NCBI GenBank assembly: GCA_017443345.1 | Contig: JAFSNR010000025.1 | Span: 1-64,000 of the forward strand | Source of the DNA: Prevotella sp. | Lineage (GTDB): Bacteria > Bacteroidota > Bacteroidia > Bacteroidales > Bacteroidaceae | DNA: 64,000 bases | Reading direction: 5' to 3' | Shown here: piece after piece, positions 1-64,000 of the stretch | How the letters are laid out: the number at the start of each line of letters is the position of its first letter | Position numbering within the stretch: position 1 is the stretch's first letter | The notes under the pieces: model-generated | What the model saw: only the letters and a program-made list of their open reading frames with translations | Database searches by the model: none | What the model was told of the DNA's origin: nothing | Translations under genes and position numbers: made by a program

Positions 1-3000
1 CAAACCAAAGTTACTGGTACTGTATTCTCGCAGGAAGACGGTCAGCCGATCATCGGTGCAGCCGTTAAGGTCGTAGGAACAAGTACTGGTATGTTGACTG
101 ACGTAAATGGTAAATTCACTTTGACTCTGCCTCAGGGAAAGGACCAGCTTGAGGTGACTTATCTGGGTTTTGAGGGTAAGACCGTAAAGGCCAAGAACAA
201 CATGCGTATCTTCCTGAAGGCTGACGCCCAGATGGTGGATGAGGTGATCGTTGTGGCTTATGGTACGTCAAAGAAATCTTCGTTCACCGGCTCTGCTGCC
301 GCCATCGGCAGTGATAAGCTGGAGTCGCGTCCTGTAGCTAACGTCACGAAGGCACTCGACGGACAGGTGGCTGGTGTGACCGTTACCTCTGGTGGTGGCC
401 AGCCTGGTAGCGATGCTACGATTATGATCCGTGGCTTCGGTTCTATCAATGCCAGCAACAAGCCGCTGTATGTCGTTGACGGTATGCCTTACGATGGTGA
501 CCTGAACGCTATCAGCGCACAGGATATCGAGTCGATGACCGTACTGAAGGATGCTTCTGCATCTGCCCTTTACGGTTCGCGTGCTGCCAACGGTGTGGTT
601 ATCATCACCACGAAGAAGGGTAAGGAAGGTCGCCCGACCATCACATTCCACAACACAGTGGGTTGGTCATGGCGTGCACTGCCCCGTTATGAGACACTGA
701 GTCAGCAGGACTATGTACAGATTACCTACGAGGGACTGCGCAATAACCAGCAGTATGGTAATGGCCTGTCGTATGCAGATGCTTCTGCAGCAGCCATTGC
801 ACAGTTGGGTCAGACACTCGGTGGTGAGCTTTACAACCCATTCAAGAACTACACTTGGGACGAGCTGATCGATCCCACGACAGGAAAGGTACGTTCAGAC
901 GCTCAGTCAGCATGGGATGAGAACTGGCTCGACGGCGTATACAACAAGGGCGCTCTCCGTCACGATCATCAGCTGTCGCTGACTGGTGGTACTGACAAGA
1001 CCAACTACATGATTTCACTGGGTTACGTGAATGAGAAGGGTATCCTCGTGAACACAGGCTTCGAGCGTTATAACGCCCGTACAAACGTAGACTCTCAGAT
1101 TACCCACTGGTTCAAGGCCGGACTGAGCACATCTCTGTCACACTCAATGAGTGACTACATGGAGGAGAACGAGACCAGTGCCACCGCTACCTCCAACCCC
1201 TGGTACACTTCTCAGTTCATGGCTCCTATCTATCAGCTCTATCAGAAGGATCTGGCTGGTAATAACGTGCTCGACGCCAATGGTAACCTCCTTCCTGACT
1301 ATGGTGAGGACGGACGTCCTACAGCAACAGACTTCAACCCACTGGGTGACCTGACGAACGATAAGAACTACAACACCACGAACAACGCTGGTATCCGTAC
1401 CTATGTGACCTTCGGTTCTGACGATAAGAAGATGGGCTGGGCACAGGGTCTGAAACTGACGCTGAACTTCGGTGGTGACTACCGCTCAATGAACCGTACG
1501 AAGAAGTACAACAAGTATCATGGTAACCAGAAGAACGCAGGTGGTCTGCTTCAGAAGTTCAACCAGCGCACTCAGAGCTACACCTTCAACCAGCAGCTCT
1601 CCTGGAACCGCAAGTTCGGTGAGCATACGGTTGGTGTACTGGCTGCTCATGAGTACTATGAGTACAAGTTTGACTATCTGGAGGCTGGCAAGACCAATAT
1701 CGTTGACGGTATCGACGAGTTGAAGCCTGCTTCAAGTATCTATGCAGCTGACTCATGGTCAGTAGAGCACGACATCGAGTCGTGGCTGGGTCGTGTAAAC
1801 TATAACTACAACGACAAGTACTATTTCGACGCTTCTATCCGTCGTGACGGTTCTTCACGTTTCTACAAGGACAACCGCTGGGGTACATTCTGGTCGGTTG
1901 GTGCCAACTGGCGTATCACAGCCGAGAAGTTCATGAAGCCCGTTACATGGATCAACAACCTGTCGCTGAAGGCTTCTTACGGTGAGAACGGTAACGAGGG
2001 TCTGCTCGACTATGACTACAGCTATTATCAGATTGGCTATCAGAACTACTATGCCTGGCAGAACCTCTACACCCTGGAGTATCCTAACGGCACACAGATT
2101 GGTGGTTTCGTGGCTACTCTGGAGAACAAGGATCTGTCGTGGGAGAAGAACGGTATGTTGAACATCGGTCTTGAGGGTGCACTCCTCGACAGCCGTATTC
2201 GCTTCAGCATTGAGTACTTCAACAAGAAAACCACCGACATGCTTCTGAACTACCCGATGGCTCTTTCTACTGGTTTCACAGGCTACTCTGCCAACGTAGG
2301 TAGCATGCGCAACACAGGTTGGGAGTTCATGTTAAGCGGTACCCTGTTGAAGACCAAGGATATCGTCTGGAACCTCACCTGGATGGGTACTGTCCAGAAG
2401 AACAAGGTGCTCAAGCTGACTGAGGAGTCGAACGAGATCATCAACGGTTCGCAGATCATCAAGGAGGGTTACGACCTGCATACTTTCTATATGGCAAAGT
2501 CGGCTGGTGTCGATCCTGCTACAGGTGCCCAGCTCTACTATGCTTACGAGAAGGACGAGGAGGGCAACATGAAGCCCGGTACAGAGTATATTACAACCAG
2601 CTACTCTGTGGCTAACTCTTCGAAGTACTTCGTTGGTCATCGTACACCTGACCTCTATGGTAGCATCTCTACCGACCTGCAGCTCTTCAACTGCGTCGAC
2701 CTGAGCATCCTGACCACTTACTCAATCGGTGGCAAGATCTATGACTCTATGTACTATAGCTCAATGACTAATATGTACGCCTACAACCAGTGGAACAAGA
2801 ATATCCTCCGCCGTTGGCAGCAGCCAGGCGACGTGACCGATATTCCACGTATCGAGATTGGTGGCAACCGTGCCCTGACAGATAACTATCTGGTGAACGC
2901 ATCATATTTCGCCATCAAGAACATCACATTGGGTTACACGCTGCCTTCTCATCTGGCACGTAAGGCCGCTATGAGCAGAGTACGTCTCTATGCTACGTTC

Positions 3001-3123
3001 GACAACGTGGCTCTCTTCACGCATCTTAAGGGTATGGATCCGCAGTACAACCTCACTGGTGGTACTAACTACCGCTATGCTCCTAATAAGACGTTCTCAT
3101 TAGGTCTTGACATTAACTTCTAA
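1..3123 (+). CDS. SusC/RagA-family TonB-dependent outer-membrane receptor (5' partial)
   Basis: Outer-membrane receptor that imports glycans or other oligomers with its SusD partner, using TonB energy. The frame is open from base 1, so the signal peptide and true start lie outside the window; ATG at 91 is internal. The visible protein begins in a carboxypeptidase-regulatory-like domain (window residues about 3-75), followed by a DEVIVVAYG TonB-box-like segment, a plug domain (VVDGMPYDGDL, then SALYGSRAANGVVIITTKKG) and a long beta-barrel ending in LGLDINF, typical of a SusC C terminus. SusD follows after 13 nt. The substrate cannot be told from this window because no glycosidase is next to it. 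Confidence 0.95.
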   Translation, partial: QTKVTGTVFSQEDGQPIIGAAVKVVGTSTGMLTDVNGKFTLTLPQGKDQLEVTYLGFEGKTVKAKNNMRIFLKADAQMVDEVIVVAYGTSKKSSFTGSAAAIGSDKLESRPVANVTKALDGQVAGVTVTSGGGQPGSDATIMIRGFGSINASNKPLYVVDGMPYDGDLNAISAQDIESMTVLKDASASALYGSRAANGVVIITTKKGKEGRPTITFHNTVGWSWRALPRYETLSQQDYVQITYEGLRNNQQYGNGLSYADASAAAIAQLGQTLGGELYNPFKNYTWDELIDPTTGKVRSDAQSAWDENWLDGVYNKGALRHDHQLSLTGGTDKTNYMISLGYVNEKGILVNTGFERYNARTNVDSQITHWFKAGLSTSLSHSMSDYMEENETSATATSNPWYTSQFMAPIYQLYQKDLAGNNVLDANGNLLPDYGEDGRPTATDFNPLGDLTNDKNYNTTNNAGIRTYVTFGSDDKKMGWAQGLKLTLNFGGDYRSMNRTKKYNKYHGNQKNAGGLLQKFNQRTQSYTFNQQLSWNRKFGEHTVGVLAAHEYYEYKFDYLEAGKTNIVDGIDELKPASSIYAADSWSVEHDIESWLGRVNYNYNDKYYFDASIRRDGSSRFYKDNRWGTFWSVGANWRITAEKFMKPVTWINNLSLKASYGENGNEGLLDYDYSYYQIGYQNYYAWQNLYTLEYPNGTQIGGFVATLENKDLSWEKNGMLNIGLEGALLDSRIRFSIEYFNKKTTDMLLNYPMALSTGFTGYSANVGSMRNTGWEFMLSGTLLKTKDIVWNLTWMGTVQKNKVLKLTEESNEIINGSQIIKEGYDLHTFYMAKSAGVDPATGAQLYYAYEKDEEGNMKPGTEYITTSYSVANSSKYFVGHRTPDLYGSISTDLQLFNCVDLSILTTYSIGGKIYDSMYYSSMTNMYAYNQWNKNILRRWQQPGDVTDIPRIEIGGNRALTDNYLVNASYFAIKNITLGYTLPSHLARKAAMSRVRLYATFDNVALFTHLKGMDPQYNLTGGTNYRYAPNKTFSLGLDINF

Positions 3124-3136
3124 ACAGGATATGACG

Positions 3137-4711
3137 ATGAAAAGTTTTAAATATATTTTGATTGGTTTCGCTGCACTGACTCTGACGACCTCATGTTCTA
3201 AGGATCAGCTGGAGACATCGCCGACAACATCTGTCTCAGGTACAACGATGACCCAGAGCAATGATGCAGCCATGATTTCGCTGAACGGTCTCTACCGCTC
3301 AATGTATACCTCCGGATGGTCTACCACTGGTAATACGCACCAGTGCTTCGGTCTCTCTGCCTACGCGCTGATGGCCGACGTGATGGGTGACGACTGTATT
3401 ATGGCAAAGCAGGGTCAGGGTTGGTTCTGGTTCGATGCCATCTATAACGTGAAGGGCCGTTATGCCCAGAGCACATGGCGTTCTTACGACCTCTGGTATG
3501 CCTACTTCACCTATATTGCTAACGTGAACTACCTGATTGCTATGGATAAGGATCTCGATCCTTCGGATATCGACAAGATGTATGTGCTGGGTCAGGCTTA
3601 CTCTATCCGTGCTTACAGCTATTTCATGCTGGCACAGTGCTTCTCACGTACTTACAAAGGACATGAGAGCGAGCCTTGCGTACCTATCTATACAGAGCCT
3701 ACATCGGCAGACACCAAGGGTCAGCCCCGTGCTACCGTTCAGCAGGTTTACGACTTGATTGTGGCCGATATCAACAAGGGTGTAGACTATCTGGAGAAGA
3801 GCCGTCAGACTTCTTTGAACGTTGACAAGAGCTATGTGACCTATCCTGTAGCCCTCGGTATTCAGGCACGTATCGCCCTGACGATGGAGGACTGGTCAAC
3901 AGCTGCCAAGGCTGCTGAGGCTGCCATCGCCCTCGGTGAGTACAAAATTCAGCCCATTGAGGCTGGTAAGTTCGCTATCAATCAGTCGAACTTCATCAAT
4001 ACCGTCTCTTCAGCCAACGTGATGTGGGGTGCCCATATCATTCCTGACCAGGCTGGTATGTATGCTTCTCTCTATGCTCACATGGACGTTGACGCTGCTC
4101 TCTATGCTGGCTACAGTCGTGCTAACAAGCAGATCAATAAGGATACCTATAACCTCATGGGTGAGGGTGACTCACGCCGTGCATGGTGGGATCCCGAGGA
4201 TGTGAACAACGGTGCTGGTGGCTATCAGCAGCATAAGTTCCACTTCAGCTCACTCTCTACCTGGGAGGGCGACTATGTATGGATGCGTATCGAGGAGATG
4301 TATCTGGCTGCTGCCGAGGCAGAGTGTATGCTGGGTAACGATGCCAAGGCTCAGGAGCTCCTGAACACCATGGTTAAGACCCGTGACGCTGCCTTTAACT
4401 GTACAGCAACAGGTAAGGAACTTGGCAAGCTGACATCTGATCGTACAGGTTCTCTGCGTGAGGCTATTATCGACCAGCGTCGTATTGAACTCTGGGGTGA
4501 GTATGGTCGCGTGTTCGATATCCGCCGTTTGAAGCAGGGTTTCAGACGTACAACAGATCAGGGCTGGCCTGACAATGCCAATATTCTGCTGACCAACCGT
4601 CCTTCTGATAATCCTGAGAACTGGATGTGGGTTCTGACGATTCCGCAGTCTGAGTTTGATGGCAATGAGAACATGGACGATAAGGATCAGAATAATGTTG
4701 AGGATGAGTAA
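3137..4711 (+). CDS. SusD/RagB-family nutrient-binding outer-membrane lipoprotein
   Basis: Cell-surface lid lipoprotein that binds substrate over the SusC channel. The start at 3137 gives a lipoprotein signal with the lipobox LTTSC at residues 15-19; an in-frame ATG at 3131 adds only two residues, and longer readings run into the susC gene. TPR-like helices dominate the N-terminal half; the C-terminal part carries the usual RagB/SusD features (EEMYLAAAEAE, then IIDQRRIELWGEYGRVFDIRRLK). Length, about 524 residues, is normal. It is cotranscribed with the SusC gene ahead and the lipoprotein gene behind (24 nt gap). Confidence 0.94.
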   Translation: MKSFKYILIGFAALTLTTSCSKDQLETSPTTSVSGTTMTQSNDAAMISLNGLYRSMYTSGWSTTGNTHQCFGLSAYALMADVMGDDCIMAKQGQGWFWFDAIYNVKGRYAQSTWRSYDLWYAYFTYIANVNYLIAMDKDLDPSDIDKMYVLGQAYSIRAYSYFMLAQCFSRTYKGHESEPCVPIYTEPTSADTKGQPRATVQQVYDLIVADINKGVDYLEKSRQTSLNVDKSYVTYPVALGIQARIALTMEDWSTAAKAAEAAIALGEYKIQPIEAGKFAINQSNFINTVSSANVMWGAHIIPDQAGMYASLYAHMDVDAALYAGYSRANKQINKDTYNLMGEGDSRRAWWDPEDVNNGAGGYQQHKFHFSSLSTWEGDYVWMRIEEMYLAAAEAECMLGNDAKAQELLNTMVKTRDAAFNCTATGKELGKLTSDRTGSLREAIIDQRRIELWGEYGRVFDIRRLKQGFRRTTDQGWPDNANILLTNRPSDNPENWMWVLTIPQSEFDGNENMDDKDQNNVEDE

Positions 4712-4735
4712 TCACCAATTAAATGTTGTAAAAGT

Positions 4736-5557
4736 ATGAAGATCAATAAATATTTCTTAGGATTGGCCGTCATCCTGCTGGGAACACTCACTTCCTGCGA
4801 GACTGACGTGAAGGGAGATGTCATGTATTCTCCTATGGGACAGAATATCTCGTTCGAGACTGCAACCCCCAGTACCGTTACTACCTCTCAGACTTCGCTG
4901 ACGATTCCCGTGCGCATCATCCGCTCACTGACCAGTGGCAGTTACACTGCAAACTTCACTGCCGAGGCCAGCGACGAGGGCATCTTCAGCAGCCCCACCT
5001 CTGTAACTTTTAATGAGGGACAGGGTGTTGTGGAGATTGAGGTTACTGCCAGCAACCTCGAGAAGGGTAAGGACTATACTTACACGCTGACGCTGAGTCC
5101 TACTGACGTGGCCACGGCTGATACTATCACCAAGAAGCAGATTGTTTCGACCACGATAAGTATCCATTCAGACTATACCTGGGTAGCAGCAGGAACCTGT
5201 TCTTTCACTGATTTCACCTTTGCTGACGATGAGGAGAATGGAGAGACTGCAACTAAGGTTCCTGTTGAAAATGCCTCTGGCACCAACATCTACCGTATTA
5301 TCAATCCCTGGGTAGCGGTCTATAATGACAAGTCTGCTGCTGGCAATCTCCAGTTCACACTTGAAAGCGACGGTACTATCAGTTTTGCCGAGGGAACATT
5401 GGCAACTATATCTGGCTATGACATCTACTGGAATACCAGTAAATATGGTGACTATTGCGTGATAGAGAAGTCTGGCAACAAGTACACTGTCAGTCATCTC
5501 CTTGTCAAAGGATCAAATATGTACACGGGAGCATTTGCCTTTGAGTATGCCCGTTAA
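4736..5557 (+). CDS. SusE-like surface lipoprotein of unknown ligand
   Basis: A 273-residue predicted lipoprotein (signal peptide with LTSC lipobox near residue 21). Residues about 38-130 look like a beta-sandwich of the kind found N-terminal in SusE-position proteins (SLTIPVRIIRS, VTFNEGQGVVEIEVTAS), and the rest is beta-rich without a motif I can name. Its place directly after SusC/SusD, with a terminator behind it, makes it the third gene of the operon and a likely surface glycan-binding accessory protein. That role is inferred from position; no family is assigned with certainty. Confidence 0.8.
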   Translation: MKINKYFLGLAVILLGTLTSCETDVKGDVMYSPMGQNISFETATPSTVTTSQTSLTIPVRIIRSLTSGSYTANFTAEASDEGIFSSPTSVTFNEGQGVVEIEVTASNLEKGKDYTYTLTLSPTDVATADTITKKQIVSTTISIHSDYTWVAAGTCSFTDFTFADDEENGETATKVPVENASGTNIYRIINPWVAVYNDKSAAGNLQFTLESDGTISFAEGTLATISGYDIYWNTSKYGDYCVIEKSGNKYTVSHLLVKGSNMYTGAFAFEYAR

Positions 5558-5606
5558 ATAAGTACGCAGGGGGCTAACCCCATGTGTAAGACCGCTAAAA
5601 ATACAT

Positions 5607-5644
5607 AAAAATCGCCTGAAGTGAACGCACTTTGGGCGATTTTG
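5607..5644 (+). terminator. Rho-independent terminator of the SusCD operon
   Basis: The arms AAAATCGCC and GGCGATTTT pair, with an inner AAGTG/CACTT stem around the loop AACG, and the following bases are T-rich. It lies 50 nt after the SusE-like stop codon and ends the three-gene operon. Confidence 0.85.
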
Positions 5645-5646
5645 TT

Positions 5647-5654
5647 TATTTTTG
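5647..5654 (+). promoter_or_regulatory. -7 promoter box of the BACON lipoprotein gene
   Basis: TATTTTTG fits the Bacteroidetes TAnnTTTG -7 element, 20 nt ahead of the GTG start at 5674. No correctly spaced TTTG -33 box is visible, so this is tentative. Confidence 0.35.
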
Positions 5655-5673
5655 TGTCGTTATTTCGTAAGCT

Positions 5674-6345
5674 GTGATTAAGAGAAATCATTTCAAGGCG
5701 TTGTGTTTGACAGTCTGTATGCTGGTGGTGTATGGATTGACAGGATGCGTTGCTGATGAGGTAGGAGGCGTTTATCTCGTCTCACAGGAGACTGAGGCGA
5801 TGTATCCTGTGCCCAATCATTTTATGGAGATTCTCTTTCAAGCTGGTGGTGACTGGACTGCCTCAACTTCGACAGACTGGCTAGAGGTGACGCCGGATCA
5901 TGGTTCTGGTGGCAGGAATTCTGTCACTTTGAGGACCGCAGCTGCCAACAGGACCAAGGCAGAGCGCTCTGCGGTGCTGATCATCAAATCGGGTGGTAAG
6001 CAGGAATCGTTGACTATCCGCCAGAGTGGTGACTATGCCATCTTTGACGAAAATGAATATATCGTGGATGCGGCAGGCGGTCCATTGACGTTGACCTTTA
6101 CTTCGAATATGGACAGGAGCAACTTGTACGTAAGCTATCAGAAGCTGGGCTGGATTTCGTGGTCGGAGCCTCTTGGTGAGACTCGCACGGACTGGTATGG
6201 CCGTCTGAAGGAACTGACCATCTCGCCCAATCCCTCAGAAGAAGAACGTCAGGCCATCTTCGTACTCAGTACATATAGCCGACGTAAGGAATTGATGGGG
6301 TTGGATACGGCTTGGGTAAGACAATTGGGCGTCTCAGCGCCTTGA
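5674..6345 (+). CDS. BACON-domain lipoprotein
   Basis: A 223-residue lipoprotein starting at GTG, with a hydrophobic signal and lipobox LTGC near residue 25. Residues about 50-118 form a BACON domain (GGDWTASTSTDWLEVTPDHG, then SLTIRQSGD), a Bacteroidetes carbohydrate- or mucin-binding module; a second, weaker domain of the same sort seems to follow (VDAAGGPLTLTFTSN). It lies between the Sus operon terminator and the convergent tadA, whose 3' end it overlaps by 12 nt. A surface glycan-binding role is inferred. Confidence 0.82.
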   Translation: MIKRNHFKALCLTVCMLVVYGLTGCVADEVGGVYLVSQETEAMYPVPNHFMEILFQAGGDWTASTSTDWLEVTPDHGSGGRNSVTLRTAAANRTKAERSAVLIIKSGGKQESLTIRQSGDYAIFDENEYIVDAAGGPLTLTFTSNMDRSNLYVSYQKLGWISWSEPLGETRTDWYGRLKELTISPNPSEEERQAIFVLSTYSRRKELMGLDTAWVRQLGVSAP

Positions 6346-6786
6346 CTTGAAGAAATCCTGCATTAATTGTCTGCATTCTTCTTCGAGCACACCTCCTGTG
6401 ACGGTGGCTTTGGGATGCATGGCCTTTGGGGCGTATTCGTGGAATCCCCGCTTTTCATCGGCTGCACCATAGACTATGCGGGGAATCTGTGCCCATCCGA
6501 TGGCTCCTGCACACATCGTACAGGGTTCGACTGTGATATAGAGCGTGCAATCCGTCAGGTATTTCCCTCCTAAAGTGTTTGCTGCTGAGGTAATTGCCTG
6601 CATTTCTGCGTGGGCAGTCACATCGCAGAGTGTTTCCGTCAGATTGTGTGCACGAGAAATGACACGATCCTTACAAACCACAACGGCACCGATGGGAATT
6701 TCGCCTGCTTCATAAGCCAAATGGGCTTCGTCAAGGGCCATGCGCATGTAGCGCTCATCTTTTTTTTGCTGTTCTTCGCTAATCAT
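6334..6786 (-). CDS. tadA: tRNA adenosine(34) deaminase TadA
   Basis: Converts A34 to inosine in the tRNA-Arg(ACG) wobble position in the cytoplasm. The zinc deaminase signature is complete: HAE at residues 59-61 (H ligand, E proton shuttle) and PCTMC at 88-92 (two Cys ligands). At 150 residues it has the usual length. It is transcribed away from birA; the birA promoter sits in the 43-bp gap between them. Related cytidine or guanine deaminases share the fold, but the PCTMCAGA block and the N-terminal MRMALDEA segment are those of TadA. Confidence 0.93.
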   Translation of the reverse strand: MISEEQQKKDERYMRMALDEAHLAYEAGEIPIGAVVVCKDRVISRAHNLTETLCDVTAHAEMQAITSAANTLGGKYLTDCTLYITVEPCTMCAGAIGWAQIPRIVYGAADEKRGFHEYAPKAMHPKATVTGGVLEEECRQLMQDFFKSRR

Positions 6787-6787
6787 G

Positions 6788-6818
6788 TTGCAAAGTTACG
6801 AAAAAAATCGTATCTTTG
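6788..6818 (+). promoter_or_regulatory. Promoter of birA
   Basis: TTG at 6788-6790, a 20-nt spacer and TATCTTTG at 6811-6818 match the Bacteroidetes -33/-7 consensus. The first in-frame ATG after it is 6829, which fixes the birA start. Confidence 0.75.
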
Positions 6819-6828
6819 CAAGCAGATT

Positions 6829-7569
6829 ATGAATTTTAAGATTATTCATATTGACGAGACGGACTCTACCAATCGCTGGCTACGTGACAGGGATGTTTCT
6901 TCTGTTGCATCAGTCGATGTAACAAAAGAAGAACAGTCCCTCTGTGTCATTGCCGACTATCAGACAGCGGGTAAAGGCTGTGGCACGAACTCATGGGAGA
7001 GCGAACGAGGGAAGAACCTGACGTTCTCGTTGCTGATACATCCTCAGGATATTCCTGCCAACCGCCAGTTTCATATTACGGAGGTGGTTTCGGTAGCCTT
7101 ATGTCAGACATTGGAGTCCTATATATATAATAAGGTGGAAGTCAAGTGGCCGAACGATATCTATGTAGGCGACCGTAAGATCTGCGGAATGCTGATTGAA
7201 AACCGTTTGCAGGGCAGTGTCATCAAGGACAGTATCATCGGCATTGGCCTGAATGTGAACCAACGGGAGTTCATGAGTGATGCCCCCAATCCTGTCTCAC
7301 TATGGCAATTGCTGGGGCATGAGGTGGACAGAGATGAGCTCTTGCAGAGGTTCCTGAGTTGCTTGAAGGAAGTTTCCTTGGGAGAAAACACTGGTTTCTC
7401 CTATAGAAAACGCTTGTTTCGCAGGGGGGAAACAGCCGTTTATGCCACAGGAACAGATCGGTTTAAGGCAGAACTTGTAGATGTAGAGCCTGACGGGCAC
7501 CTTGTGTTGGTGGACGAAAGGGGGCAAAGACGAACCTTCGCATTTAAAGAAGTACAATTCATCATTTAA
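6829..7569 (+). CDS. birA: Biotin--[acetyl-CoA-carboxylase] ligase
   Basis: Attaches biotin to the carboxyl carrier protein of biotin-dependent carboxylases through biotinyl-AMP. The 246-residue protein has the catalytic domain only: ETDSTNRWL at the N terminus, a variant of the biotin loop (GKGCGTNSWESERGKNLTFS), and KWPNDIYVGDRKICGMLIE. The N-terminal winged helix of the E. coli repressor is absent, so it should not be a repressor. The start at 6829 was chosen because the promoter -7 box ends at 6818; the reading frame is open further upstream but lies antisense to tadA. pyrH follows after 13 nt. Confidence 0.92.
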   Translation: MNFKIIHIDETDSTNRWLRDRDVSSVASVDVTKEEQSLCVIADYQTAGKGCGTNSWESERGKNLTFSLLIHPQDIPANRQFHITEVVSVALCQTLESYIYNKVEVKWPNDIYVGDRKICGMLIENRLQGSVIKDSIIGIGLNVNQREFMSDAPNPVSLWQLLGHEVDRDELLQRFLSCLKEVSLGENTGFSYRKRLFRRGETAVYATGTDRFKAELVDVEPDGHLVLVDERGQRRTFAFKEVQFII

Positions 7570-7582
7570 ATAACTAAAGATT

Positions 7583-8293
7583 ATGGCAAGATTTAAGAGA
7601 ATTCTTTTGAAGTTGTCGGGTGAGAGCCTGATGGGTAAGCAGGGTTACGGTATTGACCCAGAGCGTCTGAGCGACTATGCCAGTCAGATCAAGGAAGTGG
7701 CTGAGATGGGCGTGCAGATCGGTATTGTGATAGGTGGTGGTAACATCTTCCGTGGGCTTTCTGGCAGTCAGAAGGGTTTCGATCGTGTAAAGGGCGATCA
7801 GATGGGTATGTGTGCTACTGTCATCAACTCACTGGCACTGAGTAGTGCACTGGGGGCTGTTGGTGTGAAGAATAAGGTGATGACGGCTATCCGTATGGAG
7901 CCTATTGGTGAACTCTACACGAAGTGGAAGGCTATCGATGCTTTGGAGGAGGGTTATGTATGTATCTTCTCAGCAGGAACGGGTTCTCCTTATTTCACGA
8001 CAGATACGGGTTCTTCACTGAGAGGTATTGAGATCGAGGCCGACGTGATGCTGAAGGGTACTCGTGTGGATGGTGTCTACACGGCAGACCCTGAGAAGGA
8101 TCCTACGGCTACGAAGTTCCATGACATCACCTATCAGGAGGTGTTGGCACGTGGACTGAAGGTGATGGATCTGACTGCCATCTGCATGTGCAACGACAAT
8201 CATCTGCCTATCTATGTCTTCAACATGGATATCGTGGGTAATCTGAAGAAAGTAATAGCTGGCGAGCAGATTGGTACGCTCGTACACAGTTAG
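7583..8293 (+). CDS. pyrH: UMP kinase
   Basis: Phosphorylates UMP to UDP in pyrimidine nucleotide synthesis. A full-length (236 residues) bacterial amino-acid-kinase-fold enzyme: KRILLKLSGESL at the N terminus, the IGIVIGGGNIFRG phosphate-binding loop, GTGSPYFTTDT, and the DAV-like block VDGVYTADPEKDP. It is probably cotranscribed with birA (13-nt gap). The convergent gene behind it ends 20 nt away. Confidence 0.96.
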   Translation: MARFKRILLKLSGESLMGKQGYGIDPERLSDYASQIKEVAEMGVQIGIVIGGGNIFRGLSGSQKGFDRVKGDQMGMCATVINSLALSSALGAVGVKNKVMTAIRMEPIGELYTKWKAIDALEEGYVCIFSAGTGSPYFTTDTGSSLRGIEIEADVMLKGTRVDGVYTADPEKDPTATKFHDITYQEVLARGLKVMDLTAICMCNDNHLPIYVFNMDIVGNLKKVIAGEQIGTLVHS

Positions 8294-8312
8294 TCTGTTG
8301 GTGGCAAGTCCG

Positions 8313-8735
8313 TTAGTGGACTTCCTCGAACTCAACGTATTCTCCGTCGTCGTGGGTGAAGATCTTCTTGTCTTCGTTGCGGTCGTCGATAATCGTTACA
8401 CCACCGTCTGTAGTTGTCCTGCGGGCGGTGGTTTCTTCTTGGCTAGTATTACTAGTGTTACTAGAACTACTAGTATTACTAGTATTTCTAGTTTGACTAG
8501 AGCTGTACTGTGACTGCTGGCGACGGTTGTTCTGCTTCTTGGTGCTGCTCTTGAAGTAGTCTTCACCAAAAGGATTCTTTTCCTTCTGCTCCTTCCGCTT
8601 CATGTTGCGATAGTATCTATCTTCTGCTTCTTCTCTCAGTTTCCTGACGTTCTTATACATAAAGTTGACCACTACCATCACGATAATAGCGAGAAGGATA
8701 AGTCCGAAAATAATAATGGCAAAAAAGATTTGCAT
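8313..8735 (-). CDS. DUF4834-family membrane protein
   Basis: A 140-residue protein with one N-terminal membrane helix (residues about 3-25), a basic coiled segment rich in K/E, a Ser/Thr/Asn low-complexity stretch (residues about 80-103) and an acidic tail (GEYVEFEEVH). It matches what I know of DUF4834, a Bacteroidetes family without known function. It is the last gene of a psd-pssA-DUF4834 operon (11-nt gap to pssA), which suggests a membrane-related job. The low-complexity stretch is encoded by seven exact 9-nt periods each holding CTAG. Confidence 0.75.
   Translation of the reverse strand: MQIFFAIIIFGLILLAIIVMVVVNFMYKNVRKLREEAEDRYYRNMKRKEQKEKNPFGEDYFKSSTKKQNNRRQQSQYSSSQTRNTSNTSSSSNTSNTSQEETTARRTTTDGGVTIIDDRNEDKKIFTHDDGEYVEFEEVH
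8443..8500. repeat. 9-bp periodic CTAG repeat inside the DUF4834 gene
   Basis: CTAG occurs at 8443, 8452, 8461, 8470, 8479, 8488 and 8497, exactly every 9 bases. The unit on the coding strand reads roughly CTAGTAATA and gives repeated Asn-Thr-Ser in the protein. The period is a multiple of three, so unit gain or loss keeps the frame. Confidence 0.95.
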
Positions 8736-8746
8736 ATCAAAGGGTT

Positions 8747-9424
8747 TTAGTTTGTTTTGCTAGTAACGACTGATAATATCACATACCACGCGATGATGGC
8801 TGCGAAGCCGCTGACTCCTAAGAGTAGCAGCAGAGGAATACAGGATAGTATGAATATGTACTTGATTTGATTGTCTTTCCATCCCCAGTGCTTGAACTTC
8901 AGAGCGAACATAGGAATCTCGGCAATCAAAAGGTAACTGCTGATAAAGGTGCCGACGAGTATGATCCATTCCAGACCTTCAAAGGAGATGCCATGTTGCT
9001 GCAGACCTACGATGAGCGAACCCCAGAAGAGTGCATTGGCGGGGGTGGGGAGTCCGATGAATCCCAAAGCCTGTCGTTCGTCAAGATTGAACTTTGCCAG
9101 TCGGAGGGCAGAGAAGGCTGCCATGACGAAAGCCAGGAATGGCAGAATGAAGATATGTATATGGAAAGTGCAGAGATAGCCGAAGATAATCGCAGAAGGT
9201 GCAAAACCAAATGTGATGTCATCAGCCAGGGAGTCGAGTTCTTTTCCGATAGGGGAGGAAACACCCAGAAGTCGTGCTGTCATACCATCGAAGAAATCGA
9301 AGACAGCACCAATGATGATGAACAGCAAAGCCAACTCGAAGTCGCCCTGGAAAGCGAAATAGGTAGCGATACAACCAGAAATGAGGTTGCAGCAGGTAAT
9401 CGTGTTGGGGATATGCTTCTTCAT
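8747..9424 (-). CDS. pssA: CDP-diacylglycerol--serine O-phosphatidyltransferase
   Basis: Makes phosphatidylserine from CDP-diacylglycerol and serine at the inner membrane. The CDP-alcohol phosphatidyltransferase signature DGx2ARx8Gx3Dx3D is complete (residues about 49-72: DGMTARLLG, then GKELDSLADD). About seven or eight hydrophobic helices follow in a 225-residue protein. The ATG at 9424 is preferred to an in-frame TTG two codons upstream. It lies 13 nt behind psd, so both phosphatidylethanolamine steps share an operon. Confidence 0.93.
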   Translation of the reverse strand: MKKHIPNTITCCNLISGCIATYFAFQGDFELALLFIIIGAVFDFFDGMTARLLGVSSPIGKELDSLADDITFGFAPSAIIFGYLCTFHIHIFILPFLAFVMAAFSALRLAKFNLDERQALGFIGLPTPANALFWGSLIVGLQQHGISFEGLEWIILVGTFISSYLLIAEIPMFALKFKHWGWKDNQIKYIFILSCIPLLLLLGVSGFAAIIAWYVILSVVTSKTN

Positions 9425-9437
9425 AAGCAATGGAATA

Positions 9438-10127
9438 TTATGCCAGTTTGGCGATTACCGTCTGGTCTCCTGTAGTGGGTTGCCCCATGGTGACACATGC
9501 CTTAGCTGTCAACGGCAAATAGACATCAACGCGAGATCCCAGTTTGATGAATCCTAGGTGCTCATCAATATAGCATTCTTCATCCTCCTTGGCATAGGTT
9601 ACAATACGACGAGCCATCGCACCAGCAATCTGACGTACCAGTACATCTGTCCCATCAGGAGTTGTAATCATGATGTCGGCATGTTCGTTTTCCTCACTGG
9701 CTTTGGGCAACCAGGCCTTATGGTAGTTTCCGTCCTGATGGTGAACGAACTTCACCTTGCCATCTACGGGGAACCAGTTGGCATGAACGTTCAGTGGACT
9801 CATGAATATGGAGATCATCAGGCGCTTATCATGGAAATACTCGTTTTCCTCAGCTTCCTCAATAACAACGATCTTTCCATCAGCGGGAGCCACTACAAGC
9901 TTCTCGGTATCTCCGTTGAAATAACGGATTGGACAACGATAGAAATTGAGGGCCATCAACCAGGCTGCTCCGAAAATGATGATAAAAATCCAAAAAGGTA
10001 TAGGTGTACTGAGGTAGTACCAAAGAGCATAAGAAATACCACAAATGGCCAATGCGCTGATAAACAGCTCATTGGTGCCTTCTCTATGGATTCTTATTTT
10101 CTTCAGTTTCTTTATCTTTTCTCCCAT
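9438..10127 (-). CDS. psd: Phosphatidylserine decarboxylase proenzyme (short type)
   Basis: Converts phosphatidylserine to phosphatidylethanolamine. The 229-residue protein belongs to the short, archaeal-like PSD type: two N-terminal membrane helices (residues about 20-60), [22 protein letters not shown], and KLGSRVDV near the C terminus. By family knowledge the chain cleaves itself at the Gly-Ser bond; the Ser (about residue 198) becomes the pyruvoyl group. The start at 10127 fits the promoter at 10159-10190; the frame is open to 10304 but that would lie beyond the promoter. Confidence 0.92.
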
Positions 10128-10158
10128 GGGTAATAACGAATATTCTGTAATTTGGGTG

Positions 10159-10190
10159 CAAAGGTACAAATTTTTTACGTAAGTTACAAA
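10159..10190 (-). promoter_or_regulatory. Promoter of the psd-pssA-DUF4834 operon
   Basis: Read on the minus strand: TTTG (10190-10187), a 20-nt spacer and TACCTTTG (10166-10159). Perfect fit to the Bacteroidetes vegetative promoter, about 30 nt ahead of the psd start. Confidence 0.85.
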
Positions 10191-10207
10191 CTTTTCACGT
10201 TTTTCTT

Positions 10208-10239
10208 TTGGTATTTCGAAGAAATAGACGTATCTTTGG
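10208..10239 (+). promoter_or_regulatory. Promoter of dnaE
   Basis: TTTG at 10208-10211, a 20-nt spacer and TATCTTTG at 10232-10239, about 30 nt ahead of the dnaE ATG. It lies back to back with the psd promoter. Confidence 0.85.
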
Positions 10240-10270
10240 ACTCGAAAAATGAAAAGAATCAGATAAAACA

Positions 10271-13200
10271 ATGGAAGATTTCGTACATTTGCATGTACAT
10301 ACATACTACTCGATTCTGGATGGTCAGTCGAGCATCAAGAAGCTTGTGAATAAAGCCATTGACGATGGCATGAAGGGTATGGCTATTACCGATCATGGAG
10401 ACATGTTCGGTATTAAGGAATTTCACGACATCTGCATGGGTGTTAACAAACAGCGCAAGAAGGACGGACTTGATCCTTTCAAGCCCATCTTTGGTTGTGA
10501 GATGTATGTGGCCCGTCGTGGAGATATGAATCTGCGTGAGACGAAAGAAGACCTTGGAGGCTACCACCTCATCGTACTGGCCAAGAACTACGAGGGTTAT
10601 AAGAATCTCATCAAGCTCGTCAGCCGTTCGTGGACGGATGGTTTTTATAACCGTCCTCGTACTGACCATAAGGAATTGGAAAAGTATCATGAAGGTTTGA
10701 TCATCTGCTCTGCTTGTATTGCAGGTGAGGTACCAGCCAAGATCCTACGTGGAGATATTGCTGGTGCCCGTCAGTCCATCGAGTGGCATAAGCGGATTTG
10801 GGGCGATGACTACTATCTGGAATTACAACGTCATGAGGTCACAGATCCCACGATTCGTGCCAATCGTGAGACCTTCCCTTTACAGCAGCAGGCTAATAAG
10901 GTGTTGATCGAACTGGCTAAGGAATATGGTGTCAAGCTCGTTTGTACCAATGACGCACATTTCGTGGACAAAGAGAATGCTGAGGCGCATGACCATCTGC
11001 TTTGCCTGGCAACCTCCAAGGATCTTGATGACCCCACGCGCATGCTTTATTCGAAGCAGGAATGGTTTAAGACCCGTCAGGAGATGAACGACATTTTCAG
11101 CGATGTGCCTGAGGCTCTGAGTAATACACTGGAGATTCTGGATAAGGTGGAGGTATACAGTCTCGACAATGATCCTATCATGCCGTTCTTCCCCATTCCA
11201 GAGTCATTCGGAACAGAAGAGGAGTGGCGTAAGAAGTTCACCGAACAGCAGCTCTATGACGAGTTTACCTGTGACGAGAACGGTGAGAACCAACTTCCCA
11301 AGGAGGATGGCGAGAAAAAGATCAAGAAGTTGGGTGGCTACGACAAGATCTATCGCATCAAGTTCGAAGCTGACTATCTGGCGAAACTTGCCTACGAAGG
11401 TGCCAAGCGACGTTATGGCGATCCGATTCCTAATGATGTGGTTGAGCGTGTGAAGTTCGAGCTCCATATCATGAAGACCATGGGATTCCCAGGCTACTTC
11501 TTGATTGTGCAGGACTTCATAAACTCTGCACGTGACGAACTCGACGTGATGGTAGGCCCTGGTCGTGGTTCGGCAGCAGGTAGTGTGGTGGCCTATTGTC
11601 TGGGTATCACCAAGATAGATCCGTTGAAATACGACCTGCTGTTTGAGCGTTTCCTGAATCCTGACCGTATCTCATTGCCTGATATCGATACCGACTTTGA
11701 TGATGATGGTCGTGGTCGTGTCTTGAAGTGGGTCATGGATAAGTATGGTCATGAGAATTGTGCCCATATTATTACCTATGCCACGATGGCCACGAAGAAC
11801 TCCATCAAGGACGTTGCTCGAGTGGAGAAATTGCCGTTGGCAGAATCGAATGCCTTGTGTAAGGCTATTCCTGACCGTCTGCCCGATGGCATGAAGATGA
11901 ATCTGCCCAATGCCATCAAGTGTACCAGGGAACTTCAGGAGGCCGAGACTTCGAGCAATCCGCAGTTGGCCAATACCATCAAGTATGCGAAGATGCTTGA
12001 GGGAACGGTTCGTGGTACAGGTATTCACGCCTGTGGATTCATCATCTGTCGCGACCCGATCAGTGATCATGTGCCCGTATCGACTGCTGATGACCCTGAT
12101 TTCAAAGGTACGAAGACTAATTGTACGCAGTACGACGGCCATGTGATAGAGTCTACAGGACTTATCAAGATGGACTTCCTTGGCCTGAAGACGCTTTCCG
12201 AGTTGAAGGAGGCTTGTGCGAATATCAAACGTACGAGGGGCATTGACGTAGACTTGGATACGATTCCTATCGATGACCCCAAGACATACGAACTCTATCA
12301 GAAGGGACAGACCATCGGAACGTTCCAGTTCGAGTCGGCTGGTATGCAGAAGTATCTGCGTGAGCTCCATCCCACGGTGTTCGAGGATCTGATTGCCATG
12401 AATGCCCTCTATCGTCCAGGCCCTATGGATTATATTCCCTCGTTCATCGCCCGTAAGAATGGCCGTGAGGAGATCAAGTATGATATCCCTTGCATGGAGA
12501 AATACCTGAAGGATACCTATGGCATTACCGTTTATCAGGAGCAGGTGATGTTGCTGTCGCGTCAGTTGGCTGACTTCACACGAGGTGAGAGTGATGCCCT
12601 CCGTAAGGCGATGGGTAAGAAGAAGAAGGATATTGTTGATGCGATGAAGCCCAAGTTCATTGAGGGTGGAAAGAAGAATGGCCATAATCCCGAGATCCTT
12701 GAGAAGATCTGGGCTGACTGGGAGAAGTTTGCCTCCTACGCTTTCAATAAGTCGCATGCCGCCTGCTATTCGTGGGTGGCTTACCAGACGGCCTACCTCA
12801 AAGCCAACTATCCCGCAGAGTTCATGGCTGCCATTATGAGCCGTCGTCGTGACCAGATCACGGAAATCACCAAACTGATGGACGAGTGTAAGCAGATGGG
12901 AATCGCCACACTGGGTCCGGATGTCAACGAGAGTTATGAGAAATTCGGTGTGAACCATCATGGTGAAATCCGTTTCGGACTGGGTGCCATTAAGGGTATG
13001 GGCGACTCTGCTGCACAGGCTATTATTGCAGAACGTGAGAAGAACGGACCTTATAAGACCATCTTTGACTTTGCTGAGCGTGTGAGTATGAGTAATGTCA
13101 ACCGTAAGGCTTTTGAGTCTTTGGCACTGAGTGGTGGGTTCGACAGTTTCGGTATCCGTCGTGAGGACTTCTTTGCAGAGAACAACAAGGGTGAGATGTT

Positions 13201-13981
13201 CATTGATCTTCTGGTGCGTTATGGACAAACCTATCAACAAGAAAAGTCACAAGCTCAGAACTCGCTCTTTGGAGACTTCGATGCTGTAGAGATTGCTACG
13301 CCGACGATACCCAAGACGGATATCCGTTGGAGTGATATCGAACGTTTAAATAAGGAGCGTGAACTGGTGGGCATCTATCTGTCTGCTCATCCGCTCGATG
13401 AATATAAGATGATTCTTGACAATCTCTGTAATGCAAAGTGTGCCGATTTGGCAGATGTCCAGAGTCTGTCAGGTCGTGAGGATATCATCCTTGGCGGAAT
13501 TGTGACGGCTGTGCGACAGAAATTCACTAAGAAAGGCGAGCCCTGTGGTTTCGTGACGGTTGAGGATTTCGATGGCAGTGGTGAGATACCGTTCTTCGGA
13601 CGTGACTGGGGACAGTGGAGTGGCATGTTTACTGAGGGCGCTTCCGTCTATGTGACAGCCAAACTGCAACCCCGTTTCATGAACAGCAGTCAGATGGAGC
13701 TGAAGGTGCAGAATGTGGAATATCTGCAGACAATCAAGGAGAAGGCCATCGATCGTATCACGATTGAAATGGTGACAGATCTGCTGGATGAGAAGATTGT
13801 GGCAGACTTGACAGAGATTATCAACGAGAGTCCTGGCTCCACTAAACTCTTCTTCCAGCTGCGTGATTCCTCAGGCGGTAACCATGTGCTGCTGAGAAGC
13901 AAGTCTGCTGGTGTTGATGTCCGTCATGCGCTGATTGATTTCATCGAGCACCACGAGATGCTGTCGTATAAGATCAATTAG
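10271..13981 (+). CDS. dnaE: DNA polymerase III subunit alpha
   Basis: Replicative polymerase catalytic subunit, 1236 residues, full length. An N-terminal PHP domain starts at once ([25 protein letters not shown]). The polymerase core shows [19 protein letters not shown] and the catalytic PDIDTDF motif; further on are [20 protein letters not shown] and the [18 protein letters not shown] block. A helix-hairpin-helix and an OB-fold (residues about 1070-1150) end the protein. DnaE1 type rather than PolC. It has its own promoter; trxA follows after 62 nt. Confidence 0.97.
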
Positions 13982-14043
13982 TGGCATGGTATTTGCAGAA
14001 TGAGATTTTGAGACATAGTATTCATTTTTAAAAGATTAAGACA

Positions 14044-14358
14044 ATGGAAGTAACAATCACAAATGAGAATTTTGCGAGTTTGAAAGGTGGTAATCTGCCT
14101 TTAGTAGTGGATTTTTGGGCAACATGGTGTGGCCCCTGCCGTATGGTGGCTCCCATTATTGCTGAGTTGGCTGAGAAGTATGACGGCAAGATCGTAGTCG
14201 GCAAGTGCGATGTCGAGGAGAATGAGGATCTGGCTGCAGAGTTCGGTATCCGTAATATCCCTACGATCTTGTTCTTCAAGAACGGTGAGGTTGTCGACAA
14301 ACTGATCGGTGCCCAGGCAAAACCCAAGTTCGAGGAGAAATTCGACGCACTTCTGTGA
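14044..14358 (+). CDS. trxA: Thioredoxin
   Basis: Cytoplasmic disulfide reductase of 104 residues with no signal peptide. The active site WCGPC has its cysteines at residues 29 and 32, and the cis-proline block RNIPTILFF is present. It lies 62 nt after dnaE and 3 nt before the next gene, so it probably shares a transcript with that gene. Confidence 0.95.
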   Translation: MEVTITNENFASLKGGNLPLVVDFWATWCGPCRMVAPIIAELAEKYDGKIVVGKCDVEENEDLAAEFGIRNIPTILFFKNGEVVDKLIGAQAKPKFEEKFDALL

Positions 14359-14361
14359 TCT

Positions 14362-14715
14362 ATGGCAAATCAAAACGGAGGAAATGGCGGAGGTATGTCA
14401 TTCGAAGATGAACTCCGCTTAGACGAGGAAGAGAATCTGCGTGAAGTTGAATTCATCCGTTCTCAACTGCCTGTTGATTTCAAAAAGATCTATAGCAAGT
14501 CTGACATTCTCTGGATCATGGATGCCATCGTGGACTATTATTATACCAGTGGCATCTTGGAGAGCAATGATGACGAGATCGACATCGACATGGAGGCTGT
14601 AGCTGACTATGTCTGCAAGAAGGCCGTAAGCGAAGGTGTCAGCAAGTCATTTAATCCTGAGGAAGTGTTCTTTATCGTTCAGGCTGACTTGGATTTCCAG
14701 GAACAGAATCTATAA
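14362..14715 (+). CDS. Conserved hypothetical acidic protein
   Basis: A 117-residue soluble, strongly acidic protein with a Gly/Asn-rich N terminus followed by a helical region (IYSKSDILWIMDAIVDYYYTSG, then a predicted helix VFFIVQADLDFQEQ). No signal, membrane helix or catalytic motif is visible and I cannot place it in a named family. It starts 3 nt after trxA and is followed by a strong terminator. Its codon use matches its neighbours, so it is a genuine gene. Confidence 0.75.
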   Translation: MANQNGGNGGGMSFEDELRLDEEENLREVEFIRSQLPVDFKKIYSKSDILWIMDAIVDYYYTSGILESNDDEIDIDMEAVADYVCKKAVSEGVSKSFNPEEVFFIVQADLDFQEQNL

Positions 14716-14723
14716 GACAGTTT

Positions 14724-14746
14724 AATCCCCGCTGATGGCGGGGATT
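14724..14746. terminator. Terminator between convergent genes
   Basis: AATCCCCGC and GCGGGGATT form a strong stem around a short TGATG-type loop, followed by a T-rich stretch. It lies just 9 nt after the hypothetical gene stop and 8 nt from the tsaE stop, so it can serve both strands. Confidence 0.85.
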
Positions 14747-14753
14747 ATTGTTT

Positions 14754-15179
14754 TCAGAAATTGATGGTTCGTGAACCATCAGCTTGCTCTGTAATTGTCA
14801 CCTTGACGGCATCTTCCGGCAGCACTTCCTCAATCAGTTCCGGCCATTCGATGAAACAGAGAGCACCACTATAGAAATAGTCTTCATATCCCATGTCATA
14901 CACTTCCTCCAGCTTTTTGATGCGATAGAAGTCAAAGTGAAATACTGATGAGTGAGGAGCGAGGAGTGGGGAGTGAGCAGTATACTCATTGATGATGGCA
15001 AAGGTGGGTGAGGTGATGACATCCTCTACTCCCAGTTCTTCACAAACGGCCTTGATGAAGGTGGTCTTGCCTGCTCCCATCTTTCCATAGAAGGCAAAGA
15101 CCTTGCTGTCGCCTATTCCGTTAACAAAGCACTTGGCTGCTTCACGGATATTCTCTAAGTTCTCAATTCTGATTTCCAT
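14754..15179 (-). CDS. tsaE: tRNA threonylcarbamoyladenosine biosynthesis ATPase TsaE
   Basis: P-loop ATPase that works with TsaB and TsaD to make t6A37 in ANN-decoding tRNAs. Walker A GKMGAGKTTF is at about residues 32-41; SPTFAIINEY, HFDFYRIK and IEWPE are the other family blocks. Residues about 67-79 (AHSPLLAPHSS) form an insertion not expected in the family and are encoded by five tandem 7-nt repeats. The gene is 23 nt downstream of porX, and that gap is itself a 7-8 nt repeat array. Confidence 0.93.
   Translation of the reverse strand: MEIRIENLENIREAAKCFVNGIGDSKVFAFYGKMGAGKTTFIKAVCEELGVEDVITSPTFAIINEYTAHSPLLAPHSSVFHFDFYRIKKLEEVYDMGYEDYFYSGALCFIEWPELIEEVLPEDAVKVTITEQADGSRTINF
14945..14979. 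repeat. Five 7-bp repeats inside tsaE
   Basis: Five tandem units of 7 bases on the plus strand, of type GTGAGGA (first unit CTGATGA, last GTGAGCA). They encode an Ala/His/Ser/Pro/Leu linker inside TsaE. The total of 35 bases is not a multiple of three, so flanking bases have compensated. Confidence 0.85.
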
Positions 15180-15182
15180 ATC

Positions 15183-15206
15183 TTTTTTTACCTTTTTACT
15201 TTTTAC
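15183..15206. repeat. GTAAAAA repeat array at the porX/tsaE junction
   Basis: Three 7-9 nt units on the minus strand fill the gap between porX and tsaE. The porX TAA stop (15205-15203) is part of the first unit. Confidence 0.8.
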
Positions 15207-16753
15207 CTTTTCTTCCCCGTCAGCGTGATTAGTGGTATGAGCATCTCCTCCATCGAGATACCTCCATGCTGGAAGGTGTCACGATAGTAGGATACGTAAT
15301 AGTTGTAATTGTTGGGATAGGCGAAGAACGAATCACCTGTTGCGAAGACATAGCTGGTTGACAGGTTGGGGGAGGGGAGCTGTGCCCTCTGAGGTTCCTT
15401 CACCACGAAAAGGCTCTTATCGTCGTGAGCCAGATTCTTTCCCAGTTTGTAACGCAGGTTGGTGTTGGTGTTACGATCGCCAAGAATCTTCACTGGCTGT
15501 GTACAACGGATACTGCCGTGATCTGTTGTCACAATCACCTTATAATCAGTCTGAGCCAGTTGCTTGAAGAAGTCTGATATGACTGAATGACGGAACCAGG
15601 AGAGGGTGATGCTGCGATAGGCACTCTCGTTGTTGGCGAGCTCCCTTACCATCTTCGACTCAGTACGGGCATGACTGAGCATGTCGATAAAGTTGAACAC
15701 CACGACATTCAGGTCATTCTTCTCCAACGAATTGAACTGTTGCAGCAGCTTGTCTGCATCAGTTTGGTTGTTGACTTTATGATAGGAGAACGTGTTCTTG
15801 CGTCGGTAACGTTCCATCTGTGTCCTGATAAGTGGCTCTTCATTCAGGTTCTTGCCCTCTTCTTCGTCTTCATCTACCCAGAGATCAGGGAACATCTCAG
15901 CAATCTTATTGGGCATCAAGCCGCTGAAGATGGCATTGCGGGCATATTGGGTGGCTGTTGGCAGGATGCTGTAATAAAGATCCTCTTCCATTTCAAACTG
16001 CTCACTGAGTTCCGGGGCAAGCACGCGCCACTGGTCATAACGGAAATTATCGAGCACTACCAGGAATACCTTCTTGCCTTCGTTGAGTAATGGGAAGACC
16101 TTACTCTTAAAGACCTGTGGTGACATCAGGGGGGAGGAACTCGTTGAGGCTATCCAGTCCAGATAGTTCTTCTTGATATACTTGGCAAAGCCGTTGTTGG
16201 CCTCTTCCTTCTGCATCTTGAGCATCTCAGTCATGCTGCTGTCAGTGGCACTCAGTTCCAGTTCCCAGTGCACCAGACGTTTGTAGACGTTGATCCAGTC
16301 ATTCCAGTCCTTGCAGTCCATAATCTGCATGGCTATCTGCTGGAAGTTGCGCTGATACTGGCTCTGGGTGACTTCTGTCTCGATCGCTTTGCGGTGGATG
16401 TTCTTTTTCAGGGTCAGCAGAATCTGATTAGGATTGACGGGCTTGATAAGGTAGTCGGCAATTTTCTGTCCGATGGCCTGTTCCATGATGTTTTCCTCTT
16501 CGCTTTTGGTCACCATTACGGCTGGCAGCGAAGGTTGTAACTCCTTCAATTTCTGAAGGGTCTCCAAGCCGCTGAGTCCTGGCATCTGCTCATCGAGGAA
16601 CACAAGGTCGAAATTGCGCTCCTTACACAGATCGATGGCGTCAGTGCCGTTGCTCACGGTTACCACCTCATAGCCTTTCTTCTCGAGAAACAGGATGTGC
16701 GCCCTTAGCTGCTCGATTTCATCATCTACCCAAAGTAATAGTCCGTTGCTCAT
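15203..16753 (-). CDS. porX: PorX-type response regulator with PglZ domain
   Basis: Regulator linked to the type IX secretion system in Bacteroidetes. An N-terminal CheY-like receiver (residues 1-125) has acidic residues D10, D11, the phosphoacceptor D54 in FLDEQMPG and the VTKS lysine. A helical linker leads to a C-terminal PglZ alkaline-phosphatase-like domain (VFLVVLDNFRYDQW, IDMLSHAR, TTDHGSIR), which in PorX homologues is a nucleotide phosphodiesterase. The start at 16753 gives the canonical receiver N terminus; the frame is open 10 codons further. It starts 4 nt after the porW-like stop. The partner kinase PorY is not in this window. Confidence 0.9.
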   Translation of the reverse strand: MSNGLLLWVDDEIEQLRAHILFLEKKGYEVVTVSNGTDAIDLCKERNFDLVFLDEQMPGLSGLETLQKLKELQPSLPAVMVTKSEEENIMEQAIGQKIADYLIKPVNPNQILLTLKKNIHRKAIETEVTQSQYQRNFQQIAMQIMDCKDWNDWINVYKRLVHWELELSATDSSMTEMLKMQKEEANNGFAKYIKKNYLDWIASTSSSPLMSPQVFKSKVFPLLNEGKKVFLVVLDNFRYDQWRVLAPELSEQFEMEEDLYYSILPTATQYARNAIFSGLMPNKIAEMFPDLWVDEDEEEGKNLNEEPLIRTQMERYRRKNTFSYHKVNNQTDADKLLQQFNSLEKNDLNVVVFNFIDMLSHARTESKMVRELANNESAYRSITLSWFRHSVISDFFKQLAQTDYKVIVTTDHGSIRCTQPVKILGDRNTNTNLRYKLGKNLAHDDKSLFVVKEPQRAQLPSPNLSTSYVFATGDSFFAYPNNYNYYVSYYRDTFQHGGISMEEMLIPLITLTGKKR

Positions 16754-16757
16754 ATCA

Positions 16758-19700
16758 TTACCAAAAATCGTCTCCAAAATCAAAATCCTTGACCTCTACC
16801 TTTCGCTGTCCAGCATTCGGCAAGAAGAAGTCTTCGTCATCATCTTTCTCCTCCTCTTCTGTTCCCTGTTCCTCTGCCGGACTGCCTATTTCCTCAATGT
16901 CAGGCTGCTCAATGTCCTCAGGGATGATCAGCAGCTTCTCTGTGCTCACCTTCATGGGCACGAAGGTCTTTTCGTAGAATTGCTGATAGTCATCGTAGCT
17001 GAACTGCGTACCAATGAGTGCGAGATTGGCTTCACTGATAACAAGACTCTGACAGGGTTTCAGCCGCTCGGCGAGACTTTCGTTCTGATAGAGCTGGCGG
17101 GCATATTGCATCGCCTCGTCATAGCTCAGGAAACCGCTGGTGATCATCCTGTGCAGTCCGTGATCCTCATCGATCTGTAGCTCAAAGTTACGAACCAGGA
17201 AGTTGGTGAAATTATATCTGGCCATCTCGAAGAGCAGCTGATTCTCGTTCACGGAGTCAGGCTCATAGACGAGCATGAAGAGGAACTGCTGGTTACGTTC
17301 GGCACTGAGCGTGTCACTGACGGTCGAATCCCTGGTCAGCTTGATATCGCGCATGGTCCACACATCACCTATGTCGAACTTGCCTCCATGAAGCCGGCGA
17401 CCTTCCTGCACACCCTTGATAATCATACCTGCCAACGGACTGACCTCACTCTCAGGATATTTCTCAACGACCTCCTTCAGGCGTTCCATACATCCATCAC
17501 CATCACCTTCATTCAGAAGACTGAGACCGTCGATGAAGATGAACTTCGCACGATGGACGCCTGACGGGAAACGGCTGCCGGAAATGTTGGCATTGGTCTT
17601 GACGATATCATGACGATCCGTTTTGAAGGCTTCGTAGGTGGCTGCATAGAGCGAATCCTCCAGGTGCTCACCAAACTTCGCATTCTCCATGTAGTAGGGA
17701 TCTGTCAGCAGGGTTGTCCATTCACTCTCAGGGTGATTGGCTTTCAGCTGACTGATACAGTAGTCGGCCATCTCCATCCTGCCTTGTCGTGCATAGAGCA
17801 GATAGAGGTGATACCAGGCTTCGTCGCCATGTTCATAGTCAGGATAGTTGTCTGTCAGTCTGCGCAGGTATCTTTCACCCAGTTTCAGGTTGTCCATCTT
17901 GTCCTTCAGGATGATGCCTGCCTGGAGCAGGGCTTCCTTGATTATCTGGTGGCAGACTGCTTTCTGTTCGTCAGAAAAGGGTATCTGTGCCAGGTAGAAC
18001 TCACGCTCATGTGGATCTGCAGCTGCTGCGATAGCTGTGCTGTCGACGGCTTCTGGATTGTTCTCAGGATTGTCCGGATTCTCAAGAACCTCATCTTCCT
18101 CTTGAGTCTCGGTCTCTTCAGCGTTCTCCAAGGCGACCATCGTCTGGTTGCTGCGCTGCCAGTTGTCTGCATTCTCACGCTTACCCCATTGACGCTGGAA
18201 AGTAGCCTTTCCCTGACTAACGGCTGTCGGGTTATAGAAGTACCATTGTCCGTTACCGGCTGCTGGTATCGTGGGGGCTTTTGGCGTATTTGGTCTGATG
18301 TCTGTATCGCCAATGTCCTGATTCCTTTGCATTGCCTCAGCCTCTTCGTCGAGCATGGCTTCCCGTTCTTCTTTCTCCTTTTGTTTCAGGGCCTCGATCA
18401 CTCTGTCGATGGCTGCATTCCGCTCAGCCTCAGGCATGTCGGCCAGTGCCAGAAGAGAGTCTTGAAGTTCAATGGCGCTGGTGTGAGGTACGAGCTCATC
18501 GAGCACCTTCGAGCGCAGGGAAAGTTCTTCGTAGTCTGGTCGGTCCTTGTCGAGCAGTCCGATAGCCTCACCATAGCAGCGTTGGGCGTCGGCAAAGCGT
18601 TCCTTCTGCCAATAGATGTTTCCCAGTGTCAGCAGGAGCACACCCTTCTCGATGCCATTGCGGACTGAGAGACGGTTGCCTTTTTCGTAGGCTGCGATGG
18701 CTTCAGCCGTATCTCGCTGTAGCAGGTAAGTGTTGCCAATGGCATAATATACCTGGTCCAGATATTCCTGGTTGTTATCCGATTTGGCCATCCGTTTCAG
18801 TTTGCCGATGACTTGGTGGCTGCTTGTACTGGGCATTACCTCTGTCTGGGCGATGCGGGCATTAAACTCCATTTCGTAAGGCGGGTGACAACCAATGACC
18901 TTGCTAAAGGCCTTGTAGGCTTCATCGCGATGTCCCAAATGGCGTTGTATCTGTCCCATCAGGTACCATTCTCTGGCACGTTGAATCTTACGACGTTCGT
19001 GCTTGATGACCTTTCTTAAATAAGGTATAGCCTTCTCGTAATCTTTGGTGTGTATGTAATAGTTGGCATAGGTGTAGTCCCAGTCTTTCACAGCCCTGAA
19101 GTCCATCGAGTCACGACTCATATTACGAATCACGTCCTCTGCGTCGTATTTCCAGTCCAACTCCGTGTAGCACTTTGCCAGCCAAGCTCTTGCCAGTCCG
19201 TTCATCAGAGGTTGGGTCTGGTAGAGGCGGCTCATATAGCTGAAGGTGGCAGCAGCCTCGTCGAACTCGCCTTTCTGAAACTGCGACTTGCCCAACAGCA
19301 GCCAGGCTTTCCAAATGAAGGGATTGTATTCCCTGCGCCCCAGCCATTCACGGTCCTTGGCAGTCTTCCGCTTCGACTTTTTCCATTCTGGTTTGGCCTT
19401 GATGCTGTGCAGCCTGATGGCTTTCTCACTCTTCTCGATAGCTCTGTCGTACTGGCCCTTGCCGATGTCGCGACTTTGTTTGTTGCCCACCATGTAGAGA
19501 GGGAGCATCTCTGTGTAGTTGTCCTTGTTGCCTTTCTCTTTCTCCAGATTTCCTTCGATAAAGGCCTGCGATCCGTTGAAATACACATTATAGCGTGTAT
19601 TGAATGAGTGCCACCACCTCGTTCCTGCTGTATTCTTCTTCGTTGAGCAGGAGATGGAAAGGAAAATCGAGGTAGTCAAAAGGAGTAGGGAGAGAGGAAG

Positions 19701-19895
19701 AGTGGATTTCCTTTCTTTCTTTTTCTTCTCTTCCATCAGACAATGAATCTTGCAGTTCCCTTCCTCGGCTTCTGTACAGGTAGAACAATCGTGTCCCTGC
19801 TTGATGGTGTCGTCATCCTTGTCAAACAGGTTTGCTACTGCGGCCACGATGCCCAGTACCACAATCATCCCTATGCAGACAACTACAAAACTCAT
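16758..19895 (-). CDS. porW: PorW/SprE-like TPR lipoprotein with an extra N-terminal Cys-rich membrane segment
   Basis: A 1045-residue protein. From residue 54 it reads as a PorW/SprE gliding and secretion lipoprotein: signal with lipobox SISCS, TRWWHSFNTRYNVYFNG, then many TPR-like repeats. The first 53 residues look like a separate small protein: a membrane helix (residues 2-23), an acidic spacer and a Cys-rich block (DCSTC, then NCKIHC). The start at 19895 overlaps the aroA stop as TAATG, which supports translation from there; an internal ATG at 19736 would give a standard lipoprotein. Whether the product is fused or made from two starts cannot be told. porX follows after 4 nt. Confidence 0.82.
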   Translation of the reverse strand: MSFVVVCIGMIVVLGIVAAVANLFDKDDDTIKQGHDCSTCTEAEEGNCKIHCLMEEKKKKERKSTLPLSLLLLTTSIFLSISCSTKKNTAGTRWWHSFNTRYNVYFNGSQAFIEGNLEKEKGNKDNYTEMLPLYMVGNKQSRDIGKGQYDRAIEKSEKAIRLHSIKAKPEWKKSKRKTAKDREWLGRREYNPFIWKAWLLLGKSQFQKGEFDEAAATFSYMSRLYQTQPLMNGLARAWLAKCYTELDWKYDAEDVIRNMSRDSMDFRAVKDWDYTYANYYIHTKDYEKAIPYLRKVIKHERRKIQRAREWYLMGQIQRHLGHRDEAYKAFSKVIGCHPPYEMEFNARIAQTEVMPSTSSHQVIGKLKRMAKSDNNQEYLDQVYYAIGNTYLLQRDTAEAIAAYEKGNRLSVRNGIEKGVLLLTLGNIYWQKERFADAQRCYGEAIGLLDKDRPDYEELSLRSKVLDELVPHTSAIELQDSLLALADMPEAERNAAIDRVIEALKQKEKEEREAMLDEEAEAMQRNQDIGDTDIRPNTPKAPTIPAAGNGQWYFYNPTAVSQGKATFQRQWGKRENADNWQRSNQTMVALENAEETETQEEDEVLENPDNPENNPEAVDSTAIAAAADPHEREFYLAQIPFSDEQKAVCHQIIKEALLQAGIILKDKMDNLKLGERYLRRLTDNYPDYEHGDEAWYHLYLLYARQGRMEMADYCISQLKANHPESEWTTLLTDPYYMENAKFGEHLEDSLYAATYEAFKTDRHDIVKTNANISGSRFPSGVHRAKFIFIDGLSLLNEGDGDGCMERLKEVVEKYPESEVSPLAGMIIKGVQEGRRLHGGKFDIGDVWTMRDIKLTRDSTVSDTLSAERNQQFLFMLVYEPDSVNENQLLFEMARYNFTNFLVRNFELQIDEDHGLHRMITSGFLSYDEAMQYARQLYQNESLAERLKPCQSLVISEANLALIGTQFSYDDYQQFYEKTFVPMKVSTEKLLIIPEDIEQPDIEEIGSPAEEQGTEEEEKDDDEDFFLPNAGQRKVEVKDFDFGDDFW

Positions 19896-21154
19896 TATTC
19901 GCTTCTCACATCGATCTTAAACCCAGCCTGCTGCAGGTCGTTCCAAAAGTGAGGATACGACTTGGTGACTACTTGTGGATGGTTGATGATCAGACCATCC
20001 TGCATGCAGGCATAAGGCGCAAAGGCCAGTGCCATCCGATGGTCCTCGTAGGTGTCGATGCCGTTGGATAGGTCTGGCTCGCAACGCTCGCCGTCCCAAT
20101 AGAGTTCACAACCGTCTACGTCGTGCAGTACATAGCCCAGTTTCCGCATTTCAGTCTTCAAGGCTTCAATGCGGTCTGTCTCCTTGATCTTCAGGGTGGA
20201 GAGTCCTGTGAAACGGAATGGGATGTTCTTGGCAGCACACACCACCACAAAGGTCTGGGCCAGGTCAGGTGAATTGATGAAATCATACTCCAGTCGAGGC
20301 ACACAGCGACCGTTCTTCCTGATGGTAATGGTCTGGGGTACGCCTTGTTTCTTGGTTTCGAACGTGGTCTTCACACCCAGCAGGCTGAAGATGTAGCGCA
20401 CAACGGAGTCGCCCTGCTTGGAGCCGTCCATCAGTCCTGTCAATTTGATTTCTGAGTCAGGGCTTTCGTTCAGCGCCATGATCTCATACCAATAGCTGGC
20501 ACCGCTCCAGTCGTTCTCGATGAAGTAGTTGCGACCAGTATAGGGTTTCGCTTTCACCTCGATAGTGTCAGCTGCTGTCCACTCGGCATCTGCCCCAAAC
20601 TCGCGCATGGTCCACAGTGTCAGGTCGATATAGGGCCGTGAGATAACGTCGCCTGTCAAGTGCAGCGTCAAACCCTCTTTCAGCATCGGACCAATCATCA
20701 GCAACGCTGAGATGTACTGCGAACTCACGTTGCCTGGAATCTCCAGCAGTCCCCCCACGAGCGACTTGCCTGTAATGCGGAGGGGGGGATAGCCAGCCTC
20801 ACCCACATAACTGATGTCAGCACCCAAGGTGCGCAGGGCATCAACCAAGATGCCGATGGGGCGATGCTTCATGCGCTCCGTACCTGTGATCGTGTGCGTA
20901 CCTCTCATGACACTCAGGTAGGCTGTCATAAAGCGCATGGCTGTTCCTGCTGCCTTGATATCAATCTCCTTGGGCATGTATCGCATGGCTTCGATGATGA
21001 CCTCCGTATCATCGCAGTCGCTCAGGTTCTGGGGCAGATTCCTGCCACCGCTGAGGGCGTAGATAACGAGAGCTCTGTTTGAGATGCTTTTCGATGCAGG
21101 CAGTCCGACGGTGCAGTTCAGCACCTTTGGCGCCGTAAGTCTATATTGTTCCAT
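19895..21154 (-). CDS. aroA: 3-phosphoshikimate 1-carboxyvinyltransferase (EPSP synthase)
   Basis: Joins shikimate-3-phosphate and PEP in aromatic amino acid synthesis. The 419-residue protein shows LPASKSISNRAL, GTAMRFMTAYL, GTERMKHRPI, and near the end KIKETDRIEALKTEM and YEDHRMALAFAP. The canonical NAGTA motif is the variant AAGTA here, as seen in other Bacteroidetes. The ATG at 21154 is chosen because the promoter -7 box (21187-21180) leaves no leader for the ATG at 21178. Its TAA overlaps the start of the porW-like gene by one base. Confidence 0.94.
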   Translation of the reverse strand: MEQYRLTAPKVLNCTVGLPASKSISNRALVIYALSGGRNLPQNLSDCDDTEVIIEAMRYMPKEIDIKAAGTAMRFMTAYLSVMRGTHTITGTERMKHRPIGILVDALRTLGADISYVGEAGYPPLRITGKSLVGGLLEIPGNVSSQYISALLMIGPMLKEGLTLHLTGDVISRPYIDLTLWTMREFGADAEWTAADTIEVKAKPYTGRNYFIENDWSGASYWYEIMALNESPDSEIKLTGLMDGSKQGDSVVRYIFSLLGVKTTFETKKQGVPQTITIRKNGRCVPRLEYDFINSPDLAQTFVVVCAAKNIPFRFTGLSTLKIKETDRIEALKTEMRKLGYVLHDVDGCELYWDGERCEPDLSNGIDTYEDHRMALAFAPYACMQDGLIINHPQVVTKSYPHFWNDLQQAGFKIDVRSE

Positions 21155-21179
21155 TTCTATGTAGCGTATTATTAGCATG

Positions 21180-21187
21180 CAAAGATA
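21180..21187 (-). promoter_or_regulatory. -7 promoter box of aroA-porW-porX
   Basis: TATCTTTG on the minus strand, 26 nt ahead of the aroA start. No clear -33 TTTG is seen at the right distance. Confidence 0.55.
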
Positions 21188-21257
21188 CGGATTTTATTTT
21201 AAATACATCATAGAATTAAGCTAAAAAAGGGAAAAAGATGAAAAAGTTGCTCAAAAA

Positions 21258-21289
21258 TTTGGTTAGTTCGCAAAAACTATGTACCTTTG
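21258..21289 (+). promoter_or_regulatory. Promoter of the tRNA-Pro gene
   Basis: TTTG at 21258-21261, a 20-nt spacer and TACCTTTG at 21282-21289. The predicted transcript start is about 40 nt ahead of the tRNA. Confidence 0.85.
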
Positions 21290-21334
21290 CACCCGCATTC
21301 GACAAAATAAGGTCGGTGCTAAGCGAAAAGTGTT

Positions 21335-21407
21335 CGGGATTTAGCGCAGTTGGTAGCGCACACGTCTGGGGGGCGCGAGGTCGCTGGTTCGAGTCCAGTA
21401 ATCCCGA
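21335..21407 (+). tRNA. tRNA-Pro, anticodon GGG
   Basis: A 73-nt cloverleaf: acceptor arms CGGGATT and AATCCCG, D-stem GCGC/GCGC around AGTTGGTA, anticodon loop CTGGGGG with anticodon GGG (reads CCC and CCU), T-arm GCTGG-TTCGAGT-CCAGT and discriminator A. CCA is not encoded. The anticodon stem as drawn holds one A-C mismatch. The gene stands alone between its own promoter and terminator. Confidence 0.93.
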
Positions 21408-21418
21408 CAAACGCAAGG

Positions 21419-21454
21419 GTTAGCAGTCTGATTATCGGACTGCTAACTTTTTTT
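21419..21454 (+). terminator. Terminator of the tRNA-Pro transcript
   Basis: A perfect 10-bp stem, GTTAGCAGTC and GACTGCTAAC, with a 9-nt loop, followed by seven T. It begins 12 nt after the tRNA end. Confidence 0.92.
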
Positions 21455-21455
21455 A

Positions 21456-21542
21456 TCCGATTACTTCGGAAATGAATTCCGCACCCTACGGAATTCAATT
21501 CCGCTCCTTACGGAACAAGATTCCGCTCTCGACGGAATTTTG
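21456..21542. repeat. Cluster of small palindromes, three in 22-bp register
   Basis: A first stem TCCGA/TCGGA (21456-21470) is followed by three units that begin at 21477, 21499 and 21521, exactly 22 bp apart. Each contains TTCCGC, a short variable loop and CGGAA, so each is itself a hairpin. The first of the three is a perfect GAATTCCG/CGGAATTC stem. Function unknown; the next gene on the minus strand ends at 21590. Confidence 0.9.
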
Positions 21543-21589
21543 CCGAGCCCCATGTCAGCATTTCCCTTGATGGCATAGTCAAATATGAA

Positions 21590-22513
21590 CTAAGATTTCC
21601 TCCGATAAAGATAAGCTACGGCAGCACCAGATAGATTATGCCAAACGCTGAAGATGGCTCCAGGGATAGAGGCTAACGGATATGCTGCAAAATGGATTGT
21701 TGCCAGACTGCTTGCCAGTCCTGAGTTCTGCATGCCAACCTCAATGGATATGGCTCTCATTTTGGCCTCTGAGAGTCCAAGAAGCCGTCCAATCAGATAG
21801 CCAAGACTCAGTCCACAGATATTATGAAGCATGACTACCAGAACAATAACGAGTCCACCAGCCAACAGTTTGTCGGCATTTGCGGCGATGATGATGGCTA
21901 CGATGAAGGCAATAGCGATGGAGGAGAATGCCGGGAGGTAATCAGTTGCTTTCTCCGTGAACTTAGGCCACATCCATTTGACCACCAATCCGATAATGAT
22001 AGGCAGTATTACCACCCAGAGAATACTGAGAAACATACTGACTACATCTACATTCACGCTCTTACCAGCCAATGCCCATGTCAGCAAAGGGGTTAGGAGA
22101 GGGGCAAACAGGGTTGAAACTCCTGTCATTCCAACAGAGAGAGCCAGGTCGCCCTTAGCCAGATAGGTTATCACGTTGGAAGCTGTTCCTCCAGGACAAC
22201 AGCCTACCAGCACTACGCCAAGCGCCAATGCTTCGTCGAGCTGAAACAGCCGGGTCAATCCCCAGGCGAGTAGCGGCATGACGGTGAACTGCGCCAGACA
22301 GCCGATAATGACATCCTTCGGACGGCTGAATACTATCTTGAAGTCTTGGAGGTTCAATGTGAGTCCCATGCCGAACATGACTACCCCAAGCAGGTAGTTG
22401 ATGACTGTAGGACGTATTTGTTGCAGTAAGTTAGGGAATGCCAATGCCAACAATGCTGCTGCAAGCACCAGCAATCCCATGTATTCAGATATGTAATGAC
22501 AGAGTTTCTTCAT
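21590..22513 (-). CDS. Bile acid:sodium symporter (BASS) family transporter
   Basis: A 307-residue inner-membrane protein with about nine or ten helices of the SBF family (VVMFGMGLTLNLQDFKIV at the N terminus, GCCPGGTASNVITYLAKGD, and VGMQNSGLASSLA near the end). Members import bile acids, pantoate, pyruvate or other organic anions with sodium; the substrate here is not known. Its ATG overlaps the stop of the AlkD-like gene (ATGA), so it is translationally coupled to a DNA-repair-type operon, which is unusual company. Confidence 0.9.
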   Translation of the reverse strand: MKKLCHYISEYMGLLVLAAALLALAFPNLLQQIRPTVINYLLGVVMFGMGLTLNLQDFKIVFSRPKDVIIGCLAQFTVMPLLAWGLTRLFQLDEALALGVVLVGCCPGGTASNVITYLAKGDLALSVGMTGVSTLFAPLLTPLLTWALAGKSVNVDVVSMFLSILWVVILPIIIGLVVKWMWPKFTEKATDYLPAFSSIAIAFIVAIIIAANADKLLAGGLVIVLVVMLHNICGLSLGYLIGRLLGLSEAKMRAISIEVGMQNSGLASSLATIHFAAYPLASIPGAIFSVWHNLSGAAVAYLYRRKS

Positions 22514-23256
22514 CTTAATTTGTTTGTTATTAGCATCCGATTCAGTTTCTCCCAGAAACCAGCTGGGGTTGTTACGACAGACGCAGAAAGTTCATCGCAG
22601 GGCGTGTTGTTAGAGAAGCTCGTGAAAGACGCTCGCTCCTCCGCTTGCGAACGATTATTAAGGTAATTGCGAAATGTCGCGCCCTGCTGTGACGTCTTCC
22701 ACGAACAGACGATACTCATGCGCTGCTTCCACAGGCAGGGGCTCGCGGCGAGGTCGTCAAGTACCTTTATCTTATAGTCCCTATCACCCAGATTCGAGGG
22801 CAATAGCAACCAATGCCCAAGAATCTTGTGTGCCGACAAATCCACCAAGTCCCAATTGTTCGCCTGCTCTGCATACTGGAGGTACATCGTCACTATCTCG
22901 TCGCGCTGCTTGATGGCCTCAGCATCATTCTTGCCTTGCAAGCGACCTGAGGTCGAGCGCTCCAATCGCTTTGTCGCCAGTTTCTCAAACTTTGCCACAA
23001 GAATCAGAAATCCGCAAAGCCTCACCTCATGCCAGCGGTTCATCAGCAGCTCCGGCACCTCTTCCAAGGGAAAGTCTGGCCCCGCCATCTTGACCACCTC
23101 TCGTGTCTGCGGCACCTTCAGCCCAAGGAACTCGTCTCCCTCGCCATACTCTCCCGACCCGGTCTTGAAGAACCGCATCAGATTCTCTCGCTGCATATCA
23201 TCACGCAGCGACTCCATGTGCTTGATAACCTCCTGTGCTTTCGTCTTATTTTTCAC
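22510..23256 (-). CDS. AlkD-like DNA alkylation repair protein with altered C terminus
   Basis: A HEAT-like-repeat DNA glycosylase homologue, normally removing N3/N7-alkylpurines. Family blocks are MRFFKTGSGEYGEGDEFLGLKVPQTR, split here as MRFFKTG and FLGLKVPQTR, then NNWDLVDLSAHKILG (Trp and Asp of the active site) and LWKQRMSIV (Arg). After about residue 195 the sequence leaves the family: the last repeats are replaced by an unrelated Ser/Thr-rich tail, so the protein is probably truncated by a deletion or frameshift. It starts at a GTG that lies inside a GTGAAAA repeat array behind sodB. It may be a decaying gene. Confidence 0.75.
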   Translation of the reverse strand: MKNKTKAQEVIKHMESLRDDMQRENLMRFFKTGSGEYGEGDEFLGLKVPQTREVVKMAGPDFPLEEVPELLMNRWHEVRLCGFLILVAKFEKLATKRLERSTSGRLQGKNDAEAIKQRDEIVTMYLQYAEQANNWDLVDLSAHKILGHWLLLPSNLGDRDYKIKVLDDLAASPCLWKQRMSIVCSWKTSQQGATFRNYLNNRSQAEERASFTSFSNNTPCDELSASVVTTPAGFWEKLNRMLITNKLR

Positions 23257-23277
23257 TTTTCACTCTTCACTTTTCAC
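23250..23277. repeat. GTGAAAA repeat array at the sodB/alkD junction
   Basis: Four tandem 7-nt units on the minus strand (GTGAAAA, with one GTGAAGA). The sodB TGA stop (23276-23274) is in the first unit and the GTG start of the AlkD-like gene (23256-23254) opens the last unit. Confidence 0.95.
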
Positions 23278-23867
23278 TTCGAAAGTCTGCTTTCGACGAC
23301 CTCCCAATCGATAATCTGCCAAAGGGCTGCGAGGTGGTCTGGACGACGGTTCTGATAATCGAGATAATAGGCATGTTCCCACACATCGAAGGTCAACAGC
23401 GGCTTCAGGCCTTTCTGAATGGGATTGGCCGCATTCGCCTCCTGTGTAATCACTAGCTTCCCATCCTTGTCAGCTGACAGCCATACCCAGCCTGAGCCAA
23501 AGAGCGTAGCGCCCTTCTTCTGGAACTCCTCTTTGAAAGCCTCAAAGGAACCAAAGTCGCGAGCGATGGCCTCAGCCAGTTTGCCAACAGGCTTGTTATC
23601 AGTCTTGGGCGTACAAAACTGCCCGAAATACAGATTGTGATTCAGAATCTGCCCTGCATTATTCAGCGTTCCGCCCTCCGCTTTCAGTACAATCTCCTCT
23701 AATGGCAGTCCTGCCAAAGGGTTCCCCTCCAGCAATCCATTCAAGTTATTCACATACCCAGCCAAATGCTTCCCGTGATGGAATGCAATCGTCTCTTTGC
23801 TAATCACTGGCTCCAAGGCCTCCGCTGCATATGGCAGCACCATCAATTCAAACTTTCCCATATTCAT
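23274..23867 (-). CDS. sodB: Superoxide dismutase, Fe/Mn family
   Basis: Dismutes superoxide in the cytoplasm. A 197-residue enzyme with metal ligands in the usual places: HHGKHLAGYV (first His), ILNHNLYFGQF (second His), and LTFDVWEHAYYLDYQNRR (Asp and His). GSGWVWLS is the family loop. Fe and Mn types cannot be separated safely by eye. It sits between an MGMT-type gene (14-nt gap) and an AlkD-like gene, suggesting one stress-response transcript. Confidence 0.93.
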   Translation of the reverse strand: MNMGKFELMVLPYAAEALEPVISKETIAFHHGKHLAGYVNNLNGLLEGNPLAGLPLEEIVLKAEGGTLNNAGQILNHNLYFGQFCTPKTDNKPVGKLAEAIARDFGSFEAFKEEFQKKGATLFGSGWVWLSADKDGKLVITQEANAANPIQKGLKPLLTFDVWEHAYYLDYQNRRPDHLAALWQIIDWEVVESRLSK

Positions 23868-23881
23868 TTGCTTTTAGTTAT

Positions 23882-24238
23882 TCATAATTCTTCACTTTCT
23901 ACTGGTATCCAAAGAAACCGTTGCATATCCACATGTCCGTTGCTCTTAAAGGTTACGCCCTCAGCCTCTAACAGCACTCGCTGCCTGCTCCATCCAGGGG
24001 CCGGGCGTCCCTCCTTGTTCACAACGCGATGACAGGGCAAGTGCTCCGATTCGGGCGAATACCTTAGCGTCCGTCCCACCATTCTCGAATGACTGGGCCA
24101 TCCCGCTAATGCAGCAATATGCCCATATGTCGTCACCCGCCCCCGAGGAATCTGACTGACGATATTCAGCACATCTTCGCCAAACATCCTCGCCTGCTCC
24201 ATCGTCATCCTATCGGGATAGTCCTTCATATTCTTCAT
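23882..24238 (-). CDS. Short MGMT-family DNA alkyltransferase (Ogt-like)
   Basis: A 118-residue protein that consists of the DNA-binding/transferase domain only. It has IPRGRVTTYGHIAALAG, the helix-turn-helix Arg block SRMVGRTL and the active-site motif PCHRVV. The Cys is present, so unlike ATL proteins (PWHRV) it could still accept an alkyl group from O6-alkylguanine. The N-terminal domain of full Ogt/Ada proteins is missing, a common short form in Bacteroidetes. It lies 13 nt behind the winged-helix gene. Confidence 0.88.
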   Translation of the reverse strand: MKNMKDYPDRMTMEQARMFGEDVLNIVSQIPRGRVTTYGHIAALAGWPSHSRMVGRTLRYSPESEHLPCHRVVNKEGRPAPGWSRQRVLLEAEGVTFKSNGHVDMQRFLWIPVESEEL

Positions 24239-24251
24239 TCCACACGTAATG

Positions 24252-24920
24252 TTACCCCACTAACTTCCGTATCTGATTGTCAGTCGCTTGCGGTAGTATT
24301 TTCTTCAGATGTGCCGTCAGGCGAGCGTATGATTCCTCTGGGGAATAAGGTGACAGACACGCATCCCGTCCGAACAGGGTTTCTGGCGTAGTCAGCAGCG
24401 ACCAGCCCCAGCCGTATTCCCTGCCGTGCTTGTCGGTAGGATAAACAAAGTCCTCGGTCACCACATAGCAGCCCATCTGCAGACGGGTCACGTAGCCGTC
24501 GAACTTGCTACGCATCTTTGGGCCGTCGAAGCCGCAGGCGGCACGCAGTTCACGCGTAATCAGACTGCCGTGCTCCTGAAGTGTCAGCAGGATGGTCTCT
24601 TCGATGGAACCCTCTTGAGGAACGGGGTGCATACTGCGACGGTAGTTGTAGAAGTCTGGCCACCACTCGCGGCTGATAAACCCCGCCTTCCCCGCGAAGA
24701 ACTTGCCATAGACGCAGTTGCCCTCGGTCACGATGGGTCCCTTCCACTTCCACAGCGGCCAGTCCCATCCGCCATCGGGAAACACCACGTAGCGGCAATC
24801 GTCCGTAACCACCTCTTCAGCAGAAAAGCCGCGTATACCACTATCCAACAGAGGCAGGAATCCTACCTCCTGGATATATGCCGTCAGTCCGGCCGCTGAA
24901 TATATCTCCTGTCTGTCCAT
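24252..24920 (-). CDS. AlkZ/YcaQ-related winged-helix protein (tentative)
   Basis: A 222-residue soluble protein. The middle (LLTLQEHGSLITRELRAACGF, split at LLTLQEHGSLITRELRA) reads as a winged helix and the blocks KMRSKFDGYVTRLQM and EYGWGWSLLTTPE resemble what I recall of AlkZ-related proteins; this match is from memory and not certain. The start at 24920 follows the -7 box at 24949-24956. First gene of a minus-strand run with MGMT, SodB, AlkD and BASS genes, which supports a role in alkylation damage. Confidence 0.6.
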   Translation of the reverse strand: MDRQEIYSAAGLTAYIQEVGFLPLLDSGIRGFSAEEVVTDDCRYVVFPDGGWDWPLWKWKGPIVTEGNCVYGKFFAGKAGFISREWWPDFYNYRRSMHPVPQEGSIEETILLTLQEHGSLITRELRAACGFDGPKMRSKFDGYVTRLQMGCYVVTEDFVYPTDKHGREYGWGWSLLTTPETLFGRDACLSPYSPEESYARLTAHLKKILPQATDNQIRKLVG

Positions 24921-24948
24921 GTCTCTGTCCCGTTTTCCGTTTCTTGTG

Positions 24949-24956
24949 CAAAAATA
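24949..24956 (-). promoter_or_regulatory. -7 box of the alkylation-repair/sodB operon
   Basis: TATTTTTG on the minus strand, 28 nt ahead of the first gene. No well-spaced TTTG -33 element is seen. Confidence 0.5.
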
Positions 24957-25073
24957 CTGATTATTTTTCAAAACAATGCCATAAAACAACGAAAAAGCAA
25001 AAAAACTATCTCAAATCATGTAACAATTCCACAAAATCCATACTATAATGATAGAAAGTCGAACAAAACAGAA

Positions 25074-25184
25074 ATGAATATGATCTACATCATCCAAAAC
25101 CGCATCATGCGGATATGTTATAACGACCACGATTTCAGCGAGCACTTCAAAAAGTTCCTCTTTCCAAGCATCCGTCAGGAGTAA
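25074..25184 (+). CDS. Possible 36-residue small protein
   Basis: A short frame from ATG to TAA in the 325-bp gap between divergent-ended genes, product beginning MNMIYIIQNRIMRICYN and ending PSIRQE. Codons are largely C- or G-ending as in neighbouring genes, and the peptide is basic and aromatic. No family recognised; it could also be a remnant of a longer gene. The rest of 24990-25245 shows nothing further. Confidence 0.3.
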   Translation: MNMIYIIQNRIMRICYNDHDFSEHFKKFLFPSIRQE

Positions 25185-25245
25185 CGCAGCCCCGTCACAT
25201 TAATTCGATTGTAACGGCCTCTTCCTATTTTTTCATCCACTCATA

Positions 25246-25554
25246 TCATATTTCCGCAAAAATGGCGTTAATAAAAGTAAGGACAACAAAAAACACCGTG
25301 CGCTCGCTGGTATTTGCAATAGACATACTTTTCGTCTCATAGCAAATGTGTGACAACCGTATCCGTTCTGTTCCTTTGAGAATCTCTATTATTCCTAATT
25401 CGTCCGTGTATCCTCCAGCCTCATTTCCAAACCATACACTCGTATATGCCACAGGCTCTTGTGTGAGACTATCCCTTACGGTTAATGTCTGCTGAGCATT
25501 CGCAACTATAGCGACGAGGGCGAGCAGTGCGGTGATGATAGATTTCTTGTTCAT
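25246..25554 (-). CDS. Truncated secreted protein with a carboxypeptidase-regulatory-like domain
   Basis: A 102-residue product with a signal peptide ending NAQQ and most of a CarboxypepD_reg-like domain (TLTVRDSLTQEPVAYTSVWF, split as TLTVRDSLTQEPVAYTS). In Bacteroidetes this domain opens larger outer-membrane proteins; here it stops after residue 82 with an unrelated hydrophobic tail (VFFVVLTFINAIFAEI). It is either a small stand-alone protein or a broken gene. Its ATG overlaps the stop of the MutS-like gene (ATGA). Confidence 0.6.
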   Translation of the reverse strand: MNKKSIITALLALVAIVANAQQTLTVRDSLTQEPVAYTSVWFGNEAGGYTDELGIIEILKGTERIRLSHICYETKSMSIANTSERTVFFVVLTFINAIFAEI

Positions 25555-27353
25555 TCCAATGCCGTCTTTAGGATATTCTTTAGGAGGTAGGTTGCATTCT
25601 GATTTCGGGCTACACCCTCGGAGAGTCGATAGGTATAGGTGATTTCGTCGGAGAGTTGGATTTCAAAACAGTAGTTGTGGAAGCGGTCGGGATGCTCTTG
25701 CTGCATCTTCGACAATTCGAGGTCGTGGGTGGCGATGATACCCGTAATGGGAAGTGTCGACACGGACTGGAGGAACAGTCGGGAGCCGTTAAGTTTGTCG
25801 AGCGAGTTGGTACCCTTCAGTATCTCGTCGAGGATGATAAGCGTGTGGCGGTTCTGTCTGCAGGCCTCAATGAGCTGTTGCAGCCGTAGCAGTTCAGCAT
25901 TGAAGTAGCTGATGCCGTGGGCAAGGTCATCGGTGGTACGCATACTGCTGAACAGCGAGAAGAGCGAGACACGAAGACTATCTGCAAAGACTGGCATTCC
26001 ACAACAGGCCAGCACGTAGTTGATGCCGACGGAGCGAAGGAACGTGCTCTTGCCCGCCATATTCGCCCCTGTAATGATATAATAGTGCTGGTCGGAAATG
26101 GAGAAGTCGTTGCGCACGGCCTTCTGGCCGAGGAAAGGATGATAGAGCCCGCGAGCCTCATAGACCACCTCGTCAGCATCCACCAGTTCGGCATCCGTAG
26201 CATCTGGTTCATTGTAATGGAACGTGGCCATCGACACCAGCGCATCAAAGTGGCTGACAGCATCTATCCAGTCCTCTATGTGCATCATGTAGCGGTCTTG
26301 CCAAAGAAGAAACCGACGCACAATGAAGTAGTCTGCCAGATAAAGGGCATTGGATATGGGTACCCAGACCTCGTTTCGCTGGTCAAGGTCGTTGATGATT
26401 CCCTTCAGTAGCCGGAAAGACTTGAGAGCATTCTGCTCGTCAGCAGAGAGCATTCCGATAATGTCGCGTCCCTCCTGACTCTTCAAATCGGACGTCACAA
26501 TCTGCATAATCATGCTGACGTATGTGCCTAATCGCGGAAGGATGATGCTAATGCTCTGGTTGACACGTTTCAGGGTGCGACCGAAAAGAAGATAGACGGC
26601 TGTAATCTGCAACAACACCCAAAGCATGGGGAACGAACCTGACAGCGGGCCAAATACGGCTCCAGCTAATAGTCCATAAAAGATAATAATGCTGCCAATA
26701 GCTGAAATATAGGTGAGCTGATGCGCAGCTAAGTGGGATATGTGCAGTTGTTGCACCTCATGTAGAGCCTCCATAATGGCAGCAGTATTGATCTGCCGCC
26801 CCCTGCTTTGTGCAAGGAATGCAGTACGCAGAGGCTCTCTTTCTGACAATTCACGAATAGCCTTCCGACGTTTCACTATCTCGTCGATACTCCGTACCCG
26901 CGTCTCAGACAGTTCTTCTGCCAAGAAATCGCTGCCGCCAGTGGTAACGGTGCGGTTGATACGGTTGAACAGCGACTGCGGTCCGAAGATGTCGAGGTCG
27001 AGCGTAAACTCATGATGGGGATTGACGTATTGCTCACCATCAGCAAATCCAGAGAAATCACCATTGAGATAGGCCAATTCCTTCTGATAGACGCTGCGGA
27101 CGCTCTTCTTTTGTTCCGACAAACGACTATTATGGCTGTCTTTCCAACGGATGGCCACGTATGCGGCAACAAACATTGCTGCCACTACCAACGCCAGTAT
27201 GCCGCCCCACATTGTATAAGCCACGACGCATCCAATAGCCAAGGCGATAGCCGTCAGTTCCAAGATAACGACCAGTCGGTTATGCCTGTTCAACTGGCAG
27301 ATTTCGTCCGTCAGCGTCTTGATACGCTCTGTATATAGTTCCCTTGGACTCAT
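25551..27353 (-). CDS. MutS-family ATPase with membrane segments
   Basis: A 600-residue protein with the MutS core and ATPase domains. Walker A is TGANMAGKSTFLRS (about residues 430-443), Walker B LIILDEILKGTNS, and ATHDLELSKM is the switch region. Two hydrophobic pairs, residues about 28-68 and 212-258, look like membrane helices, so it should sit at the inner membrane. The mismatch-recognition N-terminal domain of MutS1 and the Smr nuclease of MutS2 are both absent. It is a known Bacteroidetes protein type of unknown function, unlikely to be canonical mismatch repair. Confidence 0.82.
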   Translation of the reverse strand: MSPRELYTERIKTLTDEICQLNRHNRLVVILELTAIALAIGCVVAYTMWGGILALVVAAMFVAAYVAIRWKDSHNSRLSEQKKSVRSVYQKELAYLNGDFSGFADGEQYVNPHHEFTLDLDIFGPQSLFNRINRTVTTGGSDFLAEELSETRVRSIDEIVKRRKAIRELSEREPLRTAFLAQSRGRQINTAAIMEALHEVQQLHISHLAAHQLTYISAIGSIIIFYGLLAGAVFGPLSGSFPMLWVLLQITAVYLLFGRTLKRVNQSISIILPRLGTYVSMIMQIVTSDLKSQEGRDIIGMLSADEQNALKSFRLLKGIINDLDQRNEVWVPISNALYLADYFIVRRFLLWQDRYMMHIEDWIDAVSHFDALVSMATFHYNEPDATDAELVDADEVVYEARGLYHPFLGQKAVRNDFSISDQHYYIITGANMAGKSTFLRSVGINYVLACCGMPVFADSLRVSLFSLFSSMRTTDDLAHGISYFNAELLRLQQLIEACRQNRHTLIILDEILKGTNSLDKLNGSRLFLQSVSTLPITGIIATHDLELSKMQQEHPDRFHNYCFEIQLSDEITYTYRLSEGVARNQNATYLLKNILKTALE

Positions 27354-27441
27354 ACCTGTATATTAGCCGCCACAAAGTTACGTCTTTTCTGTCAGACCGC
27401 TGCAATTTGCCGTCCAGATTTAACCATGATTATATTTTCCC

Positions 27442-27478
27442 CAAACGTCGAAAGACGTGGGGGCAAACGTCGAAGACG
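27442..27478 (+). promoter_or_regulatory. Tandem 22-bp-spaced repeat, possible LytTR operator
   Basis: CAAACGTCGAAAGACG at 27442-27457 and CAAACGTCGAAGACG at 27464-27478 are direct repeats 22 bp apart that end one base before the -33 box. Read on the minus strand, GACGTTTGG and GACGTTTGC match 8 and 7 of 9 positions of the LytTR half-site consensus as I remember it. The LytTR regulator is encoded at 30246. Assignment is inference. Confidence 0.45.
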
Positions 27479-27479
27479 A

Positions 27480-27511
27480 TTTGGAAGCAGACAGAATTCT
27501 TCATACCTTTG
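27480..27511 (+). promoter_or_regulatory. Promoter of the small secreted protein gene
   Basis: TTTG at 27480-27483, a 20-nt spacer and TACCTTTG at 27504-27511; about 70 nt of leader precede the ATG at 27581. Confidence 0.8.
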
Positions 27512-27580
27512 CACTGTCAAAAGACGATAACAAAGTCTGAAGACAGAAACAGAGTATTAACAATTTAAAAATAAAAAGGT

Positions 27581-27943
27581 ATGAAAAAGATGATGATCGC
27601 CCTCGTGGCAATGGTAGTGATGACAATGAGTGCTAATGCACAGAGTGTTAACAATGAGAGCAAGCTGACATTCGACCGTCTGAGCAGCTATCTGGAACTG
27701 AGAGTAGACCAGGTTGAACCTGTCAAGACCGCTATGGCACAGTTCGCCACTTCAATGGAGGCTTACTATCAGCTGAGTGACGCTTCAAAGGCTGGTGAGG
27801 CTTGGGAGAAGATTCAGGCCAACCATAAGAAGACGATGAAGAAGGTCCTCGACGAGAAGCAGTACGACAAGTACATCCAGACGCTCGACCTGACAGCCAA
27901 GAACACCGCAGAGAGAATTATGGAGGCTACCGCCAGCAAATAG
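27581..27943 (+). CDS. Small secreted helical protein
   Basis: A 120-residue exported protein with a signal peptide cleaved after SANAQ (about residue 21). The mature part is charged and helical (SYLELRVDQVEPVKTAMAQF, split as SYLELRVDQVEPV; WEKIQANHKKTMKKVLDEKQ) and recalls small periplasmic Spy/CpxP-like helical proteins of Bacteroidetes, though I do not claim membership. It is a monocistronic unit with a strong promoter, a tandem operator-like repeat upstream and a strong terminator, as for an abundant regulated protein. Confidence 0.78.
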   Translation: MKKMMIALVAMVVMTMSANAQSVNNESKLTFDRLSSYLELRVDQVEPVKTAMAQFATSMEAYYQLSDASKAGEAWEKIQANHKKTMKKVLDEKQYDKYIQTLDLTAKNTAERIMEATASK

Positions 27944-27974
27944 CAGTACAACTGATCTTTGAGTTAGATAATTT

Positions 27975-28009
27975 TCTCTCCTGCATAGAGATTATGCGGG
28001 AGAGATTTT
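27975..28009 (+). terminator. Terminator of the small secreted protein gene
   Basis: A 13-bp stem (arms 27975-27987 and 27993-28005, one G-T pair) around GAGAT, followed by TTTT. The T tract doubles as the -33 box of the next promoter. Confidence 0.9.
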
Positions 28010-28037
28010 GCTGTTTCAAAAAGATTTCGTAAATTTG
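28007..28037 (+). promoter_or_regulatory. Promoter of the GH5-lytS-lytTR operon
   Basis: TTTG at 28007-28010, a 19-nt spacer and TAAATTTG at 28030-28037, 23 nt ahead of the GH5 ATG. The -33 box overlaps the end of the preceding terminator. Confidence 0.75.
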
Positions 28038-28060
28038 CAACCACATAATTCCAACAAGAC

Positions 28061-29242
28061 ATGAAAAGATTATATTTACTAATATTCATCATATCTGGAA
28101 CGAATTGCATAAATGCTCAACAGAAAACGTTTGAGAATGCTCATCAGGCAGTCCGCAACATGAGTATCGGCTGGAACCTCGGGAATACGCTTGAAAGTTG
28201 CAACTACAGTCAGGACAGCCTCATAGAGAAGACTACCGACTGTTCTGTCAAGGCCTACGAGACTGCATGGGGGCAGCCACAGGCTACCCGCGAACTGATG
28301 CACAAGTTGGCAGAGGCAGGATTCAAGACTATCCGGGTGCCTGTAACTTGGTATCCCCACCTTGACAAAGAGAACCGTGTAGACCTGGAGTGGATGGCCC
28401 GTGTGGAGGAGGTTGTCAACTATGTGCTCGATGAAGGTATGTATTGTGTATTGAATGTACATCATGATGCTGGTGATCAGAAAACCTGTTGGCTGAGGGC
28501 AGACTTAGAACGCTTTGACGAAATCAATGCACGGTTTGTCTCTTTGTGGCAGCAGATAGCCAATCGATTCAACAAATACGGGGAGCATCTCGTTTTTGAG
28601 GGTTGGGGTGAAATTCTCGATAAATATGGGGCATGGGTTTGTCCTGAGGATTCAAACGCCTTCGAGGCCATGAACAGACTGGCTCAAAGTTTTGTGAATA
28701 CCGTGAGGACAACAGGCGGGAATAATGCCCAACGCAATCTGATGATCTGTACCTATAGTGCATCTGTTGGGGGCTGGTATAATCACGATGGAACTCGCAG
28801 ACAGTCGGATGTCGCGCTTTCCTCTTTTATACTGCCAGAAGACAGTTTACCAGACCATCTGATTGCCAGTGTCCACAGCTATATCCCTTGGAATTGGGAT
28901 CAGAATCACAGCAAATTGTCGGAGGCTCACATGGAAGAGATCAAGCAGACGTTCGGGAAGTTCGACAAGTATTTCCTGAGTCGCGGGATTCCTCTTGTTA
29001 TTGGGGAATATGCTGCATTGTTTGTTGATGGTACTTATGCCCAGGAGGGTCCAGTCACAGAGGGTGATCAGGAAGAAGGTGCCAAATATGCCCGTCTAAT
29101 GGTGGAAGAGGCAACCAAGCGTGACATCTCGCTGCTCTACTTCATGGGTCTTATCGACAAAGAAGACCGAATGAAACTAAAGTGGAGCCGTCCAAAGACT
29201 GTTCAGGCAATTGTTGATACTTATAATCAATTTAAGAAATGA
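28061..29242 (+). CDS. GH5-family endoglucanase-like glycoside hydrolase
   Basis: A 393-residue secreted glycanase (signal ending NAQQ near residue 20). GH5 blocks are MSIGWNLGNTLES, GFKTIRVPVTWYPH, CVLNVHHDAG and the nucleophile motif VIGEY with E316. The acid/base motif normally NE reads FEGWGEILD: E184 is kept but the invariant Asn is Gly183. This may alter or abolish activity. It probably cuts beta-glucans or mannans if active. Its stop overlaps the ATG of the LytS kinase gene, an unusual coupling of a glycanase with a two-component pair. Confidence 0.9.
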   Translation: MKRLYLLIFIISGTNCINAQQKTFENAHQAVRNMSIGWNLGNTLESCNYSQDSLIEKTTDCSVKAYETAWGQPQATRELMHKLAEAGFKTIRVPVTWYPHLDKENRVDLEWMARVEEVVNYVLDEGMYCVLNVHHDAGDQKTCWLRADLERFDEINARFVSLWQQIANRFNKYGEHLVFEGWGEILDKYGAWVCPEDSNAFEAMNRLAQSFVNTVRTTGGNNAQRNLMICTYSASVGGWYNHDGTRRQSDVALSSFILPEDSLPDHLIASVHSYIPWNWDQNHSKLSEAHMEEIKQTFGKFDKYFLSRGIPLVIGEYAALFVDGTYAQEGPVTEGDQEEGAKYARLMVEEATKRDISLLYFMGLIDKEDRMKLKWSRPKTVQAIVDTYNQFKK

Positions 29243-30243
29243 TAAAGATAAAGGGTAAGGAAATCTGGTTATTTGTGGCTCAAGTACTGCTACTGTCGCT
29301 CATTGTGCTCTCTCCAGGGTTCATCAGTTATATCAGTAGCGGTGATGGTGAACTTGCTTTGGAATCCACGTGGATAGCCTTTAATTGGTTGGCCCCGTCG
29401 ATAGGGGCTTATCTTTTGAACTTCTATCTCTGTATACCCCTGCTTTGGTTCCGCCATCGATATTGGCAGTATGGTGTAGCGAATGCTGTATTGATTATTA
29501 TCGGTCATCTGCACCTTTTTGTTAGGAATATCAGCAACCTGCCCGACAGTTTCCGTGCCGGCTATTCCACGTTCATGATTTTCTCGCTACTGCTCTGCCT
29601 GATGGCTATCGGCATTGCTCTGAGCATCCGCTATATGATGCGACGGAGTGAGCGGAAGCAGAAGGAGGTGGAAGCCGAGCTAGCGTGGCTGAAGAACCAG
29701 ATCAATCCGCATTTCCTGTTCAATACGCTCAACAACATCTCCAGTCTGGCACAGATTGACGGCGACGAGACACAGGAGGCCATCATGCAGCTGAGCGACC
29801 TGCTGCGCTATGCGATGTACGAGACCAACAAGCCCAAGGTGCGCCTCGATGGTGAAGTGGAGTTTATGCGCAATTACATCCAGCTGATGAAACTGCGCTG
29901 CAATGAGATGACAACAGTCAACTTTCAACTCTCAACTTTCAATTCTCAACTCGAAGTGCCTCCCCTGCTCTTCATCTCGCTTGTCGAGAATGCCTTCAAG
30001 CACGGTATGGACAGCAATTCACCTGCTACCATCGACATTCGTCTGCAACAACAGGATGATACACTCGTATTTACCTGCGACAATACGAATAATCCCAAGC
30101 CCACGAAGGACCGCAGCGGCTCTGGCATTGGACTCGACAACACTCGTCGACGTCTCGATTTGCTCTATCCAGGCCGTTACACTTGGGAGCAGACGATTAC
30201 CCCAGAGAATATCTATCACGTTTGTATAAAATTGAAGAATTGA
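29239..30243 (+). CDS. LytS/YehU-type sensor histidine kinase
   Basis: A 334-residue inner-membrane sensor with four predicted helices (residues about 10-32, 48-68, 80-97, 110-132) and no periplasmic domain of note. The kinase part has the His_kinase motif NQINPHFLFNTLNNI, the N-box LVENAFKHG and the G-box GSGIGLDNTRRRL. Between them, residues about 227-238 (NFQLSTFNSQLE) are encoded by five exact 7-nt repeats. It overlaps the GH5 gene by 4 nt and is followed 2 nt later by its LytTR partner. Confidence 0.92.
   Translation: MIKIKGKEIWLFVAQVLLLSLIVLSPGFISYISSGDGELALESTWIAFNWLAPSIGAYLLNFYLCIPLLWFRHRYWQYGVANAVLIIIGHLHLFVRNISNLPDSFRAGYSTFMIFSLLLCLMAIGIALSIRYMMRRSERKQKEVEAELAWLKNQINPHFLFNTLNNISSLAQIDGDETQEAIMQLSDLLRYAMYETNKPKVRLDGEVEFMRNYIQLMKLRCNEMTTVNFQLSTFNSQLEVPPLLFISLVENAFKHGMDSNSPATIDIRLQQQDDTLVFTCDNTNNPKPTKDRSGSGIGLDNTRRRLDLLYPGRYTWEQTITPENIYHVCIKLKN
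29918..29952. repeat. Five 7-bp repeats inside the LytS gene
   Basis: Five tandem units of TCAACTT/TCAACTC type, contiguous and without indels. The reverse strand reads GTTGARA units, similar to the GTRAAAA family elsewhere in the window. Confidence 0.95.
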
Positions 30244-30245
30244 AT

Positions 30246-31022
30246 ATGGCACTTACTTGTATGATTGTCGATGACGAGCCGTTGGCTGTGCGCCTGCTGG
30301 TTTCCTACGTGGAGAAGACACCCGATTTGCAGCTGTTGGACTCGTTTACGGACTCTATCCGTGCCATCAATGCTGTCAAGGAACAGAAGCCTGACTTGCT
30401 GTTTCTCGACATCCAGATGCCCAATATCGATGGTATGGAACTGGCGCATAGTCTGCCAGAAGAGACGCGTGTGGTCTTTACCACTGCTTTTAAGGAATAC
30501 GCCTTCGAGAGCTATGAGGTGAATGCGCTCGACTTCCTGTTGAAGCCCATCCGTTACAGTAAGTTTCTCGCGGCAGTCGAAAAGGCGAGGGAATGGTTTA
30601 CGGTTTACAGCTTACAGTTTACAGGTGTTTTGCAGACAAGCCCTTCAGATCCTTCAGAGCTATCATCTGTAAACAGTAAACCGTCAACAGTAAACAAAAC
30701 GATTTTCCTCAAGGTCGATGGCGAGTGGCGCAGCGTGGTGATCGACAAGATTACCTACGTCAGCTGTATCAAGGACTACGTGATGTTTTATCTCGACGAC
30801 GAGCCCAAGGCGCTGATCACCCACCTGACCATGAAGGCTGTAGAGCAGATGTTGCCAGCTGACAAGTTCCTGCGCATCCATCGTTCCTATATCGTTGCCA
30901 CAGACAAGATCCGCAAGATCGACCGTAACGACTGCGTATACATCGGCAAGGAAATCATCCACGTGCCTGATGGCTATCTTCCTGCTTTCCGAGCCTTCCT
31001 CGAAAGCCGTTCCCCAAGTTAG
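30246..31022 (+). CDS. LytTR-family response regulator
   Basis: A 258-residue DNA-binding regulator. The receiver domain (residues 1-115) has DDE at 9-11, the phosphoacceptor in FLDIQMPN (about D55) and LLKPIRYSKF. The LytTR domain covers about residues 152-256 (KVDGEWRSVVIDKITYVSC; KFLRIHRSYIV; GYLPAFR). The linker, residues 117-150, is unusually long and is encoded by two oppositely oriented 7-nt repeat arrays. The start at 30246 lies 2 nt after the kinase stop; readings further upstream overlap the kinase. Confidence 0.93.
   Translation: MALTCMIVDDEPLAVRLLVSYVEKTPDLQLLDSFTDSIRAINAVKEQKPDLLFLDIQMPNIDGMELAHSLPEETRVVFTTAFKEYAFESYEVNALDFLLKPIRYSKFLAAVEKAREWFTVYSLQFTGVLQTSPSDPSELSSVNSKPSTVNKTIFLKVDGEWRSVVIDKITYVSCIKDYVMFYLDDEPKALITHLTMKAVEQMLPADKFLRIHRSYIVATDKIRKIDRNDCVYIGKEIIHVPDGYLPAFRAFLESRSPS
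30596..30623. repeat. GTTTACA repeat array (left arm) inside the LytTR regulator gene
   Basis: Four exact 7-nt units of GTTTACA type. Together with the array at 30668-30695 it forms an imperfect inverted repeat with a 44-nt loop. Confidence 0.95.
30668..30695. repeat. AGTAAAC repeat array (right arm) inside the LytTR regulator gene
   Basis: Four exact 7-nt units of TGTAAAC/AGTAAAC type, the reverse complement of the left arm. Transcribed, the two arms could pair over 28 bp with a few mismatches. Confidence 0.95.
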
Positions 31023-31227
31023 ATGAAAGTTTGAAATATAAAAGACGAAGTCCTCTTCTTCAGCAACATGAAATGGCTCGCCCGCCTCTACTTTGGCGTC
31101 AGGCTGTAGTCCTTTAGAGTCTATCCATTGGCCACAAATTGACGAAGATCTTAGTTTTGAGGGAATGTTTGTGGATAACCATCTTTGTGAGCGTTCTCCC
31201 AAAGAGGAGTTGGTTTGCTATCCTTAG
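31023..31227 (+). pseudogene. Remnant of a DUF2442-like gene
   Basis: Starting at ATG 31023 the frame gives MKV, a TGA, then IKDEVLFFSNMKWLARLY and a TAG. A second frame from about 31072 continues with IHWPQIDEDLSFEGM and stops at 31225-31227. The HWPxIDEDLSFE block is what I know from the C terminus of DUF2442 proteins. One nonsense codon and one frameshift are needed, so it is a dead gene. DUF2442 genes often belong to small two-gene modules; the partner is not here. The following 31228-31361 shows nothing recognisable. Confidence 0.4.
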
Positions 31228-31361
31228 AATTATTTTTTCAAAGTATGTTTGTCATCTTAGGGGCTGTTTATAATTTCAAAATACCAGCTAAGATAACACA
31301 ATTTATTCAAACATGTAAAGCAAAAGCCTAATATTCGTTAATGTTATTCGTTCTAAGGGCT

Positions 31362-31682
31362 CTATATCCTCTTAATGAGAGTTTCAGGATTCATCCTTGT
31401 GTCCCAGATGTCGATGACGTGAACAACATCTTCAATTTCGTCATATTAATGAATGATTTTAAAACGACGGTTCATTATGTGGCGACGACGATATATTATT
31501 TGTCTGTCATTGAGAAGTTCCTCTGGTGTGTAAGATTCTGGGAAAATTCTTACACGTTCTTCGAATGCAGAGATTTCATCTTTCCAGCGCATTGCCGTAG
31601 ATTTGCCATATTCCACTAACGCATAATTGATGTGGTAATCTAGGAGCGAACTGGCATTATCGTGCCAGATTATCTTAGCCAT
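31362..31682 (-). pseudogene. ParE/RelE-type toxin interrupted by an in-frame stop
   Basis: The frame from ATG 31682 encodes 78 residues of a ParE-like toxin (IIWHDNASSLLDYHINYAL, EERVRIFPESY, IMNRRFKIIH) and then meets TAA at 31448-31446. Beyond the stop the same frame resumes with YDEIEDVVHVIDIWDTRMNP, split as YDEIEDVVHVIDIWDT, the usual toxin C terminus, and ends at TAG 31364-31362. A single TAT/TAC to TAA change explains this. The first base of the gene overlaps the antitoxin 3' end by 13 nt. Confidence 0.8.
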
Positions 31683-31831
31683 GGGTACTTTTCATAAAGA
31701 CGGTTCCACATCTGTTCTGATGTTATCCACTTATTGGGGTCATTGCGTTCTGCCCAGGCTTGATCCACGCGGTTGATGGCCTCTTCAATCGTTTTGGGGC
31801 CGAAAATAGGAATGCCAATATCCTCACTCAT
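31670..31831 (-). CDS. Antitoxin of the ParE-type module
   Basis: A 53-residue protein starting at MSEDIGIPIFGPKTIEEAI, split as MSEDIGIPIFG, and ending EKYPWLR. It lies just ahead of the toxin and overlaps it by 13 nt, the classical toxin-antitoxin arrangement. The longer reading to 31858 adds nine residues without support. No DNA-binding motif can be named; the partner role is inferred from position and size. Confidence 0.65.
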   Translation of the reverse strand: MSEDIGIPIFGPKTIEEAINRVDQAWAERNDPNKWITSEQMWNRLYEKYPWLR

Positions 31832-31916
31832 AATCAATAATGACTCTTTCGGTTGCAAATATAGGAATAATTTCCGAACTTTGGAAAGGAAATGGTCAGA
31901 AACTGCGAAAAAAATG

Positions 31917-31957
31917 TTTATTTCTCGCAGAGCCAGTATTCTGACAGGCCGTTCACT
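31917..31957. repeat. 41-bp direct repeat, left copy
   Basis: Identical over 41 bp and in the same orientation as 34940-34980. This copy ends the AlbA-type ATPase remnant; the other is the true 3' end of the virE-like gene. Spacing is 3023 bp. Confidence 0.97.
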
Positions 31958-32334
31958 TCGCTTACGCCATGATTGAACATATTGACATAGTTTAGGTTCT
32001 TCATCATCTCTGCTACAACGCTATTGCGGTAGTCGTTCACATGTGGGAAGTTCTCTGGACGGGCCTGTCCATAGAGACCGCCAGGGTTCATGATTTCTAT
32101 ATGATTGTCATACTGATATAGTCGAGTTGGCATGTTCGCTTGGTAATCACGATGCATCACAGCATTCATCATCAACTCACGCAGCACCTTACAGGGATAG
32201 TTTCGCACATCCTTTTCTCTCAGAATGCTAATAGGAACAGGGCGTTTTGTTACGATACCATCACGGATAAAGTTCTCAAGATCAGGTAGCATCTTGTAAA
32301 GGCATCCTTCGAAACGTCTTTTCACGATGCTCAT
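31918..32334 (-). pseudogene. Remnant of an AlbA_2/RecG-like ATP-binding transcriptional regulator, fused to the VirE C terminus
   Basis: The 138 residues contain the C-terminal GHKL ATPase part of the 'ATP-binding protein' family related to RecG-like/AlbA_2 regulators (LRELMMNAVMHRDYQANM, split as LRELMMNAVMHRDYQ; IEIMNPGGLYGQ; VAEMMKNLNYVNMFNHGV). The N-terminal AlbA_2 domain is missing, and after NHGV the protein switches to VNGLSEYWLCEK, the exact C terminus of the VirE-like protein at 34941. Both ends are therefore broken. The frame can be read back to about 32393, into the end of rloB. Confidence 0.8.
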
Positions 32335-32379
32335 ATGTGCAGACCATTTTTGTATTCCTCTATTTTCGTTGCTCTTTTC

Positions 32380-32967
32380 TTATTCGCTTGTTCGTTTACT
32401 TATTCTCCCTTTTATCTGCCCTTTCAAAAGATCGATTAACTTGTAAATGCCAGTTGATGGATTTTGGAATTTTTTTAGTCCCTTGGCTCTTTTAACAGCA
32501 ATCTCTGTATTGCCCTTCAAGAAAGTTTGTTGTGTCTCAGTGAAGTCTGATTTTGTATAGTTCTTCCACACTGATGCACACTTTTTGAGCTCTTTGATGA
32601 GATTCTCTGTTGTGATTGCTGTTTTCTGCTCTTTTGCATGTAACAACAACCAAATTTCAAAGCATGGATTGCTGAGCAACATTTCTGCTTTACAGGCCAA
32701 GACCTTCTCATTGATGGCTGCAACATCCATGTCATACATTAGAAATGTATAAACTTTATCCCATTGTGAGATTTTAAGTTCTTTAGTACGATTGATGACA
32801 AGGTAGGGTGTTATCTTTGTCCCTTCAATATGGGATACTATTCTAATAGGTGATTTATACCATTTTTTCAGAAGGTTGATATAACTGACCTCAGTTTCGC
32901 CCTCGCAAATAACAAGAGCGATTTTGCGCATCCGCATGGATGGAGATGGTTCTCTTTTACTTGCCAT
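32380..32967 (-). CDS. RloB-family (TOPRIM-like) protein
   Basis: A 195-residue soluble protein with the RloB hallmarks: ALVICEGETEVSYI at residues 17-30 (TOPRIM-like acidic motif), FLMYDMD near residue 88, and NPCFEIWLLLH. RloB is the presumed effector nuclease of RloAB and AbiL-type systems, where it works with an AAA ATPase encoded next to it. The start is ATG 32967, 2 nt after the ATPase stop; the upstream TTG adds two residues. AT content is higher than in flanking core genes, as expected for a mobile defence module. Confidence 0.87.
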   Translation of the reverse strand: MASKREPSPSMRMRKIALVICEGETEVSYINLLKKWYKSPIRIVSHIEGTKITPYLVINRTKELKISQWDKVYTFLMYDMDVAAINEKVLACKAEMLLSNPCFEIWLLLHAKEQKTAITTENLIKELKKCASVWKNYTKSDFTETQQTFLKGNTEIAVKRAKGLKKFQNPSTGIYKLIDLLKGQIKGRISKRTSE

Positions 32968-32969
32968 AA

Positions 32970-34199
32970 TCAACCTTCCAATAATTGTTTGATACTTGAC
33001 ACCGATGAATCAACATAAGGTACAGCATCAAAGCGCCCCTGTATATAACCTTTTTCGGCATCCATGTTCTCACGGAAGTCCTTGAAGTCATATAACGAAT
33101 AAACATCCGTGGCTCCATCTTCTGTTTTATTGACAAACACAATTTGGTCTCGTCTTAATCTCCTCACGTCTATAAGGTTCGTATTGTGCGAGGTGAAAAG
33201 TAATTGACTATTTTCTGAGGCGTGTATCAAATCAAGGATAAAATCTGCCAATCGAGTATGAAGCCCCATGTCAAATTCGTCCATCATAATGCTCTTCTTG
33301 TTCTTTACCACATCTAATAGACGGATGAAAATCTGGAATAGCTTTCTTGTTCCGTTCGATTCCTCCATATCCATATCAAACATGATTTCTTTTTGGTTCC
33401 GGTGGAAAGTTTTGAAACGAAGAACATCTACTAACTTGTACGATAACTCAGTCTGTCCAGGCACCATAACTGGAGCCGGCATTTGTTCTTTTCGTGCTTC
33501 AATATCAGTAATGTCGGTGTCGCAGATTTCAAGTGCTTTAAGAATAACCTTTTTGTATGTGTTGAAACTATCCAACACCATCACATCATTCACATTCACG
33601 AGTCCAAGCAAGAACTGGTTCATGAAATAGCGATAGAGTTTTTGGGCAATCTCGCGATTCATGGAACTAGCACGACTTAAGAAAAGATTCTTTTCGCTGG
33701 TATTAATTACCACATCAGAAGGTTTAACCATTACACCTGTACCAAAGCTGTATTTCCCATTTGCATCTCGAATAAACACTTTTGCGCGTCTGCCGACAGG
33801 ATAGTAATACAGACTTTCACTTATGATACGATTACGGGTAAGTTCAAAAGAGTATTCATACTCAATATCATCACAAACGAAATCAATCAAGAATTTGCTG
33901 GGCTTCTCCTGCCATCCATCGAATTTAAATGGCTCGAAATTGAATGTCACACCTTCATTATGCTGATGTGACTCCAATATCATTCTGCAACAAAATGTGA
34001 TTGCCTTAAGGATGTTTGATTTGCCAGAAGCATTAGGACCAAATAACCCTACTGTTTTAAGGACAGGCACACCTTTCCACTCCATTACATTATGACTCAA
34101 CTCACGAGCAAGAGTCGTATTGATATTTCCAGCTCTGAAGTCAATTCTAATTCTGTCTCTGATAGAGAAGAAATTCTCAAATTCGATTTTAAGTATCAT
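32970..34199 (-). CDS. RloA/AbiLi-like AAA ATPase
   Basis: A 409-residue SMC/OLD-like ATPase. Walker A is GPNASGKS at residues 54-61; the Walker B block is IMMDEFDMGLHTRLADFIL, split as IMMDEFDMGLH, and QLLFTSHNTNLID is the H-loop. N-terminal FENFFSIRDRIRIDF is typical of AAA_15/AAA_21 defence ATPases. With RloB it should form a phage-sensing abortive infection pair comparable to AbiL. The ATG at 34199 gives the expected N terminus. A possible -7 box TATTTTTG lies at 34234-34227. Confidence 0.87.
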   Translation of the reverse strand: MILKIEFENFFSIRDRIRIDFRAGNINTTLARELSHNVMEWKGVPVLKTVGLFGPNASGKSNILKAITFCCRMILESHQHNEGVTFNFEPFKFDGWQEKPSKFLIDFVCDDIEYEYSFELTRNRIISESLYYYPVGRRAKVFIRDANGKYSFGTGVMVKPSDVVINTSEKNLFLSRASSMNREIAQKLYRYFMNQFLLGLVNVNDVMVLDSFNTYKKVILKALEICDTDITDIEARKEQMPAPVMVPGQTELSYKLVDVLRFKTFHRNQKEIMFDMDMEESNGTRKLFQIFIRLLDVVKNKKSIMMDEFDMGLHTRLADFILDLIHASENSQLLFTSHNTNLIDVRRLRRDQIVFVNKTEDGATDVYSLYDFKDFRENMDAEKGYIQGRFDAVPYVDSSVSSIKQLLEG

Positions 34200-34450
34200 T
34201 TCAGTTTTAATTTTGTAGATTTTCTGCAAAAATACAGCTTTAATTTTGTTTTAATGTCGTTTTGGATAAAAAAGTACATCTTTTATACCATATTTAACAT
34301 AACTTATATCAAATTGGTATATAATATTTGAAAAGTAGATCAACAAATATTTTCAAACTCGTTGAGCTACACGCTATTTTGTTGCGTTTTGTTATGTATT
34401 TGCCTATCGGTGTCATTTATCCTATTAGAAAGTAGCTCCGTGAATGGCTG

Positions 34451-34930
34451 TTAGGGATTCGCAAATGTAATCGGGCAGGTGTATTTCACTCTGACTGGCA
34501 TACCAGCCTGGTGGCCTGGTGTCCATTTGGGCATCGAGCTGATTACGCGCTTGGCTTCATCTTGAAACAGATTACCGTAGAGGTTGGTTAGTTCCAGTTC
34601 GCTCATACCCGACTTTTCGAGCAATTTCCTCTTGTTCTTAAAGTGTACCAACGACTGCACTGGCTGAACGTGACTGATTGTCCCGTCAGCTTCTACTACA
34701 AAAGTAGTAATCACTCTACCTTCAACGCCATTCTTTTTGGCCTCTTTGGGATATTTAAGATGGAATCCGATATATCGCGCCAGGTCATTCATGCCACTTC
34801 TGAACTGTGGTAATCTATCTCCTTTGCCAGTCAAAACTATCGGATCCACGCAGGTCGAATCTTGCACTACCTGCGCTTTTAAGCCTATGCTCAGTATCGC
34901 GAGCAAAGTTGTTATGATCGTTTTTTTCAT
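34451..34930 (-). CDS. Secreted TonB C-terminal-domain protein
   Basis: A 159-residue protein with a signal peptide (cleavage after LKAQ, about residue 20) and a TonB C-terminal-like domain (YPKEAKKNGVEGRVITTFVVE, split as YPKEAKKNGVEGRV; ends CPITFANP). There is no membrane anchor, so it is not an energy transducer in the classical sense; periplasmic TonB-domain proteins of this kind are frequent in Bacteroidetes. It lies 10 nt behind the virE-like gene. The 220 bp to the RloA start, 34200-34450, hold only AT-rich sequence. Confidence 0.75.
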   Translation of the reverse strand: MKKTIITTLLAILSIGLKAQVVQDSTCVDPIVLTGKGDRLPQFRSGMNDLARYIGFHLKYPKEAKKNGVEGRVITTFVVEADGTISHVQPVQSLVHFKNKRKLLEKSGMSELELTNLYGNLFQDEAKRVISSMPKWTPGHQAGMPVRVKYTCPITFANP

Positions 34931-34939
34931 ATTCTCTTT

Positions 34940-34980
34940 TTTATTTCTCGCAGAGCCAGTATTCTGACAGGCCGTTCACT
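34940..34980. repeat. 41-bp direct repeat, right copy
   Basis: Perfect copy of 31917-31957. It encodes the last 12 residues and stop codon of the VirE-like protein. Confidence 0.97.
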
Positions 34981-37064
34981 ACGCGATGCTTGAAGTTGAA
35001 ACGGTAGTTGTTCATGGCCCTACCCAGTTTGTTTGGTGTTGTCTTTTCGGCATCGAAATAGGCATATCGTGAGGCGAACAGATTCAGTATGTCGCCTGTT
35101 CCCCACCAGCGTCCCTCACCATCTTTGGGCTTGCGGAAAGTCTCAGCAATCATCTCCTCCAGTGGAACGATGCGCTGATAAGGTTCGTTCTCCTTCATCA
35201 ACTCAGCGATTTCGGCATCGTCGAGCCAGAAACGTTCGTTCTTGCTTATCAAGTCGAGCACTTGGGCGAAGAGCTGACGGTGGTTGATGTTGTCCGTATA
35301 GTCGATGTTCTTGCCGTTGGGGATGCCCACGCAGACGAAACGACGCGAACCAGTGGGATCGACAAGAGGCTGCTTCTGGTTAGTGGTGCCAATGAACGAG
35401 GTATAGCGACGATACTGCTTGATGGTCTTACCATAAGGAGGACGGAACTTGACGTCGCTCGACGACAGCAGGTATTTGAGTACGATCTGCTGAGAGTTGG
35501 TCGTCTTGTCGAACTCGTCGATATTGATGAGGGCGAAGCTTGTCAGTGCGATGTTCAGGTCGAACTCGTTCTTGAAGTTCAGCTTGTCGTTGTAGTAGTC
35601 GCGCAGTTCCTCAGGCAATAGAATCTTACAGAAACGCGTCTTTCCGCAACCTTGACGACCTATGAGTAACGGTGTTAAGGCATTGCCAGTCAGCTGCTTA
35701 TCGCTTTCTTGCCATTGTCTGACCATACCGATGAGCCAGTATCGCAGGTACTTTTCCCAATGGGGCTGGTCAGTTGGAACTCTTGCTGCGAGGTCCTTGA
35801 TATAGTCGTGGCCATCCCAAGGCTGGAGATCCTTGAGCCAGGTATTTACTGGGTCATACTGCTCGATACGGGTGGAGTCGATAAAACGATTCACATCCTG
35901 ATCCCACGACTTCAGGCCTTGCTCTCGAGCCTCGATGGTCATGTCGTTACGTACCTCGATGGTCAATGGCTTAAACGTCTGGTCCTCAGAGTATTTCATG
36001 CGATATTCAGCCACTCCCGTCATCAGGTTCTTGCGCATGTCGTAGTTCGAAGTGAGGAAGATCTCTGTGCGCATCGTCTGCAGCGTTTCCTGTGGCACGC
36101 TCTTCAGAGGCTTCATCTTGTGCTTCTTCTGATAGTCCTCCATCAGGGTTATCTCATAGGTGGTTGAGAATACGCTCTTCACAAGCTCAGGATCGTTGTG
36201 GAACAAAGGATGTTCGAGTGTCATCCCTTGGGCATGCGAGAGGGGAATGCCTTGCTCGAGTGACTTGCGTGCTATCTGCTGCAGCATCTGCATCTGGCGA
36301 TCCTCGTCGGGCAGAACATGGTAGCTGCCCAGCACCTCGCGAAGGATGAAGACCCAGTTGAAGTGATAGGTCCGTTTAATGGTTCGTCCTGGCATCAGCA
36401 TGCTGCTTTCCCACGAGATGGACGCAGGCTCTTCCTCTTTGTGTACCTTGGCATCGGCCTTGAAGGCGCGTGCATCGGGATTGAAGTACATCTCTGGATC
36501 GGCACTGATATAGACAGCTCGCTCCAGACGAGGCTCCAGGTATTCGATGTCCAGACCAAACTGGTTCTGATAAGCCCTGCGGGCTGTATTATATAAATTA
36601 AGGTGGAACTGCCTGATCTCCTCCTCGTTTTCAGGCAAGTCTTTCTCCTCAAACATCTCGCCTCGGCAAACGATTTTCACACTCATGCCTGATGCTCCAA
36701 GGAATGCCATCACCGTCTCGTCCATCCTCGAAGCCAGAGTCCTGATCTTCACGGCTTCTTCGTAAGTCTTCAGGCCATTGACCTCGATGACTACCAAGGC
36801 ATTGTATCTCAGGAATCTGATGCCTCCTTTGTACTTGTCGCACTCAGCAGAGAAGATGATTCTGGGCAATCCGATGACGTGCTCGCCATCATAGACGATC
36901 TGACCATCATCCAAACGTTTAGGCTTGAAGAACTGATAGTTCAGTCGCAGGTTGAAAACGGACTGTTCGTTAGGGTTCTTTCGAATCGTATCTGCCAGTT
37001 CCGACAGCTCCATGCGGTTCATCACCTGATTCTTGCGTGCGAATTTGATGATTGTTACTTTCAT
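34941..37064 (-). CDS. BT4734-like/VirE-domain primase-helicase-like protein
   Basis: A 707-residue cytoplasmic protein. Residues about 25-190 match the BT4734-like N-terminal domain, and residues about 380-620 the VirE P-loop domain with Walker A GRQGCGKT, ALINIDEFDK as Walker B, and SFIGTTNQKQPLVDPTGSRR as sensor region. The organisation recalls D5-type primase-helicases of mobile elements; no activity is proven for the family. The ATG at 37064 is chosen because the promoter -7 box covers 37101-37108. Its 3' end is duplicated 3 kb downstream. The iteron-like arrays at 37248-37654 lie upstream. Confidence 0.87.
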   Translation of the reverse strand: MKVTIIKFARKNQVMNRMELSELADTIRKNPNEQSVFNLRLNYQFFKPKRLDDGQIVYDGEHVIGLPRIIFSAECDKYKGGIRFLRYNALVVIEVNGLKTYEEAVKIRTLASRMDETVMAFLGASGMSVKIVCRGEMFEEKDLPENEEEIRQFHLNLYNTARRAYQNQFGLDIEYLEPRLERAVYISADPEMYFNPDARAFKADAKVHKEEEPASISWESSMLMPGRTIKRTYHFNWVFILREVLGSYHVLPDEDRQMQMLQQIARKSLEQGIPLSHAQGMTLEHPLFHNDPELVKSVFSTTYEITLMEDYQKKHKMKPLKSVPQETLQTMRTEIFLTSNYDMRKNLMTGVAEYRMKYSEDQTFKPLTIEVRNDMTIEAREQGLKSWDQDVNRFIDSTRIEQYDPVNTWLKDLQPWDGHDYIKDLAARVPTDQPHWEKYLRYWLIGMVRQWQESDKQLTGNALTPLLIGRQGCGKTRFCKILLPEELRDYYNDKLNFKNEFDLNIALTSFALINIDEFDKTTNSQQIVLKYLLSSSDVKFRPPYGKTIKQYRRYTSFIGTTNQKQPLVDPTGSRRFVCVGIPNGKNIDYTDNINHRQLFAQVLDLISKNERFWLDDAEIAELMKENEPYQRIVPLEEMIAETFRKPKDGEGRWWGTGDILNLFASRYAYFDAEKTTPNKLGRAMNNYRFNFKHRVVNGLSEYWLCEK

Positions 37065-37100
37065 ATCTACAGTTTTATTCTTGTTTTTGAAATTTAGCTG

Positions 37101-37132
37101 CAAAGGTACTGCTTTTTTCTCGTTCTGACAAA
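37101..37132 (-). promoter_or_regulatory. Promoter of the virE-like gene
   Basis: Minus strand: TTTG (37132-37129), 20-nt spacer, TACCTTTG (37108-37101). The ATG follows at 37064. Confidence 0.85.
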
Positions 37133-37247
37133 TTTTGGCAGATATTTTTGCTCAAATTTCTGTGTCAAAGATGTTCATTTTGCTTTTTAATGCTACTAAA
37201 ATATGGTTAATTAGCTGATTAATAGCTATATACGCTAAATCTTAATC

Positions 37248-37302
37248 CTACTTTATTCCTGCTATATCTCTACTTTATTACTACTATATTACTACTGAAT
37301 AC
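37248..37302. repeat. Left array of five 11-bp iteron-like units
   Basis: Five contiguous 11-bp units starting at 37248, 37259, 37270, 37281 and 37292, consensus CTACTNTATTN (units such as CTACTTTATTA and CTACTATATTA). The second and fifth units are the most divergent. The array faces a reverse-oriented array at 37600-37654. Confidence 0.9.
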
Positions 37303-37426
37303 TACGCTGATTCCACTTCGAAGCTACGTTTCTAGCTATTCCTTACCTGCTTTTGGACTGTTGCCTCCCTACCTAACCCATTCATTAATACGAGCTCGCA
37401 AGATTTTATATACTACCTTCTTTTTG

Positions 37427-37442
37427 AATTCTCTAGAGAATT
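37427..37442. repeat. 16-bp CTAG-centred palindrome
   Basis: AATTCTCTAGAGAATT is a perfect palindrome. The same 16 bp recur at 37492-37507 inside the longer palindrome. Confidence 0.95.
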
Positions 37443-37448
37443 GCACGA

Positions 37449-37462
37449 TAACCCTAGGGTTA
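37449..37462. repeat. 14-bp CTAG-centred palindrome near the dyad of the arrays
   Basis: TAACCCTAGGGTTA is a perfect palindrome whose centre lies within 5 bp of the midpoint (37451) between the two 11-bp arrays. Confidence 0.95.
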
Positions 37463-37485
37463 AGTCTTCGAAAGGTACGGGTAAA

Positions 37486-37513
37486 CTCTCCAATTCTCTA
37501 GAGAATTGGAGAG
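37486..37513. repeat. 28-bp perfect CTAG-centred palindrome
   Basis: Both halves (CTCTCCAATTCTCT and AGAGAATTGGAGAG) are exact reverse complements, with no loop. It contains the 16-bp palindrome found at 37427. No T tract follows, so it is not a plain terminator. Confidence 0.97.
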
Positions 37514-37599
37514 CAAAGTCTATGTTTGAATCTTTCTTCTCCGTAGTTCTATCTGCTCTATCTCGCCTATCGAATGTAACGATGTCTTGTGTTATTGCC

Positions 37600-37654
37600 A
37601 TATTTGGTAGAAATATAGTAGGAATATAGTAGGACTAATATAGAATTATTGTAG
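37600..37654. repeat. Right array of five 11-bp iteron-like units, reverse orientation
   Basis: Units end at 37610, 37621, 37632, 37643 and 37654 with consensus NAATATAGTAG (AAATATAGTAG, GAATATAGTAG), the reverse complement of the left-array unit. Same number of units as on the left. The rest of 37104-37799 is AT-rich and has no supported gene. Confidence 0.88.
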
Positions 37655-37799
37655 GATTATAAAACTTTGTAAATCTTTATATGCCAAATAGATAACATAT
37701 ATTTAGTAGTATTAAAACATTTAATAATATCTTTCATTTGTTTTTGATATATTATAAAGAGTTACATGTCGTTTAAAAGCTTAAAAATATGCATATATA

Positions 37800-37831
37800 T
37801 TTGGAACTTCCGACTTTTTTGCTTAATTTTG
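37800..37831 (+). promoter_or_regulatory. Promoter of the AbiEii-type toxin-antitoxin operon
   Basis: TTTG at 37800-37803, 20-nt spacer, TAATTTTG at 37824-37831. This places the antitoxin start at 37852 and rules out the upstream ATG at 37789. Confidence 0.75.
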
Positions 37832-37851
37832 CCAGCGATAAACAGTTGTTC

Positions 37852-38190
37852 ATGATGCAAAAGCAAGAGATAAAACCATATCTGATAGAGCGGCTAAAAC
37901 AGGAGAATGCCTTTTGGTCGTATAAGGTAGATGCCATCAAGGATGTACCAGATGATATCTTGGTGGAATTGGTAATGCTGCATCTTGATATGGACGATAT
38001 TGACAGGCTCTTCGAGATTTATTCACATAAGTTTATTAAGAAAGCTTGGATTGAGAATGTTGTGCCTTTAGGCGATCGCTATTACGTTCTTAATAAATTC
38101 TTTGCATGGTACTATTTCCAGATGAAGAAACCAGGGGCTTATGTGAAATCTATGGAAACTCGCCAACTAAATAAAAGGATGGTTGCATGA
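37852..38190 (+). CDS. Putative antitoxin paired with an AbiEii-type toxin (DUF6922-like)
   Basis: A 112-residue basic, helical protein (KPYLIERLKQENAFWSYKVD, split as KPYLIERLKQENAFWSY; DDILVELVMLHLDMDDIDRLF, split as DDILVELVMLH). I recall similar short proteins named DUF6922 preceding AbiEii-like genes in Bacteroidetes. The N-terminal half could fold as a winged helix. Its stop overlaps the toxin start by 4 nt. A second ATG at 37855 is equally possible as start. Confidence 0.7.
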   Translation: MMQKQEIKPYLIERLKQENAFWSYKVDAIKDVPDDILVELVMLHLDMDDIDRLFEIYSHKFIKKAWIENVVPLGDRYYVLNKFFAWYYFQMKKPGAYVKSMETRQLNKRMVA

Positions 38191-38843
38191 TGAACGGATT
38201 AGCACCTCAGACTTCTGAGATTTTTGAACGAATCACTCGTTTGGAATGTATAAAGCCTTTTGTTTTGGTAGGAGGAACTGCATTGAGTTTGCAGTTGAAT
38301 AAGCGCCAGAGCGAAGACTTGGATTTTATGTGCTGGAAGAAGTCTGCAAAGGACAAACTGGAAATACCAATATCTGCGATAAAGCACGAATTAGAATCTA
38401 TAGGCCATATAGACTCGATGGATATTGGGAGCTTCAGTTTCGTGAAGTTTGTAGTAGAGGGCGTGAAGTTGTCATTCTATGCTGCTCCAAGGAAGCGGAT
38501 TCCTTCTATGCAGGTTGTGCCTTTTGCGAACAATTTGCAGTTGGCTGATATCACGTCAATAGGCGCAATGAAGATGGAGGCAATGCTTCGTCGCAGCAAA
38601 TTCCGTGATTATTATGACATCTATACCATATTGAAGGAAGGCGTTGATATTCAGACAATGATTGAAATGGCATTGGAACACTCCGAGCATCTTCTTAAAA
38701 GGAAAAATCTATTAGCGTTCTTATGTGATGGAGATCGATTCAGAAAGGATAAGGCTTTTATGCAACTTAATCCCATCTACGATGTCAGCCCCTACGACAT
38801 TCAGGAGTATATTAAGCAGAAATTGCTGGAGAAAAAGGCATAA
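38187..38843 (+). CDS. AbiEii/AbiGii-type nucleotidyltransferase toxin
   Basis: A 218-residue protein of the DNA polymerase beta-like nucleotidyltransferase fold: VLVGGTALSLQLNKRQSEDLDF, split as VGGTALSLQLNKR and SEDLDF, carries the GG and the first metal-binding acid pair; a third acid is likely in VKLSFYA. The block IGAMKMEAMLRRSKFRDYYDI, split as MKMEAMLRRSKFRDYYDI, is typical of AbiEii. By family knowledge it is a type IV abortive-infection toxin that modifies nucleotides or tRNA. It forms an operon with the antitoxin gene ahead. Confidence 0.87.
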   Translation: MMNGLAPQTSEIFERITRLECIKPFVLVGGTALSLQLNKRQSEDLDFMCWKKSAKDKLEIPISAIKHELESIGHIDSMDIGSFSFVKFVVEGVKLSFYAAPRKRIPSMQVVPFANNLQLADITSIGAMKMEAMLRRSKFRDYYDIYTILKEGVDIQTMIEMALEHSEHLLKRKNLLAFLCDGDRFRKDKAFMQLNPIYDVSPYDIQEYIKQKLLEKKA

Positions 38844-38855
38844 AGATAAAAGTCG

Positions 38856-39449
38856 ATGATCATAAGATTATTATTAACGATATTCATCCTGCTGATGTCG
38901 CAGGACATTCAGGCTCAGGAGGTTAAGGACTCGACGTTAATGTCACCAGTGGAGTTTTCACTACCGCCATTGACTTATCGGGGGACGATTGCGCATTATC
39001 CTTATTATAATGGGCTGATGATGGGGTTCCATGACTGGGAACTGCATCCTGGGCTCAATGCTTCGCTCTCGGCTGCTGCTATCTTCGGGTTTGGGAGTAA
39101 CGCAGGATCGGGCTTTGCCAATAGTATGGCTGTGGCCTATGCTGGGAATATCACGCGAAAGCTTTCGTACTCCATAGGAGGATACACTTCGTTTCTCGAC
39201 TATGCGAATCACGCGATGAAGGATGTTGGACTGACGGCTATGCTCAACTATCGATTCAACGAGCATTGGGAAGCAGCTCTGTTCGCCCAGAAGTCGATCC
39301 TCCAGCCTAAGGTGCCTCCCTATCTCTATTGGATGAATGATGTGGGTGACAAGATTGGTGCTGCTGTGCGTTACAACATCAATCCGTCGTTCAGTATTGG
39401 CCTCAGCGTTTGGAAAGGCACTTCACCTTATCAATATTATGATAGGTAA
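38856..39449 (+). CDS. Small outer-membrane beta-barrel-like protein
   Basis: A 197-residue secreted protein with a signal peptide (cleavage after DIQAQ, about residue 21). The mature part alternates aromatic and polar residues and shows Gly-rich turns (AAIFGFGSNAGSGFANSM, KLSYSIGGYTSFLDYANH) typical of short outer-membrane barrels. It ends in Tyr-Tyr-Asp-Arg, not in Phe. No family recognised. It follows the AbiEii-type gene by 12 nt but its codon use is that of core genes. The convergent next gene ends 3 nt away. Confidence 0.7.
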   Translation: MIIRLLLTIFILLMSQDIQAQEVKDSTLMSPVEFSLPPLTYRGTIAHYPYYNGLMMGFHDWELHPGLNASLSAAAIFGFGSNAGSGFANSMAVAYAGNITRKLSYSIGGYTSFLDYANHAMKDVGLTAMLNYRFNEHWEAALFAQKSILQPKVPPYLYWMNDVGDKIGAAVRYNINPSFSIGLSVWKGTSPYQYYDR

Positions 39450-39452
39450 GAG

Positions 39453-40121
39453 TTACCTGTACAGGGTAACAGAACCTCCGTCGCTCTGACAGTATTTGCG
39501 CAGGAGGTCCTGAATGAAACGGGCGTTTTCTGTGACACGTTGCTCATTGCCGTCGTAGCCGTTGATGAGGACGACGAGGTGGGTGGTCTCGATGGTCATC
39601 TTCGTGCGCTCGTTGTCGCTGGTGGGAGTGCCAACGCCACCTTGGGCATCGCGATAGACGGGTAGTCCTGCGATATTGAGCATCCCTCGACCAATGCCTT
39701 CATAGGGTTCGCCTTCACGGCCTACGCCTAAGGTCAGCGTGTCGCCCACGAACTTGTCAGCATCGAAACCTCCGATGCTGTAGCCGTATGCGATGGATGC
39801 GAGATTGACGAGGTCGACGAGGGTGTCGATCTGATAGAGTTCCTTGCCCTGAAGCATGCGACGGATCAACTGTTCGCTTGCAGGGCGATAGCGCGAGGGA
39901 TCCTTGCCACAGGCTTTGTAGACACGACGGGTGGCTGCGATGCTGGCCAGTTCCTTCAGACTCTCTGTGGTCAGCTCCTGGCGAAAACGCTCTTCGAGCG
40001 CATGAATCTCGTCCCAAAGCTCTGGACAATGCTCCGTATTGACCACACGTGCCTCAACGGCTGCACCAACGAAACCTGGGCAGACGTTCTCAATCTCTTG
40101 GGAAACGATGATGTTCATCAA
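39453..40121 (-). CDS. B3/B4 tRNA-binding-domain protein
   Basis: A 222-residue stand-alone B3/B4 domain like that of the phenylalanyl-tRNA synthetase beta chain: YKACGKDPSRYRPASEQLIRR, split as YKACGKDPSRYRPASEQL, LVDLVNLASIAYGYSIGGFD, and DGNEQRVTENARFI. Stand-alone versions are thought to edit or hydrolyse mischarged tRNA or D-aminoacyl-tRNA, without proof in Bacteroidetes. Its ATG overlaps the stop of the upstream gene (ATGA). Confidence 0.88.
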   Translation of the reverse strand: MMNIIVSQEIENVCPGFVGAAVEARVVNTEHCPELWDEIHALEERFRQELTTESLKELASIAATRRVYKACGKDPSRYRPASEQLIRRMLQGKELYQIDTLVDLVNLASIAYGYSIGGFDADKFVGDTLTLGVGREGEPYEGIGRGMLNIAGLPVYRDAQGGVGTPTSDNERTKMTIETTHLVVLINGYDGNEQRVTENARFIQDLLRKYCQSDGGSVTLYR

Positions 40122-40687
40122 TCGTCGGGGTTTCGCTTATAGTGGAACTCCTGGATGTTGGGGTTGCTGCCAAGGTCGGTATCAGGCACTGTAGGCTGGA
40201 TGATCTTCTGATTGTAGCCCTTGTGGACAGGACCTACATCGAGCAGAATGTCCTTATAAATAACTGTAGGTATGATGAGTCCGAACACGCCAACACCAAC
40301 GCGTACACCCTCGGGGTGCATATTGTTGACCAGACGGGCAGTGGCATAGAACGTGTGGCGATAAGCCTCGAGCTTATTATACATGCGATAGGCCTTCATC
40401 ACCTCCTCTGAAATCTGTGTGGAATCACTTACCGTGAAGATGGAACCCAGGTTGTTGACGTAGTCGTCGATGGGGTCGCCCTTGATGCTGTCGTTGGCCT
40501 GGAGGCACTCGATGATGTTGTCGTCCATCTCTACCAGCATCTCTTTTTCTGTGGGTGTGGTAAAGTAGGCCACGCAGAGCGCGATGAGGAGGAAGATGCC
40601 GAGGATGACAATCTTGCCCAGACAACTGTGCATGAATGCTTTTCTGATGGGTTCGTTGGTTCTGTAACCTCTGTCTTGCTGATACAT
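40118..40687 (-). CDS. Conserved membrane-anchored protein of unknown function
   Basis: A 189-residue protein with one membrane helix (residues about 27-44, ILGIFLLIALCVAYF) and a soluble C-terminal domain (QISEEVMKAYRMYNKLEAYR, split as EEVMKAYRMYNKLEAYR; VGVGVFGLIIPTVIYKDIL). A cytoplasmic N terminus of about 25 basic residues comes first. I cannot assign a family. It is part of a minus-strand operon with the B3/B4 gene; folE starts 6 nt upstream of it. Confidence 0.72.
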   Translation of the reverse strand: MYQQDRGYRTNEPIRKAFMHSCLGKIVILGIFLLIALCVAYFTTPTEKEMLVEMDDNIIECLQANDSIKGDPIDDYVNNLGSIFTVSDSTQISEEVMKAYRMYNKLEAYRHTFYATARLVNNMHPEGVRVGVGVFGLIIPTVIYKDILLDVGPVHKGYNQKIIQPTVPDTDLGSNPNIQEFHYKRNPDD

Positions 40688-40693
40688 ATTGAC

Positions 40694-41299
40694 TTAGATT
40701 TGATTGTTATGTATTAAATTCATGAATTCCTGACGGGTTTTGGCTTGGTTGAAGGCACCACTGAAGTCGCTGGTGGTGGTGATGGAGTTCTGTTTCTCGA
40801 TACCTCTCATCTGCATGCACATGTGCTTGGCCTCGATGACCACCATCACGCCAAGGGGCTTCAGGGTATCCTGGATGCAGTCCTTGATCTGCTGGGTCAT
40901 GCGCTCCTGCACCTGAAGACGGTGGGCATAGATGTCGACCACGCGGGCTATCTTCGAAAGGCCAGTGATATAGCCGTTGGGGATATAGGCCACGTGGGCT
41001 TTGCCGTAAAAGGGGAGCATGTGGTGTTCGCAGAGCGAGAAGAAGTCGATATCCTTCACGATGACCATCTGCGAATAATCTTCTTTGAAAAGTGCGTCCG
41101 TCAATACTTTGTGAGCGTCCATCTGGTATCCCTTGGTCAGCGTCTGCATGGCCTTGGCTACTCGCATGGGCGTCTTCTCCAGCCCCTCGCGCTCAGGGTC
41201 TTCACCCAGTAGCGTGAGTATCTCCTTGTAGTGTTCTGCCAGATCTTCGAGCCCTTCGCGATAGCGCTCGTTGTCGTATTCCTTAATCTCTATGTTCAT
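40694..41299 (-). CDS. folE: GTP cyclohydrolase I
   Basis: Converts GTP to dihydroneopterin triphosphate, first step of folate synthesis; folK of the same pathway lies at the end of this window. The 201-residue protein has TPMRVAKAM, the zinc block [34 protein letters not shown] and a C-terminal zinc Cys in KHMCMQMRG. The ATG at 41299 overlaps the stop of the SPOR gene (ATGA); earlier in-frame codons run antisense through that gene and are rejected. Confidence 0.95.
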
Positions 41300-41904
41300 G
41301 GATATGGAACGGTTATTTTTCCTTTGACGATGATAGCCGACTCGTAGCCCATCTGCTTCACGCGACTCAGCATCTCGTGAGCCTCCTCGTAGGTACGGTA
41401 GTTGCCCATGCGACAGATCCATCTCGGACTATAGAAATGTACGTATACGGGCACGCCGGGGAAGAGTGCCTTGACCTCGCTGCCTGCCTTCTCGGCCTTC
41501 AGACGGTCATTGCGCGAATTACCTCCTGCGAAGACCTGTACACGATAGCCTGTAATCTTATAGCCGTTCCTGATCATCTTCTTGTTATCTGTGGTGTCAG
41601 GCACGATGACGGTCGTCTGGTTGGCTGTATCAACGGGCTTCTCTGCTATCTTGTCCTGATTTGTAGCAGTGTCGTTTTGTTTCTTTTCTGTTTGTTTCTG
41701 AGTCGTGGCAGTCGTGGTTGCAGGCTTGGTGGACTGCTCGGCAGTCTTGCCGTTGACTAGCTCGTCAATTTCCCTGCTTTCATGGACAGTCACTTTTCCT
41801 TCACCTACCTTGCTCTTCTGCAGGCGTTCGGTAAAGGATGATTGTGCGTTGGCTGCAGTGATACAGCCAACACACATCATCATGATTATTGCGAAACGTT
41901 TCAC
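41296..41904 (-). CDS. SPOR-domain periplasmic protein
   Basis: A 202-residue exported protein: signal peptide ending ANAQ (about residue 21), a Thr/Lys/Gln-rich disordered linker (residues 55-105) and a C-terminal SPOR domain ([34 protein letters not shown], split as [23 protein letters not shown]). SPOR domains bind denuded septal peptidoglycan, so a role in cell division or wall maintenance is likely. It lies between tpiA (4-nt gap) and folE, the standard order in Bacteroidales. Confidence 0.9.
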
Positions 41905-41908
41905 TTTC

Positions 41909-42670
41909 TTACTTCTTCCAAGCGTCGATAATACCCTTGAAGTCAGCAGCCTTCAGCGAAGCGCCTCCAATCAGACCACCGTCGATGTCGGGCTTTGCGA
42001 AGAGCTCAGGAGCATTGCTGGCCTTGCAAGAACCACCATAGAGGATGGTTGTGCCGTCAGCAACAGCTGCACCATACTTCTCAGCGATGATTGAACGGAT
42101 GTAAGCGTGGATCTCCTCAGCCTGCTCAGCGGTAGCGGTCTTACCAGTACCGATGGCCCAGATTGGCTCGTAAGCGATAACGATCTTGCGGAAGTCCTCC
42201 TCAGAGAGGTTGAATACGCTGCCCTCGAGCTCGGCCTTTACGACCTCGTTCTGCTTGCCAGCCTCGCGCTCCTCGAGTGACTCGCCAATACAGAAGATCA
42301 CCTTCAGGTCGTTCTTCTGAGCGAGCAGCACCTTCTCCTTCAGGATCTCAGGAGTCTCCTTGTAATACTCACGACGCTCTGAGTGACCCAGAATAACGTA
42401 CTGGGCACCAGTGCTCTTTACCATCTCTGCAGATACCTCACCTGTGAAGGCTCCCTTCTCCTTGTCAGCGCAGTTCTCAGCACCCAGACCGATGATGTCC
42501 TGATCGAGGAACTGTGCGATAGAAGCGAGGTGGATAAACGGTGTGCAGATTACTACACCACAGTTGGGCTTGTCAGCCTTCAATGTCTCATTCAGCTCCT
42601 TTGCAAGAGCGATACCATCCTGGAGATTCATGTTCATCTTCCAGTTTCCTGCTACGATTTTCTTTCTCAT
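41909..42670 (-). CDS. tpiA: Triosephosphate isomerase
   Basis: Interconverts dihydroxyacetone phosphate and glyceraldehyde-3-phosphate. From ATG 42670 the 253-residue protein is a complete TIM: AGNWKMN (Asn and Lys of the active site), [10 protein letters not shown] (His), the catalytic Glu in [14 protein letters not shown] with loop 6, and [10 protein letters not shown]. The frame runs on upstream without a stop into the DoxX-like gene, so a 654-residue fusion is formally encoded. The AT-rich stretch just before the ATG looks like an ordinary leader, so internal initiation at 42670 is the likelier reading. Confidence 0.93.
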
Positions 42671-43873
42671 AATTTTATTTTCTTTGTTTAAAGGGTTATT
42701 GTCTTTAATGGCCTTCTTGGCCTTGTCTGCATATTTCTTGTTTTGCGATCTGACCCAACGGCTCCACGCCCAGAGGCGATCAGCGATGGTGAGGAGCACG
42801 AGTGGCAGTACGAACCACGTGAGGATCCACAGGATCTTGCTGGCTACATTATCAGAGGGCAACTGACCCAGTTCAATGTCTTCGAGGCGACCACTGAATT
42901 CCTGCTCATTGGGCAGTGCGTTATGGCTCCACTTCTGGATGATTACACCATCCTTCAGCAACAGCAGGCCTGGGTTAGAGCGGATGATGGTCTTCAGCAT
43001 GATGTCGTCTGTCTGACAGAACGGATATTCAGCTCCAGTCATGTCGCACCAACGGTTGATGGCTTTCTCAGAACTGGCTGTCAGACAATAGAAAGGATAT
43101 TCATTGTCGAGACAGTATTCGTAAATCTGATTCAGCTCACCCAGTTGTGAGTCGTCAGCCTGCTCCAGATGTGGTGAAACCATTAGGAAGGTGTAACCTT
43201 CGCTGTTGAGCACCTGCTCTGTGATATCCTCTCCCTCCTCAGTGGTCTCAATGAAGAAGTCTGCGAGCGGGGAGTCCTCTCCATCCATCATCTTCTGCCA
43301 GCCTTCCCTCAGATTGGCTCCTATGTGATAGGGACGGAAGTCGAACTGGGGCAGGGTATAGAGGCTGCGACCTGAGATGATGACGAGGATGAAGATGGCC
43401 GAGTAGTTCATCACGATCCACTGGTTGGGTTCGCTGATGAGTCTTGGCATCTCGAGGGGCCATCGCCATACGACAACGGCAGCGATCAGCAGGATGACAT
43501 TCTTCCAGAAGGTCTGCCAGTTGGTGAGCACCAGGGCATCGCCAAAGCAGCCACAGTCGTGGATGGGGTCGTCTATTGCCAGCCAAAGCGTAAGCAGGGT
43601 CATTGCTGCGAGCATCACGAGGACAATCTTCGAAACGAGCCTGCGCCTGATGGCGAAGAGCAGACAGATGCCCAAGAAAAACTCAGCTGCTGAAAGCAAT
43701 ACAGAGGCTGATAACGTCATGAAATCAGGCACATAGCGACCTAATCCCAAGGCTGTCAAGTAGTCCTGTATCTTATACTGCGTACCTAATGGGTCAACCG
43801 CTTTGACGAATCCTGAAAGGATGAACGTCACGGCGAGTACCAGGCGGCAGATATTGACTGCGAGTTTCTTCAC
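42671..43873 (-). CDS. DoxX-like membrane protein with thioredoxin-like domain, lacking its own stop codon
   Basis: From ATG 43873 about 385 residues form a BT_3928-type membrane protein. Four N-terminal helices of the DoxX fold ([21 protein letters not shown], split as [35 protein letters not shown], split as DCGCFGDAL) are followed by a further helix, a thioredoxin-like extracytoplasmic domain (residues about 205-335) and a last helix near 350-370. In related genomes it is a separate gene upstream of tpiA. Here no stop codon separates them, so the coordinates end where tpiA begins. A redox or isoprenylated-quinone role is guessed from DoxX relatives. Confidence 0.82.
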
Positions 43874-44424
43874 TCTGATAATTTAATTACTCCAAAGACC
43901 GCGTAGTTGATAATGTCCATATAATTGGATCCGATGCCTTCGCTGACCTTCAGCTGCTCGCCACGCTCCTCGAGGTCCTCGATTTCCTTGATACGTTCGA
44001 TCTTGGTAAGGATGAGGTCGGTATAGCTGCTGACACGCATCGAGCGCCACGCCTCGTCGTAGTCGTGGTTCTTCTTCTTCATGAGCTCAAGCGCTTCGTT
44101 GGCAAACTGGTCGTAGAGGCGCATAGCCTGCTCGTTGGGCATGTCGACGGTGTCAGCAAACCCCTCGCTGAGCTGGATGAGTCCCACGATGCCATAGTTG
44201 ATCAGTGCAATGAACTCAGGACGAATGCCTTCGCCCACCTTCGATTCTTTCTTGATCTCGAGCGAACGAATACGTTTGGCCTTGATGAAAAGCTGGTCTG
44301 TGAGAGCCGTTGGTCGCAGGATGCGCCAAGAGGCTTTGTAGTCATGAAGCTTCTTCTCGAACAATGCCCTGCATTCGGCAAGTGCTTGCTCAAATTGCGT
44401 GTTTGTCTTCTCCAAATAGTCCAT
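43870..44424 (-). CDS. DUF1599 protein (tandem domain)
   Basis: A 184-residue soluble helical protein made of two DUF1599 copies: [21 protein letters not shown], split as [16 protein letters not shown], in the first and [21 protein letters not shown], split as [16 protein letters not shown], in the second, each followed by IxxKxxRIxxIE and an INYxxxGxIxLSE block. Function unknown; the H/D-Y-E/K pattern suggests a MazG-like all-alpha fold (my inference). It opens the operon DUF1599-DoxX-tpiA-SPOR-folE and overlaps the next ATG by 4 nt. Confidence 0.9.
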
Positions 44425-44432
44425 ATCGGGTG

Positions 44433-44440
44433 CAAAGGTA
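44433..44440 (-). promoter_or_regulatory. -7 box of the DUF1599-tpiA-folE operon
   Basis: TACCTTTG on the minus strand, 9 nt ahead of the ATG, giving a nearly leaderless transcript. No clear -33 TTTG is present. Confidence 0.6.
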
Positions 44441-44477
44441 AGAAATAAAAATGAAAAAACGCTATTTTTTCAATTTT

Positions 44478-44927
44478 TTATTCCTTCTGCTTCTGGTGAA
44501 TGTAGCGAATTTTCATACCCAGCGTCTCGAATTGTGTACGGATGGAATCACGTTTCATGCGAGTTCGGGTCAACAGCGTCAGCTCCTCTGGAGTAGCTTT
44601 CAGGGCTTTCTTGTGCTCATCCACCTGTGCCTGCAAGGCTTCGAGTTCCTGATTGGCTACTTGCAACAGGCTGTCTGTCAAGGCCATCTCGTCCTGAGCA
44701 GCCTTCAGTTCGATTTCCTGATGCAGTTTCAGGGCGCCTTTGCGGGCTTCAACGATATTCGGAAAGGTCTTGCGCAGTGAGTCGATGTCTTTGCGGGCTG
44801 CATCGAGATCGCCTTGCTCGAAGTGAGTCTGGGCTTCCATGAGAAGCTTCTGGGCTTCCTGCTTGGTGTTGTCACCACAGCCTGCTAACATGATGGCAAC
44901 TGCGAGAATCAAAAACGGGTGTCTCAT
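44478..44927 (-). CDS. Coiled-coil lipoprotein of unknown function
   Basis: A 149-residue lipoprotein starting at ATG 44927 (signal and lipobox LAGC near residue 17), followed by a short TPR-like pair of helices (KLLMEAQTHFEQGDLDAARKD, split as QTHFEQGDLDAARKD) and a long coiled coil rich in Glu, Gln and Leu (DSLLQVANQELEALQAQVDEH, split as LLQVANQELEALQAQ). No catalytic motif. A GTG two codons upstream is less likely as start. It is a single gene between two promoters. Confidence 0.8.
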   Translation of the reverse strand: MRHPFLILAVAIMLAGCGDNTKQEAQKLLMEAQTHFEQGDLDAARKDIDSLRKTFPNIVEARKGALKLHQEIELKAAQDEMALTDSLLQVANQELEALQAQVDEHKKALKATPEELTLLTRTRMKRDSIRTQFETLGMKIRYIHQKQKE

Positions 44928-44964
44928 TGTCACGGGTTTCGTTTTGTTTTGTTCTTTCTGATTG

Positions 44965-44972
44965 CAAAGGTA
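44965..44972 (-). promoter_or_regulatory. -7 box of the coiled-coil lipoprotein gene
   Basis: TACCTTTG on the minus strand, 38 nt ahead of the ATG. Confidence 0.6.
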
Positions 44973-45032
44973 GGCTTTTTCTAGGATTTGTTAGCATAAA
45001 AGACTATTTTTTTTCGATATGTCTCGAATTAT

Positions 45033-45063
45033 TTTGTTTTTTCGCTGATTTTGACTATCTTTG
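45033..45063 (+). promoter_or_regulatory. Promoter of cca
   Basis: TTTG at 45033-45036, a 19-nt spacer and TATCTTTG at 45056-45063, 22 nt ahead of the cca ATG. Confidence 0.8.
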
Positions 45064-45085
45064 CAGTCTCAAATATAGCTGAAGA

Positions 45086-46537
45086 ATGAAATTATACTCT
45101 GACGAAGAACTGGCAGAGATATTGGACCAGGACATTTTCCACCAGATCAGTGAGGCTGCAGACCATCTGGGGCTGGAGTGCTACGTGGTGGGAGGCTATG
45201 TCCGTGACATCTTCCTCGAGCGCCCATCTAACGATATTGACGTGGTGGTCGTGGGGAGTGGTATCTCCGTGGCTGAGGAGCTGAAACGGATGGTGGGCAA
45301 GAAGGCTCATCTGTCCGTATTCCGCAATTTTGGAACAGCCCAGGTCAAATTCCGTCAGAAGGGTATAGAGTACGAGGTGGAGTTCGTGGGAGCCCGAAAG
45401 GAGAGCTACAGTCACGACTCTCGCAAGCCCATCGTGGAAGACGGTACGTTGGAAGATGACCAGAATCGTCGCGACTTTACCATCAATGCGATGGCTATCT
45501 GTCTGAATAAGGAGCGTTTTGGTGAACTTGTCGATCCCTTTAACGGACTTGCAGACCTTGAGGATGGTATCATCGCCACCCCGTTGGAACCAGACATCAC
45601 CTTCTCTGACGATCCCTTGCGAATGATGCGCTGTATCCGATTTGCCACCCAACTGAATTTCCAGATTGAGGAAGAAACGTTTGTGGCCCTTGAGCGGATG
45701 GCTGAAAGGATCAAGATTGTCAGTGGTGAGCGTATCAAGGACGAACTCAATAAGATCCTGCTTTCACCTGTACCCTCAAAGGGGCTCGTGGACTTGCAGC
45801 GATGCGGACTGCTGAACATCATCCTGCCAGAACTCTCTGCTCTCGACATTGTTGAGCAGAAGAACGGCCGTGCACATAAGAACAATTTCTATCACACCTT
45901 AGAGGTACTCGATAATGTCGCCTCCCATCAGGATCCTGAATCTGAGAGCAAACTGTGGCTCAGATGGGCAGCATTGATGCACGACATCGGCAAGACCAAG
46001 TCGAAACGCTGGGATCCTGCAATAGGCTGGACCTTCCATAATCATAATATGATAGGTGCGAAGATGGTGCCTGTCATCTTCCGTCGTCTGATGTTACCAA
46101 TGGATATGAAGATGAAGTATGTTCAGAAACTCGTGGATCTGCACATGCGTCCCATCGCCATTGCTGATGACGAGGTGACTGATTCTGCTGTCCGTCGCCT
46201 GCTGAACGATGCTGGTGAGGACATCGAAGACCTGATGACACTTTGCGAAGCTGACATTACGTCGAAAAACGAGGTGCGCAAGAAGATGTTCCTCGAGAAT
46301 TTCCGTATGGTTCGTGAGAAACTGGCCGATCTGAAGGAGAAAGATTACGTCCGTCTGCTTCAGCCCGTGATCGATGGTAACGAGATTATGGAGATGTTCA
46401 ACCTGAAGCCGAGTCGTGAGGTGGGTGTGCTGAAGCAATATCTCAAAGATGCCGTTCTTGATAACAAGGTGGAAAACGAACGCGAACCTCTGATGGCTCT
46501 GTTGATGGAGAAAGCAAAAGAAATGAAACTGATATAA
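45086..46537 (+). CDS. cca: CCA-adding/poly(A)-type tRNA nucleotidyltransferase with HD domain
   Basis: Adds or repairs the 3' CCA of tRNA; needed here because the tRNA-Pro in this window has no encoded CCA. The 483-residue protein has the nucleotidyltransferase head VGGYVRDIFLERPSNDIDVVV, split as VGGYVRDIFL and NDIDVVV (catalytic Asp pair), RRDFTINAMA, DPLRMMRCIRFATQL, and a C-terminal HD domain (HTLEVLDNV, LMHDIGKTKS). It belongs to class II. GH89 follows after 11 nt and probably shares the transcript. Confidence 0.94.
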   Translation: MKLYSDEELAEILDQDIFHQISEAADHLGLECYVVGGYVRDIFLERPSNDIDVVVVGSGISVAEELKRMVGKKAHLSVFRNFGTAQVKFRQKGIEYEVEFVGARKESYSHDSRKPIVEDGTLEDDQNRRDFTINAMAICLNKERFGELVDPFNGLADLEDGIIATPLEPDITFSDDPLRMMRCIRFATQLNFQIEEETFVALERMAERIKIVSGERIKDELNKILLSPVPSKGLVDLQRCGLLNIILPELSALDIVEQKNGRAHKNNFYHTLEVLDNVASHQDPESESKLWLRWAALMHDIGKTKSKRWDPAIGWTFHNHNMIGAKMVPVIFRRLMLPMDMKMKYVQKLVDLHMRPIAIADDEVTDSAVRRLLNDAGEDIEDLMTLCEADITSKNEVRKKMFLENFRMVREKLADLKEKDYVRLLQPVIDGNEIMEMFNLKPSREVGVLKQYLKDAVLDNKVENEREPLMALLMEKAKEMKLI

Positions 46538-46548
46538 ATATTTTAAAT

Positions 46549-48774
46549 ATGATGAGACCACTACTAACTATTATCGCCATGCTGCTGACCATGCAGGTTT
46601 GGGCTAATCCAGTTGATGAACTACTGGAGAGAATCGACAAGGGTGCTTCTGCCAAGTTTAAGATCGAAAAGGTCAAGAGTGAAAAGGACTTCTTTGAACT
46701 CGATCAACAAGGCCGTAAGGTTGTGGTACGAGGCAACAACTGGGTGAATATCGCCTCAGGTGTTAACTGGTATCTCAAGTATTATGCAGGCATCCACCTT
46801 TCGTGGAACCAGATGCAGGCAAAACTTCCTGCCTCGCTACCTGCAGTCAGCAAGAAAGAACGTCATGAGACGGACTTGGGTCTGCGTTACGACTTCAATT
46901 ACTGTACGTTCTCCTATTCGATGGCTTTCTGGGATTGGAAACGTTGGGAACAGGAGATCGACTGGATGGCCCTTCATGGTGTGAATCTGCCTCTGGCCAT
47001 CGTTGGTGAGGAGTGTGTTTGGCGAAACATGCTGTTGAAACTCGGCTATACGGAGAAAGAGGTGGGCGAGTTTATCGCTGGTCCTGCTTTCCTCGCCTGG
47101 TGGGAGATGAACAACCTCGAAGGGTGGGGTGGACCTCTACCGCTTACTTGGTATGATCGTCAGGAGAAACTGCAGAAGCAGATCCTTGCCCGCATGAAAC
47201 AGCTCGACATGCATCCTGTCTTGCCAGGCTATTGTGGTATGGTGCCTCACGATGCGAAACAGAAACTGGGACTGAACGTCGCTGATGCTGGTCTGTGGAA
47301 TGGTTTCCAGCGTCCTGCTAACCTTCTGCCTACTGATGCGCGCTTTGCTGAAATCGCCACCTTATATTATAATGAGCTCACCAAACTCTTCGGTAAGGCG
47401 GATTACTACTCGATGGACCCCTTCCACGAAAGCAATGATGATCCTTCAATCGACTATGCCAAGGCTGGCGAGGCTATGATGCAGGCCATGAAACGTGTGA
47501 ATCCTAAGGCCGTCTGGGTCATCCAGGGTTGGACGGAGAACCCTCGTCCGCAGATGGTGGATGGCATGAAGACAGGTGATCTGCTCGTACTCGACCTCTT
47601 CTCAGAGTGTCGTCCCATGTTTGGCATCCCCTCTATCTGGAAGCGCGATGAGGGTTATAAGCAGCATGAGTGGCTGTTCTGTCTGCTTGAGAACTTTGGT
47701 GCTAATGTAGGTCTTCATGGTCGCATGGACCAGTTGCTCGACAACTTCTATGTACCCAAGAATCATTGCAAAGGTATTGGTTTCACAATGGAAGGGTCGG
47801 AGAATAATCCCGTGATGTTCGAGTTGATGAGCGAACTGCCTTGGCGTCCTGAGAAGTTTACGAAGGAAGCCTGGATCAAGGACTACGTGAAGGCCCGTTA
47901 TGGCGTAGAGGATCCTACGATTGAAAAGGCTTGGCTAGTTCTTGTCAACAGCATTTACAACTGTCCAGCAGGCAACAACCAGCAAGGCCCTCATGAGAGC
48001 ATCTTCTGCGGGCGTCCCTCACTCAATAACTTCCAGGCATCATCCTGGTCGAAGATGAAGAATTATTACGACCCAGCTGATACGAAGGAAGCTGCGAGAT
48101 TGATGAACAGTGTGGCTGAGAAATATCGTGGTAACAATAATTTCGAATACGATCTCGTGGATATCACCCGTCAGGCACTTGCAGATCAGGCTCGTCAACA
48201 GTATCAGCGCACCATCGCTGACTACAAGGGCTTTGCCCGTCAGGAGTTTGATAAGGACGCTGCTCGTTTCTTGGATATGCTACTGATGCAGGATAAACTT
48301 CTGGGGACACGCTCTGAGTTCCGTGTGGGCCATTGGACGCAGGATGCTGTTAATGCTGGTGTTACTCCTGAAGAGAAGAAACTCTATGAATGGAACGCCC
48401 GCGTACAGATTACGACTTGGGGCAACCGTTATTGTGCTGATACGGGTGGTCTGCGCGACTATGCCCATAAAGAGTGGCAGGGATTGCTGAAAGATTTTTA
48501 CTATCCGAGGTGGAAGGCCTATTTTGATGCATTAGCTGCTCAGATGAAGGCTCAGACGTCTCCTCAGCCAGAACTCTTAGGTGGTGGTCCCAATGCGACG
48601 AAGACAGCAGCAGAACTCTTCCAGATGGCCTTGCCTCAGGAAGTTCAACTCGACTATTATGCGATGGAGGAACCATGGACTCTCCAGCAGAATCCTTATT
48701 CTGCTGCCCCAGAAGGGTCAGCTGTAGACGTGGCACGTGAAATTACTCAAAAGTATTTGGATTATGGCAAGTAG
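46549..48774 (+). CDS. GH89 alpha-N-acetylglucosaminidase
   Basis: A 741-residue secreted exo-glycosidase related to human NAGLU, removing terminal alpha-GlcNAc. It has a signal peptide ending VWAN (about residue 20), the N-terminal domain (GNNWVNIASGVNWYLKYYAGI, split as NIASGVNWYLKYYAGIH), RYDFNYCTFSYSMAFWDWKRW, split as DFNYCTFSYSMAFWDW, and the catalytic motif DPFHE with E294; a second acid is likely in FTMEGSENN. Alpha-GlcNAc caps heparan sulfate chains and some gastric mucin O-glycans. It is coupled to an acetyltransferase gene by an 11-nt overlap. Confidence 0.94.
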   Translation: MMRPLLTIIAMLLTMQVWANPVDELLERIDKGASAKFKIEKVKSEKDFFELDQQGRKVVVRGNNWVNIASGVNWYLKYYAGIHLSWNQMQAKLPASLPAVSKKERHETDLGLRYDFNYCTFSYSMAFWDWKRWEQEIDWMALHGVNLPLAIVGEECVWRNMLLKLGYTEKEVGEFIAGPAFLAWWEMNNLEGWGGPLPLTWYDRQEKLQKQILARMKQLDMHPVLPGYCGMVPHDAKQKLGLNVADAGLWNGFQRPANLLPTDARFAEIATLYYNELTKLFGKADYYSMDPFHESNDDPSIDYAKAGEAMMQAMKRVNPKAVWVIQGWTENPRPQMVDGMKTGDLLVLDLFSECRPMFGIPSIWKRDEGYKQHEWLFCLLENFGANVGLHGRMDQLLDNFYVPKNHCKGIGFTMEGSENNPVMFELMSELPWRPEKFTKEAWIKDYVKARYGVEDPTIEKAWLVLVNSIYNCPAGNNQQGPHESIFCGRPSLNNFQASSWSKMKNYYDPADTKEAARLMNSVAEKYRGNNNFEYDLVDITRQALADQARQQYQRTIADYKGFARQEFDKDAARFLDMLLMQDKLLGTRSEFRVGHWTQDAVNAGVTPEEKKLYEWNARVQITTWGNRYCADTGGLRDYAHKEWQGLLKDFYYPRWKAYFDALAAQMKAQTSPQPELLGGGPNATKTAAELFQMALPQEVQLDYYAMEEPWTLQQNPYSAAPEGSAVDVAREITQKYLDYGK

Positions 48775-49840
48775 TCAGCGATTATTAAGTCTTGATATCC
48801 TGCGCGGTATCACGGTGGCAGGAATGATTCTCGTCAACAATGGTTGGGGCGAATCCTTTGAAATGTTAGGACATTCAAAATGGAACGGTATGACGCCTTG
48901 CGACCTCGTGTTCCCCTTCTTCCTCTTCATCATGGGAATCTCATGCTACCTCTCGTTGGTGAAGTCGGAGTTTAAACCCACTCCGAAGGTCATCCGACGA
49001 ATCGTCAAACGAACGGTCCTGCTTTTTGTCATAGGTCTGTTTATCAACTGGTTCGATCATGCCATCGAGGGTGATCTGCTCTGTTTCGGACATCTGCGAA
49101 TATGGGCTGTGATGCAGCGTATTGCCCTCTGCTATGGTATCGTGTCGCTCTTCGCCCTATTCTGTAATCATAAATATACGGTGCCCGTGATTATCGGGCT
49201 GTTAGTCATCTATACGGCTATTCTGGTCTTTGGCAACGGCTATGCCGAGGATGCCAGTGTGAACATTCTGGCGCAGGTAGATTTGAATCTTTTTGGCTAT
49301 GACCATATCTATCATAAGAGTCCTGTTGATCCTGAAGGTCTGATGGGTACCATCTCGTCTGTAGCCCATGTGCTGCTTGGCTTCTATTGTGGTATGCAGA
49401 TCCTCAAGAAGGAGACAATCGATCAGAAGGTGATCGCCCTCTTCGTGGTTGGAACGGTACTGGTGATAGGCGGTTATCTGCTGTCTTACGGACTGCCACT
49501 CAATAAGCGCATCTGGAGCCCTAGCTATGTCATGATGACCTGTGGTCTGGCCTCTTTGCTGCAGGCTTTCCTGATGTATGTTATTGATATTCAGAAGAAA
49601 TCCGGTTGGACGACGTTCTTCCATGTCTTTGGCGTCAATGCCCTTGCACTCTATGTGTCGAGCGAACTGCTAGCCATCCTTTTAGGCCATATCGGTTTGT
49701 CTGAGATGGTTTATAATGGCATCCATGCTGTCATCGCTCCGTTGAAATGGGCTTCATTGGCCTATGCCATCTATTTCGTGCTGCTGAACTTTGCTATCGG
49801 CTACGTACTTTATCGTAAAAAGATTTACATCAAACTCTAA
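48764..49840 (+). CDS. NagX/HGSNAT-like transmembrane acyltransferase (DUF5009)
   Basis: A 358-residue inner-membrane protein with about ten helices. It opens with RLLSLDILRGITVAGMILVNN, split as SLDILRGITVAGMILVNN, and has WNGMTPCDLVFPFFLFIMG, split as TPCDLVFPFFLFIMG, the hallmarks of the family of human heparan-alpha-glucosaminide N-acetyltransferase and bacterial NagX. A role in acetylating terminal glucosamine across the membrane is inferred from this family and from its position between GH89 and GH2 genes. The start at 48764 overlaps the GH89 3' end by 11 nt. Confidence 0.88.
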   Translation: MASSQRLLSLDILRGITVAGMILVNNGWGESFEMLGHSKWNGMTPCDLVFPFFLFIMGISCYLSLVKSEFKPTPKVIRRIVKRTVLLFVIGLFINWFDHAIEGDLLCFGHLRIWAVMQRIALCYGIVSLFALFCNHKYTVPVIIGLLVIYTAILVFGNGYAEDASVNILAQVDLNLFGYDHIYHKSPVDPEGLMGTISSVAHVLLGFYCGMQILKKETIDQKVIALFVVGTVLVIGGYLLSYGLPLNKRIWSPSYVMMTCGLASLLQAFLMYVIDIQKKSGWTTFFHVFGVNALALYVSSELLAILLGHIGLSEMVYNGIHAVIAPLKWASLAYAIYFVLLNFAIGYVLYRKKIYIKL

Positions 49841-49843
49841 CAT

Positions 49844-51637
49844 ATGAAAAAACTTCTTGACACTATCATGCTGGTTGTGGGATTGTTGTTCCCCGCCACG
49901 CTGGCAGCCGAGTCGCTGCCCTTGATCCAGAATGTGAATGCTTATGAGAGCATGTCGCTCAATGGCGAATGGAATTACATTGTCGATGTACAAGAAGAGG
50001 GCTACTACGACTATCGTATGAAGCCTACTCGCTGGGGTTTTTTCCAGAATGCCAAGCCCCAGCGCCCTGAAGATCTGATCGAGTACGACTTCGATAAGTC
50101 GCCAACGATGCAGATTCCTGGTGACTGGAATACCCAGGACGAGCGCCTGTTCTTCTACGAGGGTACCGTCTGGTTCAAGAAGAGTTTTCAGGCTGTGCCG
50201 ACGAGCGACTGTCGCACTTTGCTTTATTTCGGAGCCGTCAACTATGACTGTCGCGTCTGGGTAAATGGTAAGGAGGCCGGGCATCATATCGGCGGTTTTA
50301 CGCCTTTCAACTTTGATATCAGTGACCTGCTGCGAGAGGGCGAGAATGTGGTCATCGTGAAGGTCGACAACAAGCGCCATGCCGAGGATGTGCCCACACA
50401 GATCTTCGATTGGTGGAACTATGGCGGTATCACCCGCGATGTGAAACTTGTTAAGGTATCACCTGTGTATCTTGAGGATTACAACCTGCAACTGACCAGT
50501 CTCGAAGGCCGTCAGATCTCGTTCAGCGTCAAGTTGAACAAGCCTGAGGCCAACCATACGGTGACCCTCACGATTCCTGAGTTGAAGATCAAGAAGACCC
50601 TCACCACCGCTGCTGATGGAACGGCTGCAATCAGCATGAAGGCTAAGCCTCAGTTGTGGAGTCCGGAGAATCCCAAACGCTATCAGGTGGAGATCATGCT
50701 TGATAACAGCACCATCGCCGACAGTATCGGTTTCCGTAAGATTGAGACGCGCGGCAAGCAGATCCTGCTGAATGGCCAACCCATCTTCCTCAAGGGCATC
50801 AGCATCCATGAGGAGAAACCCAATGGCGGCGGGCGTGCTAATTCTCCCGAGGATGCCAGGACGCTGCTTTCATGGGCCAAGGAGCTGGGCTGCAACTTCG
50901 TGCGTCTGGCCCACTATCCGCATAATGAATACATGGTGCGCGAGGCTGAGCGTATGGGTATCCTTGTGTGGTCTGAGATTCCTTGTTACTGGACGATCGC
51001 CTGGACCAATCCGGCTACCCTCGACAATGCCCGTCAGCAGCTGACTGATATGATCCGTCGTGACCATAATCGTGCCAATGTCATCATCTGGAGTATTGCC
51101 AACGAGACACCCCATTCTGCACAGCGCGATGCCTTCCTTAGCCAACTGGCCAAGCATGCCCGTTCACTTGATGATACCCGTCTGATATCGATGGCTATGG
51201 AGGTGACGGGAGCCTCCAACTACGTGAACCGCCTGAACGACAATATGAACGAGTATGTCGATGTGGTCAGCTTCAACCAGTACATTGGCTGGTATCGCGA
51301 TGTGAACGATGCCCCCAAGATGACGTGGGAGATTCCCTATAATAAACCCGTCATTATCAGTGAGTTCGGAGGTGGAGCGCGTTATGGCTATCATGGTGCC
51401 AAGAACCAGCGTTGGACAGAGGAGTTTCAGGAGAACCTCTACCGCGAGAATTTAGCTATGCTCGACAAGATTGACGGCCTCTCAGGAACCACCCCTTGGA
51501 TTCTGAAGGATTTCCGTTCACCCCGTCGTGTGCTCCCTGGTGTACAAGACTACTATAACCGCAAAGGCCTGCTGAGTGACAAAGGCGAGCGTAAGTTAGC
51601 TTTCTATGTCCTTAAGCAATGGTACGACGGTAAATAA
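49844..51637 (+). CDS. GH2 beta-glucuronidase-like enzyme
   Basis: A 597-residue secreted GH2 enzyme (signal ending LAAES). Order: sugar-binding jelly roll (residues about 40-200), immunoglobulin-like domain, and TIM barrel from about 300. Acid/base is E421 in IANETP, nucleophile E507 in ISEFGGG. NRKGLLSDKG at 572 has the Asn-x-Lys pattern (N572, K574) that marks beta-glucuronidases and contacts the sugar carboxylate. The protein is short and lacks extra C-terminal domains. It follows the NagX-like gene by 3 nt, completing a three-gene exo-glycan module. Confidence 0.9.
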   Translation: MKKLLDTIMLVVGLLFPATLAAESLPLIQNVNAYESMSLNGEWNYIVDVQEEGYYDYRMKPTRWGFFQNAKPQRPEDLIEYDFDKSPTMQIPGDWNTQDERLFFYEGTVWFKKSFQAVPTSDCRTLLYFGAVNYDCRVWVNGKEAGHHIGGFTPFNFDISDLLREGENVVIVKVDNKRHAEDVPTQIFDWWNYGGITRDVKLVKVSPVYLEDYNLQLTSLEGRQISFSVKLNKPEANHTVTLTIPELKIKKTLTTAADGTAAISMKAKPQLWSPENPKRYQVEIMLDNSTIADSIGFRKIETRGKQILLNGQPIFLKGISIHEEKPNGGGRANSPEDARTLLSWAKELGCNFVRLAHYPHNEYMVREAERMGILVWSEIPCYWTIAWTNPATLDNARQQLTDMIRRDHNRANVIIWSIANETPHSAQRDAFLSQLAKHARSLDDTRLISMAMEVTGASNYVNRLNDNMNEYVDVVSFNQYIGWYRDVNDAPKMTWEIPYNKPVIISEFGGGARYGYHGAKNQRWTEEFQENLYRENLAMLDKIDGLSGTTPWILKDFRSPRRVLPGVQDYYNRKGLLSDKGERKLAFYVLKQWYDGK

Positions 51638-51688
51638 TATTTATGAACTATAATAGCTAATAAACTTTGTTAAAAAACGAGAATACTG

Positions 51689-51720
51689 ATATATCTAAAG
51701 ATATATTTTTAGTAACTTTG
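51689..51720 (+). promoter_or_regulatory. Promoter of the RND efflux operon with palindromic operator
   Basis: TAACTTTG at 51713-51720 is the -7 box. No TTTG is found 20 nt upstream; instead a perfect inverted repeat, ATATATCT-AA-AGATATAT (51689-51706), occupies the -33/spacer region, as a repressor or activator site would. No regulator gene is adjacent. Confidence 0.6.
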
Positions 51721-51761
51721 CACCTCGAAAACTGAATGACGTTCCTCGGTTTTCGGGGTGC
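51720..51761 (+). promoter_or_regulatory. Leader stem-loop of the RND efflux mRNA
   Basis: GCACCTCGAAAAC (51720-51732) and GTTTTCGGGGTGC (51749-51761) pair over 13 bp with one T-G wobble and a 16-nt loop. It lies right at the predicted 5' end of the mRNA, 40 nt ahead of the first ATG, with no T tract: more a stability or translation element than a terminator. Confidence 0.7.
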
Positions 51762-51800
51762 ACTGGTTTTGAAAGGTATAAAATTACAATAGTTTACAGT

Positions 51801-52961
51801 ATGAAAAAGAACAAGATTTTGATGTTTGCTGCCGCAACGATGCTGTTGGCTTCTTGCGGTGGTGGCGGTGGTCGCCCTACATTCGGCGACAATGAGTATC
51901 CCGTGACAACCGTGGGAACCTCAAGTACAGACATGCAAACCACTTATCCTGCTGCTATCAAGGGTGTGCAGGATGTGCAGATCAGTCCAAAGGTGGCTGG
52001 TTTTATTACTCAGATCAATGTGAAGGAAGGTCAGACGGTCAGTGCTGGTCAGGTATTGTTTGTCATCGACAATGTGACCTATCAGGCTACTGTTCGTCAG
52101 GCACAGGCAGGTCTTAATACTGCTCAGGCTAGTTTGAATACAGCCAAACTGAATTATGAGAATTCACAGAAACTGCATGAGAACGGTGTGATTGGTGATT
52201 TCGAACTTCAGTCGGCTACCAATCAGTTTGAGCAGGCAAAGGCAGCGGTGTTTCAGGCAGAGGCTTCGCTGGCATCGGCTAAGGAGATGCTGAACTTCTG
52301 CTACGTGAAGAGTCCTGCAGCTGGTGTGGTAGGTACGCTGCCTTTTAAGGTAGGTACTCTGGTTAACACAGCCAGCGTGCTGACAACGGTTTCTAACAAC
52401 TCTTCGATGGAGGCTTACTTCTCCGTGACCGAGAAAGAGGCAATGATCATCTCGAAGACCGGTTTGGACAAGATCCCCGCTGTGAAGCTTCAGTTGGCCG
52501 ACGGTAGTATCTATGGTCTGGAGGGTCATGTCACAAAGATGAGTGGTGTGATCGATGCTACGACGGGTTCTGTTCAGCTGATCGCTGCTTTCCAGAATCC
52601 TGAGAAACAGCTGAAGAGTGGTGCAACGGGTACAATCATTATCCCCCGTCAGAACAGCGACGCCATCATCATTCCTATGGGTTGCGTCAGTGAGGTGCAG
52701 AACAAGAAGTTTGTCTATCTGCTGGGCAAGGACAACAAGGTGAAGTACACCGAAATCAAGGTAGACCCACAGAACGACGGCAACAACTATATCGTCACCG
52801 AGGGTCTGAAGACGGGTGACAAGTATGTGACCAACGGTATCACCAAACTGAACGATGGTATGGAGATTGTGCCCATCACGCCAGAGCGCTACCAGCAGAA
52901 GATCCAGGAACAGGCTAAGGCTATGAGCGCTGGTGACATCGTGAATGCGATGAAGAAGTAA
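51801..52961 (+). CDS. RND efflux periplasmic adaptor (AcrA/MexA type) lipoprotein
   Basis: A 386-residue membrane-fusion protein with a lipobox LASCG near residue 19, then barrel-sandwich halves (VSPKVAGFI-like ISPKVAGFITQINVKEGQTV, split as PKVAGFITQINVKEGQTV), a helical hairpin (residues about 95-160) and the C-terminal beta domains (GATGTIIIPR, AIIIPMGCV). It links the inner-membrane pump and the outer-membrane channel encoded next. The TAA stop lies within a GTAAATT repeat array that fills the gap to the pump gene. Confidence 0.93.
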   Translation: MKKNKILMFAAATMLLASCGGGGGRPTFGDNEYPVTTVGTSSTDMQTTYPAAIKGVQDVQISPKVAGFITQINVKEGQTVSAGQVLFVIDNVTYQATVRQAQAGLNTAQASLNTAKLNYENSQKLHENGVIGDFELQSATNQFEQAKAAVFQAEASLASAKEMLNFCYVKSPAAGVVGTLPFKVGTLVNTASVLTTVSNNSSMEAYFSVTEKEAMIISKTGLDKIPAVKLQLADGSIYGLEGHVTKMSGVIDATTGSVQLIAAFQNPEKQLKSGATGTIIIPRQNSDAIIIPMGCVSEVQNKKFVYLLGKDNKVKYTEIKVDPQNDGNNYIVTEGLKTGDKYVTNGITKLNDGMEIVPITPERYQQKIQEQAKAMSAGDIVNAMKK

Positions 52962-52994
52962 ATTGTAAATAGTAAATTGTCAAATAGTAAATCA
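52958..52994. repeat. GTAAATT repeat array at the adaptor/pump junction
   Basis: Five units of 7-8 nt (GTAAATT, GTAAATA, GTCAAATA, GTAAATCA types). The adaptor stop TAA (52959-52961) belongs to the first unit; the pump ATG is at 52997. Confidence 0.92.
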
Positions 52995-52996
52995 GT

Positions 52997-55900
52997 ATGA
53001 CTTTTACAACATTTATCAAACGCCCAGTGTTGTCGACGGTGATTTCTATCCTCATCGTGCTGCTGGGTTTCATCGGACTGGTGTCGCTGCCTATTGAGCA
53101 GTACCCCAATATAGCACCGCCTACCGTTGCGGTATGGACGAGCTATCCCGGTGCCGATGCCGAGACGGTGAAAAACTCCGTCATAGTGCCGTTGGAAGAG
53201 AGTATCAACGGTGTGGAGGGTATGGACTATATCTCGTCTACAGCCGGTGCTGGTTCAGCACAGATTAGTGTACTGTTCCGTCAGGGTATGAATGCCGATA
53301 TGTGTGCCGTGAACGTACAGAACCGCGTGTCGCAGGCTCTGGCCCTGCTGCCTGCTGAGGTAACGCGTATCGGTGTGACGGTGACGAAACGTCAGACATC
53401 ACAGGTGCTGATGTTTACGCTGACGTCTGATGGCCGTTACGACGACGAGTTCCTGACGAACTATAACAACATCAATATCATTCCAGCTATCAAGCGTATT
53501 CAGGGTGTGGGTGACGTGCAGAGCCCGGGTATGAAGAACTACTCGATGCGTATCTGGCTGAAGCCCGACGTGATGAAGCAGTACAACTTGATGCCAAGCG
53601 ACATCTCGAATGTGCTGGCTGAGCAGAACATCGAGGCTGCACCAGGATCGTTCGGTGAGCGCTCGGATGTGGCCTACGAATACACGATGCGCTATACTGG
53701 TCGTCTGAAGACCGCTGAGGAGTTTGGCAACATCATCATTTCGAGTGACCGCAACGGTCAGACACTGAAGTTGAAGGATGTGGCAGAGATCGAGCTGGGT
53801 GGTCAGACCTACGCGGTGTCGATGCGTAACAACAACCTTCCGTCTGTGCTGGGTATGGTACAGCAGATTGCTGGCTCGAACGCCAACGAGATTGCCAAGG
53901 CTGTGAAGGCCGAGTTGGAGGATCAGGCCAAACTGTTCCCTCCAGGCATGGAGTATAAGATCAACTACGACGTAACGGAGTTCCTTTATGCTTCAATCGA
54001 GGAGGTGGTATTCACACTGGTGTTCACCCTGATTCTGGTGTTCATCGTGATTTATATCTTCCTGCAGGACTGGCGCTCAACGCTGATCCCGCTTATCGCC
54101 GTGCCAGTGTCGTTGATTGGTACGTTCTTCTTCCTGAACGTCTTCGGCTTCTCCATCAACCTCTTGACGCTATCCGCCTTGCTCTTGGCTATTGCCATCG
54201 TGGTGGACGATGCCATCGTGGTGGTCGAGGCTGTGCATGCGAAACTGGACCAGGGCTATAAATCACCGCTGACGGCCTCTATCGATGCCATGAACGAGAT
54301 TTCGGGTGCCATTATCTCCATTACGCTGGTGATGGCATCTGTGTTCGTGCCAGTGTCGTTCATCGGTGGTACTTCTGGAACGTTCTATCGTGAGTTCGGT
54401 GTGACGATGGCCGTCTCGATCTTCATCTCGGCTCTGAACGCCTTGACGCTGTCGCCTGCCTTGTGTGCCATCTTCCTGAAGCCTCACGATGCAGAAGGTC
54501 ATGAGAAGAAGATGTCGACGATCGACCGCTTCCATGCTTCTTTCAATACAGCCTTTACGACCACGACCAATAAGTATAAGGACATTGTGGAGAAACTGGT
54601 ACGCAAACCCCTTGCCATCGGTATTGCGGTTATCATCGGTATTGCTGTACTGGCCACGACGATGTTCACGACGAAGACAGGTCTTGTGCCTGACGAGGAT
54701 ACTGGTACACTCTTCTGTACCATCACGATGCCTCCCTCAACATCTGTTGCGCGCACGCGTCAAGTGATTAATGAGGTTGACAGTATTCTTGCTGCCGATC
54801 CCGCTATCCTTAGCCGTGAGCAGATTCAGGGTTATAACTTCATTGCTGGTTCTGGTTCAGACCAAGCTACGTTTATTATTAAGCTGAAGCCGTTCTCTGA
54901 GCGTCAGAAAGGATTCTTCTGGAAACTCTCAGGTCTGTGGCAGGGTGATGGTATCTACCGTTTCTTCCTGAATCCTTACGAATCGACGGGTGTCATTGCC
55001 CAGATCTTCCTGAAGACAGCTCATATCAAGGACGCTCAGGTACTGGCTTTTGCACCGCCTATGATTCCCGGCTTCTCGGCTAACTCGGGTGTTTCGTTGG
55101 TGATGCAGGACCGTACAGGTGGTTCGCTGACTAAGTTCTATGATATCGTGAAGGAATTCCTTGTGGAACTTAACAAACGTCCTGAGTTCCAGGCTGCACA
55201 GACATCGTATAACCCCAACTATCCACAATATATGATTTATATGGATGTGGCTAAATGTAAGCAGGCAGGAGTCTCACCAGCTACGGTGCTCTCTACTCTG
55301 CAGGGTTACTATGGCGGACTCTATGCATCGAACTTCAATGCCTATGGTAAGCTCTTTCGTGTCATGATTCAGGGATCACCTGAGACACGAATGACGCCAG
55401 AGTCGTTGAAGAGCATCTATGTCCGCACATCGAATGGTATGTCGCCTGTTGAGGAGTTCTGCCGCTTGGAGCGTGTCTATGGTCCTGCGAACATCAACCG
55501 TTTCAACCTTTATACAAGTATCAATGTGACAGGAACAGTTGCTAGCGGTTATTCTTCAGGTGAGGCCATTAAGGCTGTCCAGGAAGTGGCAGCTGATATA
55601 TTGCCAGCAGGTTATACCTACGACTATTCTGGTCTGACACGTGAGGAGGCCAAGTCGTCGAATTCAACGGCTATCATCTTCCTGCTCTGCTTTATCTTCA
55701 TCTACCTGATTCTGTCGGCACAGTACGAGTCATATATCTTGCCGCTGTCAGTAGTCCTTTCAGTGCCCTTCGGACTGGCAGGTTGTTTCCTGTTCACCAG
55801 CCTCTTCGGTCACGCCAATGATATCTACATGCAGATCTCACTGATCATGCTGATTGGTCTGTTGGCAAAGAACGCCATTCTGATTGTACAGTTCGCTCTG

Positions 55901-56254
55901 GAGCGTCGTCAGATGGGTATGGCCATTTCTTGGTCAGCAGTGTTGGGTGCTGCTGCTCGTCTGCGTCCTATTCTGATGACCTCTTTGGCCATGGTTATCG
56001 GTTTGTTGCCGATGATGTTTGCCTCGGGTGTAGGCAAGAATGGTAACCAGACACTGGGTGCTGCTGCCGTTGGCGGTATGTTGATTGGTACGATCCTTCA
56101 GCTCTTCGTCGTTCCAACGCTGTTCGTTATTTTCCAGTCACTGCAGGAGAAGTTCAGTCCGCTGAAGTTCGAGGATGAGGAGAACGAGGAGATTGCTGCC
56201 GAGTTGGCTCAGTATGCACATAAGAAACCAGAAGACTATGAGCTGGAGAAGTGA
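52997..56254 (+). CDS. RND (HAE1-type) multidrug efflux pump
   Basis: A 1085-residue inner-membrane proton/drug antiporter of AcrB type, full length with 12 helices and two large periplasmic loops. It starts TFIKRPVLSTVISILIVLLG, split as FIKRPVLSTVI, and has the proton-relay Asp pair in TM4 (AIVVDDAIVVVEAV) and GLLAKNAILIVQFA in TM10-11. Drug range cannot be predicted. Its TGA is inside a GTGAAAA array before the outer-membrane gene. Confidence 0.95.
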   Translation: MTFTTFIKRPVLSTVISILIVLLGFIGLVSLPIEQYPNIAPPTVAVWTSYPGADAETVKNSVIVPLEESINGVEGMDYISSTAGAGSAQISVLFRQGMNADMCAVNVQNRVSQALALLPAEVTRIGVTVTKRQTSQVLMFTLTSDGRYDDEFLTNYNNINIIPAIKRIQGVGDVQSPGMKNYSMRIWLKPDVMKQYNLMPSDISNVLAEQNIEAAPGSFGERSDVAYEYTMRYTGRLKTAEEFGNIIISSDRNGQTLKLKDVAEIELGGQTYAVSMRNNNLPSVLGMVQQIAGSNANEIAKAVKAELEDQAKLFPPGMEYKINYDVTEFLYASIEEVVFTLVFTLILVFIVIYIFLQDWRSTLIPLIAVPVSLIGTFFFLNVFGFSINLLTLSALLLAIAIVVDDAIVVVEAVHAKLDQGYKSPLTASIDAMNEISGAIISITLVMASVFVPVSFIGGTSGTFYREFGVTMAVSIFISALNALTLSPALCAIFLKPHDAEGHEKKMSTIDRFHASFNTAFTTTTNKYKDIVEKLVRKPLAIGIAVIIGIAVLATTMFTTKTGLVPDEDTGTLFCTITMPPSTSVARTRQVINEVDSILAADPAILSREQIQGYNFIAGSGSDQATFIIKLKPFSERQKGFFWKLSGLWQGDGIYRFFLNPYESTGVIAQIFLKTAHIKDAQVLAFAPPMIPGFSANSGVSLVMQDRTGGSLTKFYDIVKEFLVELNKRPEFQAAQTSYNPNYPQYMIYMDVAKCKQAGVSPATVLSTLQGYYGGLYASNFNAYGKLFRVMIQGSPETRMTPESLKSIYVRTSNGMSPVEEFCRLERVYGPANINRFNLYTSINVTGTVASGYSSGEAIKAVQEVAADILPAGYTYDYSGLTREEAKSSNSTAIIFLLCFIFIYLILSAQYESYILPLSVVLSVPFGLAGCFLFTSLFGHANDIYMQISLIMLIGLLAKNAILIVQFALERRQMGMAISWSAVLGAAARLRPILMTSLAMVIGLLPMMFASGVGKNGNQTLGAAAVGGMLIGTILQLFVVPTLFVIFQSLQEKFSPLKFEDEENEEIAAELAQYAHKKPEDYELEK

Positions 56255-56278
56255 AAAGAGAGAAGTGAAAAGTGAAAA
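56251..56278. repeat. GTGAAAA repeat array at the pump/outer-membrane-factor junction
   Basis: Four 7-nt units (GTGAAAA three times, GAGAGAA once). The pump stop TGA (56252-56254) lies in the first unit; the next ATG is at 56283. Confidence 0.93.
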
Positions 56279-56282
56279 GTAT

Positions 56283-57662
56283 ATGAAAAAACTGATGATA
56301 TTCATGTCCGCAGCCTTGCTGCTGTCGAGCTGCGGACTCTATAACAAATATGATCGCCCCGAAGTGAAGGCTGATGGCTTGGTTCGCGACCCAGTATCCC
56401 TGACGGATACACTGGCGGTGACGGATACTGTATCCTTCGGTAATATGCCGTGGCGCAGTGTGTTTACCGATCCCCAGTTACAGGCCCTCATTCAGCAGGG
56501 TCTCGACAATAACGTCGATCTGTTGAACGCAGCCTTGAACGTTAAGCAGGTAGAGGTGGCACTGACTTGTGCAAAGTTGGCTTTCCTTCCCTCGCTGACA
56601 CTCTCACCACAAGGAACGCTCAGTTCCTTTGACGGGGCAGCTGCCACCAAGTCTTATACGCTGCCTGTCACTGCCAGTTGGAATCTCGATCTCTTCGGCA
56701 ATCTGTTGAGTCAGAAGCGTGCAGCACAGATGCAGCTCCTCGCTACTCGCGACTATCAGACGGTGGTGAAGTGCAATGTCATCTCTGGCATTGCCAACCT
56801 TTACTATACGTTGCTGATGCTCGACCGTCAGGTGCAGATTGTCACAGATATGGAGCAACTGACTAAGGAGACTTGGGAGAAGATGAAGTTTATGCACGAT
56901 AATCGTGTGGGCTATCGCTCCACCGCTGTACAGAGTGCTGAGGCTGCCTACTATAGTGTACAGTCTCAGAAGGTGGATCTCCTACGTCAGGTGCGTGAGA
57001 TGGAGAACTCGCTCTCTCTCTTGGTTGGACAGCATGGCCAGACCATTGCCCGTGGAACATTCGACAATCAGTACCTGCCCACCGATCTCTCAACAGGTGT
57101 AGCTATTCAGATGTTGAACAACCGTGCTGATGTCCACTATGCCGAAATGTCGCTGGCCGACTGTTTCTACGATATAGAGACAGCTCGCAGTCGCTTCTAT
57201 CCGAATATTACGGTCTCGGCTACTGCTGCATTTACGAACTCCAACGGAGCCGTTAATCCAGGCAAGTGGTTACTCTCTGCCGTTGGAAGTCTGGTACAGC
57301 CCATCTTCCAGCACGGGCAGATTGTCGCTGGTCTGAAGGTGGCAAAGTATCAGTATGAGCAGGCTTTTAATACATGGCAGAATGCGATACTGAAGGCTGG
57401 CAATGAGGTGAGCAATGCACTCGTCGGCTACAACTCTTACGCAGAGAAGGCTGAGCTCGATGGCAAGCGTGTTGCAGTCCTCAAGAAGAATGTCGAGGAT
57501 ACTCAGAAGTTGATGGAGTCATCGTCGAACACCACATATCTGGAGGTTATCTCTGCTCAGAGCAACCTGCTCAATGCTGAAATCTCCAAGGTTCAGGACG
57601 ATTTCTATAAGATGCAGGCGGTAGTCAACTTGTATCAGGCCCTTGGTGGCGGCGCGAAGTAA
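56283..57662 (+). CDS. Outer-membrane efflux factor (OprM/NodT type) lipoprotein
   Basis: A 459-residue TolC-like channel with lipobox LLSSCGLY near residue 17 and two outer-membrane-efflux repeats (residues about 65-245 and 265-455), each with a long helix pair (NVDLLNAALNVKQVEVAL, TKETWEKMKFMHDNRVGYRS, split as KETWEKMKFMHDNRVGY). Third gene of the tripartite pump operon. The start at 56283 gives the signal peptide; frames further upstream overlap the pump gene. Its TAA is inside another repeat array. Confidence 0.93.
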   Translation: MKKLMIFMSAALLLSSCGLYNKYDRPEVKADGLVRDPVSLTDTLAVTDTVSFGNMPWRSVFTDPQLQALIQQGLDNNVDLLNAALNVKQVEVALTCAKLAFLPSLTLSPQGTLSSFDGAAATKSYTLPVTASWNLDLFGNLLSQKRAAQMQLLATRDYQTVVKCNVISGIANLYYTLLMLDRQVQIVTDMEQLTKETWEKMKFMHDNRVGYRSTAVQSAEAAYYSVQSQKVDLLRQVREMENSLSLLVGQHGQTIARGTFDNQYLPTDLSTGVAIQMLNNRADVHYAEMSLADCFYDIETARSRFYPNITVSATAAFTNSNGAVNPGKWLLSAVGSLVQPIFQHGQIVAGLKVAKYQYEQAFNTWQNAILKAGNEVSNALVGYNSYAEKAELDGKRVAVLKKNVEDTQKLMESSSNTTYLEVISAQSNLLNAEISKVQDDFYKMQAVVNLYQALGGGAK

Positions 57663-57695
57663 AGGAAAAAAGGTAAAAAAGTAAAAAGGTAAAAA
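57659..57695. repeat. GTAAAAA repeat array at the efflux-factor/lpxA-like junction
   Basis: Five A-rich units of 7-8 nt (GTAAAAAG type). The efflux-factor stop TAA (57660-57662) is in the first unit and the ATG of the next gene directly follows the last. Confidence 0.88.
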
Positions 57696-58475
57696 ATGGC
57701 AAGTGAAATAAGTCCAAAAGCCGAGGTTTCTCCAAAGGCGAAAATCGGTAACAACTGTAAGATATTCCCCTTCGTGTATATCGAGGATGATGTGGAGATA
57801 GGTGATAACTGTATTATCTTCCCTTTCGTCAGCATCTGTGATGGCTCGCGTATCGGAAATGGCAACAAGATCCACCAGGGCAGTGTTATTTCCGCCCTGC
57901 CGCAGGATTTCAATTTCCGTGGTGCCAAGTCGTACGTGGTGATTGGCGACAACAACGTCATCCGCGAGAACGTGGTTATCAATCGCGGTACGCAGCGTGA
58001 CGGCAAAACCGTCATCGGTAATAACAACTTCCTGCTTGAAGGTACGCATATCAGTCACGACACGAAGGTGGGCGACCACTGTGTGTTTGGCTATGGTGTG
58101 AAGATTGCGGGCGACTGTGAGATTGACAATGGTGCGATCTTCTCGTCGAGTGCCATCCAGAACGCCAATACCCGTGTGGGGCGTCTTGCACTGGTTCAGG
58201 CTGGTTGTACCTTCTCAAAAGATGTGCCTCCATTCATCGTGGCAGGTGGCAAGCCTTTATCCTATAGCGGCCCCAATACGACGATGATGAACGAGGCCGG
58301 CATCGATCCGAAGGTACAGAAGCACATCGCAAACGCCTATCGTCTGCTGTTCCACGGTAAGACGAGTGTGTTCGATGTGATTAACCAGATCAAGGATCAG
58401 GTGCCCGATGGTCCTGAGATTCGTACCATTATCCAGTTCCTGGAAGGTACCCGTCGAGGAATCATGGGAAAATAA
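57696..58475 (+). CDS. LpxA-like acyl-[ACP]--UDP-GlcNAc O-acyltransferase
   Basis: A 259-residue left-handed beta-helix acyltransferase with hexapeptide repeats (residues about 5-190), SALPQDFNFRG, IRENVVINRGT, and the catalytic-His region LLEGTHISHDTKVGD. The C-terminal helices (PKVQKHIANAYRLLF) are those of LpxA. The HQF block around the second conserved His of E. coli LpxA (H144) is replaced by QNANTRVG, so this could be a paralogue of the lipid A enzyme with another acyl donor or acceptor. In most Bacteroidales the main lpxA sits with lpxD and lpxC, which are absent here. Confidence 0.82.
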   Translation: MASEISPKAEVSPKAKIGNNCKIFPFVYIEDDVEIGDNCIIFPFVSICDGSRIGNGNKIHQGSVISALPQDFNFRGAKSYVVIGDNNVIRENVVINRGTQRDGKTVIGNNNFLLEGTHISHDTKVGDHCVFGYGVKIAGDCEIDNGAIFSSSAIQNANTRVGRLALVQAGCTFSKDVPPFIVAGGKPLSYSGPNTTMMNEAGIDPKVQKHIANAYRLLFHGKTSVFDVINQIKDQVPDGPEIRTIIQFLEGTRRGIMGK

Positions 58476-58485
58476 CTAAAAGAAT

Positions 58486-58507
58486 ATCCCCGCCAACTGG
58501 CGGGGAT
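58486..58507. terminator. Bidirectional terminator
   Basis: ATCCCCGCC and GGCGGGGAT form a perfect 9-bp stem around AACT, between the convergent lpxA-like gene (stop 58475) and the DUF4251 gene (stop 58514). Nearly the same stem as at 14724. Confidence 0.85.
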
Positions 58508-58513
58508 GATTGT

Positions 58514-59011
58514 TTATAAAGCATAGACAGAACCTTCGTAGTCGATGTAATCGCGACTCTCAGGTGTCACGCGGATCTTGGCCTTGCCGTAGTTGTCGAT
58601 CGTAATCGAGAATTTCAACTCTTCACCACTGTACTTCGTCGTGAAGGTCACCACACCGCTCTTCTTCTTGGGCAGAAGTTGCAGCAGGTAGTTCTCAATA
58701 GTACCTCTGAACTCGATCTTCGAGTCCATACGCATCTCACCACGGGTCTTCAGGTGGGGAATGTCTTCTTTACCAGCATAAGGCAGTGAACAGTCAATCT
58801 GGTCACCCTCGATCTTCAGGTAACGATTCGACACATAGACCGATGTGCCACGCATAGGAGTCATCTGACTCACAGAGATCTTGTACTTCTGGCTACCAAC
58901 ACTCGCTTTCACCACTTTCAGGTTTTCTGCCTGACGGGCAGCCCGCTCTTCAGGTGTGGCGCATGCTGCTACCAGCAGCACCGCCGTGATCATGATTAGG
59001 AATTTTTTCAT
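58514..59011 (-). CDS. DUF4251 lipoprotein
   Basis: A 165-residue lipoprotein starting at ATG 59011 (MKKFLIMITAVLLVAACATP, split as FLIMITAVLLVAACATP; lipobox VAAC), then a helical spacer and a beta-rich domain (TSVYVSNRYLKIEGDQIDCSLPY, split as VSNRYLKIEGDQIDCSLPY; KIEFRGTIENY; RVTPESRDYIDYEGSVY, split as PESRDYIDYEGSVY) as in DUF4251. Function unknown. An upstream in-frame ATG at 59020 is possible; longer frames overlap the radical SAM gene. Confidence 0.88.
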   Translation of the reverse strand: MKKFLIMITAVLLVAACATPEERAARQAENLKVVKASVGSQKYKISVSQMTPMRGTSVYVSNRYLKIEGDQIDCSLPYAGKEDIPHLKTRGEMRMDSKIEFRGTIENYLLQLLPKKKSGVVTFTTKYSGEELKFSITIDNYGKAKIRVTPESRDYIDYEGSVYAL

Positions 59012-59036
59012 TGTCTCCATATTTATAGATGAAAAA

Positions 59037-59813
59037 TCAGTATGATGCAGTACAAGGAATACCAGCAGCGATGACTCGGTCACGGATGGCATCGAGTTGT
59101 TCGTGTGTCGCCTTCAGCAGTCCTTGGGTAGGCGTCTCTCTGTCGATCGTGTAGATCATCACCTGCTGGGGAGCAATGGATTTGACGGCTTCCAACCAGG
59201 GAACGACATACGCTTCGCTGGTATTGTCGACACTCTCACCTTGGCATTCGCCTCGCATGAACATCGTCTGGATGATAACATGTCCCTTGAATGCCTTCAG
59301 ACGCTCGATGATGTGGTTGACATCATAGGTGCCATTGGGATGGTCCACCTTATTTATATATATAGGGTCTACGGTGTCGAGCTTCAGGATATTGTTGTCT
59401 ACCTTCATTAATGCATCGTGCACATCCTGACGGTGGATCATGGTCGAGTTGCTGAGTACCGAGACTTTCGCTTTCGGACAATACTGGTTGCGCAGACGGA
59501 TGGTGTCATCGATAATCTCAGGGAAATGCGGATGACAGGTGGGTTCACCGTTACCAGCAAAGGTCAGAACATCGGGCAGTTGTCCCTCTGCAACCATCTC
59601 TTGCAGCTTCTTCTCCAGCTTTTCTGCCACTTCCTCACGTTTGGGCAGAGGCAGAGTGGGGCGGTGGTCTTCGTTGAAGCCGCATTCACAGTAGATACAG
59701 TCAAAACTGCACACCTTTCCGTCGGCAGGCAGCAGGTTGATGCCGAGCGAGATACCGAGCCTACGGCTGTGAACAGGCCCGAATATCGGCGATGGATATA
59801 TTATTGTACTCAT
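59037..59813 (-). CDS. Radical SAM protein
   Basis: A 258-residue enzyme with the iron-sulfur motif CSFDCIYC (CxxxCxxC, about residues 35-42), TFAGNGEPTCHPHFPEI, split as TFAGNGEPTCHPHF, and VLSNSTM. The N-terminal SPIFGPVHSRRLGISLGINLL, split as FGPVHSRRLGISLGIN, matches a family of small radical SAM proteins found in many bacteria with unknown substrate, distantly like molybdenum-cofactor or tRNA-modifying types. It is followed 25 nt later by the DUF4251 gene. Confidence 0.88.
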   Translation of the reverse strand: MSTIIYPSPIFGPVHSRRLGISLGINLLPADGKVCSFDCIYCECGFNEDHRPTLPLPKREEVAEKLEKKLQEMVAEGQLPDVLTFAGNGEPTCHPHFPEIIDDTIRLRNQYCPKAKVSVLSNSTMIHRQDVHDALMKVDNNILKLDTVDPIYINKVDHPNGTYDVNHIIERLKAFKGHVIIQTMFMRGECQGESVDNTSEAYVVPWLEAVKSIAPQQVMIYTIDRETPTQGLLKATHEQLDAIRDRVIAAGIPCTASY

Positions 59814-59821
59814 ATCGGGTG

Positions 59822-59829
59822 CAAATTTA
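59822..59829 (-). promoter_or_regulatory. -7 box of the radical SAM gene
   Basis: TAAATTTG on the minus strand, 9 nt ahead of the ATG at 59813. Confidence 0.5.
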
Positions 59830-59904
59830 CAGTTTTCTCAAGACAAAAGAACAAAAGAAACAAAAAAATTGATGTTCTTATGTACTTATGTCTAAAAAAA
59901 TATG

Positions 59905-59912
59905 TAACTTTG
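59905..59912 (+). promoter_or_regulatory. -7 box of the ftsX-uppP-truB-queA operon
   Basis: TAACTTTG, 33 nt ahead of the ftsX ATG at 59945. No well-spaced -33 box seen. It excludes the upstream ATG at 59888 as the start. Confidence 0.55.
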
Positions 59913-59944
59913 CAGCCAAAATCGATTTTTACGTTCGTAAATTC

Positions 59945-60823
59945 ATGAAAAGAAGCAAAAAGAATGCTGGCAACCGTCGTGGTGTTCAGATCGTGTCACT
60001 CTGCATCAGTACGGCGATGGTGCTGGTGCTTTTAGGTTTGGTCGTATTGTCTGTACAGACCTCCTATAACCTGTCGAATTGGGTGAAGGAGAACCTGACG
60101 GTGACGGTGATGCTGAGCGACGATGTGAGTGTGAACGGCGCCAAGCTGCTTTGCCGTGACCTTTATCACAGGCCGTATTCGAAGAACATCGACTATATCA
60201 GCCGAGACCAGGCGCTGAAGGAGCAGACGGAGGCTATGGGCTCCGATCCCTCGGAGTTCCTTGGTGTGAACCCCTTCCCAGCCACGCTTGAGTTGCAGAT
60301 GCACTCGGAATATGCCAACCGCGACTCGCTGAAGTGGATTGCCGAGGAAATCAGGAAGAATCCGAAGGTGGCTGATGTGACGTATCAGGTGGACCTGATG
60401 GACAGCGTGAACAAGAATCTGACGAAGCTGAACCTGCTACTGTTGGCACTGGCGATGCTGTTGACATTCGTGTCGTTTGAGCTCATCAGCAATATGGTGC
60501 GTCTGAGTGTATACTCCCGACGTTTCATTATCCACACGATGAAGCTGGTGGGTGCCTCATGGGGCTTTATCCGCAGACCTTTTGTGAAACAGGCTCTTGT
60601 GGTGGGCGTCATTGCCGCCTTTGTCGCTATCCTTGTGCTGGGTGGCTGTTTCTACGGACTGTGGTACTATGAACCTAACATCGTCAACATCATCACATGG
60701 AAGGAACTGACGATTACCGGGGTGGCTGTGCTGTTACTGGGTATTCTGATAACTGTGATTTGCTCCTACATTTCAGTGAATCGTTTCCTGAAGATGACAC
60801 CGGGAGAGCTGTATAAGATATAA
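59945..60823 (+). CDS. ftsX: Cell division protein FtsX
   Basis: Inner-membrane partner of the ATPase FtsE; it activates peptidoglycan hydrolases at the septum. The 292-residue protein has a basic cytoplasmic N terminus, a first helix (residues about 20-42), a periplasmic loop with the usual FtsX ectodomain (VTVMLSDDVSVNGAKLLCRDL, split as VTVMLSDDVSVNGAKL; FPATLELQMH) and three further helices (about 170-190, 218-240, 262-283). FtsE is not next to it, which is normal in Bacteroidetes. A GTGAAAA array separates it from the DUF3098 gene. Confidence 0.93.
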   Translation: MKRSKKNAGNRRGVQIVSLCISTAMVLVLLGLVVLSVQTSYNLSNWVKENLTVTVMLSDDVSVNGAKLLCRDLYHRPYSKNIDYISRDQALKEQTEAMGSDPSEFLGVNPFPATLELQMHSEYANRDSLKWIAEEIRKNPKVADVTYQVDLMDSVNKNLTKLNLLLLALAMLLTFVSFELISNMVRLSVYSRRFIIHTMKLVGASWGFIRRPFVKQALVVGVIAAFVAILVLGGCFYGLWYYEPNIVNIITWKELTITGVAVLLLGILITVICSYISVNRFLKMTPGELYKI

Positions 60824-60854
60824 GTGAAAAGTGATAAGTGAAAAGATAAAAGTG
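60824..60854. repeat. GTGAAAA repeat array at the ftsX/DUF3098 junction
   Basis: Four 7-nt units (GTGAAAA twice, GTGATAA, GATAAAA) plus a final GTG, directly after the ftsX TAA and directly before the next ATG at 60855. Confidence 0.92.
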
Positions 60855-61085
60855 ATGGATAAGAAGAATTTTGCATTCGACAAGGTGAACTACATATTGC
60901 TGGCTGTAAGTATGGCTATCGTGGTAATCGGCTTTTTGCTGATGGTAGGTCCCAATTCGACGGATACAGCCTTTGAGCCTGATATTTTCAGCGCACGTCG
61001 CACAAAGGTGGCACCCATTATCTGCCTGTTCGGCTTTGTAGCGATGATTTATGCTGTCGTAAGAAAACCAAAAGATTTAGATTAA
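60855..61085 (+). CDS. DUF3098 membrane protein
   Basis: A 76-residue protein with two membrane helices (residues about 13-32 and 51-68) separated by a polar loop with EPDIFSARRTKVAP, the core of DUF3098. Always found next to ftsX and uppP in Bacteroidetes; function unknown. The ATG at 60855 is at the end of the repeat array; an earlier in-frame start at 60831 lies inside the array. Confidence 0.9.
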   Translation: MDKKNFAFDKVNYILLAVSMAIVVIGFLLMVGPNSTDTAFEPDIFSARRTKVAPIICLFGFVAMIYAVVRKPKDLD

Positions 61086-61088
61086 TAT

Positions 61089-61889
61089 ATGGATTGGATA
61101 CAAGCACTGATTCTTGGAATCGTACAGGGACTGACGGAGTATCTGCCTGTCAGCTCGAGTGGCCACCTGACCATTATCTCCACGTTCTTCGGTATCGATG
61201 GAGCTGATAACCTGGAGTTTACGGTGGCTGTGCATGTGGCTACGGTACTGTCGACGCTAGTCATCCTATGGCGCGAGATTGACTGGATCCTGAAGGGTCT
61301 GTTTAAGTTTGAGATGAATGACGAGACGAAGTATGCCCTGAACATCATCGTGTCGATGATTCCTGTAGGCATCGTGGGTCTGTTCTTTAAGGATAAGGTG
61401 GAGGAAGCTTTTGGCTCTGGTCTGCTCATCGTAGGCGTGATGCTTCTGGTGACAGCTGTGTTGCTGACATTCTCCTACTTTGCCAAACCCCGTCAGAAGG
61501 AGCACATCTCCTTGTGGGATGCCTTCGTCATCGGTGTTGCTCAGGCGTGTGCCGTCCTGCCAGGTCTGTCGCGTTCAGGTTCAACCATCGCAACAGGTCT
61601 GATGCTTGGCGACAAGAAAGAGAAACTCGCTCAGTTCTCCTTCCTGATGGTGATCCCCCCGATTTTGGGTGAGGCACTGCTCGACGTGCTGAAGGCCCTG
61701 AAGGGTGAGGAGGCTTTTGGTGGCAGTATCGATGCGTTTCCACTGGCAGTTGGCTTCCTGGCTGCATTCTTGTCGGGCTGTTTTGCCTGCAAGCTTATGA
61801 TCAACATTGTGAAGAAGGGTAAGTTGATATACTTTGGCCTCTACTGTGCAATCATAGGTGTTGCCATTCTGGCCTTCCAGCTGATATGA
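61089..61889 (+). CDS. uppP: Undecaprenyl-diphosphatase
   Basis: Recycles the lipid carrier undecaprenyl diphosphate for peptidoglycan and O-antigen synthesis. The 266-residue, eight-helix protein contains both signature motifs: [18 protein letters not shown] (residues about 10-27) and [18 protein letters not shown]. BacA-type overexpression is known to give bacitracin resistance. It is 3 nt behind the DUF3098 gene and overlaps truB by 4 nt. Confidence 0.95.
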
Positions 61890-62587
61890 TGGATTTCCAG
61901 GCAGGGGCATATATCTATATCAATAAGCCTTACCGCATGTCGAGTTTCGGCGCATTGGCACATATCCGCTATCTGCTGTCGAAGCGTCTGCATGTGAAGC
62001 GGGTGAAGATGGGGCATGCAGGAACACTCGATCCCCTTGCCACTGGTGTGCTGATCCTGTGTACGGGGAAGGCTACCAAGCAGATCGAACAGCTGCAGCT
62101 ACACGATAAGGAGTATACTGCAACCCTGCAGTTGGGAGCCACGACAGCGAGCTATGATAAAGAGCACACGGTGGATTATACCTATCCTACGAAGCATATC
62201 ACCCGTGAGCTGATCGAGAAGACGTTGCCCCGTTTTGTGGGCGATGTGATGCAGGTGCCCCCAGCTTATTCGGCTTGTATGGTGGCTGGCGATCGCGCCT
62301 ACGAACTGGCAAGAAAAGGAGCCGACGTGAACCTGGCAGCCAAGCCGGTGCATATCGACGAGATTGAATTGACGCACTTCGATGCCGAAAAGATGCAGAT
62401 GTCGATCCGTGTGGTATGTGGCAAGGGCACGTATATCCGCTCGTTGGCCCGTGATATCGGTGATGCACTGGGCACTGGCGCTTTCCTGACGGCGCTCTGC
62501 CGAACGAGAGTAGGTCATGTGCGTCTGGAGGACTGTCTGACGTTTGACGAGTTCCCAGCGTGGATGGAAGATCAGATGAAAGAGTAA
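61886..62587 (+). CDS. truB: tRNA pseudouridine(55) synthase
   Basis: Makes pseudouridine 55 in the T-loop of tRNAs. The 233-residue enzyme has the catalytic Asp in [15 protein letters not shown] (about D48), [22 protein letters not shown] and [14 protein letters not shown]. It is shorter than E. coli TruB and lacks the PUA domain, the usual Bacteroidetes form. Overlaps the uppP stop; queA follows after 29 nt. Confidence 0.95.
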
Positions 62588-62616
62588 TTGATAGTAAGAA
62601 CGTAAAAAGAGATATA

Positions 62617-63735
62617 ATGAAGTTATCACAGTTTGATTTTAAACTACCTGGGGGGCAGGTTGCCCTTGAGCCTCCATACCATCGCGACGAGTGTCGTCTG
62701 ATGGTTCTTCACCGTAAGAGCGGGCGTATTGAGATGACCAAGAAAGACGAGGAAGGCAATGACCTGAAGGACGAGGAAGGCAATCCCGTCTATCTGGATT
62801 TTCGTAATATTCTCGACTATTTCGACGAGGACGATACCTTTATCTTCAATGACACGAAGGTGTTCCCTGCCCGTTTGTACGGCACCAAGGAGAAGACCGA
62901 TGCCAAGATTGAGGTCTTCCTGTTGAGGGAGCTGAATCCCGACCTTCGTCTTTGGGATGTACTTGTCGAGCCAGCCCGTAAGATCCGTATCGGCAATAAA
63001 CTCTTCTTTGAGGAGGATGGTCCGATGGTAGCCGAGGTGATCGACAACACCACCAGTCGTGGACGTACGTTACGCTTCCTCTACGACTGTCCTCATGATG
63101 AGTTCAAACAAGAGCTTTTCGCACTCGGTGAGGCTCCATTGCCACGCTATATCGTCGACAATCGCCCTGCCACACCTGAGGATATGGTCAACTTCCAGAC
63201 CATTTATGCCAAGAACGAGGGTGCGGTGACAGCCCCTGCAACGGGTCTGCATTTCAGCCGTGAGCTGATGAAGCGCATGGAGATCCGTGGTATTAACTTC
63301 GCCTTCATCACGCTGCACTGTGGACTTGGAAACTTCGATCCCATCGAGGTGGAAGATCTGACGAAGCACAAGATGTCATCCGAGCAGATGTTTGTCGACA
63401 AGGAAGCCTGTGAGCTGGTGAACAAGACCAAGCGCGAGGGCCATCGTGTGTGCTGCGTAGGCGTAAGTACGGCACGTGCCACAGAGTCGGCTGTAGGAAC
63501 AGACGGCATGCTGAAGGAGTTTGAGGGATGGACCAACAAGTTCATCTTCCCTCCATACGAGTTCGGATTGAGCAACGCCTTGGTCTCTAACTTCTATCAC
63601 CCGGAGTCGACGATGATGATGACTCAGTGCTCATTCGGCGGCTACGACCTGGTTTACGAAGGCTATACAAAGGCCGTGAAGAACGGTTATAAGTTCGGCT
63701 GCTACGGTGATGCCATGCTGATACTCGACGATTGA
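62617..63735 (+). CDS. queA: S-adenosylmethionine:tRNA ribosyltransferase-isomerase
   Basis: Forms epoxyqueuosine in tRNA from preQ1 by transferring the ribosyl part of SAM. The 372-residue protein shows the family blocks FNDTKVFPARLYG, TAPATGLHFSREL, FITLHCGLGNF, and FIFPPYEFG. A charged insertion near residue 45 (KKDEEGNDLKDEEGNPVY, an internal DEEGN repeat) makes it slightly longer than E. coli QueA. The start at 62617 gives the standard N terminus KLSQFDF. Its TGA overlaps the folK ATG. Confidence 0.95.
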   Translation: MKLSQFDFKLPGGQVALEPPYHRDECRLMVLHRKSGRIEMTKKDEEGNDLKDEEGNPVYLDFRNILDYFDEDDTFIFNDTKVFPARLYGTKEKTDAKIEVFLLRELNPDLRLWDVLVEPARKIRIGNKLFFEEDGPMVAEVIDNTTSRGRTLRFLYDCPHDEFKQELFALGEAPLPRYIVDNRPATPEDMVNFQTIYAKNEGAVTAPATGLHFSRELMKRMEIRGINFAFITLHCGLGNFDPIEVEDLTKHKMSSEQMFVDKEACELVNKTKREGHRVCCVGVSTARATESAVGTDGMLKEFEGWTNKFIFPPYEFGLSNALVSNFYHPESTMMMTQCSFGGYDLVYEGYTKAVKNGYKFGCYGDAMLILDD

Positions 63736-64000
63736 TGCATCAGGTATATCTGGGATTGGGGAGCAACATCGGCGACCGCCAGCAGTGCATAGCCGATGCC
63801 ATCCGTCTCATCAGTGAGCGGGTGGGAGCAGTCCTCCGCCAGTCGTCAATGATAGAGACCGAGCCCTGGGGATTTAAGTCGAAGCACAAGTTCCTCAACG
63901 GCGTCATTCTCTGCGAGACAGACAAGAGTCCCCGTGAGGTGCTGACGCTGACCCAGCAAATTGAACGCGACTTGGGTCGCACCAGAAAAACTTGCTCCTC
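63735..64000 (+). CDS. folK: 2-amino-4-hydroxy-6-hydroxymethyldihydropteridine pyrophosphokinase (3' partial)
   Basis: Folate pathway kinase (HPPK). The 88 codons visible begin MHQVYLGLGSNIGDR and contain SSMIETEPWGF and KFLNGVILCET, followed by QQIERDLGRTRK, all HPPK landmarks. The gene runs off the right edge. Its ATG overlaps the queA stop as TGATG. The antisense frame in this stretch is a shadow. Confidence 0.92.
   Translation, partial: MHQVYLGLGSNIGDRQQCIADAIRLISERVGAVLRQSSMIETEPWGFKSKHKFLNGVILCETDKSPREVLTLTQQIERDLGRTRKTCS

Follow-up and report, generated by a model that had tools for sequence, protein, structure and literature searches.

A site of about half a kilobase, in which two facing arrays of 11-bp repeats enclose a pair of palindromes, precedes a VirE-like primase-helicase gene of Prevotella sp.; facing arrays recur in front of nearly all homologues of that gene that were examined, with a repeat unit that changes in step with the protein, and further copies of the site are dispersed over the chromosome. 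The site was located in a stretch of 64,000 nucleotides (contig JAFSNR010000025.1, assembly GCA_017443345.1), hereafter the window, and was then compared with the rest of the same genome and with those of relatives. By analogy with known initiators and their origins, we consider the odds to be somewhat better than even that it serves VirE as an initiator-binding, replication-origin-like cis site and has, in addition, dispersed as a non-autonomous element. It resembles an initiator/origin pair because the gene has its own adjacent array, because paralogues have specific units and because the whole is symmetrical around a common centre. No description of such an element was found in the open-licence literature of PubMed Central. 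The features of the window are collected in Table 1.

Table 1. Coordinates of the VirE-linked element and of associated features in the window
Feature	Position	Strand	Remarks
Whole origin-like element	37186..37717		about 532 bp, terminal repeat to terminal repeat
Left terminal repeat TTTAATGCTACTAAAATATG	37186..37205	+	weak; inverted match at 37699-37717
Left array, five 11-bp units, consensus CTACTNTATTN	37248..37302	+	
First central palindrome AATTCTCTAGAGAATT	37427..37442		exact
Middle palindrome TAACCCTAGGGTTA	37450..37463		off-centre; at best partly conserved (spacers compared by eye)
Second central palindrome	37486..37513		perfect 28-bp palindrome in the window; core AATTCTCTAGAGAATT at 37492-37507
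Right array, five 11-bp units, left-array unit on the other strand	37600..37654	-	
Right terminal repeat	37699..37717	-	weak inverted match to the left one
VirE-like protein gene, 707 aa	34941..37064	-	BT4734-like N-terminal part (primase-polymerase), VapE-like helicase, C-terminal end
Putative VirE promoter (TTTG, spacer, TACCTTTG)	37101..37132	-	between left terminal repeat and start codon, outside the element
45-bp copy of the VirE gene 3' end, 98%	31917..31961	-	ends near the same stop codon

The opposed arrays of five units each had been picked out by an earlier, sequence-only reading of the window, and they stand far above chance: averaged over all pairs, the identity among the ten units is 0.68, with 0.41 the highest value in 2000 shuffles, and a two-unit pattern allowing up to three mismatches finds seven matches in the window, every one inside the two arrays, against a mean of 0.06 in 100 shuffles, none of which reached seven. 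The palindromes of that reading are equally real, since the two copies of AATTCTCTAGAGAATT are exact, start 65 bp apart (37427 and 37492) and recur as a pair at this spacing across the genome; two or more matches within three mismatches are not rare by themselves and were found in 10 of 100 shuffles. The supposed coincidence of the array dyad with the middle palindrome, on the other hand, is not conserved. The palindrome pair is centred on 37467 and the arrays on 37451, so that TAACCCTAGGGTTA lies off-centre, and the conserved centre is the twin palindrome pair, not the middle palindrome. The site also proved larger than the arrays and palindromes first reported, extending to weak terminal inverted repeats. 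The limits of the window element were set by its own weak inverted terminal repeat; copies from other families, compared within genomes, share a comparable block that diverges near the terminal repeats, and the 8-bp-spaced terminal pair of relatives is degenerate in the left terminal repeat of the window. A+T content peaks within and outside the arrays, not between them, and no clear switch in GC skew coincides with the element. An Rfam search of the region returned nothing above the gathering score, the sole family matched lying far below it and on both strands of the perfect palindrome.

The adjacent gene most likely starts at the ATG at 37064, not at the TTG at 37103. The N-terminal part of its product matches the model of CRISPR-associated primase-polymerases (PrimPol), the helicase part matches phage primase and helicase families, and residues 406-658 match the solved VapE chain 7pds, named 'Similar to D. 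nodosus vapE', which we take to be of SaPI origin. Towards the C-terminus, a DUF3874 match falls below the Pfam cut-off, and a profile search of the C-terminal domain against solved structures gave nothing below E 0.47. The probable VirE promoter was called on the Bacteroidota promoter consensus, and inspection by eye of the DNA downstream of the VirE stop codon detected no conserved outer motif. No function for these chromosomal VirE genes was found in print in open-licence PubMed Central; their N-terminal family, PF08800, appears among the Pfam families given as specific to the human gut in the consulted portion of one study (PMC2880560).

The neighbourhood of the gene has features of its own. 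The 45-bp copy of the VirE 3' end forms the in-frame end of a short HATPase_c_4 (RecG-like) reading frame and is a remnant either of a further VirE copy or of a rearrangement; an AAA ATPase and RloB-like pair (32380-34229), possibly a defence module, is located between the two copies of the 3' end. To the right of the element (37789-38843) are encoded a small protein without Pfam match and an AbiEii-type nucleotidyltransferase, and a similar-looking small protein is found upstream of VirE at locus L232. The G+C content drops to about 0.42-0.44 across 30-38 kb of the window.

Two more full-length VirE paralogues, 67% and 64% identical to the first, are encoded by the same genome (G000) and share its upstream layout with different units, GACATAAAACC at C195 and CCTACATAAAG at C175, as opposed to CTACTNTATTN in the window. 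Palindrome sites with at most one mismatch number 12 in this genome, all of them in six pairs at exactly 65 bp. Three of the pairs are not accompanied by a VirE gene: at C1 and C69 the arrays are of the C175 type, and C67, like some other copies, has the palindromes with no recognisable arrays. The terminal pair CCTACATGCCTACATA occurs exactly six times in the genome, at both ends of three elements of 500, 497 and 501 bp. Tandem arrays of an 11-bp unit CTACTGTCTTG are present elsewhere in G000 (C75:39279-39321 and C196:259-323), with no facing array or twin palindrome in the DNA examined around them.

From 337 VirE relatives, 80 named loci were kept, of which 74 offered at least 900 bp of upstream DNA and six, with less, were left out. 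The joint score for facing arrays exceeded all 375 shuffles upstream of VirE at 71 of the 74 (the exceptions being L194, L222 and L247) and was higher than 0.55 at 64. The sequence-only reading had proposed a cis site of a VirE-based mobile or replication module and had tied this proposal to the presence of arrays beside homologous virE genes. They are present there; with a unit that tracks the protein and with dispersed copies, the cis site and its dispersal are supported, and replication is suggested by the protein domains and by analogy. The twin palindrome, at 65 or 66 bp, accompanies 43 of the 74 loci and is missing from 31, and where both features occur (35 loci) the median distances between the palindrome dyad and the array centres are 160 bp and 166 bp. 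Most of the genomes studied are metagenome assemblies; the arrays are no artefact of such assembly alone, because some records are not labelled as MAG (Prevotella ruminicola KHT3, Prevotella sp. ne3005, P6B1 and Xylanibacter ruminicola Ga6B6). Co-resident VirE paralogues carry different units. As in an iteron initiator/origin pair, the repeats thus adjoin the gene of a putative initiator and differ between initiators.

Genes for more distant VirE proteins (39-44% identity) often follow repeats of other kinds, many with a 22-bp-period centre of palindromic units, and such arrays also precede several BT4734/BF3469 genes of Bacteroides and Parabacteroides. These genes encode the same protein family and, in three of the four records examined, stand next to an HU or DUF6078 gene, but are preceded by the 22-bp-period palindromic arrays (three of four) instead of the twin CTCTAGAG pair. 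At loci L258, L262, L266, L120 and L123, which encode distant VirE proteins, the arrays consist of GTTTCC..GGAAAC-like palindromes, some with a DUF6078 neighbour. The VirE relatives in phage and plasmid collections are all below 60% identity, and three of four Bacteroides/Parabacteroides 'plasmids', with genes such as argC, mnmE or priA, have the appearance of chromosome fragments. At L198, L227, L244 and L254, VirE stands tail to tail with a gene reading as dnaK and the upstream neighbours differ, which makes this position a possible insertion hot spot.

Unit and protein diverge together. Over 78 loci, the distance between proteins correlates with the distance between units (Mantel r 0.643, maximum of 2000 permutations 0.137), with phylogenetic dependence partly controlled; codivergence alone is no proof of recognition because a gene and its upstream DNA are inherited together. 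The set began as 94 loci with an array score of at least 0.55 and a protein no shorter than 650 aa; loci identical in the C-terminal 400 residues were then collapsed, leaving 78. When the protein was divided into windows of 60 residues, the C-terminal window, among the most variable of VirE, gave the highest value (r 0.74, with a partial value of 0.47 once total distance was taken into account); the first, N-terminal window, of equal mean divergence, gave r 0.67 and partial 0.32, and those between residues 91 and 660 gave partial values of -0.33 to 0.24. Because it stands out in this way, the C-terminal end of VirE is a candidate reader of the units, as an indication and not as proof. The repeats of SaPI Rep and Cch2 are read by a C-terminal domain, according to the sections consulted of PMC7581432.

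Within flanks of up to 3.5 kb, an HU-like protein gene was the only recurrent neighbour of VirE at the 80 loci. It is present at 29, belongs to the HU-HIG family (PF18291) in both of the two proteins tested, and in 25 of the 29 lies upstream of VirE on the other strand. The twin palindrome is found at 25 of 29 loci with the HU-like gene against 18 of 45 without it (Fisher p 9e-5, an optimistic value because the loci are related), and HU-HIG may read the palindromes. A genome-conflict system could be built of the same parts: HU-HIG and VirE would recognise or trap invading replicons, with the scattered sites as decoys or sensors. The expansion of HU proteins in Bacteroidota was reportedly proposed by Burroughs and colleagues in 2017 as a counter to invasive elements, and the PrimPol-like N-terminus of VirE would suit such a role as would the recurrent HU-HIG gene. 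We regard this as quite unlikely, since PADLOC reported nothing beyond PrimPol, a weak RT-VirE hit and a marginal AriA hit, and since a conflict system leaves unexplained the paralogue-specific unit beside each VirE.

Across genomes, the twin palindrome (at most two mismatches, fixed spacing) was found in 27 of 150 from the genus, with up to 29 copies per genome (29 in G034, 16 in G108 and 10 in G025); the rest of the order, represented by 294 genomes, gave no hit. A close VirE (E <=1e-150) is encoded by 29 of the same 150 genomes; both features occur in 19, the palindrome only in 8, VirE only in 10 and neither in 113 (Fisher p 4e-11). The 8 of 27 palindrome-positive genomes without close VirE include G108, which is 97% complete and has its 16 copies. 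Forty-seven element rows were examined, a non-random set made of one per positive genome and further copies from G034, G108 and the genome of the window, with two duplicates (L058/L047 and L065/L129); VirE lies within 700 bp in 4 and not in 43, and 8 rows have an HU-like gene at a distance of up to 900 bp. A 4.5-kb IMG/VR contig (L077) also contains an exact twin palindrome.

These orphan copies bear on a rival explanation, in which the arrays are an operator only, through which VirE or its neighbour gene is autoregulated with no part in replication. The site adjoins the VirE promoter and often lies between VirE and the divergent HU-like gene, and unit and protein would covary in an operator as well. 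As the whole explanation this is nevertheless unlikely: 43 of the 47 rows have no VirE beside them, yet many dispersed copies keep both arms and the centre, and a 0.5-kb dyad with terminal repeats is more than an operator requires. Iterons upstream of rep genes commonly autoregulate too, and because the site adjoins the promoter, autoregulation of VirE through it is likely.

A block around the dyad, set in different flanks, is common to two or more copies in each of six genomes: 548 bp at 94% (G099), 581 bp at 89% (G088), 453 bp at 93% (G032), 457 bp at 86% (G073), up to 788 bp at 87% (G081) and, in the genome of the window, 523 bp at 75% between C175 and C1. C1 and C69 have only about 105 bp per arm in common, and most G034 pairs share one arm or the centre. 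The arm of GTCACCC units in the G034 loci L129-L139 is often intact on one side only, left or right, as if the arms decayed separately. The block limits, placed by eye, lie near a tandem pair of unit cores at 8-bp spacing (CCTACATGCCTACATA, TGACATCCGACAT etc.). Both ends were recognised in 34 of 57 rows, some of which are one element fetched twice, and the length between them has a median of 514.5 bp and a range of 422-654. VirE lies outside the element ends in the loci inspected. By eye, the elements at L300, L302 and L037 (C67 of G000) directly follow apparent intrinsic terminators of the upstream gene.

Two orphans are missing from syntenic relatives. C67 of the window's genome lies between genes reading, from their sequences, as elongation-factor G and histidine kinase. 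Eight of nine relatives compared have both flanks and one has one flank only; none of the eight has the palindrome in the corresponding intergenic DNA, which is short in seven and contains other genes in one. For C12 of G099, 19 relatives were fetched, ten with both flanking genes and nine with one flank only; the palindrome is absent between the flanking genes in all ten, and the gap measures 32-348 bp in seven and 563-1179 bp in three, against about 930 bp in G099. For one G034 copy compared in the same manner, only one flank was syntenic.

The units of the orphans often match those of a resident VirE. With the 22 of 28 listed orphans that come from ten genomes and have an array score above 0.55, the best similarity to a resident VirE-linked array averaged 0.785, against 0.621 when the labels of 13 genomes were permuted; 2 of 10,000 permutations reached the observed average. 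The orphans of G031, G067, G074 and G090, which have no usable VirE-linked array, and the copies of G034 and G108, with joint array scores of 0.55 or less, were left out. A resident unit with a similarity of at least 0.8 exists for 15 of the 22, within these 10 genomes; a hand-listed set of 21 orphans likewise gave 15 (1 of 10,000 permutations). Three orphan types of G088 each correspond to a different member of its four VirE-linked arrays (L108, L112 and L106). The seven orphans without a matching resident array belong to G099 (two), G073 (two), G018, G136 and G032 (one each), and these genomes are 61-90% complete except for G032, at 97%. A match stands for shared specificity and not for action in trans, because a copy of a deleted VirE locus would match equally well. 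Scattered along the chromosome and in many cases agreeing in unit with a resident VirE, the copies behave like non-autonomous elements.

Being multicopy, short and bounded by terminal inverted repeats, the elements have MITE-like features. They might accordingly be MITEs of an ordinary IS transposase, one of which came to lie beside VirE by chance; the ends, the length of 422-654 bp, the many copies and the empty syntenic sites at two places would all fit, and Porphyromonas gingivalis offers a precedent for IS-related MITEs that contain tandem repeats. The P. gingivalis element, BrickBuilt, is likewise multicopy with terminal inverted repeats and internal tandem repeats, but its ends resemble the IS5 family in the portion consulted of PMC4596501, whereas ends and arrays here match the array of the co-resident primase-helicase. 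We hold the MITE explanation to be very unlikely, given that arrays at 71 of 74 VirE genes and the matching of units are not expected by chance and that the CCTACATGCCTACATA end occurs in its own genome only at these elements and at no longer IS. Target-site duplications were not seen by eye at the ends inspected; the comparisons provided no exact filled/empty pair, and old insertions may have lost such duplications.

Dyad symmetry and paired palindromes would equally suit a site for site-specific recombination, telomere resolution or partition, and the parC site of plasmid R1 consists of ten 11-bp repeats in two groups. Such a role is highly improbable. The partner that covaries with the unit is a primase-helicase; no integrase- or transposase-like cluster recurs near VirE at the 80 loci, and searches of their 586 ORFs with a single tyrosine integrase and a single IS1182 transposase found no match. 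No observation points in particular to telomere resolution or to site-specific recombination, as the sequence-only reading had envisaged.

Several known systems resemble the VirE site in part. In REP/RAYT systems, a solitary chromosomal protein gene stands beside one copy of a repeat scattered over the genome. The solitary gene and the scattered repeat are common to both, but REP/RAYT has an HUH nuclease (RAYT) and short hairpins (REPs) in place of a primase-polymerase/helicase and a 0.5-kb iteron element. The SaPI/PICI islands share with VirE a VapE-type helicase with primase, two iteron sets, which in PICI origins surround an A+T-rich region, and a C-terminal repeat-reading domain, present in SaPI Rep and a candidate in VirE (PMC6092414 and PMC7581432, in the sections consulted). 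They differ in that their origin is 3' of rep, while the site here is upstream of the gene, in that the arrays here face each other around twin palindromes, and in that extra copies of the site are scattered in the chromosome. Within flanks of at most 3.5 kb, no island genes were seen here, and one tyrosine integrase used as query gave no match. In the Cch2/CCPol system of SCC, too, the C-terminal domain of the helicase reads short repeats in an adjacent intergenic putative origin; that system is part of a cassette with recombinases and has three short iterons, and dispersed copies, present here, are not mentioned in the same sections (PMC7581432).

The replication-origin-like cis site would work as follows. 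VirE would bind the two facing iteron arrays, probably through its C-terminal domain, and once bound would assemble two facing helicase rings; the A+T-rich DNA at and beyond the terminal repeats would melt, and the primase domain of VirE would then start synthesis. The twin palindromes may bind a common factor, perhaps HU-HIG, that joins the two arms, and the extra 0.5-kb copies, often matched to a resident VirE, would be served in trans. We infer these steps, as well as the way in which copies move, from sequence comparison. More tentatively, and with more doubt than belief on our side, the primase-polymerase/helicase could itself spread copies of its own 0.5-kb origin with neither transposase nor integrase, the terminal 8-bp-spaced iteron pairs serving as ends and the paralogues running parallel, mutually orthogonal families in one genome; this would make it a new class of mobile element.

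For VirE there are now candidates for the DNA site and for the domain that reads it, together with matched and mismatched pairs, and since these pairs are found within single genomes, the specificity can be tested directly. Should replication from the site prove true, these Prevotella chromosomes would possess several additional origins, each specific to its initiator; should mobility, an origin would be dispersed by its own primase-helicase. The dispersed sites hint at an undescribed family of wandering, replication-start-like elements in gut Prevotella.
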